From: Prochlorococcus marinus subsp. marinus str. CCMP1375
Lineage (GTDB): Bacteria > Cyanobacteriota > Cyanobacteriia > PCC-6307 > Cyanobiaceae
NCBI RefSeq assembly: GCF_000007925.1
Contig: NC_005042.1
Coordinates: 992,001 to 1,056,000 of the forward strand
Length of the DNA stretch: 64,000 bases
Direction of reading: 5' to 3'
Below the pieces are notes generated by a model. The model searched no databases, was not told the DNA's origin, and was given only the letters and a program-made list of their open reading frames with translations. Positions 1 through 64,000 of the stretch are shown here, piece after piece; within the stretch, counting starts at the first letter, position 1, and the number at the start of each line of letters is the position of its first letter. Position numbers and translations under genes: made by a program.

Positions 1-3000
1 AACGTACAAAAATTTGAACTTGACTCTGCCAATTACCATTTTTATCTAAAGCACCAAGTACTCCAACACTAGGGTTAATTTGGAATGTGATTGTACCTTG
101 AGGAGGAATATCTTTACGATTAGGTGTTGTCTGAATTGAAAAGTTAACTCTCTGAGATAAGTCAAAACCAACTTCCGCTATCCAAGCTTGCTGCGGTGAT
201 AAATCATCCGCACTAGCCTCAGAATCAGTTAATTCATTTACCTCACTATTTTCGCTTTCATCATTAGCTATATCATTAGCAGTGACAAATGCAGGATATA
301 AAGAGACTTGTATTCTTTCACTAAAAGCACCACTTAAATTACCTAAAGCAGGGGAAAGGAACGACCTATTCAAAAAATCCACAAGAACTTCTCTCTCACT
401 ACCACTCATTAACATTGTCAAAGAGTTTCCACCAATAAGATCAAGCAGTTGACTCTTTGGCAACGCAGGCGTACTTCTTAGTTGAAAAGTCTCAGAGACT
501 CGGTCAGCAGGTCCAGTTGCTACTAACTCGACCTTGACGAATCTAGAGCCCCCTATGCCAACAGCTCCAGAGCCATTAGAAGCAAAATCACTAGTAGAGT
601 CTAATTTAGTTGGGTCCTGAATAACATCTGGAACACGAGTGGTCATTGTTATATCCAAATAAGGAATTAATCCCATAGAGGGTGCAAATAAAGCAATATT
701 CGGTTCTCGTGTATCGAGAGCAAAAGTTGTTGTAAAGAGATTCACTCTCCCTTTCCTAAGACGAATTAGTCCTCGTAAATCAAGAGTGTCATCTAATGCT
801 CCGTCCAAGATTAAAGTTCCAGCAGCATCAAAACTTGCAATTGGTTGTGACACTATTCTTAAATCAGGGCCTAATCGAAGCTTTAAGGAATCAAAGCCTA
901 TAAAAGACAAACCTTTGGGGAGTCCAGAACGTAGTAATTTGTTAGCAGGAGAATTCTTATCCTCTATAAAAAGTACAAGAGGGTCTTTATAATCCCAATT
1001 TTGTTCTGGGAGCTGATTAAAGTAACGCTGAGTGGAATTAGTAGATATCTTTTGAGTTGATGTGGAATTTTTCTTATCTACACGCGATCTTTTTGTAGAG
1101 ATAGACCCTTGCTCAATAGTTATATCACCACCTAACAAAGGCTGAAGAATTGAACCTTTAACATTGAGGTTTGAAGAAACTTTAAAATCAAAATTATTTT
1201 GATCAAATTCAATAGATTTAATTACTAAGTTTAGCTCTTTTGATATTTCTTTATCATCTCTAAATATATACATTCCTCCATTTGCTTTAACAACACCTTT
1301 ATCACCAATACGAGCTGTTAATGTCTGAAAATCTATCTGATTAAAATCAAAGATTATTTTAGTATCGAAATCCTTTACAGGGTTTTGTTTCAATAAAAAT
1401 TCTCCATTGCTAACAACAAAATAACCATTAGCTACTGGTTTAGAACGTGTCCCACTAATTATCAGTTTTAAGTCCGCTGTACCGGATTTCCAATTGACAA
1501 AATCCTTAGACAAACCGTCTAAAAAGGTAAGGCCATCTCCATGGCTTTCTACTTTGACATCAAAAGGAAGATCATTTGATAAAGGTACTTTTCCAACAAT
1601 TTTTACTGGTTGAAGAGAAGAAACTTCACGAATGGATATATCTGTGTTTAAAATTGAATTAGATAAAACAATATTTGCTTTATCTAATACAAATTCTTTT
1701 TCAGATATTTTAGCTTTATTTAATACAAGATCCGCTGACAATTCTGGCAAATTATCATTATATTTGTATCTACCAACAACACCAAACATACCTGTTAGAG
1801 AAGAAGGTGACGTGAAAAATAATGACAAAATTGAAAAAGGTAAATTTAAAATTTTGAACTCTCCTTTATCAGTTAGAGATAATGATTTAAATGATGCTGT
1901 AAAAGGCTCTATCTTCTCCTCACTTTGTTTATCGCCCTTTATCCATATCTTGCCAGAAGCTTTAACCTCTAGATTCAATTTGGAGATTTTAGAGCCCTCT
2001 AAGTTAGCCTCTGCATTTAGGTTTCCTTGCAGATCAGATGGATTTATAATTTCCTTGCTTGAAATTTTTCTTTTATATCTTTCCACAAAAACTCGCGAAA
2101 TATCCCAATTAATCAATTGACTATCAAGCGAATCCTTAGGAGAAGCAAGAAAAAGTCCATTTAGATTTTTAGCAGTGCCTAAAGCAACTTCTGGAGACAA
2201 ATTAAATTTGGAAATTGTCAAACTACTATCTGTTAACCAAGTAGGACTTATACCTTTTGCAATTGCATTAGCCTTAATAGGTCCGCCTATTTTTCCATTA
2301 GCATTAATTGATATCTTGCCTGTATCTGGTGGTATTAATTCGCCTGATAAAGAATACTTCGCCTCTGAATAAGTACCTTTAAGAACTGCTTCTTTTAAAC
2401 GAACACCCAGAAGCCTGGGATAACGATATTTTATTTCGCCATCTACAAAAAGAGGTGCCGTTTTAAGAGTTCCTTCACCAATCAGGGTGCCAAAAACACG
2501 GTTAAAGCTCCTTACAGGAGGTATTGCAACTTCTAAACGATCTAATCTAAAGTTTTTTGCTTGCCAACTATAAATATCCTTTTTATTTTCAAGTGAAATT
2601 ACTCCCCCCAAGCGTTTGAGAACAAGTTGATCTAGCGACCAATTTTCTTTAAGTTTCGCCTTAAGTGTGCCAGGGACTGCAGCTCCTACAGAAGTCATTG
2701 ATAGCTCACCTCCACCTCCAGGTGATCCTTTGAAATTACCTTGCCATTTCTCTTGAAGTCTTACTGAACTTATCTGAGGCTTATCAAGTTCTACAGAGAG
2801 ATTACTTGTCAAAGAAGAAATAGGTCCGCTAATCGTACCGCTAGTCGAAAGACTTCCAGACATAGAGGTTCCTATTAAAGAGGTTAAAGAAGATAACGAG
2901 AAGCCATTTAGATCTAATTGAGCAAAGAGCTCACCATAAGAAAGTCCGCTCTTATTAAAGCCAATAGGTAAAGTTGCTTCTATATTTAATGGAGAATTAA

Positions 3001-3976
3001 TATCACTCTCAGAGTGAATTGAAGAAAGCAAATTCAACTTATATGCAGCTTTTTTCTTAATAGGCATATAAGCCCTTAAATCAGCAGACCAAAGCCCGTA
3101 TTTAAATTTACTATTAGGCATTTCTATAGTTTTATTCCTACATCTAATAGAAGTAGATTTAGAGACAAGAGTCCTAGAGTCTAATGATGCAAATCTCAGG
3201 TTGAGGCCATCAAATCTGATGCCCCCAGCACAATTAATGTCTTCCTCTTTTACTCCAACTCGAATATTTGCGTTTACTCTTCCACGAGCTAAAAAGTTAT
3301 ACCTATTAAAAATAGTAGATTGAAAACTCTCTAAATTAAAATTTTTGAATCGAGCCTTTCCTCTAAAACTTAAAGTGTTCAAATATCCACCTCCTTTAAG
3401 AAACAATTCTCCTTTATCCGGGAAAGAAAGGGAAACTGATCCTTTAATCTTTTTATCAACAAGTTTTATGAAAGCATTTGCTTTGGTTTTAATTTCTTCT
3501 TTCGAAGAATCAAGCAAGATTCCTGAAGATTGATCTAGTCTGATTATCAAATCAAAATTATTAGCTTTACCTCCTTTCGTTTTCCCTAAAACAAAATGAG
3601 CTCCATTTTCATTTGTCTTCAGAAAAATCTTCGCTTTTGAAGGACTAAAAATAACGACTGGTTTCCAATTTAAAAGGCTAGCAACTGGAGCAATTTGAAT
3701 TTTCAAGCTTGAAATGTCAACTGAAGAATCATCTTCAACTCCTTGCAAGAGTTTAGAAGGACCAACAGCAAACCCCCACGGTCTAAGACCTTTATAAGGG
3801 CCAATTATTAAAGTTCGTCCCCATTGATCTGAAAGTTTATTTTCTAGATCTGGTCTTACTTTTAAAATAAATTTCGATAAAGCCTTATCTGCATAAGAAA
3901 AAATTGAGTAGCCGCCAAAAATCAACAAAGCCCCTAAAAAGCTCCATTTCTTAACTTTTATGAGTTTAATCTTCAC
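1..3976 (-). CDS. TamB-like (DUF490) envelope transport/assembly protein, 3' end cut by window
   Basis: A continuous open frame of about 1,325 codons runs from the window edge to a GTG at 3974-3976. The N-terminus is a short Lys-rich stretch followed by one hydrophobic segment (about residues 11-28), as in an inner-membrane anchor. The rest is a long repetitive beta-rich chain, and the visible C-terminal part (WIAEVGFDLS, QRVNFSIQTT, then a GTITFQI stretch) resembles the TamB/DUF490 C-terminal domain, so probably only a few codons are missing. TamB proteins span the periplasm and help move lipids or assemble outer-membrane proteins; that role is inferred from family. The start is uncertain: an AAGGAG-like Shine-Dalgarno overlaps the GTG, no ATG is available in frame, and an ATT six bases further on would be better spaced. 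It is divergent from ycf51. Confidence 0.8.
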   Translation of the reverse strand, partial: MKIKLIKVKKWSFLGALLIFGGYSIFSYADKALSKFILKVRPDLENKLSDQWGRTLIIGPYKGLRPWGFAVGPSKLLQGVEDDSSVDISSLKIQIAPVASLLNWKPVVIFSPSKAKIFLKTNENGAHFVLGKTKGGKANNFDLIIRLDQSSGILLDSSKEEIKTKANAFIKLVDKKIKGSVSLSFPDKGELFLKGGGYLNTLSFRGKARFKNFNLESFQSTIFNRYNFLARGRVNANIRVGVKEEDINCAGGIRFDGLNLRFASLDSRTLVSKSTSIRCRNKTIEMPNSKFKYGLWSADLRAYMPIKKKAAYKLNLLSSIHSESDINSPLNIEATLPIGFNKSGLSYGELFAQLDLNGFSLSSLTSLIGTSMSGSLSTSGTISGPISSLTSNLSVELDKPQISSVRLQEKWQGNFKGSPGGGGELSMTSVGAAVPGTLKAKLKENWSLDQLVLKRLGGVISLENKKDIYSWQAKNFRLDRLEVAIPPVRSFNRVFGTLIGEGTLKTAPLFVDGEIKYRYPRLLGVRLKEAVLKGTYSEAKYSLSGELIPPDTGKISINANGKIGGPIKANAIAKGISPTWLTDSSLTISKFNLSPEVALGTAKNLNGLFLASPKDSLDSQLINWDISRVFVERYKRKISSKEIINPSDLQGNLNAEANLEGSKISKLNLEVKASGKIWIKGDKQSEEKIEPFTASFKSLSLTDKGEFKILNLPFSILSLFFTSPSSLTGMFGVVGRYKYNDNLPELSADLVLNKAKISEKEFVLDKANIVLSNSILNTDISIREVSSLQPVKIVGKVPLSNDLPFDVKVESHGDGLTFLDGLSKDFVNWKSGTADLKLIISGTRSKPVANGYFVVSNGEFLLKQNPVKDFDTKIIFDFNQIDFQTLTARIGDKGVVKANGGMYIFRDDKEISKELNLVIKSIEFDQNNFDFKVSSNLNVKGSILQPLLGGDITIEQGSISTKRSRVDKKNSTSTQKISTNSTQRYFNQLPEQNWDYKDPLVLFIEDKNSPANKLLRSGLPKGLSFIGFDSLKLRLGPDLRIVSQPIASFDAAGTLILDGALDDTLDLRGLIRLRKGRVNLFTTTFALDTREPNIALFAPSMGLIPYLDITMTTRVPDVIQDPTKLDSTSDFASNGSGAVGIGGSRFVKVELVATGPADRVSETFQLRSTPALPKSQLLDLIGGNSLTMLMSGSEREVLVDFLNRSFLSPALGNLSGAFSERIQVSLYPAFVTANDIANDESENSEVNELTDSEASADDLSPQQAWIAEVGFDLSQRVNFSIQTTPNRKDIPPQGTITFQINPSVGVLGALDKNGNWQSQVQIFVR

Positions 3977-4029
3977 TCCTTTAGAACTTTCTGTGTCTTT
4001 TAGGGAGCAGACGAACTATAAGGAGTGAA
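3972..4029. promoter_or_regulatory. Divergent tamB-like/ycf51 intergenic region with 10-bp inverted repeat
   Basis: The 71-base gap between the two divergent genes carries a perfect 10-bp inverted repeat, TTCACTCCTT at 3972-3981 and AAGGAGTGAA at 4020-4029. Each arm reads as a Shine-Dalgarno core on the strand of the gene it faces, so ribosome-binding function could explain part of the symmetry. The right arm runs straight into ATG-TAG (4029-4034). An operator or a mere coincidence of two SD sites are both possible. Confidence 0.4.
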
Positions 4030-4047
4030 TGTAGTCTTAACCAGCTT

Positions 4048-4641
4048 ATGTCAATTTCTCAATTCTTACAGGAGGCAACTATCTGGCTAGCTTGGGCTGG
4101 CATAGGGCTAGGTATATGTACATTATTGGCCTTTTTACTCAGATGGGGAATAAGGTTTCGACTCGTTGGGGCATCTATCTTTACTCTTCTACTATCCGGA
4201 AGCTGCTTTGCTTTTCAAACAAGCTATTCACCACCTGTAAATATAGAAGGAGCTCTTTATGTACCTGTCGTGTATGACAACGGCGCTGACCTTGTCGTAG
4301 CTCAGGCTCCAGAAGGATTTCCAGATGAATCCATCCAACCATCCCTAGAACAAATTGCGGGGAATCTAAAAGGAAGTGGGAGAAATGGAGCAAAGGTAAA
4401 TATTCGTATTCGTAAAATTGAATCTGCAGGAGATGGAATCAGTCGCCCAATAATCCTTGGAGAAGTAATTAGTGACCCTACACAGAAAACAACTATTCCT
4501 ATTGAAACAAACAATTTTTATTCTGTAAAAAAAGTAGATGCTGAAGAAATATCAGAACCTGCTCTAGACGAAGAAAATTCTACAAATAAAATTTCAGGAT
4601 CGTCTCAACAAGGTCTCAATGATAATGAAGAATTCTTATAA
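4048..4641 (+). CDS. ycf51: Ycf51 family (DUF2518) membrane protein
   Basis: This 197-residue protein has two N-terminal hydrophobic segments (about residues 12-32 and 37-57) joined by the short basic turn RWGIRFRLVG, followed by a soluble acidic C-terminal part. That layout matches the cyanobacterial and plastid Ycf51 (DUF2518) family, whose function is not established. The ATG at 4048 is the only good start in frame. The last 23 bases overlap the next gene, suggesting translational coupling. The last 35 residues or so are rich in Glu, Asp, Ser and Asn and probably disordered. The family call rests on the hydrophobic pattern and is fairly secure. Confidence 0.75.
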   Translation: MSISQFLQEATIWLAWAGIGLGICTLLAFLLRWGIRFRLVGASIFTLLLSGSCFAFQTSYSPPVNIEGALYVPVVYDNGADLVVAQAPEGFPDESIQPSLEQIAGNLKGSGRNGAKVNIRIRKIESAGDGISRPIILGEVISDPTQKTTIPIETNNFYSVKKVDAEEISEPALDEENSTNKISGSSQQGLNDNEEFL

Positions 4642-5053
4642 AAACTTTAAAAAGATTCAAAAGCCCTTAGAAAAACTTCTCCCAACTTTTAAGAAAGAAG
4701 AGAAAGAACTTACTTTAAGAGGTTTTGACTCATGGCATTCAATTGCAACTCTTGGTGACTTAGATATTACTAAACTTATAGAGCAAGGTTGTGGAACTAG
4801 TAGAAATCTAAACTGCCTACGATGCATAGCTATATTTATCTGTGAACTAGACCTTTTACAGGAAGAAGCAGCATTATTAATGCACTCCGGTATTTCATCA
4901 GTAAGGGCATTAGCAAATTCCTCTCCTCAAGATTTACTTACAAAGATAAGCCGACTAGAAATACAGCTAATGGCAAATCGGTCATCAAATACTGATTTAA
5001 TCAAAATAAACAAATGGATAGAAAAAGCAAAAGAAAATCAAAAAATTATTTAA
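4619..5053 (+). CDS. DUF4332 family protein (helix-hairpin-helix-like)
   Basis: A 144-residue cytosolic protein without signal or membrane segments. It holds two related helical repeats: one around residues 30-68 with LTLRGFDSWHSIATLGD and a second around residues 80-115 with LLMHSGISSVRALANSSP. The pattern of helix, short hairpin, then 'LA..SPQDL' is that of DUF4332 and other helix-hairpin-helix proteins that often touch nucleic acid or serve as adaptors. The start may be the ATG at 4619 or the third codon ATG at 4625. It overlaps ycf51 by 23 bases and so is probably in one operon with it. The specific function is unknown. Confidence 0.65.
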   Translation: MIMKNSYKNFKKIQKPLEKLLPTFKKEEKELTLRGFDSWHSIATLGDLDITKLIEQGCGTSRNLNCLRCIAIFICELDLLQEEAALLMHSGISSVRALANSSPQDLLTKISRLEIQLMANRSSNTDLIKINKWIEKAKENQKII

Positions 5054-5117
5054 CAATAGTCAACTAATTTTTAAAGTAATCCTAAATCCAATACAATTAA
5101 AAAACAAACTATATAAA

Positions 5118-5384
5118 ATGCCTTACTTAACAACATTATTAATAGCTTTAATTTCTTCAACATCTTTTGCATACGGACAATCTAAGCTTTTGGAAAATGT
5201 TAAAAGAAATCCTGAAGAGGCAAAATTGCTATGCAATAAGTTTAGAAATTTAAATGCCAATGGAATTTCATCTAACTCTAAAGAAGTAATTGAAGAAATT
5301 AGTAGAGATAAAAATCTAACCTTTAAAGATGCAGAAATCCTATCTATTTATATCGTTGGTATGTATTGTCATGAAATCTATTAA
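5118..5384 (+). CDS. Small secreted hypothetical protein
   Basis: An 88-residue protein with a clear N-terminal signal peptide (about residues 1-20, likely cut near FAYG-Q). The mature part is helical and charged and has two cysteines, one in the middle (ALLC-type context at about residue 39) and one near the C-terminus in MYCHEIY, which could pair. A TATATAAA-like stretch lies just before the ATG. I recognise no family. It sits 64 bases after the DUF4332 gene and 14 bases before the hydrolase gene on the same strand. Its size and composition resemble the many small lineage-restricted secreted proteins of picocyanobacteria. Confidence 0.55.
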   Translation: MPYLTTLLIALISSTSFAYGQSKLLENVKRNPEEAKLLCNKFRNLNANGISSNSKEVIEEISRDKNLTFKDAEILSIYIVGMYCHEIY

Positions 5385-5398
5385 TACTTAAATCAACT

Positions 5399-7006
5399 GT
5401 GAATCAAGCTATTTCATATAAAGATCAAAGCCTAAGTCTTATTGACGGGATAAAACTTCGCTCAAGATTATGGATGCCAAAAGATGATGGACCTTGGCCA
5501 GCACTTTTAATGAGACAACCTTATGGTCGAAAAATAGCTTCTACAGTTACATACGCCCATCCTTCTTGGTGGGCAAGTCATGGATATTTAGTAATCGTTC
5601 AAGATGTTCGAGGGCAAGGAGCATCTGAGGGAGAATTTATTGGATTTGATCAAGAATCATCCGATACTACTCAAACTCATCAATGGGTTAGATCCTTACC
5701 AGAATGCAATGGTCTTTTAGGAACCTATGGTTTTTCATATCAAGGCCTGACTCAGCTACTAGGCGAGGAAGGAAGTCAGCCACCTGATTGCCTTGCCCCT
5801 GCAATGACTGGTACTTACGAGGATGAGCATTGGAGCTGCGAAGGAGGAGCTTATTGGTGGCACATAGGACTGTCTTGGGGACTTCAATTAGCTGCACAAA
5901 AACAAAAGAGATTGAAAGAATTAAAGGGATGGGAAGAAATACGTAAAAGTCTTCAAACAGGAAGCTATCTATGTAATGGTCCTGAGCTTCTTAAGAAATA
6001 TGATCCCAACGGCATGGCCTACAAATGGCTAGCACAGTCTGAAAGTAAAACTAATCAATGGAAAATTCATAAACCATTAACAACATGGACAAAACAGCCC
6101 ATGCTTCTAATAGCCGGTTGGTGGGATCCACATCTAAAAGGTATTTTGGACATTTACCAAAAATCAATTAGCAATGGAGGCCAACCTGAAATACATATTG
6201 GTCCAGCTTCTCATCTTGAATGGTGGAAAGGAACAAATCAAATTCAACTTGATTTTTTCAATTTTCATCTAAAAGATAAAAAGTCAAAAGTTAAAAAAAC
6301 ACCTTCCAAAAAACTTTGGAATCTTACAATTCACTCTTGGGAAACCCCTGGGAAGACAAAAAGCTCAATCAAGCAAAATACGTGGTTTTTATCTAGCGAA
6401 GGCTTAGCTTGTGGAGATACTGATGAAGGACTTTTAAGATCTCATCCCCCAGGGAAGGGGTACATAGACCTTGTACATGATCCATGGCGACCAGTTCCTG
6501 CAATTGGTGGGCATCTAAGTCCTACCCCTGGAGAAGCAAATAGAAAGAAGATCGATGAAAGAGGAGATGTGGCGACTTTTACAAGCACTCCCTTTAAAGA
6601 AGATGCAATATTGGAAGGAATTCCAAAATTATGTATTCATGCAACATCAGATCAAAAAGGCTTTGATCTCTTCATTGCTTTATCGATAATTTTAAAAAAT
6701 CAATCAAACGTTCAACAACTTTCAACAGGTGTACTAAGAATTAGGGATAACGACCCTCACATTTTTCTTAAAAGGGAAGTAACTCTTCAACCATTTCTTG
6801 CTACTTTCCATAAAGGATCTCAACTGCGTATATCCGTTTCAGGTGCCTCATGGCCAGCTATTGCTGTTAATCCAGGCACAGATAAATATCCATGTGTTGG
6901 TCCAAGTCCAAATTGTTTAATCACAACAATTGCTATGGACCTCAACCAATCAAGACTTCAAATCCAACCTCTTTTTACTAACATAGATTCCCAAGAATAC
7001 CTTTAA
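5399..7006 (+). CDS. CocE/NonD-type alpha/beta hydrolase (S15 peptidase family)
   Basis: A 535-residue protein starting at a GTG. The N-terminal alpha/beta-hydrolase domain has the S15-type opening (MPKDDGPWPALL), the VIVQDVRGQGAS-EG segment and the nucleophile elbow GFSYQG with Ser at about residue 113. The candidate acid is the Asp in GWWDPH and the candidate His lies in ASHLEWW. The C-terminal part from about residue 310 matches the jelly-roll domain of X-Pro dipeptidyl-peptidase and cocaine-esterase-like enzymes. Family members cleave peptides or acyl esters; the real substrate cannot be told from sequence. There is no signal peptide, so it is probably cytosolic. Confidence 0.8.
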   Translation: MNQAISYKDQSLSLIDGIKLRSRLWMPKDDGPWPALLMRQPYGRKIASTVTYAHPSWWASHGYLVIVQDVRGQGASEGEFIGFDQESSDTTQTHQWVRSLPECNGLLGTYGFSYQGLTQLLGEEGSQPPDCLAPAMTGTYEDEHWSCEGGAYWWHIGLSWGLQLAAQKQKRLKELKGWEEIRKSLQTGSYLCNGPELLKKYDPNGMAYKWLAQSESKTNQWKIHKPLTTWTKQPMLLIAGWWDPHLKGILDIYQKSISNGGQPEIHIGPASHLEWWKGTNQIQLDFFNFHLKDKKSKVKKTPSKKLWNLTIHSWETPGKTKSSIKQNTWFLSSEGLACGDTDEGLLRSHPPGKGYIDLVHDPWRPVPAIGGHLSPTPGEANRKKIDERGDVATFTSTPFKEDAILEGIPKLCIHATSDQKGFDLFIALSIILKNQSNVQQLSTGVLRIRDNDPHIFLKREVTLQPFLATFHKGSQLRISVSGASWPAIAVNPGTDKYPCVGPSPNCLITTIAMDLNQSRLQIQPLFTNIDSQEYL

Positions 7007-7041
7007 TCAGATAAGGTCAATTCTCTATTGGTTATTTTGTC

Positions 7042-9309
7042 ATGTCTACCAGCATTAATATTGACTGGCTGGCAAATGAAGGGCAAAAGCTTGCAGAATG
7101 TAGACATGACAATCCTTTAGGGGTACTAGGTCCACAACAAATTGAAAATAAATGGGCATTAAGAGTGTGGATGCCAGAAGCTGATGCAGTCAATCTTCTT
7201 TTAAAAGATGGAAAAAAGAAATTAACAAATCCAAATCATCCCTGGATTTTTGAAACATCACTAGAAGAAAATCCAGGGTCTAGTTACCAGATAAGTGTTG
7301 AAAGGGCTGGCATATCACATACCCAGAATGATCCTTGGGCATTTCGACACGAATGGATGGGGGAAATAGATAGACACCTTTTTGCAGAAGGAAATCATCA
7401 CCATATATGGCGACGCATGGGTGCTCATCAAACAAAGCTTGATTTAGTTGAAGGAGTAATGTTCTGCCTCTGGGCTCCTAATGCCAGAAGTGTTTCAGTA
7501 ATTGGGGACATGAATTCATGGGATGGAAGACATCATCCCATGCAAAAACGACTTGGTGGAATTTGGGAACTTTTTATTCCACATATAAAAAAAGGAGACC
7601 TTTACAAATACGAAATTAGATCTCAAGAAGGTCATTGTTATGAGAAAGCAGACCCTTATGGATTTCAACATGAAGTGAGGCCAGCCCAAAGTTCTATAGT
7701 TTCGACTCTTGATTCATATAAATGGAAAGATCAAAAATGGATGACTCAGAGAGATAAAACCGATCAACTGAATAAACCTATTTCTGTATATGAAATGCAT
7801 TTAGGAAGCTGGATGCATTCCTCTAACAAAACCCCTTATATAGAAAAAGATGGATCTACTAGAGAACCTGTCCCTGCTGCAGACTTAAAACCAGAAACAA
7901 GGTTCCTTACATATCCTGAATTAACTGAAAAACTTATTCCTTACGTAAAAGCTAGAGGCTTTACTCATATTGAATTAATGCCTATATCTGAACATCCTTT
8001 CGATGGATCATGGGGATATCAAGTTACAGGATGGTATGCCCCTACAAGCAGATACGGTACCCCAGATGAATTTCGAGCTTTTGTTGATACCTGTCATTCA
8101 GAAGGAATAGGCGTAATTCTTGATTGGGTGCCAGGGCATTTCCCTAAGGATGAACACGGTCTTGCTTTTTTTGATGGGAAGCACCTATATGAGCATGCAG
8201 ATCCTCGAATAGGTGAACACAAAGAATGGGGTACCTTGATCTTCAATTACAGCAGAAATGAAGTTCGCAATTTTCTAGTAGCTAATCTCGTTTATTGGTT
8301 CGAGCAATTTCATATAGATGGCATTAGAGTTGATGCTGTTGCTTCGATGCTTTATAAAGATTATTTGCGCCCAGAAGGTGAATGGATACCAAACGAAGAC
8401 GGTGGTAATGAAAATTTTGAAGCGGTTAATTTTCTTCAACAAGCCAATCATGTGCTATTTCAACATTTTCCAGGGGCACTTTCCATAGCGGAGGAATCAA
8501 CTACATGGTCAGGAGTCACAAAACCAACTGATATGGGAGGACTTGGCTTCAATCTAAAATGGAATATGGGCTGGATGCACGATATGCTCGATTATTTTGA
8601 AATAGATCCTTGGTTTAGACAATTTCATCAGAACAATGTAACTTTTTCTATTTGTTATAACTACACAGAAAACTTCATGCTTTCTCTTAGTCATGACGAG
8701 GTAGTCCATGGCAAGAGTCATCTTCTTCATAAGATGCCAGGTGACGACTGGAAAAAATACGCTAACACTAGGGCTTTACTTGCATATATGTGGACACATC
8801 CTGGTAAAAAAACATTATTTATGGGGATGGAGTTTGGACAGAGGCAAGAATGGAATGTTTGGGATGATCTCCAATGGGAACTGTTAGAACATGATCCTCA
8901 CAAGGGTATTCAATTACTTATTGACGACCTCAATTGCCTATATAAGTCACAGCCCGCATTATGGAAAGATGATTTTAATGAGTATGGATTTCAATGGATT
9001 GATTGTAAAGACAATACAAACTCTGTAATTAGTTTTATGAGGAGAGAAAGCTCAACAGGTGAATGGCTTGTTGTTGTAGCAAACTTTACTCCAGAGACAC
9101 ATGCAAATTATAAAGTCGGTGTTCCAGTATCTGGATATTACGCAGAAATATTCAACACAGATGCTAAGAAATATGGGGGGTCAAATACTGGTAATTTAGG
9201 TGGGAAGTATTCGACAGAATGGAATATTCATGAATATGAAAATGCGCTTGAACTTTCTCTTCCTCCTCTAAGTGTCCTTATTCTAAAATATCGCAAAAAC
9301 AAAAAATAA
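7042..9309 (+). CDS. glgB: 1,4-alpha-glucan branching enzyme
   Basis: A 755-residue GH13 enzyme that makes alpha-1,6 branches in glycogen. It has two N-terminal carbohydrate-binding-type domains (roughly residues 20-105 and 125-225, the second with [18 protein letters not shown]) and then the barrel. The catalytic signatures are visible: HFPKDEHGL, the nucleophile Asp in [10 protein letters not shown], the acid Glu in SIAEESTTW, and the His-Asp pair in [10 protein letters not shown]. Length equals the usual long GlgB form. It follows the hydrolase by 35 bases and may be co-transcribed. With malQ elsewhere in the window it belongs to glycogen storage and use over the day-night cycle. Confidence 0.95.
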
Positions 9310-9334
9310 TACATATTTAGGAAAGCAGTTTATT

Positions 9335-9384
9335 CTGAATACTACAAATTCAGTAAATACAAAAAGGTGTGAAGAAGATACACC
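9335..9384 (+). promoter_or_regulatory. Two small hairpins in the glgB-hemE gap (possible hemE leader)
   Basis: The 141-base gap holds two perfect short stems: CTGAAT/ATTCAG at 9335-9353 with a 7-base loop, and GGTGT/ACACC at 9366-9384 with a 9-base loop. Neither is followed by a U-tract, so they are not typical intrinsic terminators. They may lie in the glgB 3' end or in a hemE leader. No known riboswitch is recognisable. Confidence 0.3.
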
Positions 9385-9450
9385 CTAATCAGATTTATCC
9401 TACTTTTGGAGTTACTTGTCCAGTAAGTTTCTAATTCAACCTCTTCACGC

Positions 9451-10506
9451 ATGACCGACTCACTTCCATTGTTGCTCCGTGCTGCTCGCGGTGAATCTGT
9501 AAATAGACCTCCAGTTTGGATGATGCGTCAAGCAGGAAGGTATATGAAGGTATATAGAGAATTAAGAGATAACCATCCTAGTTTTCGAGAAAGATCTGAG
9601 AACCCAGATCTTTCATATGAAATATCAATGCAGCCTTTTAGAGAGTTTAAACCAGATGGAGTAATTCTTTTTTCAGATATTTTGACACCTCTCCCAGGGA
9701 TGGGAATTGATTTCGACATTGTTGAAAGCAAAGGTCCTTTGATCAACGACCCAATTCGCACCCTAGAGCAAGTAAAGACACTTAGGCCTCTTGAACCTCA
9801 AGTTAGTCTTCCCTTTGTAGGAGAAGTATTAGGAAGGTTAAGAGAAAGTGTTAAAAATGAAGCAGCAGTCTTAGGTTTTGTAGGGGCGCCTTGGACCCTA
9901 GCTGCATATGTAGTAGAGGGTAAAAGTAGTAAAAACTATTCAGTTATAAAAGCAATGGCATTTCAGCAGCCAGATTTACTTCATAAGCTTCTAAATCATT
10001 TCGCAGAATCAATTGCTAATTACTTAAAATATCAAATAGAATCTGGAGCTCAAGTTGTTCAAATGTTTGATTCATGGGCTGGACAATTAAGTCCCATAGA
10101 CTATGACAACTATGCTGCTCCATATCAAAAAAAGGTTGTAGACCTTGTAAAACAATCACATCCAGATACTCCAATGATTCTTTACATTTCTGGCAGTGCA
10201 GGTGTTATTGAAAGAATGGCTAAAACTGGTGTAGATATAGTCTCACTAGACTGGACTGTAGATATGGCCGAAGGGTGTGCAAGACTGCCGAACAATATTG
10301 GGATTCAAGGCAACGTTGATCCTGGAATACTTTTTGGCACACCTAAAATGATACAAGAAAGAATCATTGACACCGTCAAAAAAGCAAAAGGCAGAAAACA
10401 TATCCTTAATCTTGGACATGGAATACTTCCTGGCACTCCAGAAGAGAACGCAAAGGTTTTCTTTGAGACTGGAAAAAACATTAACAATCTTATTTCTAAC
10501 ATTTGA
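9451..10506 (+). CDS. hemE: Uroporphyrinogen decarboxylase
   Basis: A 351-residue soluble enzyme converting uroporphyrinogen III to coproporphyrinogen III, shared by heme and chlorophyll synthesis. The N-terminal signature [14 protein letters not shown] with its substrate-binding Arg residues is intact. The second signature appears as [12 protein letters not shown], and the active-site Asp is in ILFSDIL. Length matches the family. The ATG at 9451 follows a leader with two small hairpins. The TGA stop overlaps the TTG start of the next gene in the sequence TTGA, indicating translational coupling. Confidence 0.96.
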
Positions 10507-11525
10507 AAGAAGCTCGCATACTTATTACTGGAGCAAGTGGTTGTGTCGGCCAATACACCTGTAATTGGCTTTTAAAAAACACTGAAGCCAAGTTACTTTT
10601 GTGGATTAGAGATCCCAAAAAACTATCATCAATAAATCATGATGATCAAAGAGTAAAATTGTTAGTTGGTGATATAAGAAATCCTGAAGTCTTCTCTAAT
10701 GAAATAGCTAATGCTACGCATGTTATTCATACTGCTACTGCATGGGGTGGAGTTGAAAGAGCAACTCAAGTAAATGTTATTGCTGTTAAAAAACTCCTAT
10801 CATTATTAAAGCCAAATACTCTTCAACGATTCATATACTTTTCTACCGCAAGCATTCTCGACAAAGATCTTAATCCACTACCAGAAGCATTGAGATATGG
10901 AACTGAATACATACAAACAAAAGCAAAATGTCTACAAGATCTTGAGAATCATCCGTTGTCAAACAAAATAATCGCCGTTTTCCCAACACTTGTATTTGGC
11001 GGGCAATTTGATAGTTCAGGAATGTTTCCTTCAAGTTATTTAACTCAAGGGCTGAAAGAAGCAACTAAATGGCTATGGCTTGCAAGATGGTTTAAAGGTT
11101 TATCTAAGTTCCATTTCATACATGCAGAAGATATAGCTTTTGTATGCGGCCAATTACTAATAAGTGAGCTTAAGCCTCGTTCCTCTAAAGCTGTGAACAA
11201 AATTCCTAAATTTGTCCTTGGGCAACCCTCCCTATCAATAGATCAAGCTATTAATGCTTTATTAAAATGGAAAACCATGAATAGGTACATATCTTTGCCT
11301 TTATGGGGATGGATAATTGAGTGCTTAGTTACCATTCTCCCAATCAAAATTACTCAATGGGACCGATTCAGTATTAAGCAAAGACATTTTGTTCATGATC
11401 CAATAACAAACCCTAAAGACTTTGGTGGAACTAGCTATGCACAATCAATAAATGAAATTCTTCTTTATTCAGGATTGCCAAAAGGTAAAAAGTCCTATAA
11501 ACAGGTAATATATCCAAAGAAATAA
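10503..11525 (+). CDS. NAD-dependent epimerase/dehydratase family protein
   Basis: A 340-residue extended short-chain dehydrogenase. The Rossmann nucleotide motif is ITGASGCVG (about residues 8-16), an acidic residue in VGDIRNPE follows, and the catalytic triad candidates are the Ser/Thr in YFSTASI and the Tyr-Lys pair in YIQTKAK. The substrate half is divergent, so I cannot name a substrate; nucleotide sugars or steroid-like 3-beta-hydroxy compounds are both typical for the family. It starts with TTG inside the stop of hemE (TTGA) and is therefore likely coupled to it. The stop lies 8 bases before petE. Confidence 0.75.
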
Positions 11526-11533
11526 AGAAACAA

Positions 11534-11893
11534 ATGATTTCCTCGCTTCGCTCAGCGCTATCTGCATGTTTTGCATTGCTTTTGGTGCTTGCCTTTGGAG
11601 TTGCATCCGCACAAGCTAAAACAGTTGAAGTAAAACTAGGAACTGATGCTGGAATGCTTGCATTCGAACCCAGCTCTGTAACCATAAGTACTGGCGACTC
11701 TGTGAAGTTTGTCAACAACAAACTTGCTCCTCACAATGCAGTTTTTGAAGGTCATGAAGAATTAAGTCATCCTGACCTTGCTTTTGCTCCTGGCGAAAGC
11801 TGGCAAGAAACTTTTACAGAAGCAGGTACATATGACTATTACTGCGAGCCTCATAGAGGAGCAGGGATGGTCGGGAAAGTAGTTGTTAACTAA
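11534..11893 (+). CDS. petE: Plastocyanin precursor
   Basis: A 119-residue precursor of the lumenal copper protein that carries electrons from cytochrome b6f to photosystem I. Residues 1-28 form a signal peptide ending in the signal-peptidase site AQA. All four copper ligands are present: His67 in APHNAV, Cys104 and His107 in YYCEPH, and Met112 in GAGMVG. Mature length (about 91 residues) is normal. Only 8 bases separate it from the epimerase gene, so its promoter either lies inside that gene or it is read through from hemE. A strong intrinsic terminator follows. Confidence 0.97.
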   Translation: MISSLRSALSACFALLLVLAFGVASAQAKTVEVKLGTDAGMLAFEPSSVTISTGDSVKFVNNKLAPHNAVFEGHEELSHPDLAFAPGESWQETFTEAGTYDYYCEPHRGAGMVGKVVVN

Positions 11894-12267
11894 CGATAAA
11901 TAAAAAAAATAAAAAAGCCGACTGAGTTCTCACTCAGTCGGCTTTTTTATTTTTACAATGAACTATCTTAGTATTGTTGAAAGTAAACGATCAGAATCTC
12001 AAGTAATTATAATCACAACAAGAACCTACACGTTTAATTTAAACTTAAAATTCTTCAATATTCCTAATATTATATATTACTTTGTATAAAAGCTATCTAA
12101 CAGAGCTACTAGTTATAAATGGCTTTCATTCAAAAACATTCATGATATTTCCATTTAAAGAGATAACCGAACAAAGACAAGTTTACCGATCTGATGAATT
12201 CGGTTTACCCTCTTAATGCTAAAGGTATTTTTAGAGATAATTAATACACTTATTATTAAATATAATT
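11894..12267. other. Intergenic region petE-clpB (374 bases)
   Basis: After the petE terminator this stretch is very AT-rich and has no convincing ORF or RNA gene. Near the clpB side there is an inverted pair AACCGAA (12165-12171) and TTCGGTT (12199-12205), and a direct pair GTTTACC at 12181-12187 and 12203-12209, spaced 22 bases, about two helical turns. No CIRCE element (TTAGCACTC-N9-GAGTGCTAA) is present. The region presumably carries the clpB promoter. Confidence 0.5.
11911..11948 (+). terminator. Rho-independent terminator after petE
   Basis: A perfect 17-bp inverted repeat whose arms begin AAAAAAGCCGACTGAGT and end with its complement, with a 4-base loop TCTC. The GC-rich core (GCCGACTGAG / CTCAGTCGGC) is followed directly by a run of six T. 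It starts 17 bases beyond the petE stop. Because of the A-tract before the stem it could also stop transcription arriving from the other strand. Confidence 0.95.
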
Positions 12268-14862
12268 ATGGATATAAAAACTGACAATTTCACTGAAGAA
12301 TCATGGTCTTCAATACTTCAAGCACAATCAAATGCAAAAGGATTTCACCATCAATACATAGAAACTGAGCATCTTTTAAAATCCTTAATTCAAGAGAATG
12401 ATCTTGCAAAAAGCATTATTAAAAAATGCAATGGATCAATAGATCAAATTAAAATGCATTTAAATGATTTTATAAAGAATCAGCCTAAATTAAAAGAACG
12501 TCCTGAAAATTTATTCATTGGTAAACATCTTCAGAAGACAATAAATGAATCAGATCAAATAAAGCAGTCTTTTGACGATGACTTTATTTCTATTGAACAC
12601 TTGTTAATTGCTCTCTCAAAAGATCAAAGATGCTGCAATAAAATACTTATTCATGAAAAAATAGACCCTGAAATACTTTTAAAATCAATAGCAGAAATCA
12701 GAGGGAATCAAAAGGTGACCGATCAAAATCCGGAATCAAAATATGAATCTCTTAAGAAGTATGGCAGAGATCTTACTTCTGCAGCCCGAGAAGGAATTCT
12801 AGATCCAGTAATAGGAAGAGATGACGAAATTAGAAGAACTATTCAAATCCTTAGTCGCAGAACTAAAAATAACCCTGTATTAATAGGTGAGCCTGGCGTT
12901 GGGAAAACTGCAATAGTGGAAGGCCTCGCACAAAGAATTATCAATGGTGATGTACCGTCGGCTCTACAAAATCGTCAATTAATCGCTCTGGATATGGGAG
13001 CTCTTATTGCAGGTGCAAAGTATCGAGGAGAGTTTGAAGAAAGATTAAAGGCAGTCCTAAAAGAAGTGACATCATCACAAGGACAAATTGTCCTTTTTAT
13101 AGATGAAATTCATACAGTTGTTGGAGCTGGTGCTACAGGGGGCGCAATGGATGCAAGCAATCTGCTTAAGCCAATGCTCGCAAGAGGGGAATTGCGCTGC
13201 ATAGGTGCAACAACAATAAATGAACATCGCCAACATATTGAGAAAGATCCAGCATTAGAAAGACGTTTCCAACAAGTCTTAATAAGCGAACCATCCATTG
13301 AAGATACAATATCAATTCTTAGGGGATTAAAAGAAAAATATGAAGTTCACCATGGAGTAAGAATATCGGATAGTGCTTTAGTTGCAGCAGCTGTGCTAAG
13401 CAATAGATATATATCAGAGCGTTATCTGCCTGATAAAGCAATAGACCTAATAGATGAATCTGCTTCTAAATTAAAAATGGAAATCACATCAAAGCCAGAA
13501 GAGTTAGATGAGATAGACCGTAAAATAATTCAATTGCAAATGGAAAAGCTTTCATTAAAAAGAGAATCAAATTTAGCAAGTCAAGAAAAATTAAATGCAA
13601 TAGACAATGGATTGAACGAACTGAAGAGTAAGCAAAGTTCTTTAAATAAGCAATGGCAAGAAGAAAAAGAGTCTATAAATACTCTTTCGTTCTTAAAAGA
13701 AGAAATCGAAAAAGTTCAACTTCAAATTGAACAGGCCAAGAGAGATTATGATTTAAACAGAGCAGCAGAACTTGAATATGGAACTTTAAACTCCTTACAA
13801 AATAAATTAAAGCAAAAAGAGGATTTAATTATGGTCAATAATAATAATGATCAAAAAAGTCTACTTTTAAGAGAGGAAGTAACTGAAAATGATATAACCG
13901 AAGTGATCGCAAAATGGACATCAATACCCTTAACAAAACTTTTAAAATCAGATATAGAAAAGCTATTAGATCTTGAAGACAAATTAAACTCAAAAGTAAT
14001 TGGTCAAAAGCAAGCAGTTCAAGCTGTAGCAGATTCAATACAGCGCTCAAGGACTGGTCTTAGTGATCCAAGTAGGCCTATGGGAAGCTTTTTACTTCTA
14101 GGGCCTACGGGTGTAGGCAAGACTGAGTTATCTAAATCTCTAGCTAAAGAATTATTTGATAGTGAAAAAGCAATGATTAGAATTGATATGTCTGAATACA
14201 TGGAAAAACATTCTATTAGTCGACTAATAGGAGCACCCCCTGGATATGTGGGATATGAGTCAGGAGGACAATTGTCAGAGGCTGTTAGAAGAAACCCTTA
14301 TTCAGTAATTCTTTTTGATGAAGTAGAAAAAGCAAATTCTGATGTATTAAACATAATGCTTCAAATACTTGACGAAGGAAGATTAACTGATGGTAAAGGT
14401 AAAAATATAAACTTTAAAAATACAATTATTATTCTTACAAGCAATGTGGGTAGTGAATCAATAATAGAAATGACCAATAAGAAAAACGAATACGAACTGA
14501 TAGAAGAAGTTGTGAGGAATCAATTAAAAAATTATTTTAAGCCTGAATTTCTAAATAGATTAGATGAACAAATTATCTTTAAAAGTCTTAAGAAAGAAGA
14601 TTTAAAAAAAATTGTTAAATTACAAATAGACAAAGTAAAAGCGAGATTGAAAGACAAGGGATTAGAAATCGAATTAAATGAAAAAGTAATAGATTGGATT
14701 GCCGATAAAGGATATAATCCTATATATGGTGCCAGGCCAATTAAAAGAATAATTCAGACAAAATTAGAAACTAAACTGGCTAAAATGATACTTAAAAGCA
14801 AATCAGAGGAACGCTCACATTATCAATTAGATATTATTGACGATCAAATAGTCTTTAACTAA
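12268..14862 (+). CDS. clpB: ClpB-type disaggregase (Hsp100)
   Basis: An 864-residue two-ATPase-ring chaperone that pulls proteins out of aggregates together with DnaK. Order of domains: Clp N-domain repeats (about 10-145); first AAA+ domain with Walker A GEPGVGKT at 207-214 and Walker B VLFIDEIH; coiled-coil middle domain (about 410-525), which marks ClpB rather than ClpC; second AAA+ domain with Walker A GPTGVGKT and the sensor GARPI near the end. There is no ClpP-binding loop motif that I can see. Cyanobacteria often carry two ClpB types and I cannot tell which this is. Codons are more AT-rich than in clpC at 40.8 kb. Confidence 0.93.
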
Positions 14863-14866
14863 GTAT

Positions 14867-15628
14867 TTAAGAAGGAAGACTATCTAAGCTAAAGCGATAC
14901 CCCTGCTGACGCACTGTTGTAATACCACCTCCATCTCCTAGCCCTGCTTGCTCTAGTTTTCTTCTTAAAGTAAGAACTTGGGTGTCAACAGATCTAGGAC
15001 CGCCACTAAAAGGAGGCCAAGCCATTCTTAACAACTCATGCCTGCTACGGACCATGCCTGGCGGCATCAGAAGGGCACAAAGCAGAGCAAATTCTCTTGG
15101 ACTTAATTCGACAGGTTTTTCTCTTAGTGTTACTTGACGGAGTAGCAAATGTACTTCAAGAGGACCGACTGTAACCCTTTCTTGTAGGCCTATTCGTCCT
15201 CTTTTTAAGAGAGTTCTGCATCGTGCTGCAAGCTCTTCTAAGCCAAAGGGTTTACGCAAAACATCATCTGCTCCATCATCTAAAAGGCCCACCAAGGTCT
15301 CCACTCCGGATCTTGCAGTTAGAACCATTACAGGACACCCTAGTTGTTGGCCCAAATTCAAAGCAGAGCTTTGTTCTAACAACTCAGCACTTACTAAAAG
15401 ATCTGGTGCTTGATCCCTGCATAAATCAATTGCCTCTACAACAGACCCAACTGCAGCAGCCAAATGACCATCTTGCCTAAGCCTCTGAACTAGAACTGTC
15501 CTTAAAGTCGGATGAGGCTCTACTACAAGTATTCTTGAAGGACTTTGACTGGTTGGATGATGAGAGCCACCACCTAGTGAGGGCTGCGCACTTGGCTCAT
15601 CAGAAAGTAGATCTGGAGTTAATGTCAC
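14867..15628 (-). CDS. OmpR/PhoB-type response regulator with degenerate receiver
   Basis: A 253-residue protein with a 30-residue N-terminal extension, a receiver domain (about 32-143) and a winged-helix DNA-binding domain (about 152-249, ending TTVRQQGYRF). The receiver keeps Thr104 (VLTAR) and Lys126 (RKPF), but the phospho-acceptor Asp is replaced by Ala81 in PDLLVSAELL, and the acidic pair is Glu37-Pro38 in VVEPHP. It therefore probably cannot be phosphorylated by the normal route and may work as a constitutive or ligand-gated regulator. Base composition is visibly more GC-rich (about 45-53% in sampled 60-base lines) than its neighbours. It converges on clpB with a 4-base gap. No partner kinase is adjacent. 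Confidence 0.85.
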   Translation of the reverse strand: MTLTPDLLSDEPSAQPSLGGGSHHPTSQSPSRILVVEPHPTLRTVLVQRLRQDGHLAAAVGSVVEAIDLCRDQAPDLLVSAELLEQSSALNLGQQLGCPVMVLTARSGVETLVGLLDDGADDVLRKPFGLEELAARCRTLLKRGRIGLQERVTVGPLEVHLLLRQVTLREKPVELSPREFALLCALLMPPGMVRSRHELLRMAWPPFSGGPRSVDTQVLTLRRKLEQAGLGDGGGITTVRQQGYRFSLDSLPS

Positions 15629-15702
15629 AAGCCAAAATCAAGTTGCTTTAAAATAACTAATTAAATGTCCAACTGTAAGAAATACCTACACATCATCGCA
15701 AA

Positions 15703-15975
15703 ATGACATCACAAGCATTTCAGGACCCTAAATCTATAAGACATTTTCAGTCAATATGTGATGCATGTCAGCAACTTATTCATACTTTTCATACTCCAGC
15801 AGAATTAAAAATTTATGCAGATGGATATTTACATGCACTTAGGAAAGAAAGGAGTCTTAGTCCCAAAGATCAAGAAAAGCTAGAAAAGCTTGTTGAAACT
15901 TGGATTCTTGATCCATCAAGCTTCATTGGTCCGGATGGAGATATAAATAATCTTTACTTTCAAAAGCAGAAGTAA
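15703..15975 (+). CDS. DUF6761 family protein
   Basis: A 90-residue soluble protein. The central segment with IYADGYLHALRKERSL, followed by a helix and the WILDPSSF-type ending, matches the small cyanobacterial DUF6761 family as I remember it; function is unknown. It is divergent from the response regulator (74-base gap) and convergent with the glutaredoxin gene, whose stop lies only 4 bases beyond. The ATG at 15703 is the first good start. No signal peptide or membrane segment is seen. Confidence 0.65.
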   Translation: MTSQAFQDPKSIRHFQSICDACQQLIHTFHTPAELKIYADGYLHALRKERSLSPKDQEKLEKLVETWILDPSSFIGPDGDINNLYFQKQK

Positions 15976-15979
15976 GGCA

Positions 15980-16309
15980 TCAAGAAGCAAGAGCAATCTC
16001 AAGTTTCTCCAGTAATTCGCCAGAGTTATACATTTCTATCAAAATATCGGATCCCCCCAAAAATTCTCCTTTTAGATATACCTGAGGGATTGTGGGCCAA
16101 TTTGAATATTCTTTAATAGCTTCCCTGATATCCATATCAGAAAGGACATCGAAGGTCTCGAAATGCTTTCCTAGAGCATTAAGTATTTGAACAACATTAT
16201 TTGAGAAGCCGCACTGAGGCATCAATTTTGTTCCTTTCATGAAAACCATTATTGAATGAGAATTGATTAAATCTTCAATCCTTGCTCGAGTTTCTAAATT
16301 CATAATCAA
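15980..16309 (-). CDS. grxD: Monothiol glutaredoxin, Grx4/GrxD type
   Basis: A 109-residue glutaredoxin with the monothiol active site CGFS at residues 33-36, the upstream FMKGTK motif, the cis-Pro segment WPTIPQVY and the GSDI glutathione-binding turn. Grx4 proteins carry or transfer [2Fe-2S] clusters, often as a heterodimer with BolA. The start may be the first ATG or the third codon ATG. The bolA-like gene lies 9 bases upstream on the same strand, so the two are very likely one operon and one complex. Confidence 0.94.
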   Translation of the reverse strand: MIMNLETRARIEDLINSHSIMVFMKGTKLMPQCGFSNNVVQILNALGKHFETFDVLSDMDIREAIKEYSNWPTIPQVYLKGEFLGGSDILIEMYNSGELLEKLEIALAS

Positions 16310-16318
16310 AAAGGAGCT

Positions 16319-16549
16319 TTAGGGAGTAGATGTTTTTAATGCCAATGCATGAATAGATTCACTGGCCAGCTCTTTAGCAAGAGCGCGATAAATCAATTGA
16401 TGTTGCTGCACACGTGAAAGACCTGCAAATGTCGATGAAACCACATTTACATTCAAATGGTCTCCACCACCATTGATATCCTCAACATTAACCATCGCAT
16501 CGGGAAGAGAACTTTTTATTAATGCTTTTACTTCTTCAGGATGAACCAT
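16319..16549 (-). CDS. BolA/IbaG family protein
   Basis: A 76-residue protein with the compact BolA fold: an N-terminal helix ([12 protein letters not shown]), beta strands with the GGGDHLNV loop, and the C-terminal signature HQLIYRAL. His in the GGDH segment and the His in the C-terminal part are the usual cluster ligands when BolA pairs with a CGFS glutaredoxin. Its position directly before grxD supports a Grx4-BolA [2Fe-2S] pair involved in iron sensing or cluster delivery. Length is normal for the family. Confidence 0.93.
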
Positions 16550-16600
16550 AGGAATCAGGAAAGAATAAATTTAAGGAACCAGATGTTAGTACATACTAAA

Positions 16601-17131
16601 TTAAAGTCTTTTTCTAGCTCCTCTATAAGTAGTGTTAACAAATCCCAATTCAACCAATGTCTGATACGCTTCTTGACCTTCTAAATTTGCTGGGCTACTA
16701 ATTCTTACCACTTCTACTAATAGAGGTACCGCCAGTTCTGGTCTGTTAGTCTTTCTAAAAAGGATTGCTAGTTTTAAGTTTGCTCTTGAAATCAAGGAAA
16801 GAACTTTTCGGCTATTAGAATCCATTTCTCTAGGGATACGCGCATCAATTCCCTTAAACGAATTGCCTAAATCTCTATAAAAGCCTAATAAAAGCTTAGA
16901 CATTTCTCTTGCTTTATCAAATTTTTTCCTTGCTTTATCAAAATCTCCTCTTGCAAAAAATTCATCTCCATCTGATAAATATTTTTCAACCGAGTTGAGG
17001 CTTAACCCAATTTCATCCTTTGCTAAAACTCTGAATTCCTCGGAACTTGATGTCTCTGAAATAGATGGAATACTTGAAAAAAAGAATCCTGCTCCGAGTG
17101 CAAATGCTGCAATAGGAATTCTCAAACTCAT
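16601..17131 (-). CDS. Secreted helical hypothetical protein (TPR-like)
   Basis: A 176-residue protein with an N-terminal signal peptide (about residues 1-25). The mature part is a set of helices; the segment with SDGDEFFARGDFDKARKKF resembles a single tetratricopeptide repeat, and a second similar pair follows at about 125-165 (RPELAVPLL, GQEAYQTL). TPR proteins hold protein partners, and a periplasmic or lumenal location is implied. I do not recognise a named family. It stands 51 bases upstream of bolA on the same strand and may share its transcript. Confidence 0.6.
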   Translation of the reverse strand: MSLRIPIAAFALGAGFFFSSIPSISETSSSEEFRVLAKDEIGLSLNSVEKYLSDGDEFFARGDFDKARKKFDKAREMSKLLLGFYRDLGNSFKGIDARIPREMDSNSRKVLSLISRANLKLAILFRKTNRPELAVPLLVEVVRISSPANLEGQEAYQTLVELGFVNTTYRGARKRL

Positions 17132-17167
17132 CGAACAAATAAAACATATACCTTGACTTTATATCTA

Positions 17168-17851
17168 TTAGGAAAATCGGCCAACAGCTTTAAGAGCACA
17201 TTCCTCAGCAGTATGCATCCTAGATGCAAGCTCTAAGTCAAATTCATTAGCAGCTTTTCTTCCTGTTTTAAGGATTGACATAGGCTCACCAAAGCATATA
17301 GCAGCCTTGCTAAAGGGCTTAGGTATGACCTCGCTATATCCTAAGCCTATAGGTAAAACCTTAACTTTTACTCCTTTCCTAAAAGCAAGTTGAGAAAGTC
17401 TAATCAAACCACTTTCGATTTTTATTGATTTCCCTCTTCGATTAATTTGTCCTTCTGGGAAAACGACTAATTGCATTCCAGCACTCAGAAGATCAATAGA
17501 ATATCTCAAAGAAAGTAATGAAGGATTCTTTTTGTCAACTGGATAGCATCCCAATCGATTCAAGAACCAACCTTGTATTCCTTGCATCTCAGATAAAGTA
17601 ACCATGAATCGACAATCTCTCTTTGTCACCCTCCTGCCTGCTGCCATTGTCAACATGAGAGCATCCCATCTAGAGCGATGAGTAGGTGCAAGAACTACTG
17701 CTCCTTCTAACGGCAGATTTTCTTGACCTAAAACAATACTACTTTTGAAATAATTTTTTAGGACGATGTCCTGTGTAGCAATCATTGCAAGTTTTCCCCA
17801 CAAGGGGTTTACTCCTTTGCATAAATCTGATTCTCGTTGAACGAATGCCAA
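17168..17851 (-). CDS. plsC: 1-acyl-glycerol-3-phosphate acyltransferase family (PlsC)
   Basis: A 227-residue acyltransferase. The catalytic HX4D box is THRSRWDAL with His58 and Asp63; the glycerophosphate-binding block is the Arg-rich FLNRLGCYPVDK segment; and the FPEGQINRRGK block gives the third motif. The family makes phosphatidic acid for membrane lipids. The start at 17851 includes a short N-terminal helix. It is divergent from pdxJ with a gap of about 150 bases and 36 bases upstream of the secreted TPR-like gene. CDP-diglyceride synthase (cdsA), the next step, is at 46 kb. Confidence 0.85.
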   Translation of the reverse strand: MAFVQRESDLCKGVNPLWGKLAMIATQDIVLKNYFKSSIVLGQENLPLEGAVVLAPTHRSRWDALMLTMAAGRRVTKRDCRFMVTLSEMQGIQGWFLNRLGCYPVDKKNPSLLSLRYSIDLLSAGMQLVVFPEGQINRRGKSIKIESGLIRLSQLAFRKGVKVKVLPIGLGYSEVIPKPFSKAAICFGEPMSILKTGRKAANEFDLELASRMHTAEECALKAVGRFS

Positions 17852-18004
17852 GAAATTATTGATGGCTTCAATATAAGAACTTAACGGTGAAAAGAATCTT
17901 TTATCTAATGGTATTGGGCAGTTAAGTCAGCGGCTAATGGTTTTGAGCAAACAAATTTGCTATTTGGTCAATAAACTTAGATTGAATTGGATAAGCATTT
18001 CCAT

Positions 18005-18745
18005 ATGACAAGTCTTGGAGTAAACATCGATCACATTGCAAACATACGTCAAGCTCGGCTTGCAAATGAACCTGATCCAGTGCAAATGGCGCTTCTAGCA
18101 GAACTTGGAGGGGCTGATGGAATAACAATTCATCTAAGAGAAGACAGGAGGCATATTCAAGATAGAGATTTAAAACTTTTAAGAGAAACAATTAAGTCTC
18201 GTCTCAACCTAGAGATGGCAGCTACAACAGAAATGATTGAAATTGCCTTAGATTTAAAGCCAGACATGATCACTCTGGTACCTGAAAGAAGAGAAGAAAT
18301 TACTACCGAAGGCGGCTTAGATGTTGCATCAAATGCAAAAAGCCTTAAGGAAATCGTAACCAAAATGGAATCATGTTGTATTCCAACAAGCCTTTTTGTA
18401 GATGCAAATTCAAAGCAATTGGAAGCCTCTTCAAAGATTGGTGCTACATGGGTAGAGCTTCACACGGGTCCTTATGCAAGAGCTTCATGGAAAAATCAAC
18501 CTCTAGAATTTGCCAAAATAAGTGAAGGTGTCGCGAGAGCTAGAAATCTTGGTTTACGTGTAAATGCTGGACATGGTCTGACATATCAAAATGTAGAGCC
18601 AATTGCATCAATAACAGAAATGGAAGAACTAAATATTGGTCATACAATTATTGCAAGAGCAATTGCAATTGGTCTTAAAGAAGCAGTTAAAGAAATGAAA
18701 GAACTAATAAAAAATCCTCGTCATGAACCCTTCTTTGGTTCATAG
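18005..18745 (+). CDS. pdxJ: Pyridoxine 5'-phosphate synthase
   Basis: A 246-residue TIM-barrel enzyme that condenses 1-deoxyxylulose 5-phosphate with 3-amino-2-oxopropyl phosphate to pyridoxine 5'-phosphate. The N-terminus [15 protein letters not shown], the [12 protein letters not shown] segment, the catalytic Glu region TLVPERREE and the C-terminal [10 protein letters not shown] loop are all conserved. A TTG 18 bases upstream extends the frame, but the ATG at 18005 puts the conserved N-terminus at residue 2 as usual, so I chose it. It is followed after 18 bases by recC. Confidence 0.95.
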
Positions 18746-18763
18746 CAAAGCACCTCTAGATCA

Positions 18764-21700
18764 TTGACCTTGTTAACTGTCTACCGAAGTAACAGAGCTG
18801 AATGGTTAGCAGAAGTGCTGGCAGCTCAATTACGTCTAAACAAGCCAAAGCCATTTCAATCAGTAGAAATAATGGTTAACACATGGCCAACAAGCAGATG
18901 GTTATCCGAACAAATTGCCACATTCAATGGCATCAGTGCGTTAATTGAGTTTCCTTTCCCTAATTCTCATTTACGAAAGTTTGTTCAACTTTTCTTAGGT
19001 TTAGAAGTTACATCAAAGGACCCATGGAACACCAATCAATTGACTTGGGAAATTATTGACGTACTGCCAAAACTACTTAAGGAAGAAGAATCCAAGCATC
19101 TGCATGAATGGATTCAAAAAGGAAGCAATAACAATAAAGAACTTGACAAAAGAATATGGACACTAGCCAAAAGTATTGCAAATACAATCAATGAATATAT
19201 TTTGTACAGACCTGATGTGATCGCGCAATGGTGGAATTTAGATAGTAAACCGACAAAATCATTAAGAGATTTACCACCTCACATTAAATGGCAACCTTTA
19301 TTATTGAGACTGTTAAAAACGAAAATAAAATCAGAGCCAATATGCCTACAAATAAATGAAGTTGTAACCAGGCTTAAAAGAAAGGAGCATTCCTCAAAGG
19401 AACTCCCCCGTGATCTTCTGATATTTGGTGTTAGCAGTCTTGCTCCTATTCAAATTGAACTCATTCAAGCCTTGTCCTCCGTGGTTAATGTCCAAATATT
19501 TCTACTAACTCCGGGACAAGATCTATGGAAACGTTGTAAAAGCAGAAGAGAGGAACTTGGCAATGATTGGAAAGTTCCTATGGATGGAATGTGGATGCTA
19601 AAAACACCTCGAATAGAAGCAAGCTTGGGCCGAATGGGATCCGAGTTTCAACAATTATTGGAAGGAAGTGGCGAGTATCAATTAGGCGAATGGCAAGAAA
19701 AAGACCTCTTTTCAATGCCAGTAAAAATAGCTACATACAACTCAAAAGAACCAACTTTTTTGGAACAATTACAAGAAAGTCTAGTAGTAAATAAGGCATC
19801 AATTCAACTTCATAGAAAGCATAAAGACAATTCATTAATCTTTTTAGAGTCTCCAGGTCAAAGAAGACAAGTTCAATTAATTCGCGATCAAATTATTCAG
19901 TGGTTAGCAACCGACGATACGCTCCAACCCAGAGACATAATAATTATGACACCTCAGGTAAAGAGATTAGCTCCTTTAATATCGTCCGTATTTAATGATA
20001 TTTCTGCGACTAATGTTAATCTCCCATGGAAGATAACTGATCGTTCCCAAATTGAGAAACCAGGTTTAATTCAATTTATCTTAGAGTTTATAGATATTGC
20101 CTCTAGTCGTTTAACCGCATTAAATCTTGACCGTCTATTAACAAATCCAGCTCTACAAAACCAATTTAAGCTTGATCAAGATGAAGTCGATAGAATCACA
20201 TATTGCCTATATGAGACAGGCTTTAGGTGGGGCATCGACGAAAAAGATCGCAATGGTAATAGTACTCATAGCTTAGAGTGGTGCTTAGAACGCTGGTTAC
20301 TTGGAATTGTGCTTCCAAATGAACCAAATTTCGTAGAAGGAGATATAGCTCCATTTTCTTCAACTTTTACTGTTAACGAGATCACAAAATGGTGGAATTT
20401 ACTATCTTTATTATGCAAGCATCTAAAAGCGCTGAGGAATTCAAGGAAATCTAATCAATGGGTTTTTCAATTAAAGTCAATAGTTACAGATCTTTTAGAG
20501 AATGAAAGCAATAGAACATGGGAAGGTGAATTGTTCAATATAACGATCGAAAACTGGTCACAAGATTCAAATGATTGCATCTTAAATATACAACCACTTG
20601 TAATAAAGGAAATACTTACAGAATTATTTTCTCTTGAGAACGGTCGGTTCGGTCATAGAAGTGGAAAAATAACCATTAGTGCTCTAGAGCCTATGAGAGC
20701 AATACCCCATCGAGTAATTGTTCTCATGGGACTAGATGAATTAGTTTTTCCTCGTAGCGAGGAACGTCCAAGTTTTAATCTGCTAGAACAAAAACGCCTA
20801 CTTGGTGATCCCAATAATTGTGATAAAGATCGCTATGTGCTTCTAGAAGCAATAATGTCCTGTCGACAACATCTTTTGATCACTTGGAATAGTAGAGATG
20901 AAAAAACAGGAGAGAAGCTTGAGGCGCCAGCACCAATTAATCAATGCATAGATTATCTTAAGAATGAATTAAGTGAGAGTGATCAATTAGGTTTAGTCCA
21001 ATCACCTCCACCTAATCCGCTAAGTAATGAAAATTTCATTGCTACTGAATATCAACAACCAATTAGTTGTGATAGGCGTAATCTAGAAGCAAGAATATTT
21101 CTTGATAACTTTACTAAGCCAAAACAAACTGCTTTAGGAATTCCATTTAGATGGGAAATAAATTATAAATTCAAAGAAAGTATTTTAACGAATGATATAG
21201 TTAAAAGTTGGTTGAGAGCACCTCAAATTACGTGGCTTGAGCATTTGCAGCTTAGGTCCAGAGAAAAGAAAATCTCAATCGAAACTATAGATACATTTAA
21301 TCTAAATGAGCTCCAAAGGTACCAATTACTAAATGAAGAATTATTCACACAAAACAACCTTGAAAGTGATAACAACGTTTTGCCTATCTTATTAGGTGCA
21401 GATGATTGGCAAAAAAAGCTTAGAGGGCAAGGTATACTTCCTCCAAAATCAGCAGCAGAATTAGAGTGCGAGATACTTGAAGCACGAATAGCAAGTCTCT
21501 CATCACTAATAAGGGACTTGGGGGAATTAGAGGAAAAGAATCTCCAAATAAACAATGAAAATATAACCTATCTGATAATTCAAGAGGATATTTTAGTCGT
21601 AGAAATCGGTAAGTTAAAGTCAGCTACAATTATGAGTGCATGGCTACAACATCTCCAGGTTTGCCTATATGACGATAAACCAAGAAAGACATTAATAATT

Positions 21701-22081
21701 TCCAGAAGCACTACTAAATCTTCACAACATCAATATAAGCTCTCAGCAGAATTCACTCCTATTTTAAAAAAAGATGCAATGGAAATGCTTCAAACTATTT
21801 ATATGCTTGTTGAGCAAGGCTTAACCGAATGTTGGCCAGTGCCTCCTCAAAGTGGGTGGGAACTATTTAAGGCTAGGTATATGAAAAAAACTAATTCTAA
21901 TAATTACTTTAAAAAAAAATGGAAAGGTAGCTTCAATCAACATGGTGAGAACCACAATTCGGAAATGATATTATGTTTTGGATATGATTGTGACGCTGAG
22001 CTATTTCTAGGTAACAAAATATTTGAAAATTGCTTAAATATTCTCTACCAACCAATACTTAACAACTTCACTGCAAGATGA
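18764..22081 (+). CDS. recC: Exodeoxyribonuclease V gamma subunit
   Basis: A 1,105-residue protein with the RecC layout: an N-terminal helicase-like half beginning with a VYRSNRAEWLAEVL segment, and a C-terminal inactive nuclease-like half. The block HRVIVLMGLDELVFPRSEERPSFNLL is the typical conserved RecC motif. In the RecBCD complex RecC recognises Chi and splits the DNA strands. The start is TTG at 18764, with a second TTG two codons later. The stop overlaps the next start as ATGA. Its gene order with recB and recD, interrupted by one membrane-protein gene, supports the assignment. Confidence 0.9.
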   Translation: MTLLTVYRSNRAEWLAEVLAAQLRLNKPKPFQSVEIMVNTWPTSRWLSEQIATFNGISALIEFPFPNSHLRKFVQLFLGLEVTSKDPWNTNQLTWEIIDVLPKLLKEEESKHLHEWIQKGSNNNKELDKRIWTLAKSIANTINEYILYRPDVIAQWWNLDSKPTKSLRDLPPHIKWQPLLLRLLKTKIKSEPICLQINEVVTRLKRKEHSSKELPRDLLIFGVSSLAPIQIELIQALSSVVNVQIFLLTPGQDLWKRCKSRREELGNDWKVPMDGMWMLKTPRIEASLGRMGSEFQQLLEGSGEYQLGEWQEKDLFSMPVKIATYNSKEPTFLEQLQESLVVNKASIQLHRKHKDNSLIFLESPGQRRQVQLIRDQIIQWLATDDTLQPRDIIIMTPQVKRLAPLISSVFNDISATNVNLPWKITDRSQIEKPGLIQFILEFIDIASSRLTALNLDRLLTNPALQNQFKLDQDEVDRITYCLYETGFRWGIDEKDRNGNSTHSLEWCLERWLLGIVLPNEPNFVEGDIAPFSSTFTVNEITKWWNLLSLLCKHLKALRNSRKSNQWVFQLKSIVTDLLENESNRTWEGELFNITIENWSQDSNDCILNIQPLVIKEILTELFSLENGRFGHRSGKITISALEPMRAIPHRVIVLMGLDELVFPRSEERPSFNLLEQKRLLGDPNNCDKDRYVLLEAIMSCRQHLLITWNSRDEKTGEKLEAPAPINQCIDYLKNELSESDQLGLVQSPPPNPLSNENFIATEYQQPISCDRRNLEARIFLDNFTKPKQTALGIPFRWEINYKFKESILTNDIVKSWLRAPQITWLEHLQLRSREKKISIETIDTFNLNELQRYQLLNEELFTQNNLESDNNVLPILLGADDWQKKLRGQGILPPKSAAELECEILEARIASLSSLIRDLGELEEKNLQINNENITYLIIQEDILVVEIGKLKSATIMSAWLQHLQVCLYDDKPRKTLIISRSTTKSSQHQYKLSAEFTPILKKDAMEMLQTIYMLVEQGLTECWPVPPQSGWELFKARYMKKTNSNNYFKKKWKGSFNQHGENHNSEMILCFGYDCDAELFLGNKIFENCLNILYQPILNNFTAR

Positions 22082-22614
22082 TCTACAGAAAAATGTCATA
22101 TAAATTTTTAAAATCTTTTGGTATAACAAAGGATGGAATACTGCATAATAAGAAAGGTGAGTGGTATTTATATGCACAAATAGTAGTGATTATGACACAA
22201 CTACTTACTCCACCAAGGCACCAGCTAGAATATTTGCCCATCTCAATCAAAATAATTGCTTTATTAATATTGATCCTAGGTGCTTATCGAGCAATCCTAA
22301 GTATAAGATATCTTGGGCCAAATTTTTCTCCACTTCCTGAGCCAAGAGAGTCTACAGTTTTTGTAACTGAAGGCCCCTACAAATATTGTAGACATCCAAT
22401 ATATCAAAGCATAATACTAATGTCTATTGGCTTGACTTTGTTTAGAGCAAGTCTAACTCACCTAATATTATTTATAATATTAGGTATTATTTTAGTTAGC
22501 AAAGCTAAACTAGAAGAGAAAAAGTTAAAATTAATTTGTTCCCAATACTCAAAATATTTATTAAAAACACCAGCTATTTTTAAAGGGATTAGTTTCTTTG
22601 ATTGGCGTCACTAA
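22078..22614 (+). CDS. Isoprenylcysteine carboxyl methyltransferase-like membrane protein
   Basis: A 178-residue integral membrane protein with about four hydrophobic segments (residues about 28-42, 53-72, 118-134, 138-152). The C-terminal signature GPYKYCRHPIYQS and the following helix-plus-charged KLEEKKLK tail is that of the ICMT/PEMT-like methyltransferases that use S-adenosylmethionine. Bacterial substrates are mostly unknown. The start overlaps the recC stop by four bases and recB begins 43 bases downstream, so it is embedded in the recCBD transcription unit. Nothing in it suggests a role in DNA repair; the link may be positional only. Confidence 0.75.
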   Translation: MIYRKMSYKFLKSFGITKDGILHNKKGEWYLYAQIVVIMTQLLTPPRHQLEYLPISIKIIALLILILGAYRAILSIRYLGPNFSPLPEPRESTVFVTEGPYKYCRHPIYQSIILMSIGLTLFRASLTHLILFIILGIILVSKAKLEEKKLKLICSQYSKYLLKTPAIFKGISFFDWRH

Positions 22615-22657
22615 TACCAGATTCTTCATATGTATTATCAACTGAAGAAAGAATAAA

Positions 22658-25600
22658 ATGACCACTATTCCATTCCAACCAAATCAGTACCCCCTTGAAC
22701 CAGGCATGAGGCTTTTAGAAGCCAGTGCAGGTACTGGTAAAACATATTCATTGGCTCATTTAGTTCTTCGCCTTCTGACAGAAAAAGGATGTCCTATAAA
22801 TAAAATTTTAGTCATAAGCTTCACAAAGGCTACTGCATCGGAGATAAAAGCAAGAATAAGTTCTCGACTCGTATTAGCCCTAAAAGGATTAGAAAGTTAT
22901 ACGCCTAAATCTCTGGCAAGTTGCACTGATCAGGTAATGAATGAATGGTTAGAGTCAAAAGTAATAGATGAATCTACTAGGCTTCAATGGGCCAGTCTTT
23001 TAATTAAAGCATTAGAAAATATTGATTCTGCGGATATCACAACTATTCATGGTTTCTGTAGTAGAAACCTTAAAAGGGAAGCTATCGATGTTGGTAATAA
23101 TATAGAAACTGAAGCACTTTCAGAAGAAGATAATAAAGAGCTAATCTTGGAAATAATTCATGAATATTGGAGAGAAGAGGTTCTTTCATTAGCTCCTTCG
23201 CAGGTGAAAGGACTACAAAATGCAGGAATATCAATAGATTGTTTAGTCAATAGTCTAATAAAAATCGACAATAACCCTAGTATCGAACTAAAAAAGATCC
23301 ATCAGGAAATTAAACACAACGAATCCTTGTCTCGTCAATTTAATGGCTGGATTCAAAATTGTTGGGATGATTTTGTCCTTGAATGGGGAGAAGGCGGAAT
23401 GCAATTAGAAGAAGATTTTAGACTTCAATCACTTTCCTGGAAAAAAATGGGGATTGAAAATATCAGGCCTTTCTCTATCAAACCTAGAAGAAAGAGAGCT
23501 ATAGAACTAACCGCCTGGATTAATGAACAAACAAACAAGAATGAAAAAACAAGCTCTGATAGAAGTCCTGACTATTTCTCTATTCGAAGTAATCTTTTAA
23601 TAAAAGATTACTTTCATCCAATAAAAATTTATGAAATAGAACGGCGAAACAAATTACCAATATCCTCTTTACTAAAACCAAAACTACAAACTTCAATAGC
23701 AGACTTATGTGATAAGCCTTCTGAAATGGTTTTAGAACATGCCCTTATTTGGTCACACGAAAAGTTAATTCAGAGAAGAAATCAAAAAGGAGTAGTTAGC
23801 TATGCAGATCAACTTAAAGCATTAGATCCTGGTAAAACTTCAAACTTTAAAGCATCTTCAGAATTCCTACTTGAACGACTAAGGGAAAAATATAAAGTCG
23901 TTCTAGTTGATGAGTTTCAAGATACTGATCCTGTTCAATGGAGAATTATCAATCAAGCATTTAGTAAAAGCAAAGAACATTTTCTTTTAATGGTAGGAGA
24001 TCCAAAGCAATCTATTTATAAGTTTCGAGGGGGTGACTTAACTACATACTTGATAGCAAGAAAAAAAGCAGAACGAATCGACTCATTGTTGACAAACTAT
24101 CGATCAGCTCCCAAGCTCATGAAAGGCCTTAATACTCTATTAAATGCCGGCTTGAAATATTCAAAGCTTGAGGCTCCCCCATTAATTTCTGCATCAAAGG
24201 AAAATATACTTTTTTCAAAATCAGGCACAGCTCCTATTGAAATTATAGATATTAAAGGCGTCACGCCTACGCCAACCTCATTTAATGATGATTTGCCATC
24301 GAAAGCATTGGTTGAAGAAAATATTCCTGTAATAGTAACTAATACAATTCTAGATCTACTCCAGAATCATAGTGATGAATTAAATCCCCATGACATTTGC
24401 GTACTAGTAAGTCGGCATGAACAAGCTGAAAATATCAGAAAATCTCTAGAAAAAGCTAATCTTCCAAGTCGACTGGTTAGCAAAGGGGATGTGCTTGATA
24501 GTCAAACAGCTAAAAATGTACAACTCTTTTTGGAATGCCTTGCCCATCCAACCAACACCAGCATTATTAAACTGTTAGCCTGCTCATCCTTAATGCAGTG
24601 GGATATAAATAAAATCAATGCCTGCGAACAAAATGGTGAAATTGATGAGGTTATTATTAGATGTGTAGATTGGGCCAATAGGCTACAAAACATAGGTCTT
24701 ATAGGCTGCCTATCTGAGCTGTTAGGAAGTAAGAACCTGGCTATGCTTTCAAAACAGGGAAGGATGCTTGGGGATCTCCAACAATGTGCAGACCTTGTAC
24801 AAGAGGCAATACATATCAAAGGGCTTGATGCTTTAGGAGCTGCCAGATGGCTTTCTCAACAACGTAGTTTTTCAAGAGATCCAACACCAGAAAGTCGTCG
24901 TCCTAACAGTGATATAGCAGAAAAGGCTATTAATGTAATTACAATCCACAGAAGTAAAGGGCTTCAATATAAAGTCGTTATTTGCCCATATCTTTGGCAA
25001 TCTCCACCTCTCCCAAACGGTCCCTTATGGTGTATCAAAAACTCAAATGAATGGCTAATTTCACTTAACACAGGATGGGGGGGTAGTCGTAATATATTAG
25101 AAGCAGCAATCAATGAATCTATAGAGGAATCAGAACGACTTGCATATGTAGCTCTTACTCGTGCTCAAAAGAAATTAATAATCATATGGAGTATGGCTTC
25201 GAGGCAAGAAAATAATCCTTTATTAAATTTATTATTTGGGAAAGAATCACATGAATACAACCGACAAGAACTAACACAAGAAACGATGATTAAATGGCTA
25301 AACAGCACTAATGGAACTATTAAAATACATACTATAGAAGCCTTAGAAGAGCTTAGAGTCTGGAAGAGAAGTGGTAAAAATATTCCTCTTAAGATTGGGC
25401 CGAGCCCCAAGCGCTTATTGGATAAAAGCTGGGGGAGACATAGCTATTCAGCATGGCTAGCAACAAAGAATGGTCATCATGATTTCTTGCAGAACCCAAA
25501 AGCAATAGAAGAAGGGAAGGATACAGCACAAGATGAAGTTAGTAGTAAAGAATCCTCTCTTAACATTCATACAGGGCTATCAATTGATCCATACGAGCAA

Positions 25601-26428
25601 AGTCCCTTAGCAATCTTCCCAAGAGGACCTCTTGCTGGTGATTGTCTACATAGAATCCTTCAGAGAATCGACTTTAAGATCCCAGCTAATAGCCTCGAAA
25701 CCACAGGTTTAATTGATGAAGAACTTAAGAAGAGCGGTATAGATGAAAGCTTGAACAACAATATACAAGAAGCTTTGGGAAGACTTCTAAGTATTCCTTT
25801 GGGTAGTTCGCTAGGGAACTTTCAATTAAATCAACTCAATACAAACCAACGAATAAGCGAACTTAGTTTTGACTTGTCGTTATCAATAAATGGTCAACCC
25901 ATTACTTCTAGTGATATAGCTGAAATCTTTAAAATTAACCCTGATCATCGTTTTGGGGGAGAGTATTCAGAATTGCTTCAAGAGCTTAATATCTCAAGCA
26001 GAGGTTTTCTAACAGGATCTATAGACCTTGTTTTTATTGATAAAGATGATCCCGAAGATGCACGATGGTGGGTAACTGATTGGAAAAGCAATTGGATTGG
26101 AGACCGTTATCAAGAAAGGCAAATCTTTAATTGCAGCCCAATTCACTATGTCGACAAGGCAATGGAGTGTCAAATGAAAATGCATCATTATCCTCTTCAG
26201 GCTCATTTGTACTTAGTTGCTTTACATAGATATCTAAGCTGGAGATTGGATAACTACGATCCCTTGAGACATTTAGGAGGTTATGCCTACATTTTTATTA
26301 GAGGTATTCCAAGTCTTAAAGAAAATAAAGAACAATATTATCAACATGGAACGCCAGGTTTATTTATTGAAGAAGCACCACTAGATCGTGTACTTGCGTT
26401 AGATAAACTACTTAAAGGAGGGACTTGA
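22658..26428 (+). CDS. recB: Exodeoxyribonuclease V beta subunit
   Basis: A 1,256-residue UvrD-type helicase fused to a nuclease. Walker A is ASAGTGKT at residues 22-29, Walker B is VDEFQDTDPVQW, helicase motif VI is YVALTRAQKK, and the C-terminal nuclease has the GSIDLVF and VTDWKSN blocks with the metal-binding Asp and catalytic Lys. It is the 3'-5' helicase and the only nuclease of RecBCD. Length is normal (E. coli about 1,180). Its stop overlaps the frame of recD. Confidence 0.95.
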   Translation: MTTIPFQPNQYPLEPGMRLLEASAGTGKTYSLAHLVLRLLTEKGCPINKILVISFTKATASEIKARISSRLVLALKGLESYTPKSLASCTDQVMNEWLESKVIDESTRLQWASLLIKALENIDSADITTIHGFCSRNLKREAIDVGNNIETEALSEEDNKELILEIIHEYWREEVLSLAPSQVKGLQNAGISIDCLVNSLIKIDNNPSIELKKIHQEIKHNESLSRQFNGWIQNCWDDFVLEWGEGGMQLEEDFRLQSLSWKKMGIENIRPFSIKPRRKRAIELTAWINEQTNKNEKTSSDRSPDYFSIRSNLLIKDYFHPIKIYEIERRNKLPISSLLKPKLQTSIADLCDKPSEMVLEHALIWSHEKLIQRRNQKGVVSYADQLKALDPGKTSNFKASSEFLLERLREKYKVVLVDEFQDTDPVQWRIINQAFSKSKEHFLLMVGDPKQSIYKFRGGDLTTYLIARKKAERIDSLLTNYRSAPKLMKGLNTLLNAGLKYSKLEAPPLISASKENILFSKSGTAPIEIIDIKGVTPTPTSFNDDLPSKALVEENIPVIVTNTILDLLQNHSDELNPHDICVLVSRHEQAENIRKSLEKANLPSRLVSKGDVLDSQTAKNVQLFLECLAHPTNTSIIKLLACSSLMQWDINKINACEQNGEIDEVIIRCVDWANRLQNIGLIGCLSELLGSKNLAMLSKQGRMLGDLQQCADLVQEAIHIKGLDALGAARWLSQQRSFSRDPTPESRRPNSDIAEKAINVITIHRSKGLQYKVVICPYLWQSPPLPNGPLWCIKNSNEWLISLNTGWGGSRNILEAAINESIEESERLAYVALTRAQKKLIIIWSMASRQENNPLLNLLFGKESHEYNRQELTQETMIKWLNSTNGTIKIHTIEALEELRVWKRSGKNIPLKIGPSPKRLLDKSWGRHSYSAWLATKNGHHDFLQNPKAIEEGKDTAQDEVSSKESSLNIHTGLSIDPYEQSPLAIFPRGPLAGDCLHRILQRIDFKIPANSLETTGLIDEELKKSGIDESLNNNIQEALGRLLSIPLGSSLGNFQLNQLNTNQRISELSFDLSLSINGQPITSSDIAEIFKINPDHRFGGEYSELLQELNISSRGFLTGSIDLVFIDKDDPEDARWWVTDWKSNWIGDRYQERQIFNCSPIHYVDKAMECQMKMHHYPLQAHLYLVALHRYLSWRLDNYDPLRHLGGYAYIFIRGIPSLKENKEQYYQHGTPGLFIEEAPLDRVLALDKLLKGGT

Positions 26429-26430
26429 AG

Positions 26431-28125
26431 ATGAATAATGAACCTAAATCTCTTGAAAACCTTGTAAGTGCTTTAAATAAGCTCCTAATAAAAACAACTT
26501 CTCAAAACGATTCATCACCTCATCTAGAAGATCTGGTTAAATTGCTTATGGAATCCTTATCAAGAGGTGAAATATATTTAAAGATAGACGAAGTTGAAGC
26601 ACAGATAAATCTAAAAGGGAGTGGATGGCCTAATAAACATATGAAAGTGCTTTTGGATAGTGGGTGGATAAATAAATATAATTCTCCAATGGTTCTTCAA
26701 GGCAATTATCTCAGTTGGAGACGTTGGAGTGAGGAAATGCAAAATGTTATTGATCAATTAACTTATAAGTCATTTCAACAAAGGATTAAAAAAGATCAAA
26801 ATTGTGAGACCCTCACTAGACAAGGATTCTCAGCCCTTAACTTAGAACAATTGTCTGCAGTTGAAGCAATTTCTAACCACAATCTGATTCTATTAAGTGG
26901 CGGACCTGGTACAGGTAAAACGCATACAATTGTCAATATGCTAATTAAAGCATTATCAATCCATCCAAATCTAAAGATCGGCCTTGGTGCTCCTACAGGG
27001 AAAGCTACTAGACGACTAGAAGAAACAATCCAACAATCAAGCCTGAACTTGGATGAAGAATACAAAATTAAATTAGCAAAAATTCCCTGTTTAACTCTTC
27101 ATCGTTGGCTACAAGCTGTTGAAGGTAAGTTTCTCAAAGGTAAAAAAAACAAACTACAACTTGACATTCTTGTAATAGATGAAATGTCTATGGTTGACCT
27201 TTCATTAATGCAAGCTGTTCTAAATGCACTGCCAAAAGAAAGTCAATTAATATTAGTGGGTGACCCAGACCAACTAGCACCAGTGGGGAATGGTGCTGTT
27301 TGGCATAAATTACAAGAAGAAAGCACCCGCGAAATATTTAAACACTGTGCAATTCATCTAAGCAAGCTATATCGAACGAGAGGAGAAGTTGCTTCATTAG
27401 CAAAAGTAATTCGAAACAAAGGACTAAGTTGCTTCTTTATGGAGCTTAAAAACATTCCTTCTTCATCAAATGTAAACGTACTTTCATCAACTAAAGAAGT
27501 AATCCCTATTCAAATTGTAAACAAAATAAAGGAGCACCAAAATAAATTAAGGTCACATACCAAAGAAGCAAGAGTCTATTTACGATCTAATCCAACAGGA
27601 AACCTACATTCTTATAACCAAAAGTTAACAAGTAGAGTTCTAGATTGCCTTGAAGAGTTAATTGTTTTATGTCCTAGAAGACATGGCTTATGGGGTATTG
27701 AACATATACATCAAACCATATTAGGGAATCAATCAGATGAAGGTGTCTCAAGTTGGCCTGAAGGGACTCCTGTCATATGTGGTGCAAATCAATCTGAAAT
27801 ACATCTAGCAAATGGTGATATTGGGGTAGTAATAGGTGAAGATCAAAACAAAAAACTATTGTTTAGAGTCAATTCACTAGAAAAAGGAATCACTACTCAA
27901 CTAATTCATCCAGCAAGAGTAAAAAGTCTTGAACCTGCATTTGCTACAACAATCCATAAAGCTCAAGGGAGTGAAGCAGAACATGTTATTTGTCTTTGGC
28001 CTGATCCAATTAATACAAAAGAATCAGCAAATAATGAATTGATAAGAAATGAAAATTACGAAAGAAGATTAATCTACACAGCAATAACAAGAGCAAGAAC
28101 TAAATTAGATCTAGTCATCTCTTAA
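26431..28125 (+). CDS. recD: Exodeoxyribonuclease V alpha subunit
   Basis: A 564-residue SF1B helicase, the 5'-3' motor of RecBCD. Walker A is GGPGTGKTHT (about residues 157-166), Walker B is VIDEMSMVD, then GDPDQLAPVG, and motif VI appears as TIHKAQGSE with YTAITRAR at the C-terminus. The start was set at the ATG at 26431, which has an ideal AAGGAGG Shine-Dalgarno at 26415-26421; a TTG at 26425 overlapping the recB stop is the alternative. It is the last gene of the recC-recB-recD run. Confidence 0.93.
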   Translation: MNNEPKSLENLVSALNKLLIKTTSQNDSSPHLEDLVKLLMESLSRGEIYLKIDEVEAQINLKGSGWPNKHMKVLLDSGWINKYNSPMVLQGNYLSWRRWSEEMQNVIDQLTYKSFQQRIKKDQNCETLTRQGFSALNLEQLSAVEAISNHNLILLSGGPGTGKTHTIVNMLIKALSIHPNLKIGLGAPTGKATRRLEETIQQSSLNLDEEYKIKLAKIPCLTLHRWLQAVEGKFLKGKKNKLQLDILVIDEMSMVDLSLMQAVLNALPKESQLILVGDPDQLAPVGNGAVWHKLQEESTREIFKHCAIHLSKLYRTRGEVASLAKVIRNKGLSCFFMELKNIPSSSNVNVLSSTKEVIPIQIVNKIKEHQNKLRSHTKEARVYLRSNPTGNLHSYNQKLTSRVLDCLEELIVLCPRRHGLWGIEHIHQTILGNQSDEGVSSWPEGTPVICGANQSEIHLANGDIGVVIGEDQNKKLLFRVNSLEKGITTQLIHPARVKSLEPAFATTIHKAQGSEAEHVICLWPDPINTKESANNELIRNENYERRLIYTAITRARTKLDLVIS

Positions 28126-28192
28126 GGAAATAAACAAATAGACCCAAAATTATGATCTAATCCGACTCACAAAATGATAGATTTAAAAGACC

Positions 28193-28268
28193 CCTTTTAA
28201 AAGGCGCGTCAACAAAGCACGGTTATTGCCGATTGGAGGTTGTCTGCCTGATTTTAAGGGTTATCAGG
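28193..28268 (+). promoter_or_regulatory. Leader region of DEAD-box helicase gene: palindrome and hairpin
   Basis: Before the helicase gene there is a perfect 12-bp palindrome CCTTTTAAAAGG at 28193-28204 and a perfect 6-bp stem CCTGAT/ATCAGG at 28247-28268 with a 10-base loop, ending 15 bases before the ATG. The latter could fold in the 5' untranslated region and influence access to the start. Cold-shock RNA helicases in other cyanobacteria are controlled through their leaders, but here the link is only inferred. Confidence 0.35.
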
Positions 28269-28283
28269 TGTTTAATCTCTTAA

Positions 28284-30095
28284 ATGGCAAAAACGAAGTC
28301 CAACGAAGACATAAGTACTTCTAATGTTTCTTCAAATTCAGATCCATCTATCTCTATTGAAAGTGAAACTGAAGAACATATTTCCATAACAGAAGTTGAT
28401 GCTTCTCAGCTTGAAAATGTAGAGAAGGCAAGTAATGGTTTCGAAGGTTTCGGTTTTAGTGAAGCCTTACTAAAAACCCTTAAGAACAAAGGGTATGAAG
28501 AGCCTACACCAATTCAAAAAGCTTCTATCCCAGAATTAATGCTGGGGAGAGATCTGCTTGGACAAGCTCAAACTGGTACAGGTAAAACAGCAGCATTTGC
28601 TCTACCTTTACTTGAAAGAATAAATAGCAAAGAGCGTAACCCACAAGTACTTGTCTTAACACCTACTCGTGAACTTGCAATGCAAGTTGCAGAGTCCTTT
28701 AAAGCATACTCAGAAGGTCATGCAAATATAAATATTTTAGCTGTATATGGAGGATCTGATTTTCGATCACAAATATATTCCTTAAAAAGAGGTGTTGAAA
28801 TCATAGTTGGAACTCCAGGACGAGTAATGGACCATATACGCCAAGGGACATTAAATCAAGATTCTCTCCAGTGCCTAGTCCTGGATGAAGCTGATGAGAT
28901 GTTGCGTATGGGCTTTATAGATGATATCGAATGGATACTTGAGCAATTACCGAATGAGCGTCAAATGGTCCTCTTCTCTGCCACAATGCCTCCGGAGATA
29001 AGAAAACTTTCAAAAAGATACCTTAGAGATCCCGCTGAAATAACCATTAAGGCGAAAAAGAAAGAAGCTCAACTAATTAGACAGCATTATATAACTGTTC
29101 AGAATAGCTATAAGCTAGAAGTATTGAGACGTGTTCTTGAACTTAACTATGGTGAAGGAGTTATAATATTTGCAAGAACAAAAGCTATTACACTAAAGCT
29201 GGCAGAAAGCCTGGAAGCATCAAACCACAATGTGGCTGTGCTAAATGGAGATGTTCCTCAAAATCTAAGAGAGAGAACTGTCGAAAGATTACGCCAAGGC
29301 GGCATAAATATTCTTGTTGCAACTGACGTTGCCGCTAGGGGATTAGATGTAGAGCGCATAGGACTAGTGATTAATTACGATATGCCCTTTGATTCTGAAG
29401 CATATGTTCATCGGATAGGTAGAACTGGTAGAGCTGGGCGCAGCGGTGAAGCAATCCTTTTTATCAGTCCAAGAGAAAGGTCCTACCTAAACAATCTAGA
29501 AAGAGCTGTTGGACAAAGTATTGAGCGGATGGAAATACCTAATAATGAAAGTATAAATAACCATAGAATACAAAAAATCAAGAGAGATCTTCTAACAACC
29601 GCTTCTCAAAAGCGAAAAGATCAAGAGGAAACAAACCTGATCAAAGAAGTTATAAATGAAATAGAGAGTGAACTGGAAATCACTCCTAAAGAAATTGCTT
29701 TAGCTGCAATAAACCTGTCTATAGGTGAATCACCGTTATTAATTAATACTGATGAAAGCTGGATCAACCAAGCAGAAAGGTTTCGTAAAAGCAATGATCG
29801 ACGTGATAATCGTGGAAGAAGTCGTCGTAGAAATGATTTAGATATAGGGACTACAGAAAAAGACAAAGAGCGTTTTAGAGTAGATGTTGGTCATCGAGAC
29901 AGAGTAAAGCCAGGGAACATAGTTGGTGCAATAGCTAACGAATCAGGTTTAAATGGTCGAATGATCGGAAGGATACAGATTTTTGAAAGTTATAGCTTGG
30001 TCGATCTACCCAAAGGGATGCCAACTAAAATTTTTCAAAGTCTCAAAAGAGTAAAAGTTATGAATAAAGAGTTAAATATCAACCGTTATACATAA
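28284..30095 (+). CDS. deaD: DEAD-box ATP-dependent RNA helicase
   Basis: A 603-residue RNA helicase. After a Ser/Glu-rich N-terminal tail (about 55 residues) come the Q motif (TPIQKASIP), Walker A AQTGTGKT, PTRELA, DEAD, SAT, and in the second domain RGLD and HRIGRTGRAGR. The C-terminus (from about residue 530, RFRVDVGHRDRV) looks like the DbpA-type RNA-binding domain of the DeaD/CsdA group, preceded by an Arg-rich linker. These enzymes unwind structured RNA in ribosome assembly and cold growth. It follows recD after a 158-base gap that carries a palindrome and a hairpin. Confidence 0.92.
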   Translation: MAKTKSNEDISTSNVSSNSDPSISIESETEEHISITEVDASQLENVEKASNGFEGFGFSEALLKTLKNKGYEEPTPIQKASIPELMLGRDLLGQAQTGTGKTAAFALPLLERINSKERNPQVLVLTPTRELAMQVAESFKAYSEGHANINILAVYGGSDFRSQIYSLKRGVEIIVGTPGRVMDHIRQGTLNQDSLQCLVLDEADEMLRMGFIDDIEWILEQLPNERQMVLFSATMPPEIRKLSKRYLRDPAEITIKAKKKEAQLIRQHYITVQNSYKLEVLRRVLELNYGEGVIIFARTKAITLKLAESLEASNHNVAVLNGDVPQNLRERTVERLRQGGINILVATDVAARGLDVERIGLVINYDMPFDSEAYVHRIGRTGRAGRSGEAILFISPRERSYLNNLERAVGQSIERMEIPNNESINNHRIQKIKRDLLTTASQKRKDQEETNLIKEVINEIESELEITPKEIALAAINLSIGESPLLINTDESWINQAERFRKSNDRRDNRGRSRRRNDLDIGTTEKDKERFRVDVGHRDRVKPGNIVGAIANESGLNGRMIGRIQIFESYSLVDLPKGMPTKIFQSLKRVKVMNKELNINRYT

Positions 30096-30110
30096 GCTAG
30101 GATTTTGAGA

Positions 30111-30401
30111 ATGAATATTTTCTTTCATAGAAAATTTGGAACACGTCTTCTACTTGTTTCTATAGGTCTATTAGCTTCTCTATCGTTTGAAGATGCACAC
30201 TCTGGAAGTCTAGACAGAATCATCAAATCTTTTTGTCTAGATGGATTTAAGAAAGAGATGGTTAATGCTAGTAATAAAATCCCAAAAGAGATGGGAGAAT
30301 TCACATGCAATTGCTTTCTTCAAAGAATTAACGACGGTGACAACCTAGATTCTGCTCGTGAAGTATGCAAAAAAGCTGCAACTCAGGAATTCAGACTTTA
30401 A
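30111..30401 (+). CDS. Small secreted Cys-containing hypothetical protein
   Basis: A 96-residue protein with a signal peptide (about residues 1-28) and a short helical mature part carrying four cysteines, one in SFCLDG, a CNC pair and one in EVCKKA. The even number suggests disulfides or a metal site outside the cytosol. I chose the ATG at 30111 over the TTG at 30105 because it gives a normal signal sequence. It lies 15 bases after the helicase gene. I do not recognise the family. Confidence 0.55.
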   Translation: MNIFFHRKFGTRLLLVSIGLLASLSFEDAHSGSLDRIIKSFCLDGFKKEMVNASNKIPKEMGEFTCNCFLQRINDGDNLDSAREVCKKAATQEFRL

Positions 30402-30432
30402 TCAAAACAGTAATGCACATGAAACCATTAGC

Positions 30433-32214
30433 ATGACATTTCTGAAAAAGAATAAAAGCAACCCCCTAATCAGACTGGCCAAAAACCAGTCCGAACAAAG
30501 TTTCCTAATAATATCAGCAACATTTTGTTCAATATTAAATAAACTTTTTGATCTTGCTCCACCTGTTCTAATCGGTTTGTCTATTGATGTAGTCGTAAGA
30601 GAAAAAAGCTCATGGCTTGCTAGTTATGGCTTTGAGTCAGTACCAACTCAACTTTTAATACTTGCAACTGCATCATTCCTTATATGGACTGCAGAATCTT
30701 TTTTCGAATACTTATATGGCTTACTTTGGAGAAACCTTGCGCAAAGTACTCAGCATAATTTAAGAATACAAGCATACAACCATCTGCAAAAACTAGAACT
30801 ATCATTTTTTGAAAGTGATAGCACTGGCAGGTTGCTTGCAATACTAAATGATGACATAAATCAATTAGAAAGATTTTTAGATCAAGGGGCCAATCAGCTA
30901 CTTCAATTATTTGTTACTGTAATTCTTGTTGGTGGTGCAATGGCATTCTTAGCTCCAGGAGTAGCAATATTTGCATTTATACCTATTCCAATTATTCTTT
31001 GGGGATCTATCAGATTTCAAAAAAGGCTAGCTCCTAAATACAAAGATGTTCGAGAAAAAGCAGGAGATATAGCAGCACGGTTAAGCAATAATCTTGGGGG
31101 GATGCTTACAATAAAAAGCTTTGCAACCGAATCATGGGAACTAGATCGACTGAGATTAAATAGCCACTCTTATCAAAGGAGTAATAGAAATGCAATAAGA
31201 CTTTCAGCAGCCTTTATTCCTTTAATACGTTTTGCAATTTTATTTGCTTTTCTTGCAATTCTTATAGTTGGTGGCCTTCAGGCTTGGGAAGGTGAATTAG
31301 AGATTGGGATATACAGTTTTCTTGTATTTATAACTCAAAGACTATTATGGCCTCTAACTACACTTGGGCACGTCTTAGACGAATATCAAAGGTCCATGGC
31401 ATCAACAAATAGAGTCCTAGATTTAATTGACAAACCAATCGAGATTTCGGGTGGTTCTTTGAGACTTGAGCCTAAAAATGTAATAGGGAATATAGAGTTT
31501 AAAAATGTTTATTTTAATTATAAAAATAGAAATAACCTTCTCACTAATTTCAATCTGAATATTTCAGCTGGTACTACAGTCGGGATTGTTGGTTCAACAG
31601 GTTCCGGCAAAAGTAGTTTGGTTAAATTAATTCTTAGGCTTTATCCAATTAAATCAGGGGAAATAAAACTTGATGGAATAGGTATAGATAAATATAATCT
31701 ACTAGATCTACGTAGATCTATAGCTCTTGTAAGTCAAGAGGTATATCTTTTCCATGGAACAATTGAAGAAAATATCTCATATGGGAACAACAGTGCATCG
31801 CAAAAGCAAATACATGAAGCAGCAATATTGTCTGAAGCTGCAGATTTTATTGAAAAACTTCCCGAAGGCTATCAAACTCTTGTTGGTGAACGTGGCCAAA
31901 AGCTATCAGGTGGTCAATGCCAACGCATAGCTTTAGCAAGAGCAATTCTTAAAGATGCACCAATACTAATTCTTGATGAAGCCACAGCGTCTGTTGACAA
32001 TGAAACGGAAGCTGCTATTCAAAGGTCTTTATCCAAAGTAACCTCTAATAGAACAACAATAGTTATTGCTCATAGACTTAGCACCATTAAAAATGCTGAT
32101 AAGATTGTTGTCCTACAAGAAGGTTCTATCTCGGAAGTAGGCACTCATGAGTTTTTAATTAAAAACCAAGGGGTATATTTTGACCTTTGGAAAGTTCAAG
32201 CAGGAGCAAATTAA
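30433..32214 (+). CDS. ABC exporter, fused permease and ATPase
   Basis: A 593-residue half-transporter. The N-terminal membrane domain (about residues 20-310) has six hydrophobic helices; the ATPase domain has Walker A GSTGSGKSS, the Q-loop SQEVYL, signature LSGGQCQRIALARA, Walker B ILILDEATASVD and the His switch IVIAHRLST. This is the MsbA/multidrug-lipid exporter type, which works as a dimer in the inner membrane. The substrate is unknown. An upstream in-frame ATG at 30358 would overlap the preceding gene; the ATG at 30433 gives a more usual N-terminus. Confidence 0.88.
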   Translation: MTFLKKNKSNPLIRLAKNQSEQSFLIISATFCSILNKLFDLAPPVLIGLSIDVVVREKSSWLASYGFESVPTQLLILATASFLIWTAESFFEYLYGLLWRNLAQSTQHNLRIQAYNHLQKLELSFFESDSTGRLLAILNDDINQLERFLDQGANQLLQLFVTVILVGGAMAFLAPGVAIFAFIPIPIILWGSIRFQKRLAPKYKDVREKAGDIAARLSNNLGGMLTIKSFATESWELDRLRLNSHSYQRSNRNAIRLSAAFIPLIRFAILFAFLAILIVGGLQAWEGELEIGIYSFLVFITQRLLWPLTTLGHVLDEYQRSMASTNRVLDLIDKPIEISGGSLRLEPKNVIGNIEFKNVYFNYKNRNNLLTNFNLNISAGTTVGIVGSTGSGKSSLVKLILRLYPIKSGEIKLDGIGIDKYNLLDLRRSIALVSQEVYLFHGTIEENISYGNNSASQKQIHEAAILSEAADFIEKLPEGYQTLVGERGQKLSGGQCQRIALARAILKDAPILILDEATASVDNETEAAIQRSLSKVTSNRTTIVIAHRLSTIKNADKIVVLQEGSISEVGTHEFLIKNQGVYFDLWKVQAGAN

Positions 32215-32232
32215 TAAAGAAAGGCTTTATTC

Positions 32233-32790
32233 CTAAATTAGAAAAACAAATGAACTTATAACTCTTTCAAATAAATCACCTACAGTATTCCACCTGGAAT
32301 CATTAGTCCCGGCAGCAAAAGTGTATAAAGATCCTCTATCAACAACAACTGTTGCTAGTTCATGACGATCTTTATCAGGGAGATGAATCAAATATTCAAT
32401 ATCATAAAAAGTGTGATTGTCAGCAACTCTCGATTTAGCATCTAATAACTCTGCCTCTCTTTCCCCACCATTAGGAGCCAACAGATTATTCATCAGCTTT
32501 TCACCAACTTCAGAAGGACTGCCCATATTTTCAAGTTCAACATCCGCTGAAATATCAGAAATAACCAAACTCAAAGTTTCATCACTGTTAATAAGGTCAT
32601 GAAAAACAACTTCAGGTCCTCCTTTTAAAGTGATGCGTGTCCATCCAGTTGGATAAAAGAAACCATAACGTCCATCATTACTTTGAAATGCTTCTAAACC
32701 GGCCGTAATCCCTGAGCTACAAGAAACTAGCGAAATAGAAAGTACTATTAACAACAAAAGGCTTGCGGAAGATTTAAAGAAGGTTTTCAT
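32233..32790 (-). CDS. psbP: CyanoP (PsbP-like) photosystem II lipoprotein
   Basis: A 185-residue lipoprotein with an N-terminal signal ending in the lipobox LVSC, so Cys24 is the likely lipid-anchored residue on the lumenal side. The mature part follows the PsbP pattern: AFQSNDGRYGFFYPTGWTRI, a VVFHDLI segment, and the C-terminal LYTFAAGTNDSRW. CyanoP acts in photosystem II assembly rather than as a stable extrinsic subunit. I took the ATG at 32790 instead of 32811 because it gives a standard lipoprotein signal. The gene converges on the ABC exporter with an 18-base gap. Confidence 0.9.
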   Translation of the reverse strand: MKTFFKSSASLLLLIVLSISLVSCSSGITAGLEAFQSNDGRYGFFYPTGWTRITLKGGPEVVFHDLINSDETLSLVISDISADVELENMGSPSEVGEKLMNNLLAPNGGEREAELLDAKSRVADNHTFYDIEYLIHLPDKDRHELATVVVDRGSLYTFAAGTNDSRWNTVGDLFERVISSFVFLI

Positions 32791-32904
32791 GGTTTTCTGT
32801 ACAAAAAACAATCTATAAGATCAATGTACTTACTTATATAAGAATTAGTAAATTTCACTTTAAGGGGCAAGAGCGTTTAAATTCTATATATATGCCTAAA
32901 AACT

Positions 32905-33504
32905 CTGAGCAGCTTTACACGCCCACTCGCTCACCTAATAGACCAATTTGAACAACTGCCTGGAATTGGTCCTAGGACAGCACAAAGACTTGCATTGCAT
33001 TTACTTCGACAACCTGAAGAAAAAATCAAAGCTTTTTCTAATGCTCTCCTAAATGCAAGAACAAAGGTCGGGCAATGTAAAAAATGTTTTCATCTCACTG
33101 CTGAAATAGAATGCGAAATATGTCTTAATCCAAAAAGGGACAAATCATTGCTTTGTGTTGTTGCTGATTCAAGAGACTTAATAGCCTTAGAAAGGACACG
33201 AGAATACAAAGGTCTCTATCATGTTCTTGGTGGACTTATCTCACCAATGGATGGAATTGGACCAGAGTTGCTTAACATTTCTGCATTAGTTCAAAGAGTT
33301 TCAAATGAAAGTACTGCCGAAGTAATACTTGCACTAACTCCAAGCGTTGAGGGTGACACTACAAGCCTTTATATTGCAAGACTTTTAAAAGTTTTTGTTA
33401 AGGTCACAAGAATTGCTTATGGTCTACCAGTTGGAAGTGAGCTGGAATATGCTGATGAAGTGACCTTAACAAGGGCTATTGAAGGTCGACGTGAAGTCGA
33501 ATAG
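32905..33504 (+). CDS. recR: Recombination protein RecR, non-standard start likely
   Basis: RecR joins RecF/RecO in loading RecA. The frame contains the helix-hairpin-helix [17 protein letters not shown], the zinc finger C4 motif (CKKCFHLT.. CEICLNP), the Toprim domain from VVADSRDL and the [12 protein letters not shown] and [11 protein letters not shown] blocks. The first TTG in frame (32995) would cut off the helix-hairpin-helix. The conserved N-terminus ([17 protein letters not shown]) lies upstream in the same open frame, which has no ATG, GTG or TTG after the stop at 32878-32880. A CTG at 32905 gives 199 residues, the usual RecR length; ATT 32881 and ATA 32890 are alternatives. An ATG at 32892 is in another frame, so a frameshift is also possible. 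Confidence 0.85.
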
Positions 33505-33519
33505 ACATTTTAACGAGAA

Positions 33520-34446
33520 ATGACAACCACAAACAAAAAAACTCGTTACAGTGCAATTAAGCCAAGCGAAAGGCTACCTGAATGGATAAAACCCTCTTTA
33601 GGTACGGCCTCACAATTAGAAAAAGTACAGAACCTAGTTAAAGAATATCGATTAAATACAATATGCGAAGAAGGACGCTGCCCAAACAGAGGTGAGTGCT
33701 ATGCATCAGGAACAGCTACTTTCCTATTAGGTGGTTCAATCTGCACTCGAAGCTGCGCTTTTTGCCAAGTAGAAAAAGGAATGCCACCACAAAACATTGA
33801 TCCAAATGAATCAATCCGTGTAGCAAAAGCAGTTTTAAAATTACAACTCAAATACGTTGTCTTAACTTCTGTCGCAAGAGACGATCTTGATGATCATGGA
33901 GCAATTCATTTTTCAAGAACAATTCATGCCATAAGAAAAACTTCTCCCACGACATCTATTGAAGTTCTAACTCCTGACTTTTGGGGTGGATGTATTGACA
34001 AAATAAAAGCAACAAAAATTCAAAGGGAGCGCTTAAAAATAGTTCTTAAAGCAAAGCCAGTTTGCTTTAACCACAACCTTGAAACTGTAGAACGTCTACA
34101 AAAAGAAGTGCGCAGAGGTGCTACCTACCACAGGTCTCTTGAACTATTAAAAGCTTCTAGAGAAATTGACAACGAAATCCCAACAAAATCAGGATTAATG
34201 TTAGGCCTAGGTGAACGAAGTGATGAAATAATCCAAACTCTTAAAGACCTTCGCTCAGTCAACTGTCAACAGGTAACAATTGGTCAATACCTACGTCCTT
34301 CGCTAGCGCATATACCTGTTCAAAAATATTGGCTTCCAAAAGACTTTGAACACTTTAAGAGAATAGCCGAAGGACTTGGTTTCAAAAAAGTCAATAGTGG
34401 TCCATTAGTAAGAAGTAGTTATCATGCTGAACTTCCACAAACCTAA
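33520..34446 (+). CDS. lipA: Lipoyl synthase
   Basis: A 308-residue radical-SAM enzyme that inserts sulfur into octanoyl groups on lipoyl domains. The auxiliary cluster motif is [12 protein letters not shown] (CX4CX5C), the radical-SAM cluster motif is CTRSCAFC (CX3CX2C), and the C-terminal RSSYHA holds the Ser ligand of the auxiliary cluster. It follows recR by 15 bases. The TAA stop shares bases with the stop of the convergent gene. Length is normal. Confidence 0.96.
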
Positions 34447-34967
34447 TTGCCAACAACTATTGATCTAGTAGCTTCCCAGCGCCGAAGACTATATTCATAA
34501 ACTTCAGAACAGCTGGCAACCATTAAGCTCCCTGCTCCGCCCCAAACCATCCTGAAAGGCAAATCAACAGGAGAAGATCCTACTTCCTTTACGTTTCTGA
34601 AACCTCGTCGTTGAAAATATCTAATTAGTATTTTATTTTGTTGAGCATCATCATATATAGCAAGTAGTCTTGCTTTCTTACACGGAGTTTCTTCAAGAGC
34701 CCAAGCCATTGTTGATGCCCAAATTAAATGCCCAACTCCTATTGGAGCATCATTGCTGACTTGCATAGTATCAAGCTGTAATCCACTTGAATTGTGATAA
34801 GCCCATCCTTTTAACTCTCCTAATATTTTTACTTTCTCGGAATCCAAATACCTTCCGACGACTAATCTCAATGTCCATAAATTAAGTGGGCGCCGGACCT
34901 GAATTCTTAACAATAATCCTGAAGATGATGCTTGTTTTTCTAAGAGATCTAATAATTCTTTAGTCAT
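34443..34967 (-). CDS. Hypothetical protein, GNAT-like
   Basis: A 174-residue soluble protein, convergent with lipA (4-base overlap of stops) and overlapping the trhO stop by 4 bases at its start, so it is translationally coupled to trhO. The middle segment [25 protein letters not shown] reads like the final part of a GNAT acetyltransferase fold (the RYFQRRGF helix-strand unit), but the usual Q/RxxGxG acyl-CoA loop is not evident. I would call it GNAT-like at best. The protein is conserved-looking and not obviously degenerate. Confidence 0.5.
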
Positions 34968-35929
34968 GCACTTGGCCAGATAGAGTTCCCAGGGAAACGT
35001 TCTCCAAGTCTTGCAATATGCCTTTGTCTTTCCCGAAAACGTTCTCTATCATCATCACTAAAAAGATCTACACAATGGTGACATTGAATACTAGGAATAT
35101 AATATTTTCCGTTTTGATCTTGAGGAGAAAGAGGCATTCCACAGGCAAAGCAAAGTTTATAAACCCCTGGCATGAGCTTATGATTCAAAGCCACACGTTG
35201 ATCAAAAACAAAACATTCTCCATTCCAGCGACTTTCATTTTCTGGGACTTCTTCTAAATACCTAAGTATGCCACCATGCAAATGATGGACCTCAGGAAAA
35301 CCTTCTCGTAATAACAAAGCACTAGCTTTTTCACAGCGAATGCCCCCAGTACAAAACAATGCGATTTTTTTAAAACTCTTTTTTTTCAAAAGGCTATGCA
35401 ATTTCTTGTCAACCCATTCAGGGAACTCGCGAAAAGAATCAGTCCTAGGATTTACTGCTCCATCAAAACTGCCTACAGAAATCTCATATTCATTACGTGT
35501 ATCAATAACCAAAGTCAATGGATCATCAAGGAAAGCATTCCAGTCCTCAGGTTCAACATATTTACCAGTGGTTTTGCATGGATCTACGTTCTCAACTCCC
35601 ATAGTTACTATTTCGTTTTTTCTACGAGCTTTAAAACGCCTAAATGCTTGTCTAGAAGTGTAGCTATATTTAATTTCTAAAGGAGTCTCCAAATCAAGCG
35701 AATCTAATTGTTTCTGCATAGCAGTAACACCTTCTACAGGGCCACAAATTGTTCCATTAATACCTTCCAATGCAACAAGAACTGTTCCTCTTACATTATG
35801 CTTTTCTGCAATAATTCTCAGCTTGCTTAAGAAAGTAGTTATTACCTTTTCAGCTATAGGCGAGAAACTATAAAAAGCCGCTATCTTATAGTCATTGTCT
35901 ACTTTCTGACTTTCAAACGAATTAATCAT
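34964..35929 (-). CDS. trhO: tRNA uridine(34) hydroxylase, rhodanese family (UPF0176)
   Basis: A 321-residue protein with an N-terminal ferredoxin-like domain (AAFYSFSPI... [16 protein letters not shown]) and a rhodanese domain with active-site Cys in [11 protein letters not shown], followed by a C-terminal Cys-rich part (CFACGMP, QCHHC). This matches TrhO/YceA, which hydroxylates U34 of tRNAs with oxygen. The ATG at 35929 was chosen over 35965 because the family begins just before this point. It overlaps the 3' end of bioB by 8 bases and is thus in the minus-strand cluster. Confidence 0.88.
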
Positions 35930-36920
35930 ACAGGTCCCAATTAACTGAAACACCTGCAGAAGCAAGCAACTCTCTATCTGCCTTTATAGATGGATTACTT
36001 GTAGTCAATAAAGTATCTCCATAGAAAATCGAATCTGCACCTGCAAGCAAACAAAGAATTTGGGCTTCTTTCCCCAATTGTTCACGACCAGCACTAAGTC
36101 GAACACGGCTTCGAGGCATAAGAATCCTTGCAGTAGCAACCATCCGTACCATTTCCAAAGGATCAACCATGGAAAGATTCTCTAAAGGAGTCCCTTCTAC
36201 AGGTACCAAAGCATTGATAGGAACACTTTCTGGATGAGGATCCATATTTGCAAGAACTCTTAGCAAAGAAGCTCTGTCTTTTAAAGTCTCTCCCATACCG
36301 ATAATCCCGCCACAACAGATAGTGATGCCAGCATTACGAACTCTATGTAATGTTTCCAGCCGGTCTTGATAAGTACGTGTAGAAATAATTTTGTCGTAAT
36401 GCTCTGGGCTTGTATCAAGATTATGGTTGTAAGCATTTAATCCAACTTCTGCCAAACGAGCTGCTTGCTGATTAGTTAGCATTCCTCCTGTTACACATGC
36501 CTCTAATCCTAGTTCTTTTACACCTCTAACCATATCCAACATTGCTTCAAATGGTTTGCCATCACGTATTTCTCTCCATGCCCATCCCATACAAAAGCGA
36601 TCAGCTCCCGCAGCTTTCGCTGCTTTAGCCTGCTCAAGAACTCCTTTCACATCAAAATCGGATTGGTTGGTAACATCACTACTGTTATAGATTGACTGAG
36701 AACAGTAAGAACAATCTTCTTCACAGCCTCCTGTTTTAACACTTAACAAAGACGCCAATTGAACCTTATATTCTGGATTTACTGATCGATGAACATTTTG
36801 GGCCTCCCAAAGAAGTTCAAACAAAGGCTTTTCAAGGATCTCTTGAATCTCTTCCAAGCTCCAGTCAAAACGTACTTTAACTTCTTGACGAATTGGTATA
36901 TTAGGATTTAGCAAAGTCAT
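35922..36920 (-). CDS. bioB: Biotin synthase
   Basis: A 332-residue radical-SAM enzyme that turns dethiobiotin into biotin. The cluster motif is [11 protein letters not shown] (CX3CX2C), followed by FCMGWAWR and [10 protein letters not shown], and the second-cluster Cys and Arg residues of the family lie in [10 protein letters not shown] and [10 protein letters not shown]. It starts 11 bases after the uppS stop. BioB and LipA, both sulfur-inserting radical-SAM enzymes, lie within 2.5 kb of each other on opposite strands. Confidence 0.96.
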
Positions 36921-36931
36921 AAAGAAAGTTT

Positions 36932-37732
36932 TTAAACTTGGTCGTAATCATTAACTGTTGGATCTACTCCTCCAAAACGCCTTCTTCTTGATTGATAATC
37001 AATAAGTGCCTTAGTCAACGAGATGGAATCAAAATCAGGCCATAATGTATCTGTGACATGTATTTCAGCATAAGCCAGTTGCCATAAGAGAAAATTACTT
37101 ATTCGCATCTCTCCACTTGTACGTATTAACAAATCAGGGTCTGCATAGCTAGATGTTAGGAGTTCTCCCGCAAAGGTATGCTCATCAATAAATGAAGGAT
37201 CTAAATCTCCTTGCAATACCCTTTGTGCCAACTTTTGAGCAGCTAAAACCAATTCCCGCCTACCTCCATAATTAGTACAAACATTAAAACGGATTCCATT
37301 ATTCCCTGAGGTTAACTCTGTTGCCTCATTAATGAGATCTTGCAGGCGTGTTGGAAGTTGATCTAAATCACCAAGAAAGCTTATTTGAACCTCTTCAAGA
37401 TTTAATGCCTCTAGTTCTTTTTTAAGAACACGTTCAAAAAGAGTCATCAAGAAGTTGACTTCTTCCTTAGGCCTAGACCAATTCTCTGTAGAGAATGCAT
37501 AAACAGTTAAAACTCCTATCCCCCAATCATTGCAAAGTCGTAGAGTTTGTTTAAGAGCATCAACGCCTGCACTATGTCCCATAGCTCTAGGAAGTTTCTT
37601 TGCATTTGCCCATCTACCATTACCATCCATAATGATGGCAATATGCTCAGGCAACCTAAGAGGATCTATTGACGCTGGCAACGGAGTAATAAGAGACTTC
37701 TTTTCTGCTCCAATCGCAATAGGGGTTTTCAT
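36932..37732 (-). CDS. uppS: Undecaprenyl diphosphate synthase (isoprenyl transferase)
   Basis: A 266-residue cis-prenyltransferase making the C55 carrier lipid for peptidoglycan. The catalytic block IMDGNGRWA carries the essential Asp, the YAFSTENW region is present, and the C-terminal signature is DLLIRTSGE with [12 protein letters not shown]. It has a 30-residue N-terminal extension before the domain. It sits 12 bases after cdaA in the minus-strand cluster lysA-cdaA-uppS-bioB-trhO, where lysA, cdaA and uppS share a cell-wall theme. Confidence 0.95.
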
Positions 37733-37744
37733 TTGAATATATGG

Positions 37745-38635
37745 TTATTTTTGCTCAGGAGACAAGTCAGTCTTTAAATCAACTGAAGCTTCCTCTGGAT
37801 TATAAGATAAAGACTTAGTCGAACTACTAACAGCTAGATTTGGCTTTGTAACGGCAGATCCTGTAGAAGAGCTCATAAATTCCTTTAGCAGATCTAATAA
37901 TCTGCTGCTAGTAATTGGTCTTTCTAGGCGACCTTGATTAGCCAAAGACAAAGTGCCTGTTTCCTCTGAAACTACTACACAAATACATCTCTCAAATCGT
38001 TCTGTAATACCAAGAGCGGCAAGATGCCGTGTACCATATCTACTAATACTTTGCCTTGACAAAGGCAAAATAACTCCTGCGGAAATAATCCTGTTACCTT
38101 TAACCAAAACAGCTCCATCATGTAAAGGAGTTTCTGATGCAAATAAATTTAATAACAATTCTGTAGAAAATTTTGCGTCAATAGGTACTCCTGCATAAAG
38201 AAAATCTTCAGGTCGCAAATCACTTCCCATATCTAAAACAATTAATGCTCCTCTACGTTTCTGAGATAGCCTTCCTGCTGCCTCAGATAATTGAGTTACT
38301 GTACTGGTATTAGCTTCGAATTCTTTCTGAGTATTTCCTAAGAGAACAGCCAATCTACCAGTTCCAAGTAATTCCATTAATCGCCTTAATTCTCCTTGCC
38401 ACAAAATCGCCAAAGAAAGAGAACAAGCTAGAACCAACGCATCAATTAATTTTGAAGTAATGGGAAGGTTTGCATATCTCTGTACGAACCAAGCAAGAGA
38501 AACAAGAAATAAATATCCGCGCAACAGCCAAAGAGTTCTCGGCTCCTTAACTCTTGAAAAAAGTAAAACCCCTAACGCTGAAGCAAAAAGTGCATCCAGC
38601 AAGAAGCGCAGGTTTATTAACCACCAGAAGTTCAA
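37745..38635 (-). CDS. cdaA: Diadenylate cyclase (c-di-AMP synthase), CdaA type
   Basis: A 296-residue membrane protein with three N-terminal hydrophobic segments (about residues 7-25, 37-50, 62-78) and a cyclase domain. The ATP/metal motif is DGA at 173-175. The second motif reads GTRHLAALG at 201-209; the Bacillus protein has GTRHRAALG, so the second Arg of the RHR motif is Leu205 here. The C-terminal 40 residues are Ser/Pro-rich and probably disordered. c-di-AMP controls osmotic balance and night survival in cyanobacteria (family knowledge). Its position between lysA and uppS fits a cell-wall/turgor theme. Confidence 0.88.
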   Translation of the reverse strand: MNFWWLINLRFLLDALFASALGVLLFSRVKEPRTLWLLRGYLFLVSLAWFVQRYANLPITSKLIDALVLACSLSLAILWQGELRRLMELLGTGRLAVLLGNTQKEFEANTSTVTQLSEAAGRLSQKRRGALIVLDMGSDLRPEDFLYAGVPIDAKFSTELLLNLFASETPLHDGAVLVKGNRIISAGVILPLSRQSISRYGTRHLAALGITERFERCICVVVSEETGTLSLANQGRLERPITSSRLLDLLKEFMSSSTGSAVTKPNLAVSSSTKSLSYNPEEASVDLKTDLSPEQK

Positions 38636-38663
38636 TCCATAGGCCCAAGCTCCCTAAGGTTAA

Positions 38664-40031
38664 CTACCCTTTTGCAATAAAGCGATCTGGAAGGATATCA
38701 TTTCGCAATAGATCTTCAGGTAATTCCCTCTTTTGTATTAATTCTGATTCACCATTTCCAACGATAATAGCTGCTGGCTTAGGAATTCGATTGTAATTTG
38801 AGCTCATAGAAAAGTTATATGCGCCTGTTGAAAAGACGCCTAAGACATCTCCACTATTGCTTCGAGGAAGACGAAAGTCCTTCAATAAAACATCTCCAGA
38901 TTCACAATGCTTACCAGCAATAGTTACGACCTCATCTGCTCTAATCAATGGTTTATCAACAAGACAAGCTGAGTATTCGGATTGATATGTAATTGGTCGT
39001 GGATTATCACTCATGCCTCCATCAACTGATAAATAAGTTTTTATTCCTGGGATTTCCTTCCTGGATCCTATTTTATAAAGCGTCAGCCCTGCTGACCCAA
39101 CTATTGAACGGCCAGGTTCGCACATTAATAAAGGGAGATCTAATGATCTTTCTCGACAAGCTTTAACAACAGCTGCTGCGATCACTTCAACCCAATCACT
39201 AATAGAAGGGGGGTCGTCAGAAGCGATATACCTGATACCGAGTCCTCCTCCAAGATTTAACGCATTTAAAGAATGGCCAAGCTTACGACCTGTTTGCAAA
39301 GCACTAGCCATTACATCTGCAAGATCTTTATGAGGTTGTACTTCAAATATTTGAGAGCCAATATGAGCATGCAGACCAATCAATTCACCCCATTCAATAT
39401 CTTTAAATTGCAGAAAAATACTTTCCAATTCATCAGGGTCAAATCCAAACTTGCTATCAATATGACCTGTTTTAATATATTCATGTGTATGACATTCAAT
39501 GCCTGGTGTAAATCTCAGCATAAGTTTAGCTTTTCTCTTGCCAAATGGAACTATTTCTCTTAATTGATCAATATCATATTGATTATCTAAAACGATAATT
39601 ACATCATTTTTATAAGCCATTATCAACTCACTTTTAGATTTGTTATTACCATGAAAAACAATATTTGAACTTTCTACGCCTCCTTTTAGAGCCGTAATCA
39701 ATTCACCTTCCGAGACTACATCTACACCCATTCCCTCAGAAGCAACTATATTACTTATAATTAAAGAGCTGTTCGCTTTTGAAGCATATAAAGGTATTGA
39801 ATCGCCAGGGTAATATTTACTTAATGCATCTTTATACTCTCTACAAGATGTTCTCAATGTCAACTCATCTAAGATATAAAGTGGAGTTCCATATTTCTCA
39901 GCAAGGCTGCTTAACAAGCATCCCCCAATACTTAGTCTTTCCTGCGAGTCCAATGCTGCTGTTATTGGAGCAATATTTCTATTAGGACTTGATTTATCCT
40001 GATCTTTTTCAAAAGGTCTCAAAATAGCCAT
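38664..40031 (-). CDS. lysA: Diaminopimelate decarboxylase
   Basis: A 455-residue PLP enzyme for the last step of lysine synthesis, using the same meso-diaminopimelate that goes into peptidoglycan. The PLP Lys is in LYASKANSS, the phosphate-binding Gly-rich loop is LNLGGGLGIRY, and the C-terminal block ESGDVLLKD with the active-site Cys (HCESGD) is intact. The first 25 or so residues are poorly conserved and the true start may be somewhat later. It is the first gene of the minus-strand cluster and divergent from rimI with a 72-base gap. Confidence 0.95.
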   Translation of the reverse strand: MAILRPFEKDQDKSSPNRNIAPITAALDSQERLSIGGCLLSSLAEKYGTPLYILDELTLRTSCREYKDALSKYYPGDSIPLYASKANSSLIISNIVASEGMGVDVVSEGELITALKGGVESSNIVFHGNNKSKSELIMAYKNDVIIVLDNQYDIDQLREIVPFGKRKAKLMLRFTPGIECHTHEYIKTGHIDSKFGFDPDELESIFLQFKDIEWGELIGLHAHIGSQIFEVQPHKDLADVMASALQTGRKLGHSLNALNLGGGLGIRYIASDDPPSISDWVEVIAAAVVKACRERSLDLPLLMCEPGRSIVGSAGLTLYKIGSRKEIPGIKTYLSVDGGMSDNPRPITYQSEYSACLVDKPLIRADEVVTIAGKHCESGDVLLKDFRLPRSNSGDVLGVFSTGAYNFSMSSNYNRIPKPAAIIVGNGESELIQKRELPEDLLRNDILPDRFIAKG

Positions 40032-40103
40032 GACAAAACTAAAAGGTTTTAAGGTTTAACTTTTTCATTCACTACTAAATTTAATCATGCAGCCTGAAAA
40101 AAC

Positions 40104-40565
40104 ATGCAAAAATTAGATTTATATCTGCAGACAAAAGTAATAACGATAGGGATCCGAGACCTAAAACGCTGTATTGACCTTGATTTAAAAACACTTAATG
40201 GAATCTGGAATAATACTCAATGGGAAAAGGAATTGACTGATCCTAATAGAATTTGCCTAGGAATAGTTAAAGGTACAGATTTACTTGCTCTTGCTACAGG
40301 CTGGCTAATAATGAGTGATTTAAATATAACCTTTTTAGCAGTGGACCCACTTTACCAAAGACTAGGTTTAGGAATAAGGGTACTCTCAGAGTTAATAAAT
40401 AAAGCAAAGAAATCTGGCATGAAAATTGCTACTATTGATGCAAAAGAAACAAATATCGCAGCCAAGGCACTATATAAGAAAATGGATTTTGAAGAAGTAA
40501 GATGTAGATATAATTTATACAAAGATGGCAATAATGCGATAATCTATCAGCGCCTTTTTTATTAA
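40104..40565 (+). CDS. rimI: RimI-type ribosomal protein alanine N-acetyltransferase (GNAT)
   Basis: A 153-residue GNAT acetyltransferase. The acyl-CoA loop is YQRLGLGIRVL (QxxGxG) after the strand FLAVDPL, and the C-terminal half has the helix-strand AAKALYKKMDFEEV. The order of these parts matches RimI, which acetylates the N-terminus of ribosomal protein S18, though other N-terminal acetyltransferases look alike. It is divergent from lysA and 192 bases upstream of clpC on the same strand. Confidence 0.75.
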   Translation: MQKLDLYLQTKVITIGIRDLKRCIDLDLKTLNGIWNNTQWEKELTDPNRICLGIVKGTDLLALATGWLIMSDLNITFLAVDPLYQRLGLGIRVLSELINKAKKSGMKIATIDAKETNIAAKALYKKMDFEEVRCRYNLYKDGNNAIIYQRLFY

Positions 40566-40757
40566 TTAGCCCCCTAAAGTATTGTCAGCAAAGTGAAGAG
40601 TCTGGAATTTAATATGATTTTAAAGTCCTAGAAAAAACCTAAGGAGAAGAGCTGAATTTCATTTTAAGCAAGATTACGGTTTATACGAAAGCTCACTTAT
40701 AACACAAACTCATCTCAATCCTGATAAATTAGAGTAAATGAACCAGGCTGAGACCAT

Positions 40758-43328
40758 ATGTTTGAAAGGTTTACCGAAAAAGCCATCAAGGTGATCATGT
40801 TGGCCCAAGAGGAGGCTAGAAGACTTGGTCACAATTTTGTTGGAACCGAACAAATACTCCTGGGATTAATAGGAGAGGGGACTGGAGTTGCAGCAAAGGT
40901 TTTAAAATCAATGGGAGTTAATTTAAAAGATTCCAGAGTAGAAGTTGAAAAAATAATTGGTCGTGGATCTGGCTTTGTTGCTGTAGAAATACCTTTTACA
41001 CCTCGTGCGAAAAGAGTCCTAGAGCTTTCTTTAGAAGAAGCTCGACAACTTGGACACAATTACATTGGAACGGAGCATCTTCTACTTGGGCTAATTAGAG
41101 AAGGGGAAGGAGTAGCAGCAAGAGTTCTTGAAAATCTTGGAGTTGACCTTACAAAAGTAAGAACACAGGTAATTAGAATGCTTGGCGAAACAGCAGAAGT
41201 TTCAGCAGGCGGAGGATCAGGCAAAGGTTCAATAAAAACAGCAACACTCGACGAATTTGGTACAAATCTCACTAAATTAGCAAGCGAATCTAAACTTGAT
41301 CCTGTCGTTGGTCGCCATGATGAGATAGATAGGGTTATACAAATACTCGGAAGAAGAACAAAAAACAATCCAGTACTTATTGGAGAGCCTGGGGTAGGTA
41401 AAACAGCTATTGCGGAAGGATTAGCTCAACGCATTCAACAAGGCGATATACCAGATATTTTGGAAGAGAAGCGAGTGTTAACTCTTGATATAGGTTTACT
41501 TGTAGCAGGAACTAAATACCGTGGGGAATTCGAAGAAAGATTAAAAAAAATAATGGAAGAAATAAAATCAGCCGGCAATGTAATTTTGGTTATCGATGAA
41601 GTTCATACTTTAATAGGTGCGGGGGCCGCTGAAGGTGCAATTGATGCAGCAAATATTCTTAAGCCTGCATTAGCAAGAGGTGAACTTCAATGCATAGGTG
41701 CAACTACTCTTGATGAATATAGAAAACATATAGAAAGAGACGCCGCTCTAGAAAGACGCTTTCAACCGGTTATGATTGGCGAGCCTTCAATAGAAGACAC
41801 AATCGAAATACTGAAGGGCCTAAGAGAACGTTACGAACAACATCACAGATTAAAAATTACTGATGAAGCCTTAAATGCGGCTGCAAATCTTGGTGACAGA
41901 TATATTTCCGATAGATTTCTTCCAGACAAAGCAATAGATCTAATAGATGAAGCTGGAAGTAGAGTTAGACTTCTTAATTCTAAATTACCTCCAGAAGCAA
42001 AACAAGTTGACAAGGAATTAAGAAAAGTACAAAAAGAAAAAGAAGAAGCTGTAAGAGATCAAGATTTCACAAAAGCAGGAGAGCTTAGAGAAAAAGAAGT
42101 TGAACTAAGAGATAAAATAAGATCTATTCTAGATAATTCAAAACAAGATTCATCTAACTCTAAAAATGATTCTGAAGATGTAGCGTTAGTAAAAAATGAT
42201 GAATCAAAGAATGAAATTAATAATTCAACCAAAGAAGAAATTAATCAAACCATGCCTATGGTGAATGAAGAAGATATAGCTCATATAGTTGCCTCTTGGA
42301 CTGGTGTGCCGGTTCAGAAATTAACAGAAAGTGAGTCCGTCAAACTGCTAAATATGGAAGATACATTGCACCAAAGACTAATAGGCCAAGATGAAGCTGT
42401 TAAATCAGTATCAAAAGCAATAAGAAGAGCACGAGTTGGTCTTAAAAACCCAAACAGACCTATTGCTAGTTTCATATTCTCAGGACCTACAGGAGTAGGA
42501 AAAACAGAATTAACCAAAGCATTGGCAGCCTATTTCTTTGGCAGTGAAGAAGCCATGATAAGGCTAGACATGTCAGAGTTTATGGAAAGACATACTGTTA
42601 GTAAATTAATAGGATCCCCTCCTGGATATGTTGGTTTCAATGAAGGAGGACAACTTACAGAGGCTGTTAGAAGAAGGCCATATACAGTTGTACTTTTTGA
42701 TGAAATAGAAAAAGCTCATCCAGATGTCTTTAATCTACTTCTACAGTTACTAGAAGAAGGCAGACTAACAGATTCGAAAGGTAGAACAGTAGATTTTAAA
42801 AATACACTTATAATAATGACTTCAAATATCGGCTCAAAAGTTATAGAAAAAGGTGGTGGCGGTTTAGGGTTTGAAATGGCCGGAGAGAGCGTTGAGGATA
42901 GTCAATATAATAGAATTAAATCTCTAGTAAATGAAGAGCTTAAGCAATACTTTAGACCTGAGTTTCTAAATAGATTGGATGAAATAATTGTCTTCAGACA
43001 ATTAACCCGAATGGAAGTAAAAGATATTGCAGAAATAATGTTAAAAGAAGTCTTCTCAAGAATAAAAGATAAAGGTATTACCTTATCAGTATCTGAAGCA
43101 TTTAAAGAAAGGTTAGTCGAAGAAGGATATAACCCTTCCTATGGTGCAAGGCCTCTTCGACGAGCAGTAATGAGACTTCTGGAAGATAGTCTTGCTGAAG
43201 AGGTTCTTTCAGGGAAGATCAAAGATGGTGATCAAGCAGAAGTAGATATTGATGAGAATAAGAATGTAATTGTAAAGCATATAGACAAGAATTCTAATAA
43301 GCCAGAACTTGCAACAGCAGGTATATAA
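40758..43328 (+). CDS. clpC: ClpC, Hsp100 ATPase of the Clp protease
   Basis: An 856-residue Hsp100 that feeds proteins to ClpP-type proteases. The N-terminus [20 protein letters not shown] is the cyanobacterial ClpC signature, with two Clp-N repeats (about 5-145), a first AAA+ domain (Walker A GEPGVGKT), a short UVR-type middle segment (about 425-460, [15 protein letters not shown]) that marks ClpC, and a second AAA+ domain (GPTGVGKT). An Asn/Ser/Lys-rich insert lies around 465-500. The ATG at 40758 gives the conserved start; an ATG at 40738 is out of frame. Confidence 0.96.
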
Positions 43329-43362
43329 AATTTTTATTAATAAGAATTAGCTTAAAATAGAT

Positions 43363-44496
43363 ATGCAAAATACAAATTTTTTGCAGAATATATCTCCTGA
43401 GAGAGTTATTAGAGGTGAAAGTGCTTGGGAAGAAGGCAAGAGTCTGATTCAATCAATATGTAAGAAGCCTCTCTTCTTAGGAAGAAGTCATTCCACCTCT
43501 AAATTAAGATCAATGTTGGAGAAAGATCTTATCAATATTGGCATAAATATAGTTCACGCTGAACTTGAATATGATTGTTGTGATGTTGACTTAAATCGTA
43601 TATATCAATTATGTAAGGATTGTTCTTGTGATGGAATAATTGCTTCTGGTGGAGGGAAAGTTTTAGATGCAGGAAAATTAATCGCTAACAATTTAAACTT
43701 ACCTTGTATAACGGTTCCACTTAGTGCTTCAACTTGTGCAGGCTGGACTGCACTAGCAAATATTTATTCAAAAAAGGGGGCATTTATTAAAGATCAAACT
43801 TTAAATAACTGTCCTAAATTATTAATATTTGACTATTCTCTTGTAAGAAAAGCACCCAATAGACTTCTTGCTAGTGGTATTGCTGACGCACTTGCAAAAT
43901 GGTATGAGGCATCTCTTAGCAATGCAGGTTCTAATGATGCTCTCGTACAGCAAGCTGTTCAAATGGCAAGAGTGTTAAGAGATCAATTGTTAATAGATGG
44001 CTTTAATGCATTACAAAATCCATATAGTTCTTCATGGATAAGAGTTGCAGAAAGTTGTTCTCTTACAGCCGGACTCATTGGTGGAGTAGGTGGTGCAAAA
44101 TGTAGAACAGCAGCCGCGCATGCTGTTCACAATGGTCTAACACAATTAGACTTTACACAAAAGGCTCTTCACGGGGAACTCGTTGGGTTTGGCATATTAG
44201 TTCAACTAAGAATTGAGGAGAAGTTATTAGGTAATCAGTTAGCATTGCAAGCAAAGAATCAATTAATAACATTATTAAAAGAATTAAATCTTCCTACTAA
44301 TCTTAAATCTCTAGGAATTAATTTAACAACTAAGAAAGAACTAGAAATGGCCTGTATATTTTCTTGTAGAGATGACTCTGATATTCATAATTTACCATTC
44401 AAAGTAGATAAAGAAACACTTATGGAAGCAATTTTAGAAACAGATAGAATAGAGATTGAAAAAATTTCTCCTAGAGGAACCATTTTCAACTGCTAA
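43363..44496 (+). CDS. GldA-like iron-containing alcohol dehydrogenase family protein
   Basis: A 377-residue protein with the glycerol-dehydrogenase layout: NAD-binding GGGKVLDAGK loop, the segment TVPLSASTCAG, then metal ligands Asp in SGIADALAKW, His in AAAHAVHNGL and His in LHGELVGFG. All three ligand positions are kept, so a metal-dependent NAD dehydrogenase is likely. Marine picocyanobacteria are not known for glycerol use, so the substrate stays open. It lies 34 bases after clpC. Confidence 0.8.
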   Translation: MQNTNFLQNISPERVIRGESAWEEGKSLIQSICKKPLFLGRSHSTSKLRSMLEKDLINIGINIVHAELEYDCCDVDLNRIYQLCKDCSCDGIIASGGGKVLDAGKLIANNLNLPCITVPLSASTCAGWTALANIYSKKGAFIKDQTLNNCPKLLIFDYSLVRKAPNRLLASGIADALAKWYEASLSNAGSNDALVQQAVQMARVLRDQLLIDGFNALQNPYSSSWIRVAESCSLTAGLIGGVGGAKCRTAAAHAVHNGLTQLDFTQKALHGELVGFGILVQLRIEEKLLGNQLALQAKNQLITLLKELNLPTNLKSLGINLTTKKELEMACIFSCRDDSDIHNLPFKVDKETLMEAILETDRIEIEKISPRGTIFNC

Positions 44497-44508
44497 AAAT
44501 TATTAGTA

Positions 44509-45390
44509 ATGATCAAAGAAGTGTCCAATACATTTATGGAATTAAATAAGGTTAAAAATTCTTTAATAGATCCACTGGCCGTTAAATTAACTGAATCTGT
44601 TAATTGGCTATATATAGATGGGGTATCTGAAAATACCTCTGATGTTTATCCAATATCAATTATTGGAGAAGGGCCGCCAATATTACTTCTTCATGGTTTC
44701 GATAGTTGCTTTATGGAATACCGAAGATTAGCGCCTTATCTAAATGGAAGATTCAAACTAATAATACCTGATCTTTATGGATTCGGATTCTGCCCTAGGC
44801 CAAAAAAGGGAACCTATGGAATTAAGCCTATTATTAATCATCTAATTAAACTATTAAAAACACTAAAATACACTTCAGGGGTAGGTCTTATTGGTGCATC
44901 TATGGGCGGAGGAATAGCTCTGCAGTTTGCAAGAGAATATCCTTCAATTATAAATAAGATTTTGTTATTATCCCCCGCAGGAATACTGGGTGAGCCAAAG
45001 CCCATTCCTCCTCCATTAGATTCATTAGGTGCGTGTTTCTTAAAACAATCTTTTGTGAGAACAATGCTATGCAAGCAAGCATTTTCAAATCCAATTCATG
45101 CCGGAAAAGCTGAAATACAAATTGCTTCAATTCATACAAACGTTCCTGGATGGAAAAGATCACTTGCAGCATTTGCTCGAGAAGGAGGTATAGCAAATTG
45201 CGGACTGCCACTTCCAGAACAACCTCTAAGTATTATTTGGGGAGAAAATGACAGAATACTTAGTAAAGCACTAAGAAACAATTGCATAGAGCTCTTGAAT
45301 TGTTCACACAAAAGGCTTGAAAAATGTGGTCATTTACCTCATATAGATAAACCAGATTTAGTTGCATCACATTGGGAAGAGTACGATTGA
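44509..45390 (+). CDS. Alpha/beta-fold hydrolase
   Basis: A 293-residue hydrolase. The oxyanion HG motif is LLHGFDSC, the nucleophile elbow is GASMGGG, the acid candidate is Asp in GENDRIL and the His is in KCGHLPHID, so the triad looks complete. The usual relatives are cofactor-free esterases, epoxide or ring-cleavage hydrolases. The substrate cannot be told. It is 12 bases after the GldA-like gene and 3 bases before the DUF2993 gene, so these three are probably co-transcribed. Confidence 0.82.
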   Translation: MIKEVSNTFMELNKVKNSLIDPLAVKLTESVNWLYIDGVSENTSDVYPISIIGEGPPILLLHGFDSCFMEYRRLAPYLNGRFKLIIPDLYGFGFCPRPKKGTYGIKPIINHLIKLLKTLKYTSGVGLIGASMGGGIALQFAREYPSIINKILLLSPAGILGEPKPIPPPLDSLGACFLKQSFVRTMLCKQAFSNPIHAGKAEIQIASIHTNVPGWKRSLAAFAREGGIANCGLPLPEQPLSIIWGENDRILSKALRNNCIELLNCSHKRLEKCGHLPHIDKPDLVASHWEEYD

Positions 45391-45393
45391 TTA

Positions 45394-46032
45394 ATGAATA
45401 ATTTTTTGAGTAATCAATTGTCTATTGAAAGAGTTATAGAAATAGGTCTGATTTACTGGATAAAAAGTAAGTGTCAATCAATTGATGAAATAGAATTAAA
45501 AATAATAGGTCTTAAGTTAAATCCATTTGGCAGTGAAGTTGAAAAGCTAATAATAAAAGGGAAAAATATTAATTTCAGAAATTTACCTATTCAAGAGCTG
45601 AAACTAGAAACAAATAAAATAAAGCTGGCGCTAAATATAATGAATAAAAAAACTGATTTAGTTACAATTAAAAACGAATTTAATATTTCTGGTCAATTAT
45701 CGGCAACTCAGAAACAACTTAATCAAATATTTATCTCTGAGGAATGGGGTTGGTTAGGAGATTGGATCACACAAACTTTTTTCGATGATGAAAAATTTTC
45801 TGAGCTGTATATTAATAATAATCTCTTTCGAGTAAAAGCATTTAATGAATCAAGGTCTCAATCAAAAGAGAAGATATTAATATTAAAATCAATTAGAGGT
45901 AAAGCAATCCTTCAAGAAAAAGAAAGCTCTCAAGGGAAGGAGTTCCCTATGGATAAATCAATATATATTAAACAATTATTTATCAAGGATAGCAAACTTT
46001 ATATTGATATAATCTCAAAAGTTATTCCTTAA
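45394..46032 (+). CDS. DUF2993 (LmeA-like) protein
   Basis: A 212-residue protein with the repeating beta pattern of DUF2993: the segment VEKLIIKGKNINFRNLPIQELKLE is typical, followed by TQKQLNQIF, and a closing DSKLYIDII strand. The family is related to phospholipid-binding LmeA of actinobacteria and is common in cyanobacteria. There is no obvious signal peptide; the N-terminal helix is only mildly hydrophobic. Its stop shares the sequence TTAA with the stop of the convergent cdsA. Confidence 0.7.
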   Translation: MNNFLSNQLSIERVIEIGLIYWIKSKCQSIDEIELKIIGLKLNPFGSEVEKLIIKGKNINFRNLPIQELKLETNKIKLALNIMNKKTDLVTIKNEFNISGQLSATQKQLNQIFISEEWGWLGDWITQTFFDDEKFSELYINNNLFRVKAFNESRSQSKEKILILKSIRGKAILQEKESSQGKEFPMDKSIYIKQLFIKDSKLYIDIISKVIP

Positions 46033-46919
46033 CCAAGCAAAGAAGGTAAAATAAATTTAATTAAATAGTAAATAATGGAAGGAGTAAATAAATAACTGTC
46101 TATACGGTCTAAAATGCCTCCGTGGCCAGGCAAAGCATTTCCAGAGTCCTTTAATCCTGCATCTCTTTTCATCATCGATTCAATCAAATCACCAACTATT
46201 GAAAGCAAGCCAACTAATGCACCAAGAATTGCCCCAAATAATAAGCCCCAAAAATCAAATTTAATAAATATAGCTGAAATAATACCTATTAAAACAGAAC
46301 AAAGCAAACCACAAATAGCTCCTTCAATTGTTTTTAGTGGCGATATTAAAGATAAAGGATGCTTACCTAAAATCCTACCAAAGTAATAAGACCCAATATC
46401 AGATGCTACAATCATAAAACAAGTAATGAGCGTAACTGTCATCCCTAATGTAAAAATATTTGGATGATTAATTGACATTAGTTTTATTGAGGCATTTAAA
46501 TCATAGTCAGAAAGTCCTCGTAATCTTATCCAATAACTAGGAAGAAAGCCTAAATAAAAAAGTCCAAAAATTGATGCTGCAATATCTGAAATAGATCCTG
46601 GGACTGGTTGTAAAAGTAACCATCCACAAATAGCTGCTCCTGCAATAGCTAATACTGCACTTGCAATCTCTGGAGGAAAAGTTCCTTGAATTTCAAAATA
46701 AGTTGTAAACAAAAGTATTTGACATGCCAGAAGAGTAGTTTTGGTAGCAGGTCTAATACCTGCAAACTCTGTTATTCGAAAATACTCAATAAGTGCCAAA
46801 TGAATTATTAAACCAAGTGCAAATGTAAACCAAAACCCTCCAATACCAACAACTAAAAGACCAAAAGTGCCGGCAAACATACCGCTAACAATTCTTTTAC
46901 TATAAAAAGCTTGGGTCAT
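46029..46919 (-). CDS. cdsA: Phosphatidate cytidylyltransferase (CDP-diglyceride synthase)
   Basis: A 296-residue integral membrane enzyme with about eight hydrophobic helices. The C-terminal signature SMMKRDAGLKDSGNALPGHGG with DRIDS following is complete (S-x(2)-K-R-x(4)-K-D-x(6)-PGHGG-x(2)-DR-x-D). It makes CDP-diacylglycerol from phosphatidic acid and CTP for phosphatidylglycerol synthesis. Its ATG overlaps the stop of the upstream PLP gene by one base in TAATG, indicating coupled translation. Confidence 0.95.
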   Translation of the reverse strand: MTQAFYSKRIVSGMFAGTFGLLVVGIGGFWFTFALGLIIHLALIEYFRITEFAGIRPATKTTLLACQILLFTTYFEIQGTFPPEIASAVLAIAGAAICGWLLLQPVPGSISDIAASIFGLFYLGFLPSYWIRLRGLSDYDLNASIKLMSINHPNIFTLGMTVTLITCFMIVASDIGSYYFGRILGKHPLSLISPLKTIEGAICGLLCSVLIGIISAIFIKFDFWGLLFGAILGALVGLLSIVGDLIESMMKRDAGLKDSGNALPGHGGILDRIDSYLFTPSIIYYLIKFILPSLLG

Positions 46920-48316
46920 TAAGAAATTACCTTTATTTCAGAAGGAATTTGAGTAGGCCAGAAGTTCCTTTGTTCAATCATCCAGTCAATTCGATTCTGA
47001 TCAAGCAACTCTCCCGGAAATAGTATTGGTATGCCTGGTGGATAAGGTGAAATTAAATCAGAGGAGATTCGCCCAATGGAATCCTCAAGAGGAACCTTTA
47101 CAGTATCAGCGATAAAAGCAGATAGACATGAGGTCCCCAAGATAGTAATTAAAGGGAAGTTAGGCTTAGTGAATGGTGGAAAAGTTTTTCTCTCCAGGTT
47201 GGATGAAAGAAGTTCATCCCAATAATTCTTCATGACTTTTGTAAGACCTCTCTGAATAGCAAAACCAAGGCAGAAAGTAATTGTTCCAGGCTCAGGCAAT
47301 TCAGCAATCATTCCTTTGCTAATTAGCCAAGAATCGGCTTCCATTCCATTGATTCCTATAGAAGCAGTATGAAGGATAAGCTTTAAAGGATCTTGATTTT
47401 CAAGTAAAGGCAATCCTTCCTGACGAAGCTGAATATTAAGTTCTCTGGCTTTGCTAATTATTTTTTTAAGTTTTTGCTTGCCCTGCAAACTTGTCAATTC
47501 AGCTATAGCTGCTTCGCAAGAAGCAAGCAATAAAGCACTTGGACTTGTAGTTTGCAAAATAACAATACTTCTTTCTATTTGATCTGGATCTACCAGATTC
47601 CCTTGCCACCAAAGAGCTGCTGTCTGAACAAGCCCATTTGCTGATTTATGCAAAGAATGCACAACAAGATCTGCTCCTGCTTGCAATCCTGATTCTGGCA
47701 ATGAATCGTCTGCATTTGATGAGAAATAAGCTCCGTGAGCTTCATCAATCAGAACAGGCCAGTTCTTCTCATGAAGTAAAGTAATAAAAGGTTTTAGATC
47801 AACTGCATAGCCTTGATAGAAAGGATTAGTTAAAACAACAGCAGAAATCTCAACGTTTTCTTTTTCAATAGCTTGTAAAACACTCTTAAACCAAGAAATA
47901 TTTGGCGGGACGAAATGGCCTCTATCTTCTAAAAATGGTAAGTCAAATAATACTGGATTCATATCTCCCAACAAACATGCGTTAATGATGCATTTATGAA
48001 TATTTCTAGGCATTAAAACTGACTGTTTAGGTTTTACTAATGCAAGAAGTGCAGCCTGCAATAAACCCGTTGCTCCATTAACTCCGTACCAACCTTTTTT
48101 TGCACCAATAGCCAAAGCTGATTCTTGTTGACTAATTTGTATTTCCCCCTCTAGTGATGTTGGACCTCCAATGTCAGGTAATTCAGGTAAATCCCAAATA
48201 CCTGGCTTATTTCTTAGCAACCTCCGTATTTCCATGGGCAACGATTTTCCTCTAGCATGGGCTGGCAAAAACAGATTATTACCACGTCTAAAAGTAAGCA
48301 GGCTAGTTATCCGCAT
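46919..48316 (-). CDS. Orn/Lys/Arg decarboxylase-like PLP enzyme
   Basis: A 465-residue fold-type I PLP protein. The N-terminus with FFLPAHARGK-like sequence and the early RLLRNKPGIWDLPELPDIGGP is typical of the Orn/Lys/Arg decarboxylase family; the cofactor Asp-His region is IDEAHGAYF and the PLP Lys is in HSLHKSANG. The C-terminal decarboxylase domain follows with PYPPGIPILFPGE. Real activity (arginine, lysine or ornithine decarboxylase) cannot be chosen from sequence. It is divergent from the ABC1 kinase with a gap of only 38 bases. Confidence 0.85.
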   Translation of the reverse strand: MRITSLLTFRRGNNLFLPAHARGKSLPMEIRRLLRNKPGIWDLPELPDIGGPTSLEGEIQISQQESALAIGAKKGWYGVNGATGLLQAALLALVKPKQSVLMPRNIHKCIINACLLGDMNPVLFDLPFLEDRGHFVPPNISWFKSVLQAIEKENVEISAVVLTNPFYQGYAVDLKPFITLLHEKNWPVLIDEAHGAYFSSNADDSLPESGLQAGADLVVHSLHKSANGLVQTAALWWQGNLVDPDQIERSIVILQTTSPSALLLASCEAAIAELTSLQGKQKLKKIISKARELNIQLRQEGLPLLENQDPLKLILHTASIGINGMEADSWLISKGMIAELPEPGTITFCLGFAIQRGLTKVMKNYWDELLSSNLERKTFPPFTKPNFPLITILGTSCLSAFIADTVKVPLEDSIGRISSDLISPYPPGIPILFPGELLDQNRIDWMIEQRNFWPTQIPSEIKVIS

Positions 48317-48354
48317 AGAATCGCCTTTAATGCCTGAGAGACCAATGCTCTACT

Positions 48355-50055
48355 TTGAACTTCAACACAGTGAAAACAACTCAAAGAAAAAAAAGGAAAT
48401 CTGAACCATTGACTTACAAAGCTAATAGAGATTTCATTTGGCTTATTCTAAGACCTTGGATAATGATCCCTAGGTTAATACACATTGCATTAACAACAAT
48501 CAAGCTTATTATAAGGTTTTTAATTGAAGGTAATAATGATGACATAGAAGTCCAAAAAGATCTGGCAAAATATCTTTTAAATACAATTGCTGATCTAGGC
48601 CCATGTTTTATAAAATTAGGTCAGGCATTATCAACCAGACCAGATCTAGTTAAACAAGTATGGCTCGATGAACTAACAAGACTTCAAGATGATTTACCTC
48701 CCTTTGATCATCACCAAGCTTTAGATATATTCCACAAAGAAATAGGGAAGACTGTGTATGAGATATTTGAATATTTCCCTGATAAGTCAATAGCTTCTGC
48801 AAGTCTAGGGCAAGTTTACAAAGCAAGGTTAAATAAGAATTACTGGGTAGCTGTAAAGATACAGCGACCAGACTTAATCTTTATAATTCGTAGAGATTTA
48901 GTTATAATAAGAGCAATTTCCATACTTTTAGCTCCATTCCTTCCTCTAAATCTTGGGTTTGGCCTTGACGAAATCATTGATGAATTCGGAATAACTCTAT
49001 TTAAAGAAATTGATTATGAAAAGGAAGCCGACAATGCTGAAAAATTTGCAAGTTTATTTAGAAATAATAAATCTGTCACAGTTCCTAGAGTTGAAAGATT
49101 ACTTTCAGCAAGGAAAGTAATCACTACGAGTTGGATTGAAGGCACAAAAATAAAGAATAGAGAGGTGTTAATTAGCAATGGTATTGACCCAACAGCAATT
49201 ATAAGAACAGCCGTAACAAGCGGTGTTCAACAGCTACTTGAATATGGTTATTTTCATGCTGATCCTCACCCAGGAAATCTATTTGCTATAAAAGGTAACA
49301 ATGGCATCTACGGAAACTTAGGATACGTAGATTTTGGCATGATGGATAATTTAAGTGATAGTGACCGAATAACACTTACTGGGGCAATTGTACATTTAAT
49401 AAATAAAGAATATTTATTATTAGCTACGGATTTTAAGAAACTAGGTTTTCTCTCAGAAAATGAAAATATAAATACATTAGCTCCGGTATTAGAAGAAGTA
49501 CTGGGAAGTGTTATCAATAAAGATGTTAATTCTCTTAATTTAAAAACAGTTACAGACAAATTCTCAGATTTAATGTTTGATTATCCATTTAGAGTTCCAT
49601 CACGCTTTGCATTAATTATAAGGGCTGTTGTAAGCCAAGAAGGGTTGGCAATAAAGTTAGACCCGGAGTTCCAAATTTTAAAGTTTGCCTACCCTTACGT
49701 AGCAAAACGTTTATTAACTGATGAAAATGAAGAATTAATAGAAATACTTATGGACATTATCTTCGATAAAAATAATAATATTCGCATAGATAGACTTGAG
49801 AATCTACTTGGAGTTGTAATAGATAGTTCTAGCAATCCTAGTATAGAGCTTTTGCCAGTAGCTGGTAATAGCATCAGAATGCTCACAAGTAGTAAAGGTT
49901 CAGAAATAAGAAAAAAACTTTTAATGTCATTAGTTAAAGACGATGAACTTAATACAGCTAGAATTAAAGAGATAATTAAATTAATTACCAGAAAACTTGA
50001 TCCTATAGATATAAGCAGCAAATTTATAAACAAAATCAACCCTTTACATGCTTAA
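48355..50055 (+). CDS. ABC1/UbiB family atypical kinase
   Basis: A 566-residue protein of the ABC1 (UbiB/AarF) family. It has the KxGQ motif as KLGQALSTRPD, the Ala-rich nucleotide loop ASASLGQVYKA, the catalytic Lys in WVAVKIQRPD, EIDYEKEADN, the HADPHPGN loop and the DFG equivalent VDFGMM. Cyanobacterial members act in prenylquinone or stress-linked lipid metabolism. The start is unclear: TTG 48355, GTG 48370 and TTG 48409 are in frame, and none has a clear Shine-Dalgarno. Confidence 0.9.
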   Translation: MNFNTVKTTQRKKRKSEPLTYKANRDFIWLILRPWIMIPRLIHIALTTIKLIIRFLIEGNNDDIEVQKDLAKYLLNTIADLGPCFIKLGQALSTRPDLVKQVWLDELTRLQDDLPPFDHHQALDIFHKEIGKTVYEIFEYFPDKSIASASLGQVYKARLNKNYWVAVKIQRPDLIFIIRRDLVIIRAISILLAPFLPLNLGFGLDEIIDEFGITLFKEIDYEKEADNAEKFASLFRNNKSVTVPRVERLLSARKVITTSWIEGTKIKNREVLISNGIDPTAIIRTAVTSGVQQLLEYGYFHADPHPGNLFAIKGNNGIYGNLGYVDFGMMDNLSDSDRITLTGAIVHLINKEYLLLATDFKKLGFLSENENINTLAPVLEEVLGSVINKDVNSLNLKTVTDKFSDLMFDYPFRVPSRFALIIRAVVSQEGLAIKLDPEFQILKFAYPYVAKRLLTDENEELIEILMDIIFDKNNNIRIDRLENLLGVVIDSSSNPSIELLPVAGNSIRMLTSSKGSEIRKKLLMSLVKDDELNTARIKEIIKLITRKLDPIDISSKFINKINPLHA

Positions 50056-50124
50056 AATATACTCAAACAAAATTTTTCTGATCATGTCGATAAACTATTT
50101 AATAGCAATAATATTTTAAATATA

Positions 50125-50838
50125 ATGAAAGAACGGTTACAGAAAATTATTAGCAATTCAGGCATATGCTCGAGGAAAAAAGCCGAAGCTCTAATAGACC
50201 AAAAAAGGGTATTTATAAATAATGAGATAGCTTCATTAGGCGAAAAAGCTGATATTTTAATTGATATTATTAGGATAGATGACTATATAATTCCTAAAAA
50301 TATAAAATCATCTAAAGTTATTTTGTTAAACAAACCAACTGGGGTTATCAGTACTTGTAGAGATACACATGGCAGGAAAACAGTATTAGATCTTTTACCT
50401 GATAACTTACAAAAAGGAATGCATCCTGTAGGCAGACTTGATAAGGATAGTAGAGGAGCATTAATTATTTCTAACAATGGATTGTTAACATTACACTTAA
50501 CCCATCCAAGATTTAATCACAAGAAAAGGTATTCTGTTTTGATTACTGGAGTACCTTCTAAAAATACTCTAAAAAAATGGAGAAATGGTATAGAAATAGA
50601 TAAAAAGACTACTAGAAAGGCTCTTGTAAATATAGTTAAAAGACAAGGCAATAATACTCTTTTAGAAATTGTATTGTTTGAAGGCAGGAACAGACAAATC
50701 AGAAAGGTTGCAGATAAACTAGGACATCCGGTGATTGACCTTATAAGGATAGAGATAGGTAATATCAAACTAAATGGGCTTAAAGAAGGTGCCTGGAGAG
50801 AGATAAATGAATTAGAATGGAATCAATTAATAAGCTAA
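50125..50838 (+). CDS. RsuA/RluB/RluE-type pseudouridine synthase
   Basis: A 237-residue enzyme with an N-terminal S4 RNA-binding domain (about residues 3-48, KIISNSGICSRKKAEALI) and the synthase domain: VILLNKPTGVIST, catalytic Asp in GRLDKDSRG, and the C-terminal RNRQIRKVADKLGHPV signature. The GRLDxD context is of the RsuA/RluB group, modifying rRNA in 16S or 23S; which site cannot be told. It lies 69 bases after the ABC1 kinase and 11 bases before the HTH gene. Confidence 0.9.
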   Translation: MKERLQKIISNSGICSRKKAEALIDQKRVFINNEIASLGEKADILIDIIRIDDYIIPKNIKSSKVILLNKPTGVISTCRDTHGRKTVLDLLPDNLQKGMHPVGRLDKDSRGALIISNNGLLTLHLTHPRFNHKKRYSVLITGVPSKNTLKKWRNGIEIDKKTTRKALVNIVKRQGNNTLLEIVLFEGRNRQIRKVADKLGHPVIDLIRIEIGNIKLNGLKEGAWREINELEWNQLIS

Positions 50839-50849
50839 AATAAATAATT

Positions 50850-51344
50850 ATGTTCAAAAAATTAGATTTCCTAAGAGGTCAGGTAATAGATTCAAATATA
50901 AAAAGAGATAAATTGAGCGATCGCTTACTAAAAGAAGCTGGTCTATTGCTTAAGAAAGAAAGGGAAAAGCAGCAACTTACACGATCTATATTATCAATTA
51001 AAACAAAAATCTCAGTTGCTGTAATAGAAGCAATAGAGAATGGTTGGTCAAGTCAACTTCCTGAGCAAACTTATCTTTATCCTATGCTAAGAATACTAGA
51101 AATTGAATTAGGCTTAGAGAAATTTAGCCTTGGAGAAATTACTCAAGCTGAAAGTAAAAAGAAAGTTAAAGACAATGAAAATTTAGCCGGAGATAAAATA
51201 ATGCCATTTTTATCTAGGTGGCCATCATCAATGTTATATTCTACTTGTATTTTTCTAACTATTTTTCTTCTTAACCGGCATCACATATTCCTATCAAAAC
51301 AAAATGTTCAAACCATTAGTCCTATGATTAATGTTGTCAAATAA
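50850..51344 (+). CDS. RodZ-like helix-turn-helix membrane protein
   Basis: A 164-residue protein with an N-terminal HTH of the RodZ type (about residues 28-90: GLLLKKEREKQQLTRSILS, then the Trp-containing EAIENGWSSQLPEQTYLYPMLR) and one hydrophobic segment at about 124-140. RodZ links MreB to the membrane and helps set cell shape. The protein lacks the long periplasmic domain of E. coli RodZ; only about 24 residues follow the membrane segment. It is thus a short version or a different HTH anchor. Confidence 0.72.
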   Translation: MFKKLDFLRGQVIDSNIKRDKLSDRLLKEAGLLLKKEREKQQLTRSILSIKTKISVAVIEAIENGWSSQLPEQTYLYPMLRILEIELGLEKFSLGEITQAESKKKVKDNENLAGDKIMPFLSRWPSSMLYSTCIFLTIFLLNRHHIFLSKQNVQTISPMINVVK

Positions 51345-51406
51345 TTAGTTTATATTAATATTATATGTTTATACAAGAATAGAAATTATCTCTGAAAATG
51401 ATAGCA

Positions 51407-52960
51407 TTAAAAATAATCAATTATGCTATTTCTACTATCTGATGAGCGTCCATTAGATCTAGATACCTCTCCGTATTTACTAATTGATTTATTAAAATCA
51501 TTGTCAAAATGTTCCAATTTCCAAGACCAGTTATTTTCAATTGTACCAGGTTTATTTAGCCTGGCTTCATTACCTAAAGAGAGTATATCTTGTATTGGCG
51601 ATATAAATAATATTGAGTTTGATTTCATTCCCACATCTATTAACTTCCATGAAGGACAATTATAGGCTCCATCATATCCTTCTGAAACTCTATTTTTAAT
51701 CTCAGGGTCACATTCATCCCACCATCCAACTGTAGTAGAATTATCATGAGTTCCAGTATAAACAATCCATTTATGCCCTATAAAGTTTTCAGGTAAATAA
51801 GGATTACTAGGGTCACCATTAAATGCAAATTGAAGAATTTTCATACCAGGAAAACCAAAGTGTTCACGCAAACTATTAACTTGCTTTGTAATTACTCCAA
51901 GATCTTCTGCTACTAAAGGCAAACTTTTACCATAATCTTGCTGCAAAATAGTAAGCAATTCCAATCCAGGAGAAGGCAACCAGCAACCATGTTGTGCCGT
52001 CTTTTGTCCCCCTGGAACTGACCAATATGAATTAAGAGCTCTGAAATGATCTAAGCGCAATAAATCAACTTGTAACCATTGTCTTCTAATTCTATTTCTC
52101 CACCATCTAAATCTTGTCCTTTTATGTTTTTGCCAGCGATATACAGGAGTACCCCAGAGTTGTCCAGTTTCAGAAAAATAATCGGGAGGGACACCACTTT
52201 GACTATGAAGGTCACCTTTGCTGAAAATTGAAAAAAGAGATCGATTTCCCCATACATCTGCACTATCTCGTGAAACATAAAAAGGAAGATCTCCAAAAAT
52301 AGCAACATTGAATTTCTTGGCTATTTTTCTTAAAAGATTCCATTGACGGTTTAAATGCCATTGAACCAGGGCATGTTCTAATAAATCATCTTTGTGTTTA
52401 ATCTTCCAGAGGCCTAATTCATTTTGGTTACGAGAAGAAAAAGCGCTAGGCCATTCCCACCATGGGAGGTAAGAAAATTGCCTACGAAGTTCCATAAAGC
52501 ACACATGGTCATCAAGCCAGTGCTGATTGGAAGACCAATCGAGAAATTCAATCTGTTTTCCTGAATCTTGATTCTTCCAATTTTTTATTAATGCCTTGCC
52601 AATTTCGTTAGACCGACGAGTTGCAAGAGTGAAATCTATCTTTGAAGAATCAGAAGGCAAGGTCTCAGAAAATTCATTTATATCATCTGAATTAATGAAC
52701 CCTTCTTTAGCAAGGTCATTAGCATCTAAGAACCAAGGGTTAAATGCAAATCCAGAAGGAGAACTATAAGGAGAACCAAATGAATCGGGTGGTGCTAATG
52801 GCAATATTTGCCAAACAGCAATTTGATTCTCAGAAAGCAGTTTGATCCAATCTCTTGATGGCTGACCAAAAGTTCCACAAACGCCTCCGGAAGGCAATGA
52901 TGAGGGATGAAGTAAAACTCCACTGAAACGAGGGTGAGCAGAAGAATTAAATCCCATCAA
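51407..52960 (-). CDS. malQ: 4-alpha-glucanotransferase (amylomaltase)
   Basis: A 517-residue GH77 enzyme that rearranges maltodextrins. The N-terminus GVLLHPSSLPS, the LPLAPPDSFGSPYSSPS block, nucleophile Asp in LLRLDHFRAL, acid Glu in VAEDLGVIT and the Asp of YTGTHDNSTTVGWW are all present. Length is normal. In the dark it recycles oligosaccharides from glycogen breakdown and complements glgB. The start may be the second ATG (52957). The gene is divergent from the small gene at 53049. Confidence 0.95.
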   Translation of the reverse strand: MMGFNSSAHPRFSGVLLHPSSLPSGGVCGTFGQPSRDWIKLLSENQIAVWQILPLAPPDSFGSPYSSPSGFAFNPWFLDANDLAKEGFINSDDINEFSETLPSDSSKIDFTLATRRSNEIGKALIKNWKNQDSGKQIEFLDWSSNQHWLDDHVCFMELRRQFSYLPWWEWPSAFSSRNQNELGLWKIKHKDDLLEHALVQWHLNRQWNLLRKIAKKFNVAIFGDLPFYVSRDSADVWGNRSLFSIFSKGDLHSQSGVPPDYFSETGQLWGTPVYRWQKHKRTRFRWWRNRIRRQWLQVDLLRLDHFRALNSYWSVPGGQKTAQHGCWLPSPGLELLTILQQDYGKSLPLVAEDLGVITKQVNSLREHFGFPGMKILQFAFNGDPSNPYLPENFIGHKWIVYTGTHDNSTTVGWWDECDPEIKNRVSEGYDGAYNCPSWKLIDVGMKSNSILFISPIQDILSLGNEARLNKPGTIENNWSWKLEHFDNDFNKSISKYGEVSRSNGRSSDSRNSIIDYF

Positions 52961-53048
52961 AATAATCTGGCAAAAAAGATCTAATTTTCTTTATATCTTT
53001 TGATGATATCTATCATAAAGTAAATGTGAATGAATTTATAAATCACAC

Positions 53049-53279
53049 GTGAAATATCCAGGTATAACAATACATTTTTTAGGGATTGCACTCTCAGGAA
53101 TATGGATTGTTAATATTACATTAAATCTATTATGGAAACAAATTGAAAAAAAAGATCGTTTTACAGAACGATCTAATAGCGTTTTAATAATAAGAAACAA
53201 AACAATTTTAACTTCATCTAAAAATATTAAAAGCTTTAATTTTAAAAGTCTATCTAAAACTTTAAATCCAATTAACTAG
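53049..53279 (+). CDS. Small single-pass membrane hypothetical protein
   Basis: A 76-residue protein with one hydrophobic segment (about residues 8-28) and then a basic, Ser/Asn/Lys-rich tail. The start is a GTG. The stop overlaps the stop of the convergent gene by 8 bases. It lies between malQ (divergent) and the convergent unknown gene. I recognise no family. The lack of frameshift and its tidy ends favour a real gene, but it could also be a spurious ORF in AT-rich DNA. Confidence 0.35.
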   Translation: MKYPGITIHFLGIALSGIWIVNITLNLLWKQIEKKDRFTERSNSVLIIRNKTILTSSKNIKSFNFKSLSKTLNPIN

Positions 53280-53817
53280 ATCTATACTTTAAAAAATTTA
53301 TACGAGCTTTTAATCTAGAAACGATCTCTTCTAAAACCAAAGAAGTATCAAGCCTTCTTTTTTCCCAACTAAAACCTTTTTCCAAAACTTCAGTTGGAAT
53401 ACATCCACACCAAGGCAGGCCATCAGCTTTTCTTGTAACAAAGTCCCAAGATCCTCCTAATTGGACAAGTCCTACTAATGGAACCGATAGAGACTTACAT
53501 AAACTCACATAAGCAGCTGCTATTCCAGGGATCTCCCCAGAGGAAGTTGGCTTGACCATTAATATTACTGGTTGTCCCCATGCTCCTATAGCTTCCATCC
53601 AACTAGTACCAGATGGATGCAACATTGCCGCATCACCAATAAATTGGATTAATTCATTTTTATTTTCTATTTCCTTAAGGGTTTCTATTGGATTATTATC
53701 GCTTGATATTTCAACGAGTTCACTTCCAAGGATCCTTGATATAGCAATGGATCCAGCATAATTAAATGGTCTGGTTCCATCTCCAATTGAAAGAAAAAAA
53801 GGGAACTGAGAAATCAT
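53272..53817 (-). CDS. Conserved-looking hypothetical protein, P-loop-free DTBS-like fold possible
   Basis: A 181-residue soluble protein. It has the segments PVILMVKPTSSGEIPG, AAYVSLCKSLSVPLVGLVQLGG and a Trp/Cys-rich GLPWCGCIP loop, which recall the pattern of dethiobiotin-synthase or CobQ-like proteins, but no Walker A is visible, so nucleotide binding is not supported. I cannot assign a function. It is divergent from prs with a gap of 85 bases. Confidence 0.6.
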   Translation of the reverse strand: MISQFPFFLSIGDGTRPFNYAGSIAISRILGSELVEISSDNNPIETLKEIENKNELIQFIGDAAMLHPSGTSWMEAIGAWGQPVILMVKPTSSGEIPGIAAAYVSLCKSLSVPLVGLVQLGGSWDFVTRKADGLPWCGCIPTEVLEKGFSWEKRRLDTSLVLEEIVSRLKARINFLKYRSS

Positions 53818-53902
53818 CGATCGACTACAAGAGTGAAAAAATATTTGGAATGATGAGCTATCAGCATTAGCATAAATATAAGGGTTTTTGAATGCTGCAA
53901 CC

Positions 53903-54898
53903 GTGACGAGCTTTATGACCGCAGCTACTGCTCAAAATATAAAAAGCAGTCTAAATACTGATCGACTCAAATTAATTAGCGGAACTTCTAATCCAATTCT
54001 TGCAAAAGAGATATCTTCATATATAGGAATTGAGGATGTTCCTGTTGTTTCAAAGAGATTCGCTGATGGAGAGCTATATGTGCAAATACAACAGTCGATC
54101 AGAGGTTGTGATGTTTTTCTGATTCAACCTACTTGCGCTCCTGTTAATGATAGTTTGATGGAACTAATGATAATGGTAGATGCTTGTAAAAGAGCTTCAG
54201 CAAGGCAAGTTACTGCGGTAATACCTTACTTTGGGTATGCAAGAGCAGACAGAAAAACTGCAGGTAGAGAATCTATTACTGCCAAGCTAACAGCTAATCT
54301 ACTTGTTTCTTCTGGAGTTGATAGAGTTCTAGCAATGGATCTTCATTCGGCTCAGATTCAAGGTTATTTCGATATACCATGTGATCATATATACGGCTCA
54401 CCAGTTTTAATAGATTACCTTTCTACTAAGAATTTAGATGAAATAGTTGTAGTTTCTCCAGACGTGGGAGGAGTTGCTCGTGCAAGGGCATTTGCTAAAC
54501 AAATGAAAGATTCTCCACTCGCCATTATAGATAAGCGAAGAGCTGCTCATAATGTTGCTCAAAGTCTTACTGTAATTGGGGATGTAGCCAATAAGACAGC
54601 TATTCTCATTGATGACATGATTGATACTGGAGGAACGATATGTGCAGGAGCTGAATTATTGAGGAAAGAAGGAGCTAAAAGAGTCATTGCTTGTGCTTCC
54701 CATGCAGTATTTTCTCCTCCCGCCTATAGTCGATTATCTGCAGATGATCTTTTTGAAGAAGTTGTTGTTACCAATAGTATTCCAGTTCCTACTAGTCAAT
54801 ACTTTGAACAATTAAAAGTACTTTCTGTTGCAAATATGTTAGGAGAAGCAATATGGAGGGTGCATGAAGAAAGCTCAATAAGTTCTATGTTCAGATAA
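53903..54898 (+). CDS. prs: Ribose-phosphate pyrophosphokinase
   Basis: A 331-residue enzyme making PRPP from ribose 5-phosphate and ATP for purine, pyrimidine, histidine and tryptophan synthesis. The blocks FADGELYVQI, PYFGYARADRK (ATP binding), MDLHSAQIQGYFD, SPDVGGVARA and the PRPP loop IDDMIDTGGT are complete. I chose the GTG at 53903, which gives the N-terminus TSFMTAATAQ as in related cyanobacterial proteins; the TTG at 53888 and ATG at 53915 are alternatives. Confidence 0.95.
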   Translation: MTSFMTAATAQNIKSSLNTDRLKLISGTSNPILAKEISSYIGIEDVPVVSKRFADGELYVQIQQSIRGCDVFLIQPTCAPVNDSLMELMIMVDACKRASARQVTAVIPYFGYARADRKTAGRESITAKLTANLLVSSGVDRVLAMDLHSAQIQGYFDIPCDHIYGSPVLIDYLSTKNLDEIVVVSPDVGGVARARAFAKQMKDSPLAIIDKRRAAHNVAQSLTVIGDVANKTAILIDDMIDTGGTICAGAELLRKEGAKRVIACASHAVFSPPAYSRLSADDLFEEVVVTNSIPVPTSQYFEQLKVLSVANMLGEAIWRVHEESSISSMFR

Positions 54899-54908
54899 TT
54901 AGTCTCCG

Positions 54909-55343
54909 TTATTTCTTTTTACTTGCTTCCTTTACTTTTTTCAGATATTTCTTAACTTGTTTTTTAACTTTGTCAGGAACCTCATCAGGGCAATATCTAA
55001 CTGCGGCTGGTACCAATTGCGCCTCAGCAGCTGTAAGTAACTCTTTTCGCGTAAATTTTCTATCTCCTGCAACTTTGATTTTTCCATCATGCTTACCTTC
55101 TATAACATTCACATATGTAACAGCAGCTACAACTGAAGCTTTCTGAAACTCAATATCCAACTTTCTTGCGAAACATATATAAGTCGCTCCTATTCCTTCA
55201 TACAAGACTAGGTCTTCCTGACTGGCAGGACTTTTTTTTGATTCATCTTTTCCAAAAGAAGGGCTAATCAGTGTTCCTAAAGCAAAGGGAAAGAGAATTA
55301 AGCTGTAAGTAACTCTGCGAAATAAACTCAAGGATTTTCTCAA
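54909..55343 (-). CDS. Secreted hypothetical protein
   Basis: A 144-residue protein with a basic-hydrophobic signal peptide (about residues 1-31). The mature part has two Cys (YICFARK and RYCPDE), a long helical middle and a Lys-rich tail (about the last 25 residues). It is probably periplasmic or lumenal. I recognise no function. It converges on prs with a 10-base gap and stands alone on the minus strand between prs and the CpeS-like gene. Confidence 0.6.
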   Translation of the reverse strand: MRKSLSLFRRVTYSLILFPFALGTLISPSFGKDESKKSPASQEDLVLYEGIGATYICFARKLDIEFQKASVVAAVTYVNVIEGKHDGKIKVAGDRKFTRKELLTAAEAQLVPAAVRYCPDEVPDKVKKQVKKYLKKVKEASKKK

Positions 55344-55384
55344 AGGACTAAAAGGAATAATAATAAAAAGAATGGCTTAAAAGA

Positions 55385-55427
55385 AAAAGCCTTTCCACGC
55401 AATTATAGCGGAATTAATAGTGGCTTT
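55385..55427 (-). terminator. Possible intrinsic terminator after the CpeS-like gene
   Basis: On the minus strand AAAGCC (55422-55427) and GGCTTT (55386-55391) can pair with a long loop of about 30 bases, and the second arm runs into TTTTCTTTT. It lies just beyond the end of the minus-strand gene at 55452. The loop is long for a standard terminator, so the call is weak. Confidence 0.3.
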
Positions 55428-55451
55428 AATATCTAAATTTATTTTAAACCA

Positions 55452-56006
55452 TTAATTATGATTGAAAACTCTTATTTCATGATGATTTTCAACTATTTTT
55501 AATTTGTTTTTGGACCAGCTATAAATATTTCTAGAACGATAGCAATCTTGATCTATTAAACGAGTATGTTCAAGTATATTCCAATCATCATAAGAAGAAT
55601 CAAAAATCAATTCATGTTCATCCACTTGCCTAATATTTGAGACAACGGAAGATTGACTTAAATAACTACTATTTCTATGCAGTTGATGACCGAACAAATA
55701 AGCCTCTATAACTCCTTCTTTTGAATAAAAGGGCTTCTTGATAAAAAAATCATTCTCCTTCTCAACCCACCAAGAAAATCGATAACAAGGACATTCCTCT
55801 ACATTTTCTTTTAACTCCTCGATTCTAAGAAACATTTCAACATGCAAGACATCTTCTTCTTCAAAGAAATACTGTCGCTTAGAGCACCAAACCCCTAAGT
55901 TTCTTGAAAACCATCTACGAAGACTATTATCAAATTTAAGATTGAAATCATTAAGTTCTGGCGTTTTTACGGTCTGAGAACTATTGTCAACGAAGTTAGT
56001 AATCAT
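55452..56006 (-). CDS. CpeS/CpcS-like lipocalin-fold protein (tentative)
   Basis: A 184-residue soluble protein. The beginning of the domain, FSRNLGVWCSKRQYFFEEED, and the end, LEHTRLIDQDCYRSRNI followed by NHHEIRV, resemble the chromophore-lyase family CpeS/CpcS/CpeU, which attach bilins to phycobiliproteins or stay as fold relatives. The central Trp pair (RFSWWVEKEN) is also typical of this barrel. Similarity was judged by eye, so a remote or unrelated beta-barrel remains possible. It is divergent from sasA with a gap of 112 bases. Confidence 0.5.
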   Translation of the reverse strand: MITNFVDNSSQTVKTPELNDFNLKFDNSLRRWFSRNLGVWCSKRQYFFEEEDVLHVEMFLRIEELKENVEECPCYRFSWWVEKENDFFIKKPFYSKEGVIEAYLFGHQLHRNSSYLSQSSVVSNIRQVDEHELIFDSSYDDWNILEHTRLIDQDCYRSRNIYSWSKNKLKIVENHHEIRVFNHN

Positions 56007-56118
56007 TTAAGAACAGAACAAAAATTTACATGAAAGAGTATTCAATTACTTATTAGCAATTATCTAAATCGACGCGCAGTCCCTTAAGGTATATATAACA
56101 TTCAATAAGTTCAAAGCT

Positions 56119-57264
56119 GTGAATAAAGCTACAGCTAATGAACGAAAAAAACTCCGCCTTCTTCTTGTTGCAAGTAGGAAACATCTCTCAAGAGGAGATT
56201 TAAGGTCGCTAATCAGATTTTTAGAATCTGAAGATTGTGGATTCGAGATAAAACTTCAATTTTCTGACCCTAAGGAACAACCTGAATTACTTGAGCTTCA
56301 TAGACTTGTTGCAATACCGGCTTTAATCAAACTTGATCCTCAGCCTAAGCAGATTTTTGCTGGGACAAGCATATTAGAACAACTTAAAAATTGGCTCCCA
56401 AGATGGGAACAGGAAGACATTCTAATTAGTAGTGGATTAGGAATAAATCTTAGGCAAAAGGAAAGTGAGAATGGAAGAACAAGGAACGAATTACTTTTAG
56501 AAGATGAAAATCTTGTCCTACGACAAGAGAATGAAACCTTATCTAATCAAATTGAATCTCAAGAGAGATTACTTCGAATGGTTGCTCATGAGTTAAGGAC
56601 ACCACTTTCTGCCGCTAAGTTAGCTCTACAAAGTCAAGCGCTGGGTCAAATTGATTTAATTAAATTACAGGAAGTAGTGAAGAGAAGGTTGGAAGAAATT
56701 GAGTCTCTATCGAAAGATCTTCTTGAAGTGGGAACAACAAGATGGGAGGCATTATTTAATCCTCAAGAGGCAAACCTTGCCAATATTGCAGCTGAAGTAA
56801 TTCTTGAACTTGAGAAATTTTGGCTCTCTAGAGGAATTGGAATAAATACTGACATACCTGCAGACCTTCCTAATGTTTTTGCTGATCAAAGTAGAATGAA
56901 ACAGGTGTTATTAAATTTAATAGAAAATGCTTTGAAGTTTTCAAATGATGGAGACACAGTAGAAATAACAATGCTTCATAGGACAAATCAATGGGTACAG
57001 ATAAGTGTTTCTGATAAAGGTCCTGGGATACCAGAAGAAGAACAACAACGTATTTTCCTAGATCGAGTACGTTTACCACAAACATCTAATGAAACATCAG
57101 GTTTTGGTATTGGATTATCCGTATGTCGTCGAATTGTAGAAGTCCATGGGGGCAAAATATGGGTTGTCTCTCAACCTGGAGAGGGATCTTGTTTTTATTT
57201 CACTGTTCCCGTTTGGGATAAAAGAAACAAGTCCCTTGAGCCCTTGACCTTGACGCAGGGCTAG
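56119..57264 (+). CDS. sasA: Circadian histidine kinase SasA
   Basis: A 381-residue kinase beginning with GTG. The first 95 residues form the KaiB-like thioredoxin domain ([20 protein letters not shown], then [20 protein letters not shown]) that binds KaiC. Then come a coiled segment, the dimerisation box with His in [11 protein letters not shown], and the ATPase core with N-box [10 protein letters not shown]1 DKGPGIP and G2 GFGIGLSVC. It relays Kai-clock timing to RpaA. The regulator is not in this window; the degenerate receiver protein at 15 kb is not RpaA. The tRNA-Glu gene follows by 57 bases. Confidence 0.95.
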
Positions 57265-57280
57265 GCTTGAACTTAGCTTT

Positions 57281-57312
57281 CAAATGTGATTGATAGCACA
57301 TTTGTGTATGAT
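57281..57312 (+). promoter_or_regulatory. Inverted repeat and -10-like box before tRNA-Glu
   Basis: A perfect 8-bp inverted repeat CAAATGTG (57281-57288) and CACATTTG (57297-57304) with an 8-base spacer lies between sasA and the tRNA gene. A TATGAT -10-like box at 57307-57312 stands 9 bases before the tRNA 5' end. The repeat therefore covers the region where the -35 element should lie. It may be an operator, or an RNA hairpin that ends sasA transcripts, although no U-tract follows. Confidence 0.45.
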
Positions 57313-57321
57313 CACCGCCAT

Positions 57322-57394
57322 GGCCCCATCGTCTAGAGGCCTAGGACACCTCCCTTTCACGGAGGCGACAGGGGTTCGAATCCCCTTGGGGCTA
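57322..57394 (+). tRNA. tRNA-Glu (anticodon UUC)
   Basis: A 73-base cloverleaf: acceptor GGCCCCA pairing with TGGGGCT (first pair G-U), discriminator A and no encoded CCA; D arm around TAGAGGCCTAG; anticodon arm CCTCC-CTTTCAC-GGAGG with anticodon TTC; T arm AGGGG-TTCGAAT-CCCCT. In cyanobacteria this tRNA supplies both translation and 5-aminolevulinate for chlorophyll and heme. The 3' base 57394 directly abuts the stop codon of the convergent SRPBCC gene. Confidence 0.97.
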
Positions 57395-57928
57395 TTAATT
57401 CGAACTAATCTCATAGGCAGCTTTCTCAACTGCTAAAAGATTGGTAGTCAAATTTTTTTTTAAATGTTTCTCAATTAGAGCAACTGGCATGCCAAAACAA
57501 CCTTGGACAATGAGTTCGTAAGTAAGAGCGCTGCCATTATTAAAGGGTGAAGGAGCTATCTGCCAAGAACCTTCAAATCTTCGAAAGTCTCCTTTAATCA
57601 AAGAAAATCTAAGTACTCCATTTTCCTTTTCTTCTATTAATTTAATGCATACTTCTGCAGAAAAATTAAGCCCAAGAAATTCTTGTGAACCTACTTGCTT
57701 TAAATGAACTTGATTATCTGTCTTTAATAGAACTTCACTTGAAAGCAGATTTGGAATGAAATCACTAAGCCTGTTGTAATCGGTCAAAACCTTCCAAAGT
57801 GAATCAAAGTCCAAAGAAGTTGTTAATTGAGCAGCAAGCCTTCTTGTTCCACCTGGCAGGACTTCCATTGTCTGCTCAATTGTTCTATTTTCTTTTTCCA
57901 AATCGAAATAAGTCATATTTGCTTTCAA
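57395..57928 (-). CDS. SRPBCC (START-like/cyclase) family protein
   Basis: A 177-residue protein with the helix-grip pattern of the polyketide cyclase/COQ10-type SRPBCC group: the strand LAAQLTTSLDF, helix FDSLWKVLTDYNRLSDFIPN, the SLIKGDFRRFEGSWQIAP strand pair and the final long helix starting VALIEKHLKKN. Such proteins bind hydrophobic ligands; in cyanobacteria the ligand is unknown. Its stop codon directly abuts the 3' end of tRNA-Glu, so transcripts from the two strands will overlap. Confidence 0.8.
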   Translation of the reverse strand: MKANMTYFDLEKENRTIEQTMEVLPGGTRRLAAQLTTSLDFDSLWKVLTDYNRLSDFIPNLLSSEVLLKTDNQVHLKQVGSQEFLGLNFSAEVCIKLIEEKENGVLRFSLIKGDFRRFEGSWQIAPSPFNNGSALTYELIVQGCFGMPVALIEKHLKKNLTTNLLAVEKAAYEISSN

Positions 57929-58079
57929 AGCTTTGTCATTAAAAGAAATTCAATAACTTTTCGAGATACCAATTTAAACCAAGAAAATAAAAACCAATGA
58001 ACAATACACAAAAAATCTCTTTCTTGTGCCCTTTAAGAGAATGTTCAGACTTGTGGCAATCTCATAACGTGAACTTTGA

Positions 58080-59237
<1,158 letters not shown>

Positions 59238-59430
59238 TTGGAATGATTACAGCAAAGTCCTAGCAAATGCATTGCTATCGCGATTAAAGATGACCTTATC
59301 ATTTATCAAATTCAACCTGATTTTGTTTTTTATTTTTGGTGATCTGAGAACAAACGATAGCGTGATTGAAATTAGCAATTTGAATTTAATTAATTAGAGA
59401 TTTTTCCCATCTTTTGATGGAAGTTAAATA
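59238..59430. promoter_or_regulatory. petH-zwf intergenic region with inverted repeats
   Basis: The 193-base gap has a perfect 6-bp stem TAGCAA/TTGCTA around ATGCA at 59261-59277, 24 bases after petH, without a T-run. A 7-bp inverted pair GCTATCG (59274-59280) and CGATAGC (59355-59361) brackets the middle. No Shine-Dalgarno of note is seen before zwf. The region probably contains the end of petH and the zwf promoter. Confidence 0.3.
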
Positions 59431-60951
59431 ATGATACCGACTACAAACCCATTGAGAGTTGGTCTTAGACAAGAGAGGGTAATTTCACCTCAGTGTTTAA
59501 TTATTTTTGGGGCCAGTGGAGATTTAACTCATAGGAAACTTGTCCCTGCCCTTTTCAAGCTATTCAAACAAAGACGCTTGCCCAGTGAATTTGCATTACT
59601 AGGTTGCGCTAGAAGACCTTGGAGTGACATTGAGTTCCGAAAAAAAATGTCAGTTTCTCTTAAAGATGAAATCAAATTAAATCCAAATGAATGGGAAGAA
59701 TTCATAACTCGTCTTTTCTATGAACCAGTCAATCTTGAACGACCAGAAGATCTTGTAAAACTAGGTACAAGGCTCGAAGAAATAGACCGGATAAAAGCTA
59801 CCCATGCAAATAGAACCTTTTATTTATCTGTTGCACCAAAATTCTATGCAAGTGGTTGCAAAGCTTTAGCAGATGCAGGCCTTCTCAAAGACCCACGAAG
59901 AAGCAGAGTGGTTATCGAGAAACCTTTCGGGAGGGATTACAGAAGCGCTCAAAGTTTAAATCGTATTGTTCAGAATTGTGCTCTTGAAAGTCAAATCTTT
60001 CGCATCGATCATTATCTAGGGAAAGAGACTGTTCAGAACATTCTGGTTCTAAGATTTGCAAACACAATTTTTGAACCAATTTGGAACAGAAATTATATAT
60101 CTAATGTTCAAATAACTTCAGCTGAAACAGTAGGAGTCGAAGATCGAGCAGGCTATTACGAAAGTTCAGGAGCATTAAGGGATATGGTGCAGAATCATTT
60201 AACGCAAATGCTTGCAATTACTGCAATGGAACCACCTGGTCATTTTGATCCAGAAGCCATTAGGAATGAAAAAGCCAAAGTACTGCAAGCTGCTCATTTA
60301 GCTAATGAACTTGAGCCTTGGGAATGTTGTGTAAGAGGCCAATATTCAAAAGGTGGCTCTAAGAAAAGACCATTGATTGGTTACCGAGATGAACCTGGTG
60401 TTAATCCAAATAGCACAACTGAAACCTATGTTGCTATGAAGCTTTTCATTAATAATTGGCGATGGCAAGGAGTCCCTTTTTATATTCGTACTGGGAAAAG
60501 ATTGGCAAAAAGAACTAGTGAAGTAGTTTTAACCTTTAGAGAGGCACCTGTTCACCTTTTCGATGCGGCAGGGGGGACACCAACATCTAATCAACTAGTC
60601 CTAAGAATCCAACCTGATGAAGGAGCTGAGTTCAAGTTTGATGTGAAGTCTCCAGGTTCTGGAATGAGGAGCAGGCCTGTTGAAATGGAATTCTCTTATG
60701 ATGAATCATTTGGAGAACCTTCAGACGAAGGATATGTAAGGCTTTTAGCTGATGCAATGCTTGGAGATCCTACTCTTTTCACGAGAAGCGATGAGGTAGA
60801 AGCCGCTTGGCGTTTATATACTCCTCTTTTAGAAATAATTGAAGATAGTCCTTGGCAACTTCCAACTTATCCTTATGAATCCAGAACTTGGGGCCCTTCA
60901 GAAGCTGATGCATTACTAGCTAAAGATCAATTACTTTGGAGAAGACCCTAA
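59431..60951 (+). CDS. zwf: Glucose-6-phosphate 1-dehydrogenase
   Basis: A 506-residue enzyme, first step of the oxidative pentose-phosphate pathway, which makes NADPH at night. The NADP site is IFGASGDLTHRKL, the catalytic/substrate block is RIDHYLGKE, with the later YIRTGKRLA segment. A 25-residue N-terminal tail precedes the domain. opcA, its assembly and activation partner, follows by 39 bases, which is the standard cyanobacterial order. Confidence 0.96.
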   Translation: MIPTTNPLRVGLRQERVISPQCLIIFGASGDLTHRKLVPALFKLFKQRRLPSEFALLGCARRPWSDIEFRKKMSVSLKDEIKLNPNEWEEFITRLFYEPVNLERPEDLVKLGTRLEEIDRIKATHANRTFYLSVAPKFYASGCKALADAGLLKDPRRSRVVIEKPFGRDYRSAQSLNRIVQNCALESQIFRIDHYLGKETVQNILVLRFANTIFEPIWNRNYISNVQITSAETVGVEDRAGYYESSGALRDMVQNHLTQMLAITAMEPPGHFDPEAIRNEKAKVLQAAHLANELEPWECCVRGQYSKGGSKKRPLIGYRDEPGVNPNSTTETYVAMKLFINNWRWQGVPFYIRTGKRLAKRTSEVVLTFREAPVHLFDAAGGTPTSNQLVLRIQPDEGAEFKFDVKSPGSGMRSRPVEMEFSYDESFGEPSDEGYVRLLADAMLGDPTLFTRSDEVEAAWRLYTPLLEIIEDSPWQLPTYPYESRTWGPSEADALLAKDQLLWRRP

Positions 60952-60990
60952 TCTTTTCACATTTGTAATTATTTAATTAAGGAAGAAAAA

Positions 60991-62304
60991 ATGTCACCAC
61001 AACTAACTCTTCAAACCCCTCTTCAAATTCCACCCGAAGAAATACCAAGCTACTTGAAAAAGCTTTGGTCTCAAGATCAATCAGATAACAAGGGAGCTAA
61101 TACTTTTTGTCTTCTAGTATGGCAACCCGCCTGGATTGAACAAAAACTTGTAGGAGCTGGAAGAATAAATGGACCTGTTTTAGGCAATCAGCGCAGTGAA
61201 CTTATTGAAGAAGCACGAAAAATAGTTTTAGAAACAAATCTTCCTCACAGCACACCTCCTTTAGCTAAAGAAGTTTTTACATCAATACAATCAAAGCTTC
61301 TTTCGGATCAAGAGGAGGACCTAAGAGGGCAACATATTGATTCAGCTATAAGTCAATTACAACCACGTCGACTAATAACGCTTGCTCCCAGCCTTAATCA
61401 AGGACATGATCTAGAAACTCTTGTAGCAGCCTATTGTCCGTTGCCAGAAGAAGGAGGAGGCAATTCTGCATGTGGAGATGTAATAGTCCTAAAAGGTGAT
61501 ATTGATGCACTAAAAGACGGTCTACCTATAGTCGAAGAACTAATACCAAATGATCTACCTTCATGGCTTTGGTGGAATGGAAGCCTAGACGAAGACCCAT
61601 CTCTCTTAAATCAACTGGCTTTGCCTGCTAGAAGGATCATCATTGACAGTGCCATTGGAGAACCAACAAGATGTTTAGATGTTCTTCAACAAAGAATAAA
61701 AAGTGGTCAAGCAGTTAATGATCTCAATTGGCTAAGGCTAAGAACTTGGAGAGAAACATTAGCAATGGTCTTCGACCCACCTACCCAAAGAAGTTCTCTT
61801 GCAAATATAATTAATTTGGATATTGACATAGAGGGAGAACATGTCATTCAAGGATTACTTTTAGCCTCTTGGATAGCCGATAGACTGGGGTGGAAACTAA
61901 AGAAAAATTTCTCAAGAGAAGGAAATAGTCTTAATACACAATTTCAACGCCCAGATAATGAAATCGTGAACTTTCGATTAATGCAATTACCTGTAGGGAA
62001 TCCAAGCATTCACCCTGGTCAAATTATTGGATTAAGATTGATCTGTAAACCAGAGGAAGCTCATAAAACAGGTCTATGCGTAATACTTGCATCGGAGTCT
62101 GGAGAATGCATGCGACTTGAAGCTGGTGGGATGGCGAGCATGGAATTACTAGAAGAAGTGGTCCCAACACAAAACAACCAAGTTGAAACTGATGTAGCAC
62201 TTCTACTTGAAAGCAGCAGAGGTTCAACAAGTCCTTTACTTAGCAATGCGGCTCCCATAGCAGGGGAATTATTAAGTCTAATTGAATCTAAAAACAACTT
62301 TTAA
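60991..62304 (+). CDS. opcA: OpcA, glucose-6-phosphate dehydrogenase assembly protein
   Basis: A 437-residue soluble protein. OpcA helps oligomerise and redox-regulate G6PDH in cyanobacteria, and its position directly behind zwf supports the call. The visible segments WQPAWIEQKLVGAGRINGP, RRLITLAPS and the central PSWLWWNGSLDED are typical. I see two Cys in GGNSACGDV and LICKPEE/GLCVI type contexts, possible redox sites. A clear AAGGAAG Shine-Dalgarno precedes the ATG. Confidence 0.92.
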   Translation: MSPQLTLQTPLQIPPEEIPSYLKKLWSQDQSDNKGANTFCLLVWQPAWIEQKLVGAGRINGPVLGNQRSELIEEARKIVLETNLPHSTPPLAKEVFTSIQSKLLSDQEEDLRGQHIDSAISQLQPRRLITLAPSLNQGHDLETLVAAYCPLPEEGGGNSACGDVIVLKGDIDALKDGLPIVEELIPNDLPSWLWWNGSLDEDPSLLNQLALPARRIIIDSAIGEPTRCLDVLQQRIKSGQAVNDLNWLRLRTWRETLAMVFDPPTQRSSLANIINLDIDIEGEHVIQGLLLASWIADRLGWKLKKNFSREGNSLNTQFQRPDNEIVNFRLMQLPVGNPSIHPGQIIGLRLICKPEEAHKTGLCVILASESGECMRLEAGGMASMELLEEVVPTQNNQVETDVALLLESSRGSTSPLLSNAAPIAGELLSLIESKNNF

Positions 62305-62323
62305 TGAAATTTTTAAAGTCCAT

Positions 62324-63733
62324 ATGGCATTTGTAATCGCTGCCCCCGCAAGCAGCAATGGCAAAACACTTTTAAGTATTCTTATTGCTTCTTGGGCTCG
62401 AAGAAATGGGGAAAGTACTCAAACATTCAAAATTGGTCCTGATTATCTTGACCCACAATTACTTAGCGCCGTAACTGAAAGACCTTGTAGAAATTTAGAT
62501 ACAATTCTATGTGGTAAAAATTGGGTAGTAAATAGTTTTAATCTGTATGGAAGTGCTGCGGAATATGCCTTTATAGAAGGCGTAATGGGTTTGTTTGACG
62601 GAATTGGCTCATCAGACAAAGGAAGCACTGCTGATATTGCTCGTCTTTTAAACCTCCCCCTTTTATTGGTTGTTGATGCTCGCGGTCAAGCAGGTTCAAT
62701 TGCTGCATTAGTAAAAGGCTTTAAAGATTTTGATCACACATTGAATATTGCAGGAGTCGTTCTTAATAAGGTAAACAGTTCGCGTCATAAAGTCTTATTA
62801 ACTGAGGCACTTACAAAGATCAATGTAAAAGTTTTGGGATGCCTTCCCAAAGATGACTATCTCTCAATACCAAGCAGATCTCTTGGTCTACAACCAGCAC
62901 ATGAAATAAGCAACATTGAAAAATTAATAAATACTTGGGCAAGTATTGCTGAGAAAAATCTTGATTTCTGCTCTTTAAGACCACTGCTTAAAGCACCTAG
63001 TCAATCAAACAGTCTTAGCAATATCTTATTCAAAAATAATCTAAAAAACCCACGCCTAAAAAGAACTACAATTGCGATTGCAGAAGATAAAGCTTTTCAT
63101 TTTAGATATCCTGAAACCAAGGAGTGTCTAGAAGAACTTGGAATTAATCTAATAAAATGGCAAATAACACAAGACAGTCCTATACCAAAACAAGCAAAAG
63201 GCTTGATAATCCCCGGGGGATTTCCAGAGCAATTTGCAGAGGAAATTAGTCAGTGCAAAAGAAGCTTGAATTCAATAAAAGAATTCCTAAACAACTATCC
63301 TATCTATGCTGAATGTGGAGGTATGTTAATACTTGGGAAATCCTTAAGTGATACTAATGAAAAAAAATTTCCGATGGCAGGAATACTACCTTTCAATGCA
63401 AAGGAAGGGAAGCTAAAAGTAGGCTATCGAAAGTTAACAGCTATATCAAATAGTCTTATATCTAATAAAGGAGATCTTATTAATGGGCATGAATTCCATA
63501 GATGGAAACTTGATATTAACGGATCTAATGATCTAGATATCACAAAAAAAGAGCCTATGATTCAAAGCTCAATGAATTTATACTCACCTTGGGAAATAAG
63601 GGGGTGGGGAATAGATACTAGACAAGAAGGTTGGAGTAATAAGAATTTTCATGCAAGTTGGATTCATCTTCACTGGGCAAGTTCACCAAGCATCTTGCAA
63701 AATTGGAGTAGTATTGTTCATAAACACATTTAA
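62324..63733 (+). CDS. cobB: Cobyrinate a,c-diamide synthase
   Basis: A 469-residue amidotransferase of corrinoid synthesis. The ATP-binding P-loop APASSNGKT is at the very start, the KIGPDYLDP motif follows, and the C-terminal class I glutamine amidotransferase domain has the Cys in AECGGMLILG and the His in WIHLHW. I chose the ATG at 62324, which puts the P-loop at residue 6-14; the ATG at 62282 lies within opcA. With this gene the organism should make a cobamide, in picocyanobacteria pseudocobalamin (family knowledge). Confidence 0.94.
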   Translation: MAFVIAAPASSNGKTLLSILIASWARRNGESTQTFKIGPDYLDPQLLSAVTERPCRNLDTILCGKNWVVNSFNLYGSAAEYAFIEGVMGLFDGIGSSDKGSTADIARLLNLPLLLVVDARGQAGSIAALVKGFKDFDHTLNIAGVVLNKVNSSRHKVLLTEALTKINVKVLGCLPKDDYLSIPSRSLGLQPAHEISNIEKLINTWASIAEKNLDFCSLRPLLKAPSQSNSLSNILFKNNLKNPRLKRTTIAIAEDKAFHFRYPETKECLEELGINLIKWQITQDSPIPKQAKGLIIPGGFPEQFAEEISQCKRSLNSIKEFLNNYPIYAECGGMLILGKSLSDTNEKKFPMAGILPFNAKEGKLKVGYRKLTAISNSLISNKGDLINGHEFHRWKLDINGSNDLDITKKEPMIQSSMNLYSPWEIRGWGIDTRQEGWSNKNFHASWIHLHWASSPSILQNWSSIVHKHI

Positions 63734-63743
63734 ATTAATACAT

Positions 63744-64000
63744 TTAATCAATGCACCACGGACTATTTAAAGAATTAATTGAATTATCACCTGCAAGCCA
63801 AACTTTTTCACTCGCTCTTGATACTGCCACATAAACCAACTGTTTCCTTAGTGATAGATCACTAGCAAAAAAAACATCTGCTGCTATAAATACTTCTTGG
63901 AAGGTACTCCCTTGACTACGATGAACTGTTAACACTGATGCCGGACCAACTGAAGCAAATGAATCTCTAACATAAAAAAACTTCTTCCAAAAAGCTCGTG
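63744..64000 (-). CDS. C-terminal part of a RecD/UvrD-like helicase (cut by window end)
   Basis: The minus strand is open from the window end to the stop at 63744, about 85 codons. The sequence has SVLTVHRSQGSTFQEV (helicase motif V-like) and LRKQLVYVAVSRASEKVWL (motif VI), typical of the UvrD_C_2 domain in RecD-like AAA helicases. The N-terminal part including Walker A lies outside the window. It converges on cobB with a 10-base gap and is distinct from recD at 26 kb. Without the rest the exact subtype is open. Confidence 0.82.
   Translation of the reverse strand, partial: RAFWKKFFYVRDSFASVGPASVLTVHRSQGSTFQEVFIAADVFFASDLSLRKQLVYVAVSRASEKVWLAGDNSINSLNSPWCID

Follow-up and report, generated by a model that had tools for sequence, protein, structure and literature searches.

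The question raised by this locus is how an OmpR/PhoB-type response regulator may operate when its receiver domain has lost the aspartate that accepts phosphate. The gene lies on the reverse strand at 14867..15628 of the window, by which we mean the whole 64,000-nucleotide stretch of the Prochlorococcus marinus CCMP1375 genome analysed here. The genome is a single contig of 1,751,080 bases with six receiver genes in total. An earlier note, made from the sequence, had described a regulator lacking the receiver Asp with an unusually GC-rich sequence; we confirmed the open reading frame, its coordinates, its strand and its GTG start. We found no study of this gene in the literature searched.

Gene and domain organization

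The gene is predicted to encode 253 amino acids, and we annotate it as an aspartate-less OmpR/PhoB-type response regulator on the basis of the ORF, Pfam and its orthologs. Both domains scored above the Pfam cut-offs, Response_reg (PF00072) at 44.9 bits over residues 33-136 and Trans_reg_C (PF00486) at 57.4 bits over residues 171-246; with the fold matches described below, they give the expected architecture of a receiver followed by a C-terminal winged helix. The pseudo-receiver occupies residues 32-143 (15200..15535, reverse strand, as are the regulator features that follow), and Pfam and column identity place the winged-helix DNA-binding domain at approximately residues 151-247 (14888..15178). 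Across residues 156-247 the mean column identity in Cyanobiaceae is 97%, with 71 of 92 columns above 99%. The recognition-helix region (residues 211-227; 14948..14998), PRSVDTQVLTLRRKLEQ, is frozen in Cyanobiaceae and reads PRTVDTHVLSLRKK in other cyanobacteria.

Phosphorylation-site residues and predicted structure

Ala81 (15386..15388) falls in the alignment column of the phospho-acceptor Asp, as the earlier note had it. Among 172 readable Cyanobiaceae sequences this column holds Ala in 166, Ser in 3, Thr in 3 and Asp in none, a count that excludes chance as the cause of the missing Asp. The alignment also bears out the proposal that Glu37-Pro38 (15515..15520) replaces the acidic pair (DD1/DD2), with P38 present in 169/172. 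Thr104 (15317..15319), the conserved switch residue, and Lys126 (15251..15253), the active-site lysine that is invariant inside and outside Cyanobiaceae, are retained as had been claimed, as is the winged helix by its Trans_reg_C score. The residue after the Asp position, Glu82 (D+1; 15383..15385), is found in 172/172 Cyanobiaceae and is never Glu outside, and at K-3 the Tyr of Y-T coupling, present in 83/83 outside sequences, is Val123 (15260..15262) in 172/172 Cyanobiaceae. The Pro at D+4 and the Gly at D+8 are also gone across the family. Compared with a canonical phosphorylatable receiver, the protein has the Thr/Ser switch residue and the active-site Lys, but neither the phospho-acceptor Asp, nor two acidic residues, nor the K-3 aromatic. 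As a Pfam-recognised receiver without the Asp and other key residues, it is by definition an aspartate-less, or pseudo-receiver, regulator; pseudo-receivers make up approximately 2% of PF00072 (PMC12632262) and approximately 2% of OmpR-type architectures (PMC4395418).

An AF2 model of the protein (mean pLDDT 82.8, with most of the receiver above 90) predicts a complete (beta-alpha)5 receiver fold in which strand beta3 ends at residue 81, the position of the phospho-Asp. The alignment behind this retained model included receivers from viral contigs, on which we found no member of the family; Prochlorococcus-only rows gave a pLDDT of 48, and that model was discarded. By VIA-align, the predicted receiver superposes on solved OmpR-family receivers, including PhoP/VicR, with Z of 18-19 at 1.7-2 A, and the fold search also matched the structures of CosR and HP1043. 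The model and the superposition together suggest that the fold is complete and that only the phospho-chemistry is missing.

Orthologs, neighbours and related regulators

Matches are present in 281/300 Cyanobiaceae genomes; six of these match only a paralog and are left out of the ortholog counts, which are approximately 275/300 overall and 194/197 for genomes at least 90% complete. The Cyanobiaceae orthologs are 67-100% identical to the window protein and adjoin DUF6761-grxD-bolA. In the window these neighbours are a DUF6761 protein (PF20547; 15703..15975, forward strand), divergent from the regulator in 166/167 Cyanobiaceae and at 37/79 other loci; a monothiol (CGFS) glutaredoxin, grxD (15980..16300, reverse strand), a syntenic marker in 166/167 Cyanobiaceae and 24/79 others; and a BolA protein (16319..16549, reverse strand), a marker recognised by locus comparison. 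The divergently paired DUF6761 protein may be functionally linked to the regulator.

A profile search of 80 genomes of other cyanobacteria gave a bimodal result: a single member scoring 228-380 bits was present in 70 of them (the 228-bit hit being to an incomplete gene), and no further paralog exceeded 203. These outside members carry an AWP...P.R.VDT..L signature (AWP/VDT/L219) that is absent from the sampled RpaA, RpaB and other paralogs. In the tree, the family separates from 13 paralogs at a branch supported at 100/98. Reciprocal best hits are not decisive, as RpaA often has the higher score from the other side, and we base orthology on synteny, signature and tree.

Better-known identities did not fit. 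The protein scores 92.8 bits against the RpaB model (NCBIfam NF045944, cut-off 330) and 116.2 bits against that for PhoB (TIGR02154, cut-off 296). RpaA, RpaB and PhoB of the same genome share its architecture, yet they have DD/DE pairs, the Asp and a Tyr at K-3. Against NblR (NCBIfam NF045914, cut-off 300) it scores 74.3 bits, and its orthologs outside Cyanobiaceae score 108-125. NblR of Synechococcus elongatus resembles it as an atypical cyanobacterial OmpR-type regulator that is active unphosphorylated, but forms a separate family: S. elongatus-like genomes also have a member of the present family, itself scoring 125 bits. We also considered PMT9312_0717 (PMC6365647) and think it unlikely to be the same gene, because it was described near a DedA gene, and the DedA-type gene seen here is close to the RpaA-like regulator (1634336-1638331 of this genome) and not to the present one. 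The arrangement suggests that the phosphate-linked PMT9312_0717 may be RpaA, and not a new phosphate regulator.

On its other side the regulator is convergent with clpB, with 4 bases between the stop codons (14859-14870). We found no terminator-like site between the two genes, and with so short a gap their transcripts may overlap. Related genomes, like this one, have a clpB copy (window 12268-14862) next to the regulator, whereas the high-light strain MIT 9401 (L095 6699-10201) has two unrelated ORFs there, by eye like carotenoid isomerase and TrmFO.

Timing of the Asp loss

Outside Cyanobiaceae the Asp is kept in 71/83 rows, which include two genes counted twice, and is otherwise replaced by Glu (5), Ser (5) or Ala (2); almost all of these members already read E-G/S/A-N at the acidic pair, with the second acidic residue gone. 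The earlier note would have yielded to orthologs with a normal Asp. There are none among the 172 readable Cyanobiaceae sequences, and although most distant orthologs do have the Asp, they have it beside a broken acidic pair, so that its presence dates the loss and does not refute it. The tree requires at least five changes in Asp presence. One lineage outside Cyanobiaceae has Glu at the site (L174, L180, L183, L254 and L257) and another has Ser (L250-L253), and these are independent losses within the same orthologous family. S. elongatus-like genomes (L167 and L178) have an Asp-to-Ala member, reading LIVLAIDLPDG, which offers a laboratory-tractable ortholog. A single clade of Cyanobiaceae and these Ala-bearing rows was not rejected (p-AU 0.40), and their losses may therefore be one event, with caution called for by the long branches in the tree.

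The Cyanobiaceae stem branch is 2.15 substitutions per site long, and the later branches are short. The window protein has a median identity of 86% with sequences inside the family and 36% with those outside; for the neighbouring glutaredoxin the figures are 82% and 68%, and RpaA shows about 67-86% inside and 64-70% at its best outside matches. Fully 139 positions are at least 98% fixed. Fifty-one positions are fixed inside Cyanobiaceae, with residues that occur in less than 5% outside, among them P38, H39, E82, V123, C70 and C184 as well as S213, Q217 and R223 of the recognition helix. The pattern is that of one radical rebuilding on the picocyanobacterial stem, followed by stasis.

Selection and base composition

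In comparisons of the window gene with close relatives, synonymous sites approach saturation, whereas dN is approximately 0.02-0.15 for the receiver and 0.02-0.05 for the DNA-binding domain. Where it could be measured, dN/dS is at most about 0.04. The receiver is constrained and not decaying, and is under strong purifying selection. With the Asp, DD2, the K-3 aromatic, the D+4 Pro and the D+8 Gly all gone under such selection, loss of phospho-signalling is well supported.

The earlier note had put the GC content at about 45-53%, against the mid-30s around it, and had considered transfer as its source. The content is indeed raised, although the size was a little overstated: at 46.1% the gene ranks first in GC among 50 window genes, whose mean is 36.4%, and 300-base windows give 43-46%. 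GC3 is ordinary (0.277 versus 0.243, z 1.2). Among the 50 genes the regulator is at the top for its share of Gly, Ala, Arg and Pro and at the bottom for Phe, Tyr, Met, Ile, Asn and Lys, and the codon-usage check that had been suggested gave no sign of transfer: under window codon usage this protein would be expected to have 44.6% GC. The excess is thus an amino-acid effect. The GC rank is all that could encourage a view of the gene as a recent, GC-rich horizontal arrival or as a decaying pseudogene, and we give either virtually no credence; the ordinary GC3, the composition-expected GC, synteny in 166/167 Cyanobiaceae and the low dN/dS refute both, and we reject transfer in favor of vertical inheritance.

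Mode of action

The Asp has been lost, and yet a single copy is kept almost unchanged in nearly all relatives among Prochlorococcus and marine Synechococcus, which suggests that the protein is probably a phosphorylation-independent core regulator. By analogy with HP1043 or ChxR, we favor, with moderate confidence, a vertically inherited, single-copy OmpR/PhoB-type regulator that would act constitutively as a dimer, independently of phosphorylation. The receiver is a pseudo-receiver, unable to accept phosphate at the usual site; its complete, constrained fold would most likely serve as a standing dimerisation or scaffold module that lets the protein bind DNA unphosphorylated, and output would depend on how much of the protein is present or on a partner, as in HP1043 and ChxR. 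A core, possibly essential, role and an altered target sequence would go with this. The regulator keeps D122, E132, R136 and R143, which we take to be the counterparts of the PhoB alpha4-beta5-alpha5 dimer salt-bridge residues. Pseudo-receiver regulators that form dimers in the unphosphorylated state have been described (PMC12632262, PMC5253667). Counting against this explanation, K+2 is Phe, a residue linked to an inactive bias in CheY (PMC12632262).

We found no regulon or target site. In the 75-base divergent intergenic region, footprinting, judged by eye, gave no repeat and nothing beyond a promoter-like -35/-10 pair; a promoter scan gave nothing exceeding shuffled expectation, and Rfam and PADLOC returned no matches.

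Control could come through protein level, a partner or a ligand, and less likely through the cysteines gained on the stem. If the pseudo-receiver served as the input by binding a small ligand or another protein, that binding would switch DNA binding and the action would not be constitutive. The stem-fixed receiver residues H39, T41, Q48, R49, R51, D53, E82, E110, E131, A134 and R138 would suit a new binding surface, and the pseudo-receivers of KaiA, CikA, JadR1 and RedZ bind ligands (PMC12632262). We nevertheless regard such an input as unlikely: neither partner nor ligand was found, a linked kinase or enzyme gene is absent, and the neighbours grxD, bolA and DUF6761 are older than the receiver change. 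A thiol switch, with redox-dependent oligomeric state as in RitR or Hp1021-type regulators, strikes us as improbable. Cys70 (15419..15421; 172/172 Cyanobiaceae), Cys137 (15218..15220; 168/172) and, in the DNA-binding domain, Cys184 (15077..15079; 172/172) are almost absent elsewhere; redox regulation of RitR and Hp1021 is cysteine-based, and cyanobacterial RpaA, RpaB and Rre1 have been reported to carry thiol switches (PMC9321951). These cysteines, however, stand where outside sequences have Phe/Leu/Tyr, Val/Ile and Tyr, respectively, and as replacements of Phe, Val and Tyr they may be buried; most columns around Cys184 are invariant, which makes its own invariance weak evidence, and the grxD-bolA linkage predates all three. 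Still more doubtful is phosphorylation persisting at another residue (the Glu82 region, Thr104, or Ser/Thr elsewhere) and controlling the regulator, for which we see very little room. Retention of Thr104 and Lys126 and the invariance of Glu82 would be in keeping with it, but the metal-binding DD2 is Pro, K-3 is Val, the D+4 Pro and D+8 Gly are gone, and Glu is no known phospho-acceptor of receivers.

The constitutive, dimeric reading that we prefer has its closest working models in HP1043, CosR and ChxR (PMC5253667, PMC3139631, PMC3960148). HP1043/HsrA of Helicobacter and CosR of Campylobacter are likewise orphan OmpR-type regulators of small, regulator-poor genomes, with a non-canonical receiver and a core role (putative here), although their homology to the present regulator is limited to the superfamily, at 22-24% identity. 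ChxR of Chlamydia is an OmpR-type protein active without phosphorylation (PMC3960148), as we suppose for the present regulator; it differs in that its Asp site holds Glu and part of its receiver's secondary structure is missing, where ours has Ala and a complete predicted fold. The protein also resembles the aspartate-less receiver (ALR), or pseudo-receiver, OmpR-type regulators (PMC4395418, PMC12632262) in having no phospho-Asp, in keeping DD1 and the Lys beside a non-acidic DD2, and in its winged-helix output. It departs from them at K-3, which is Val here but an aromatic in about two thirds of ALRs, and in its distribution and history: almost all genomes of a single bacterial family have one copy, and the two steps of the loss can be dated.

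Implications

Prochlorococcus has approximately six response regulators, and the present one is conserved as strongly as any neighbour tested. Because it cannot serve as an ordinary two-component output, a part is missing from the kinase-to-regulator maps of Prochlorococcus. What activates or inactivates pseudo-receivers has been called still a mystery (PMC12632262), and the present family offers a good natural series for testing it, being nearly universal and having a loss that can be dated, 51 residues fixed on the stem, and sister orthologs that bear the Asp. We think it possible, though somewhat short of probable, that a pan-cyanobacterial regulator whose acidic pair was already weak underwent a single rebuilding when the picocyanobacteria arose, with the Asp lost and the receiver surface, cysteines and recognition helix replaced, and that it then froze in a core transcriptional role, answering to a new input other than phosphate and binding a new DNA target. 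Were that so, such a regulator would be carried by the ocean's most abundant phototrophs.
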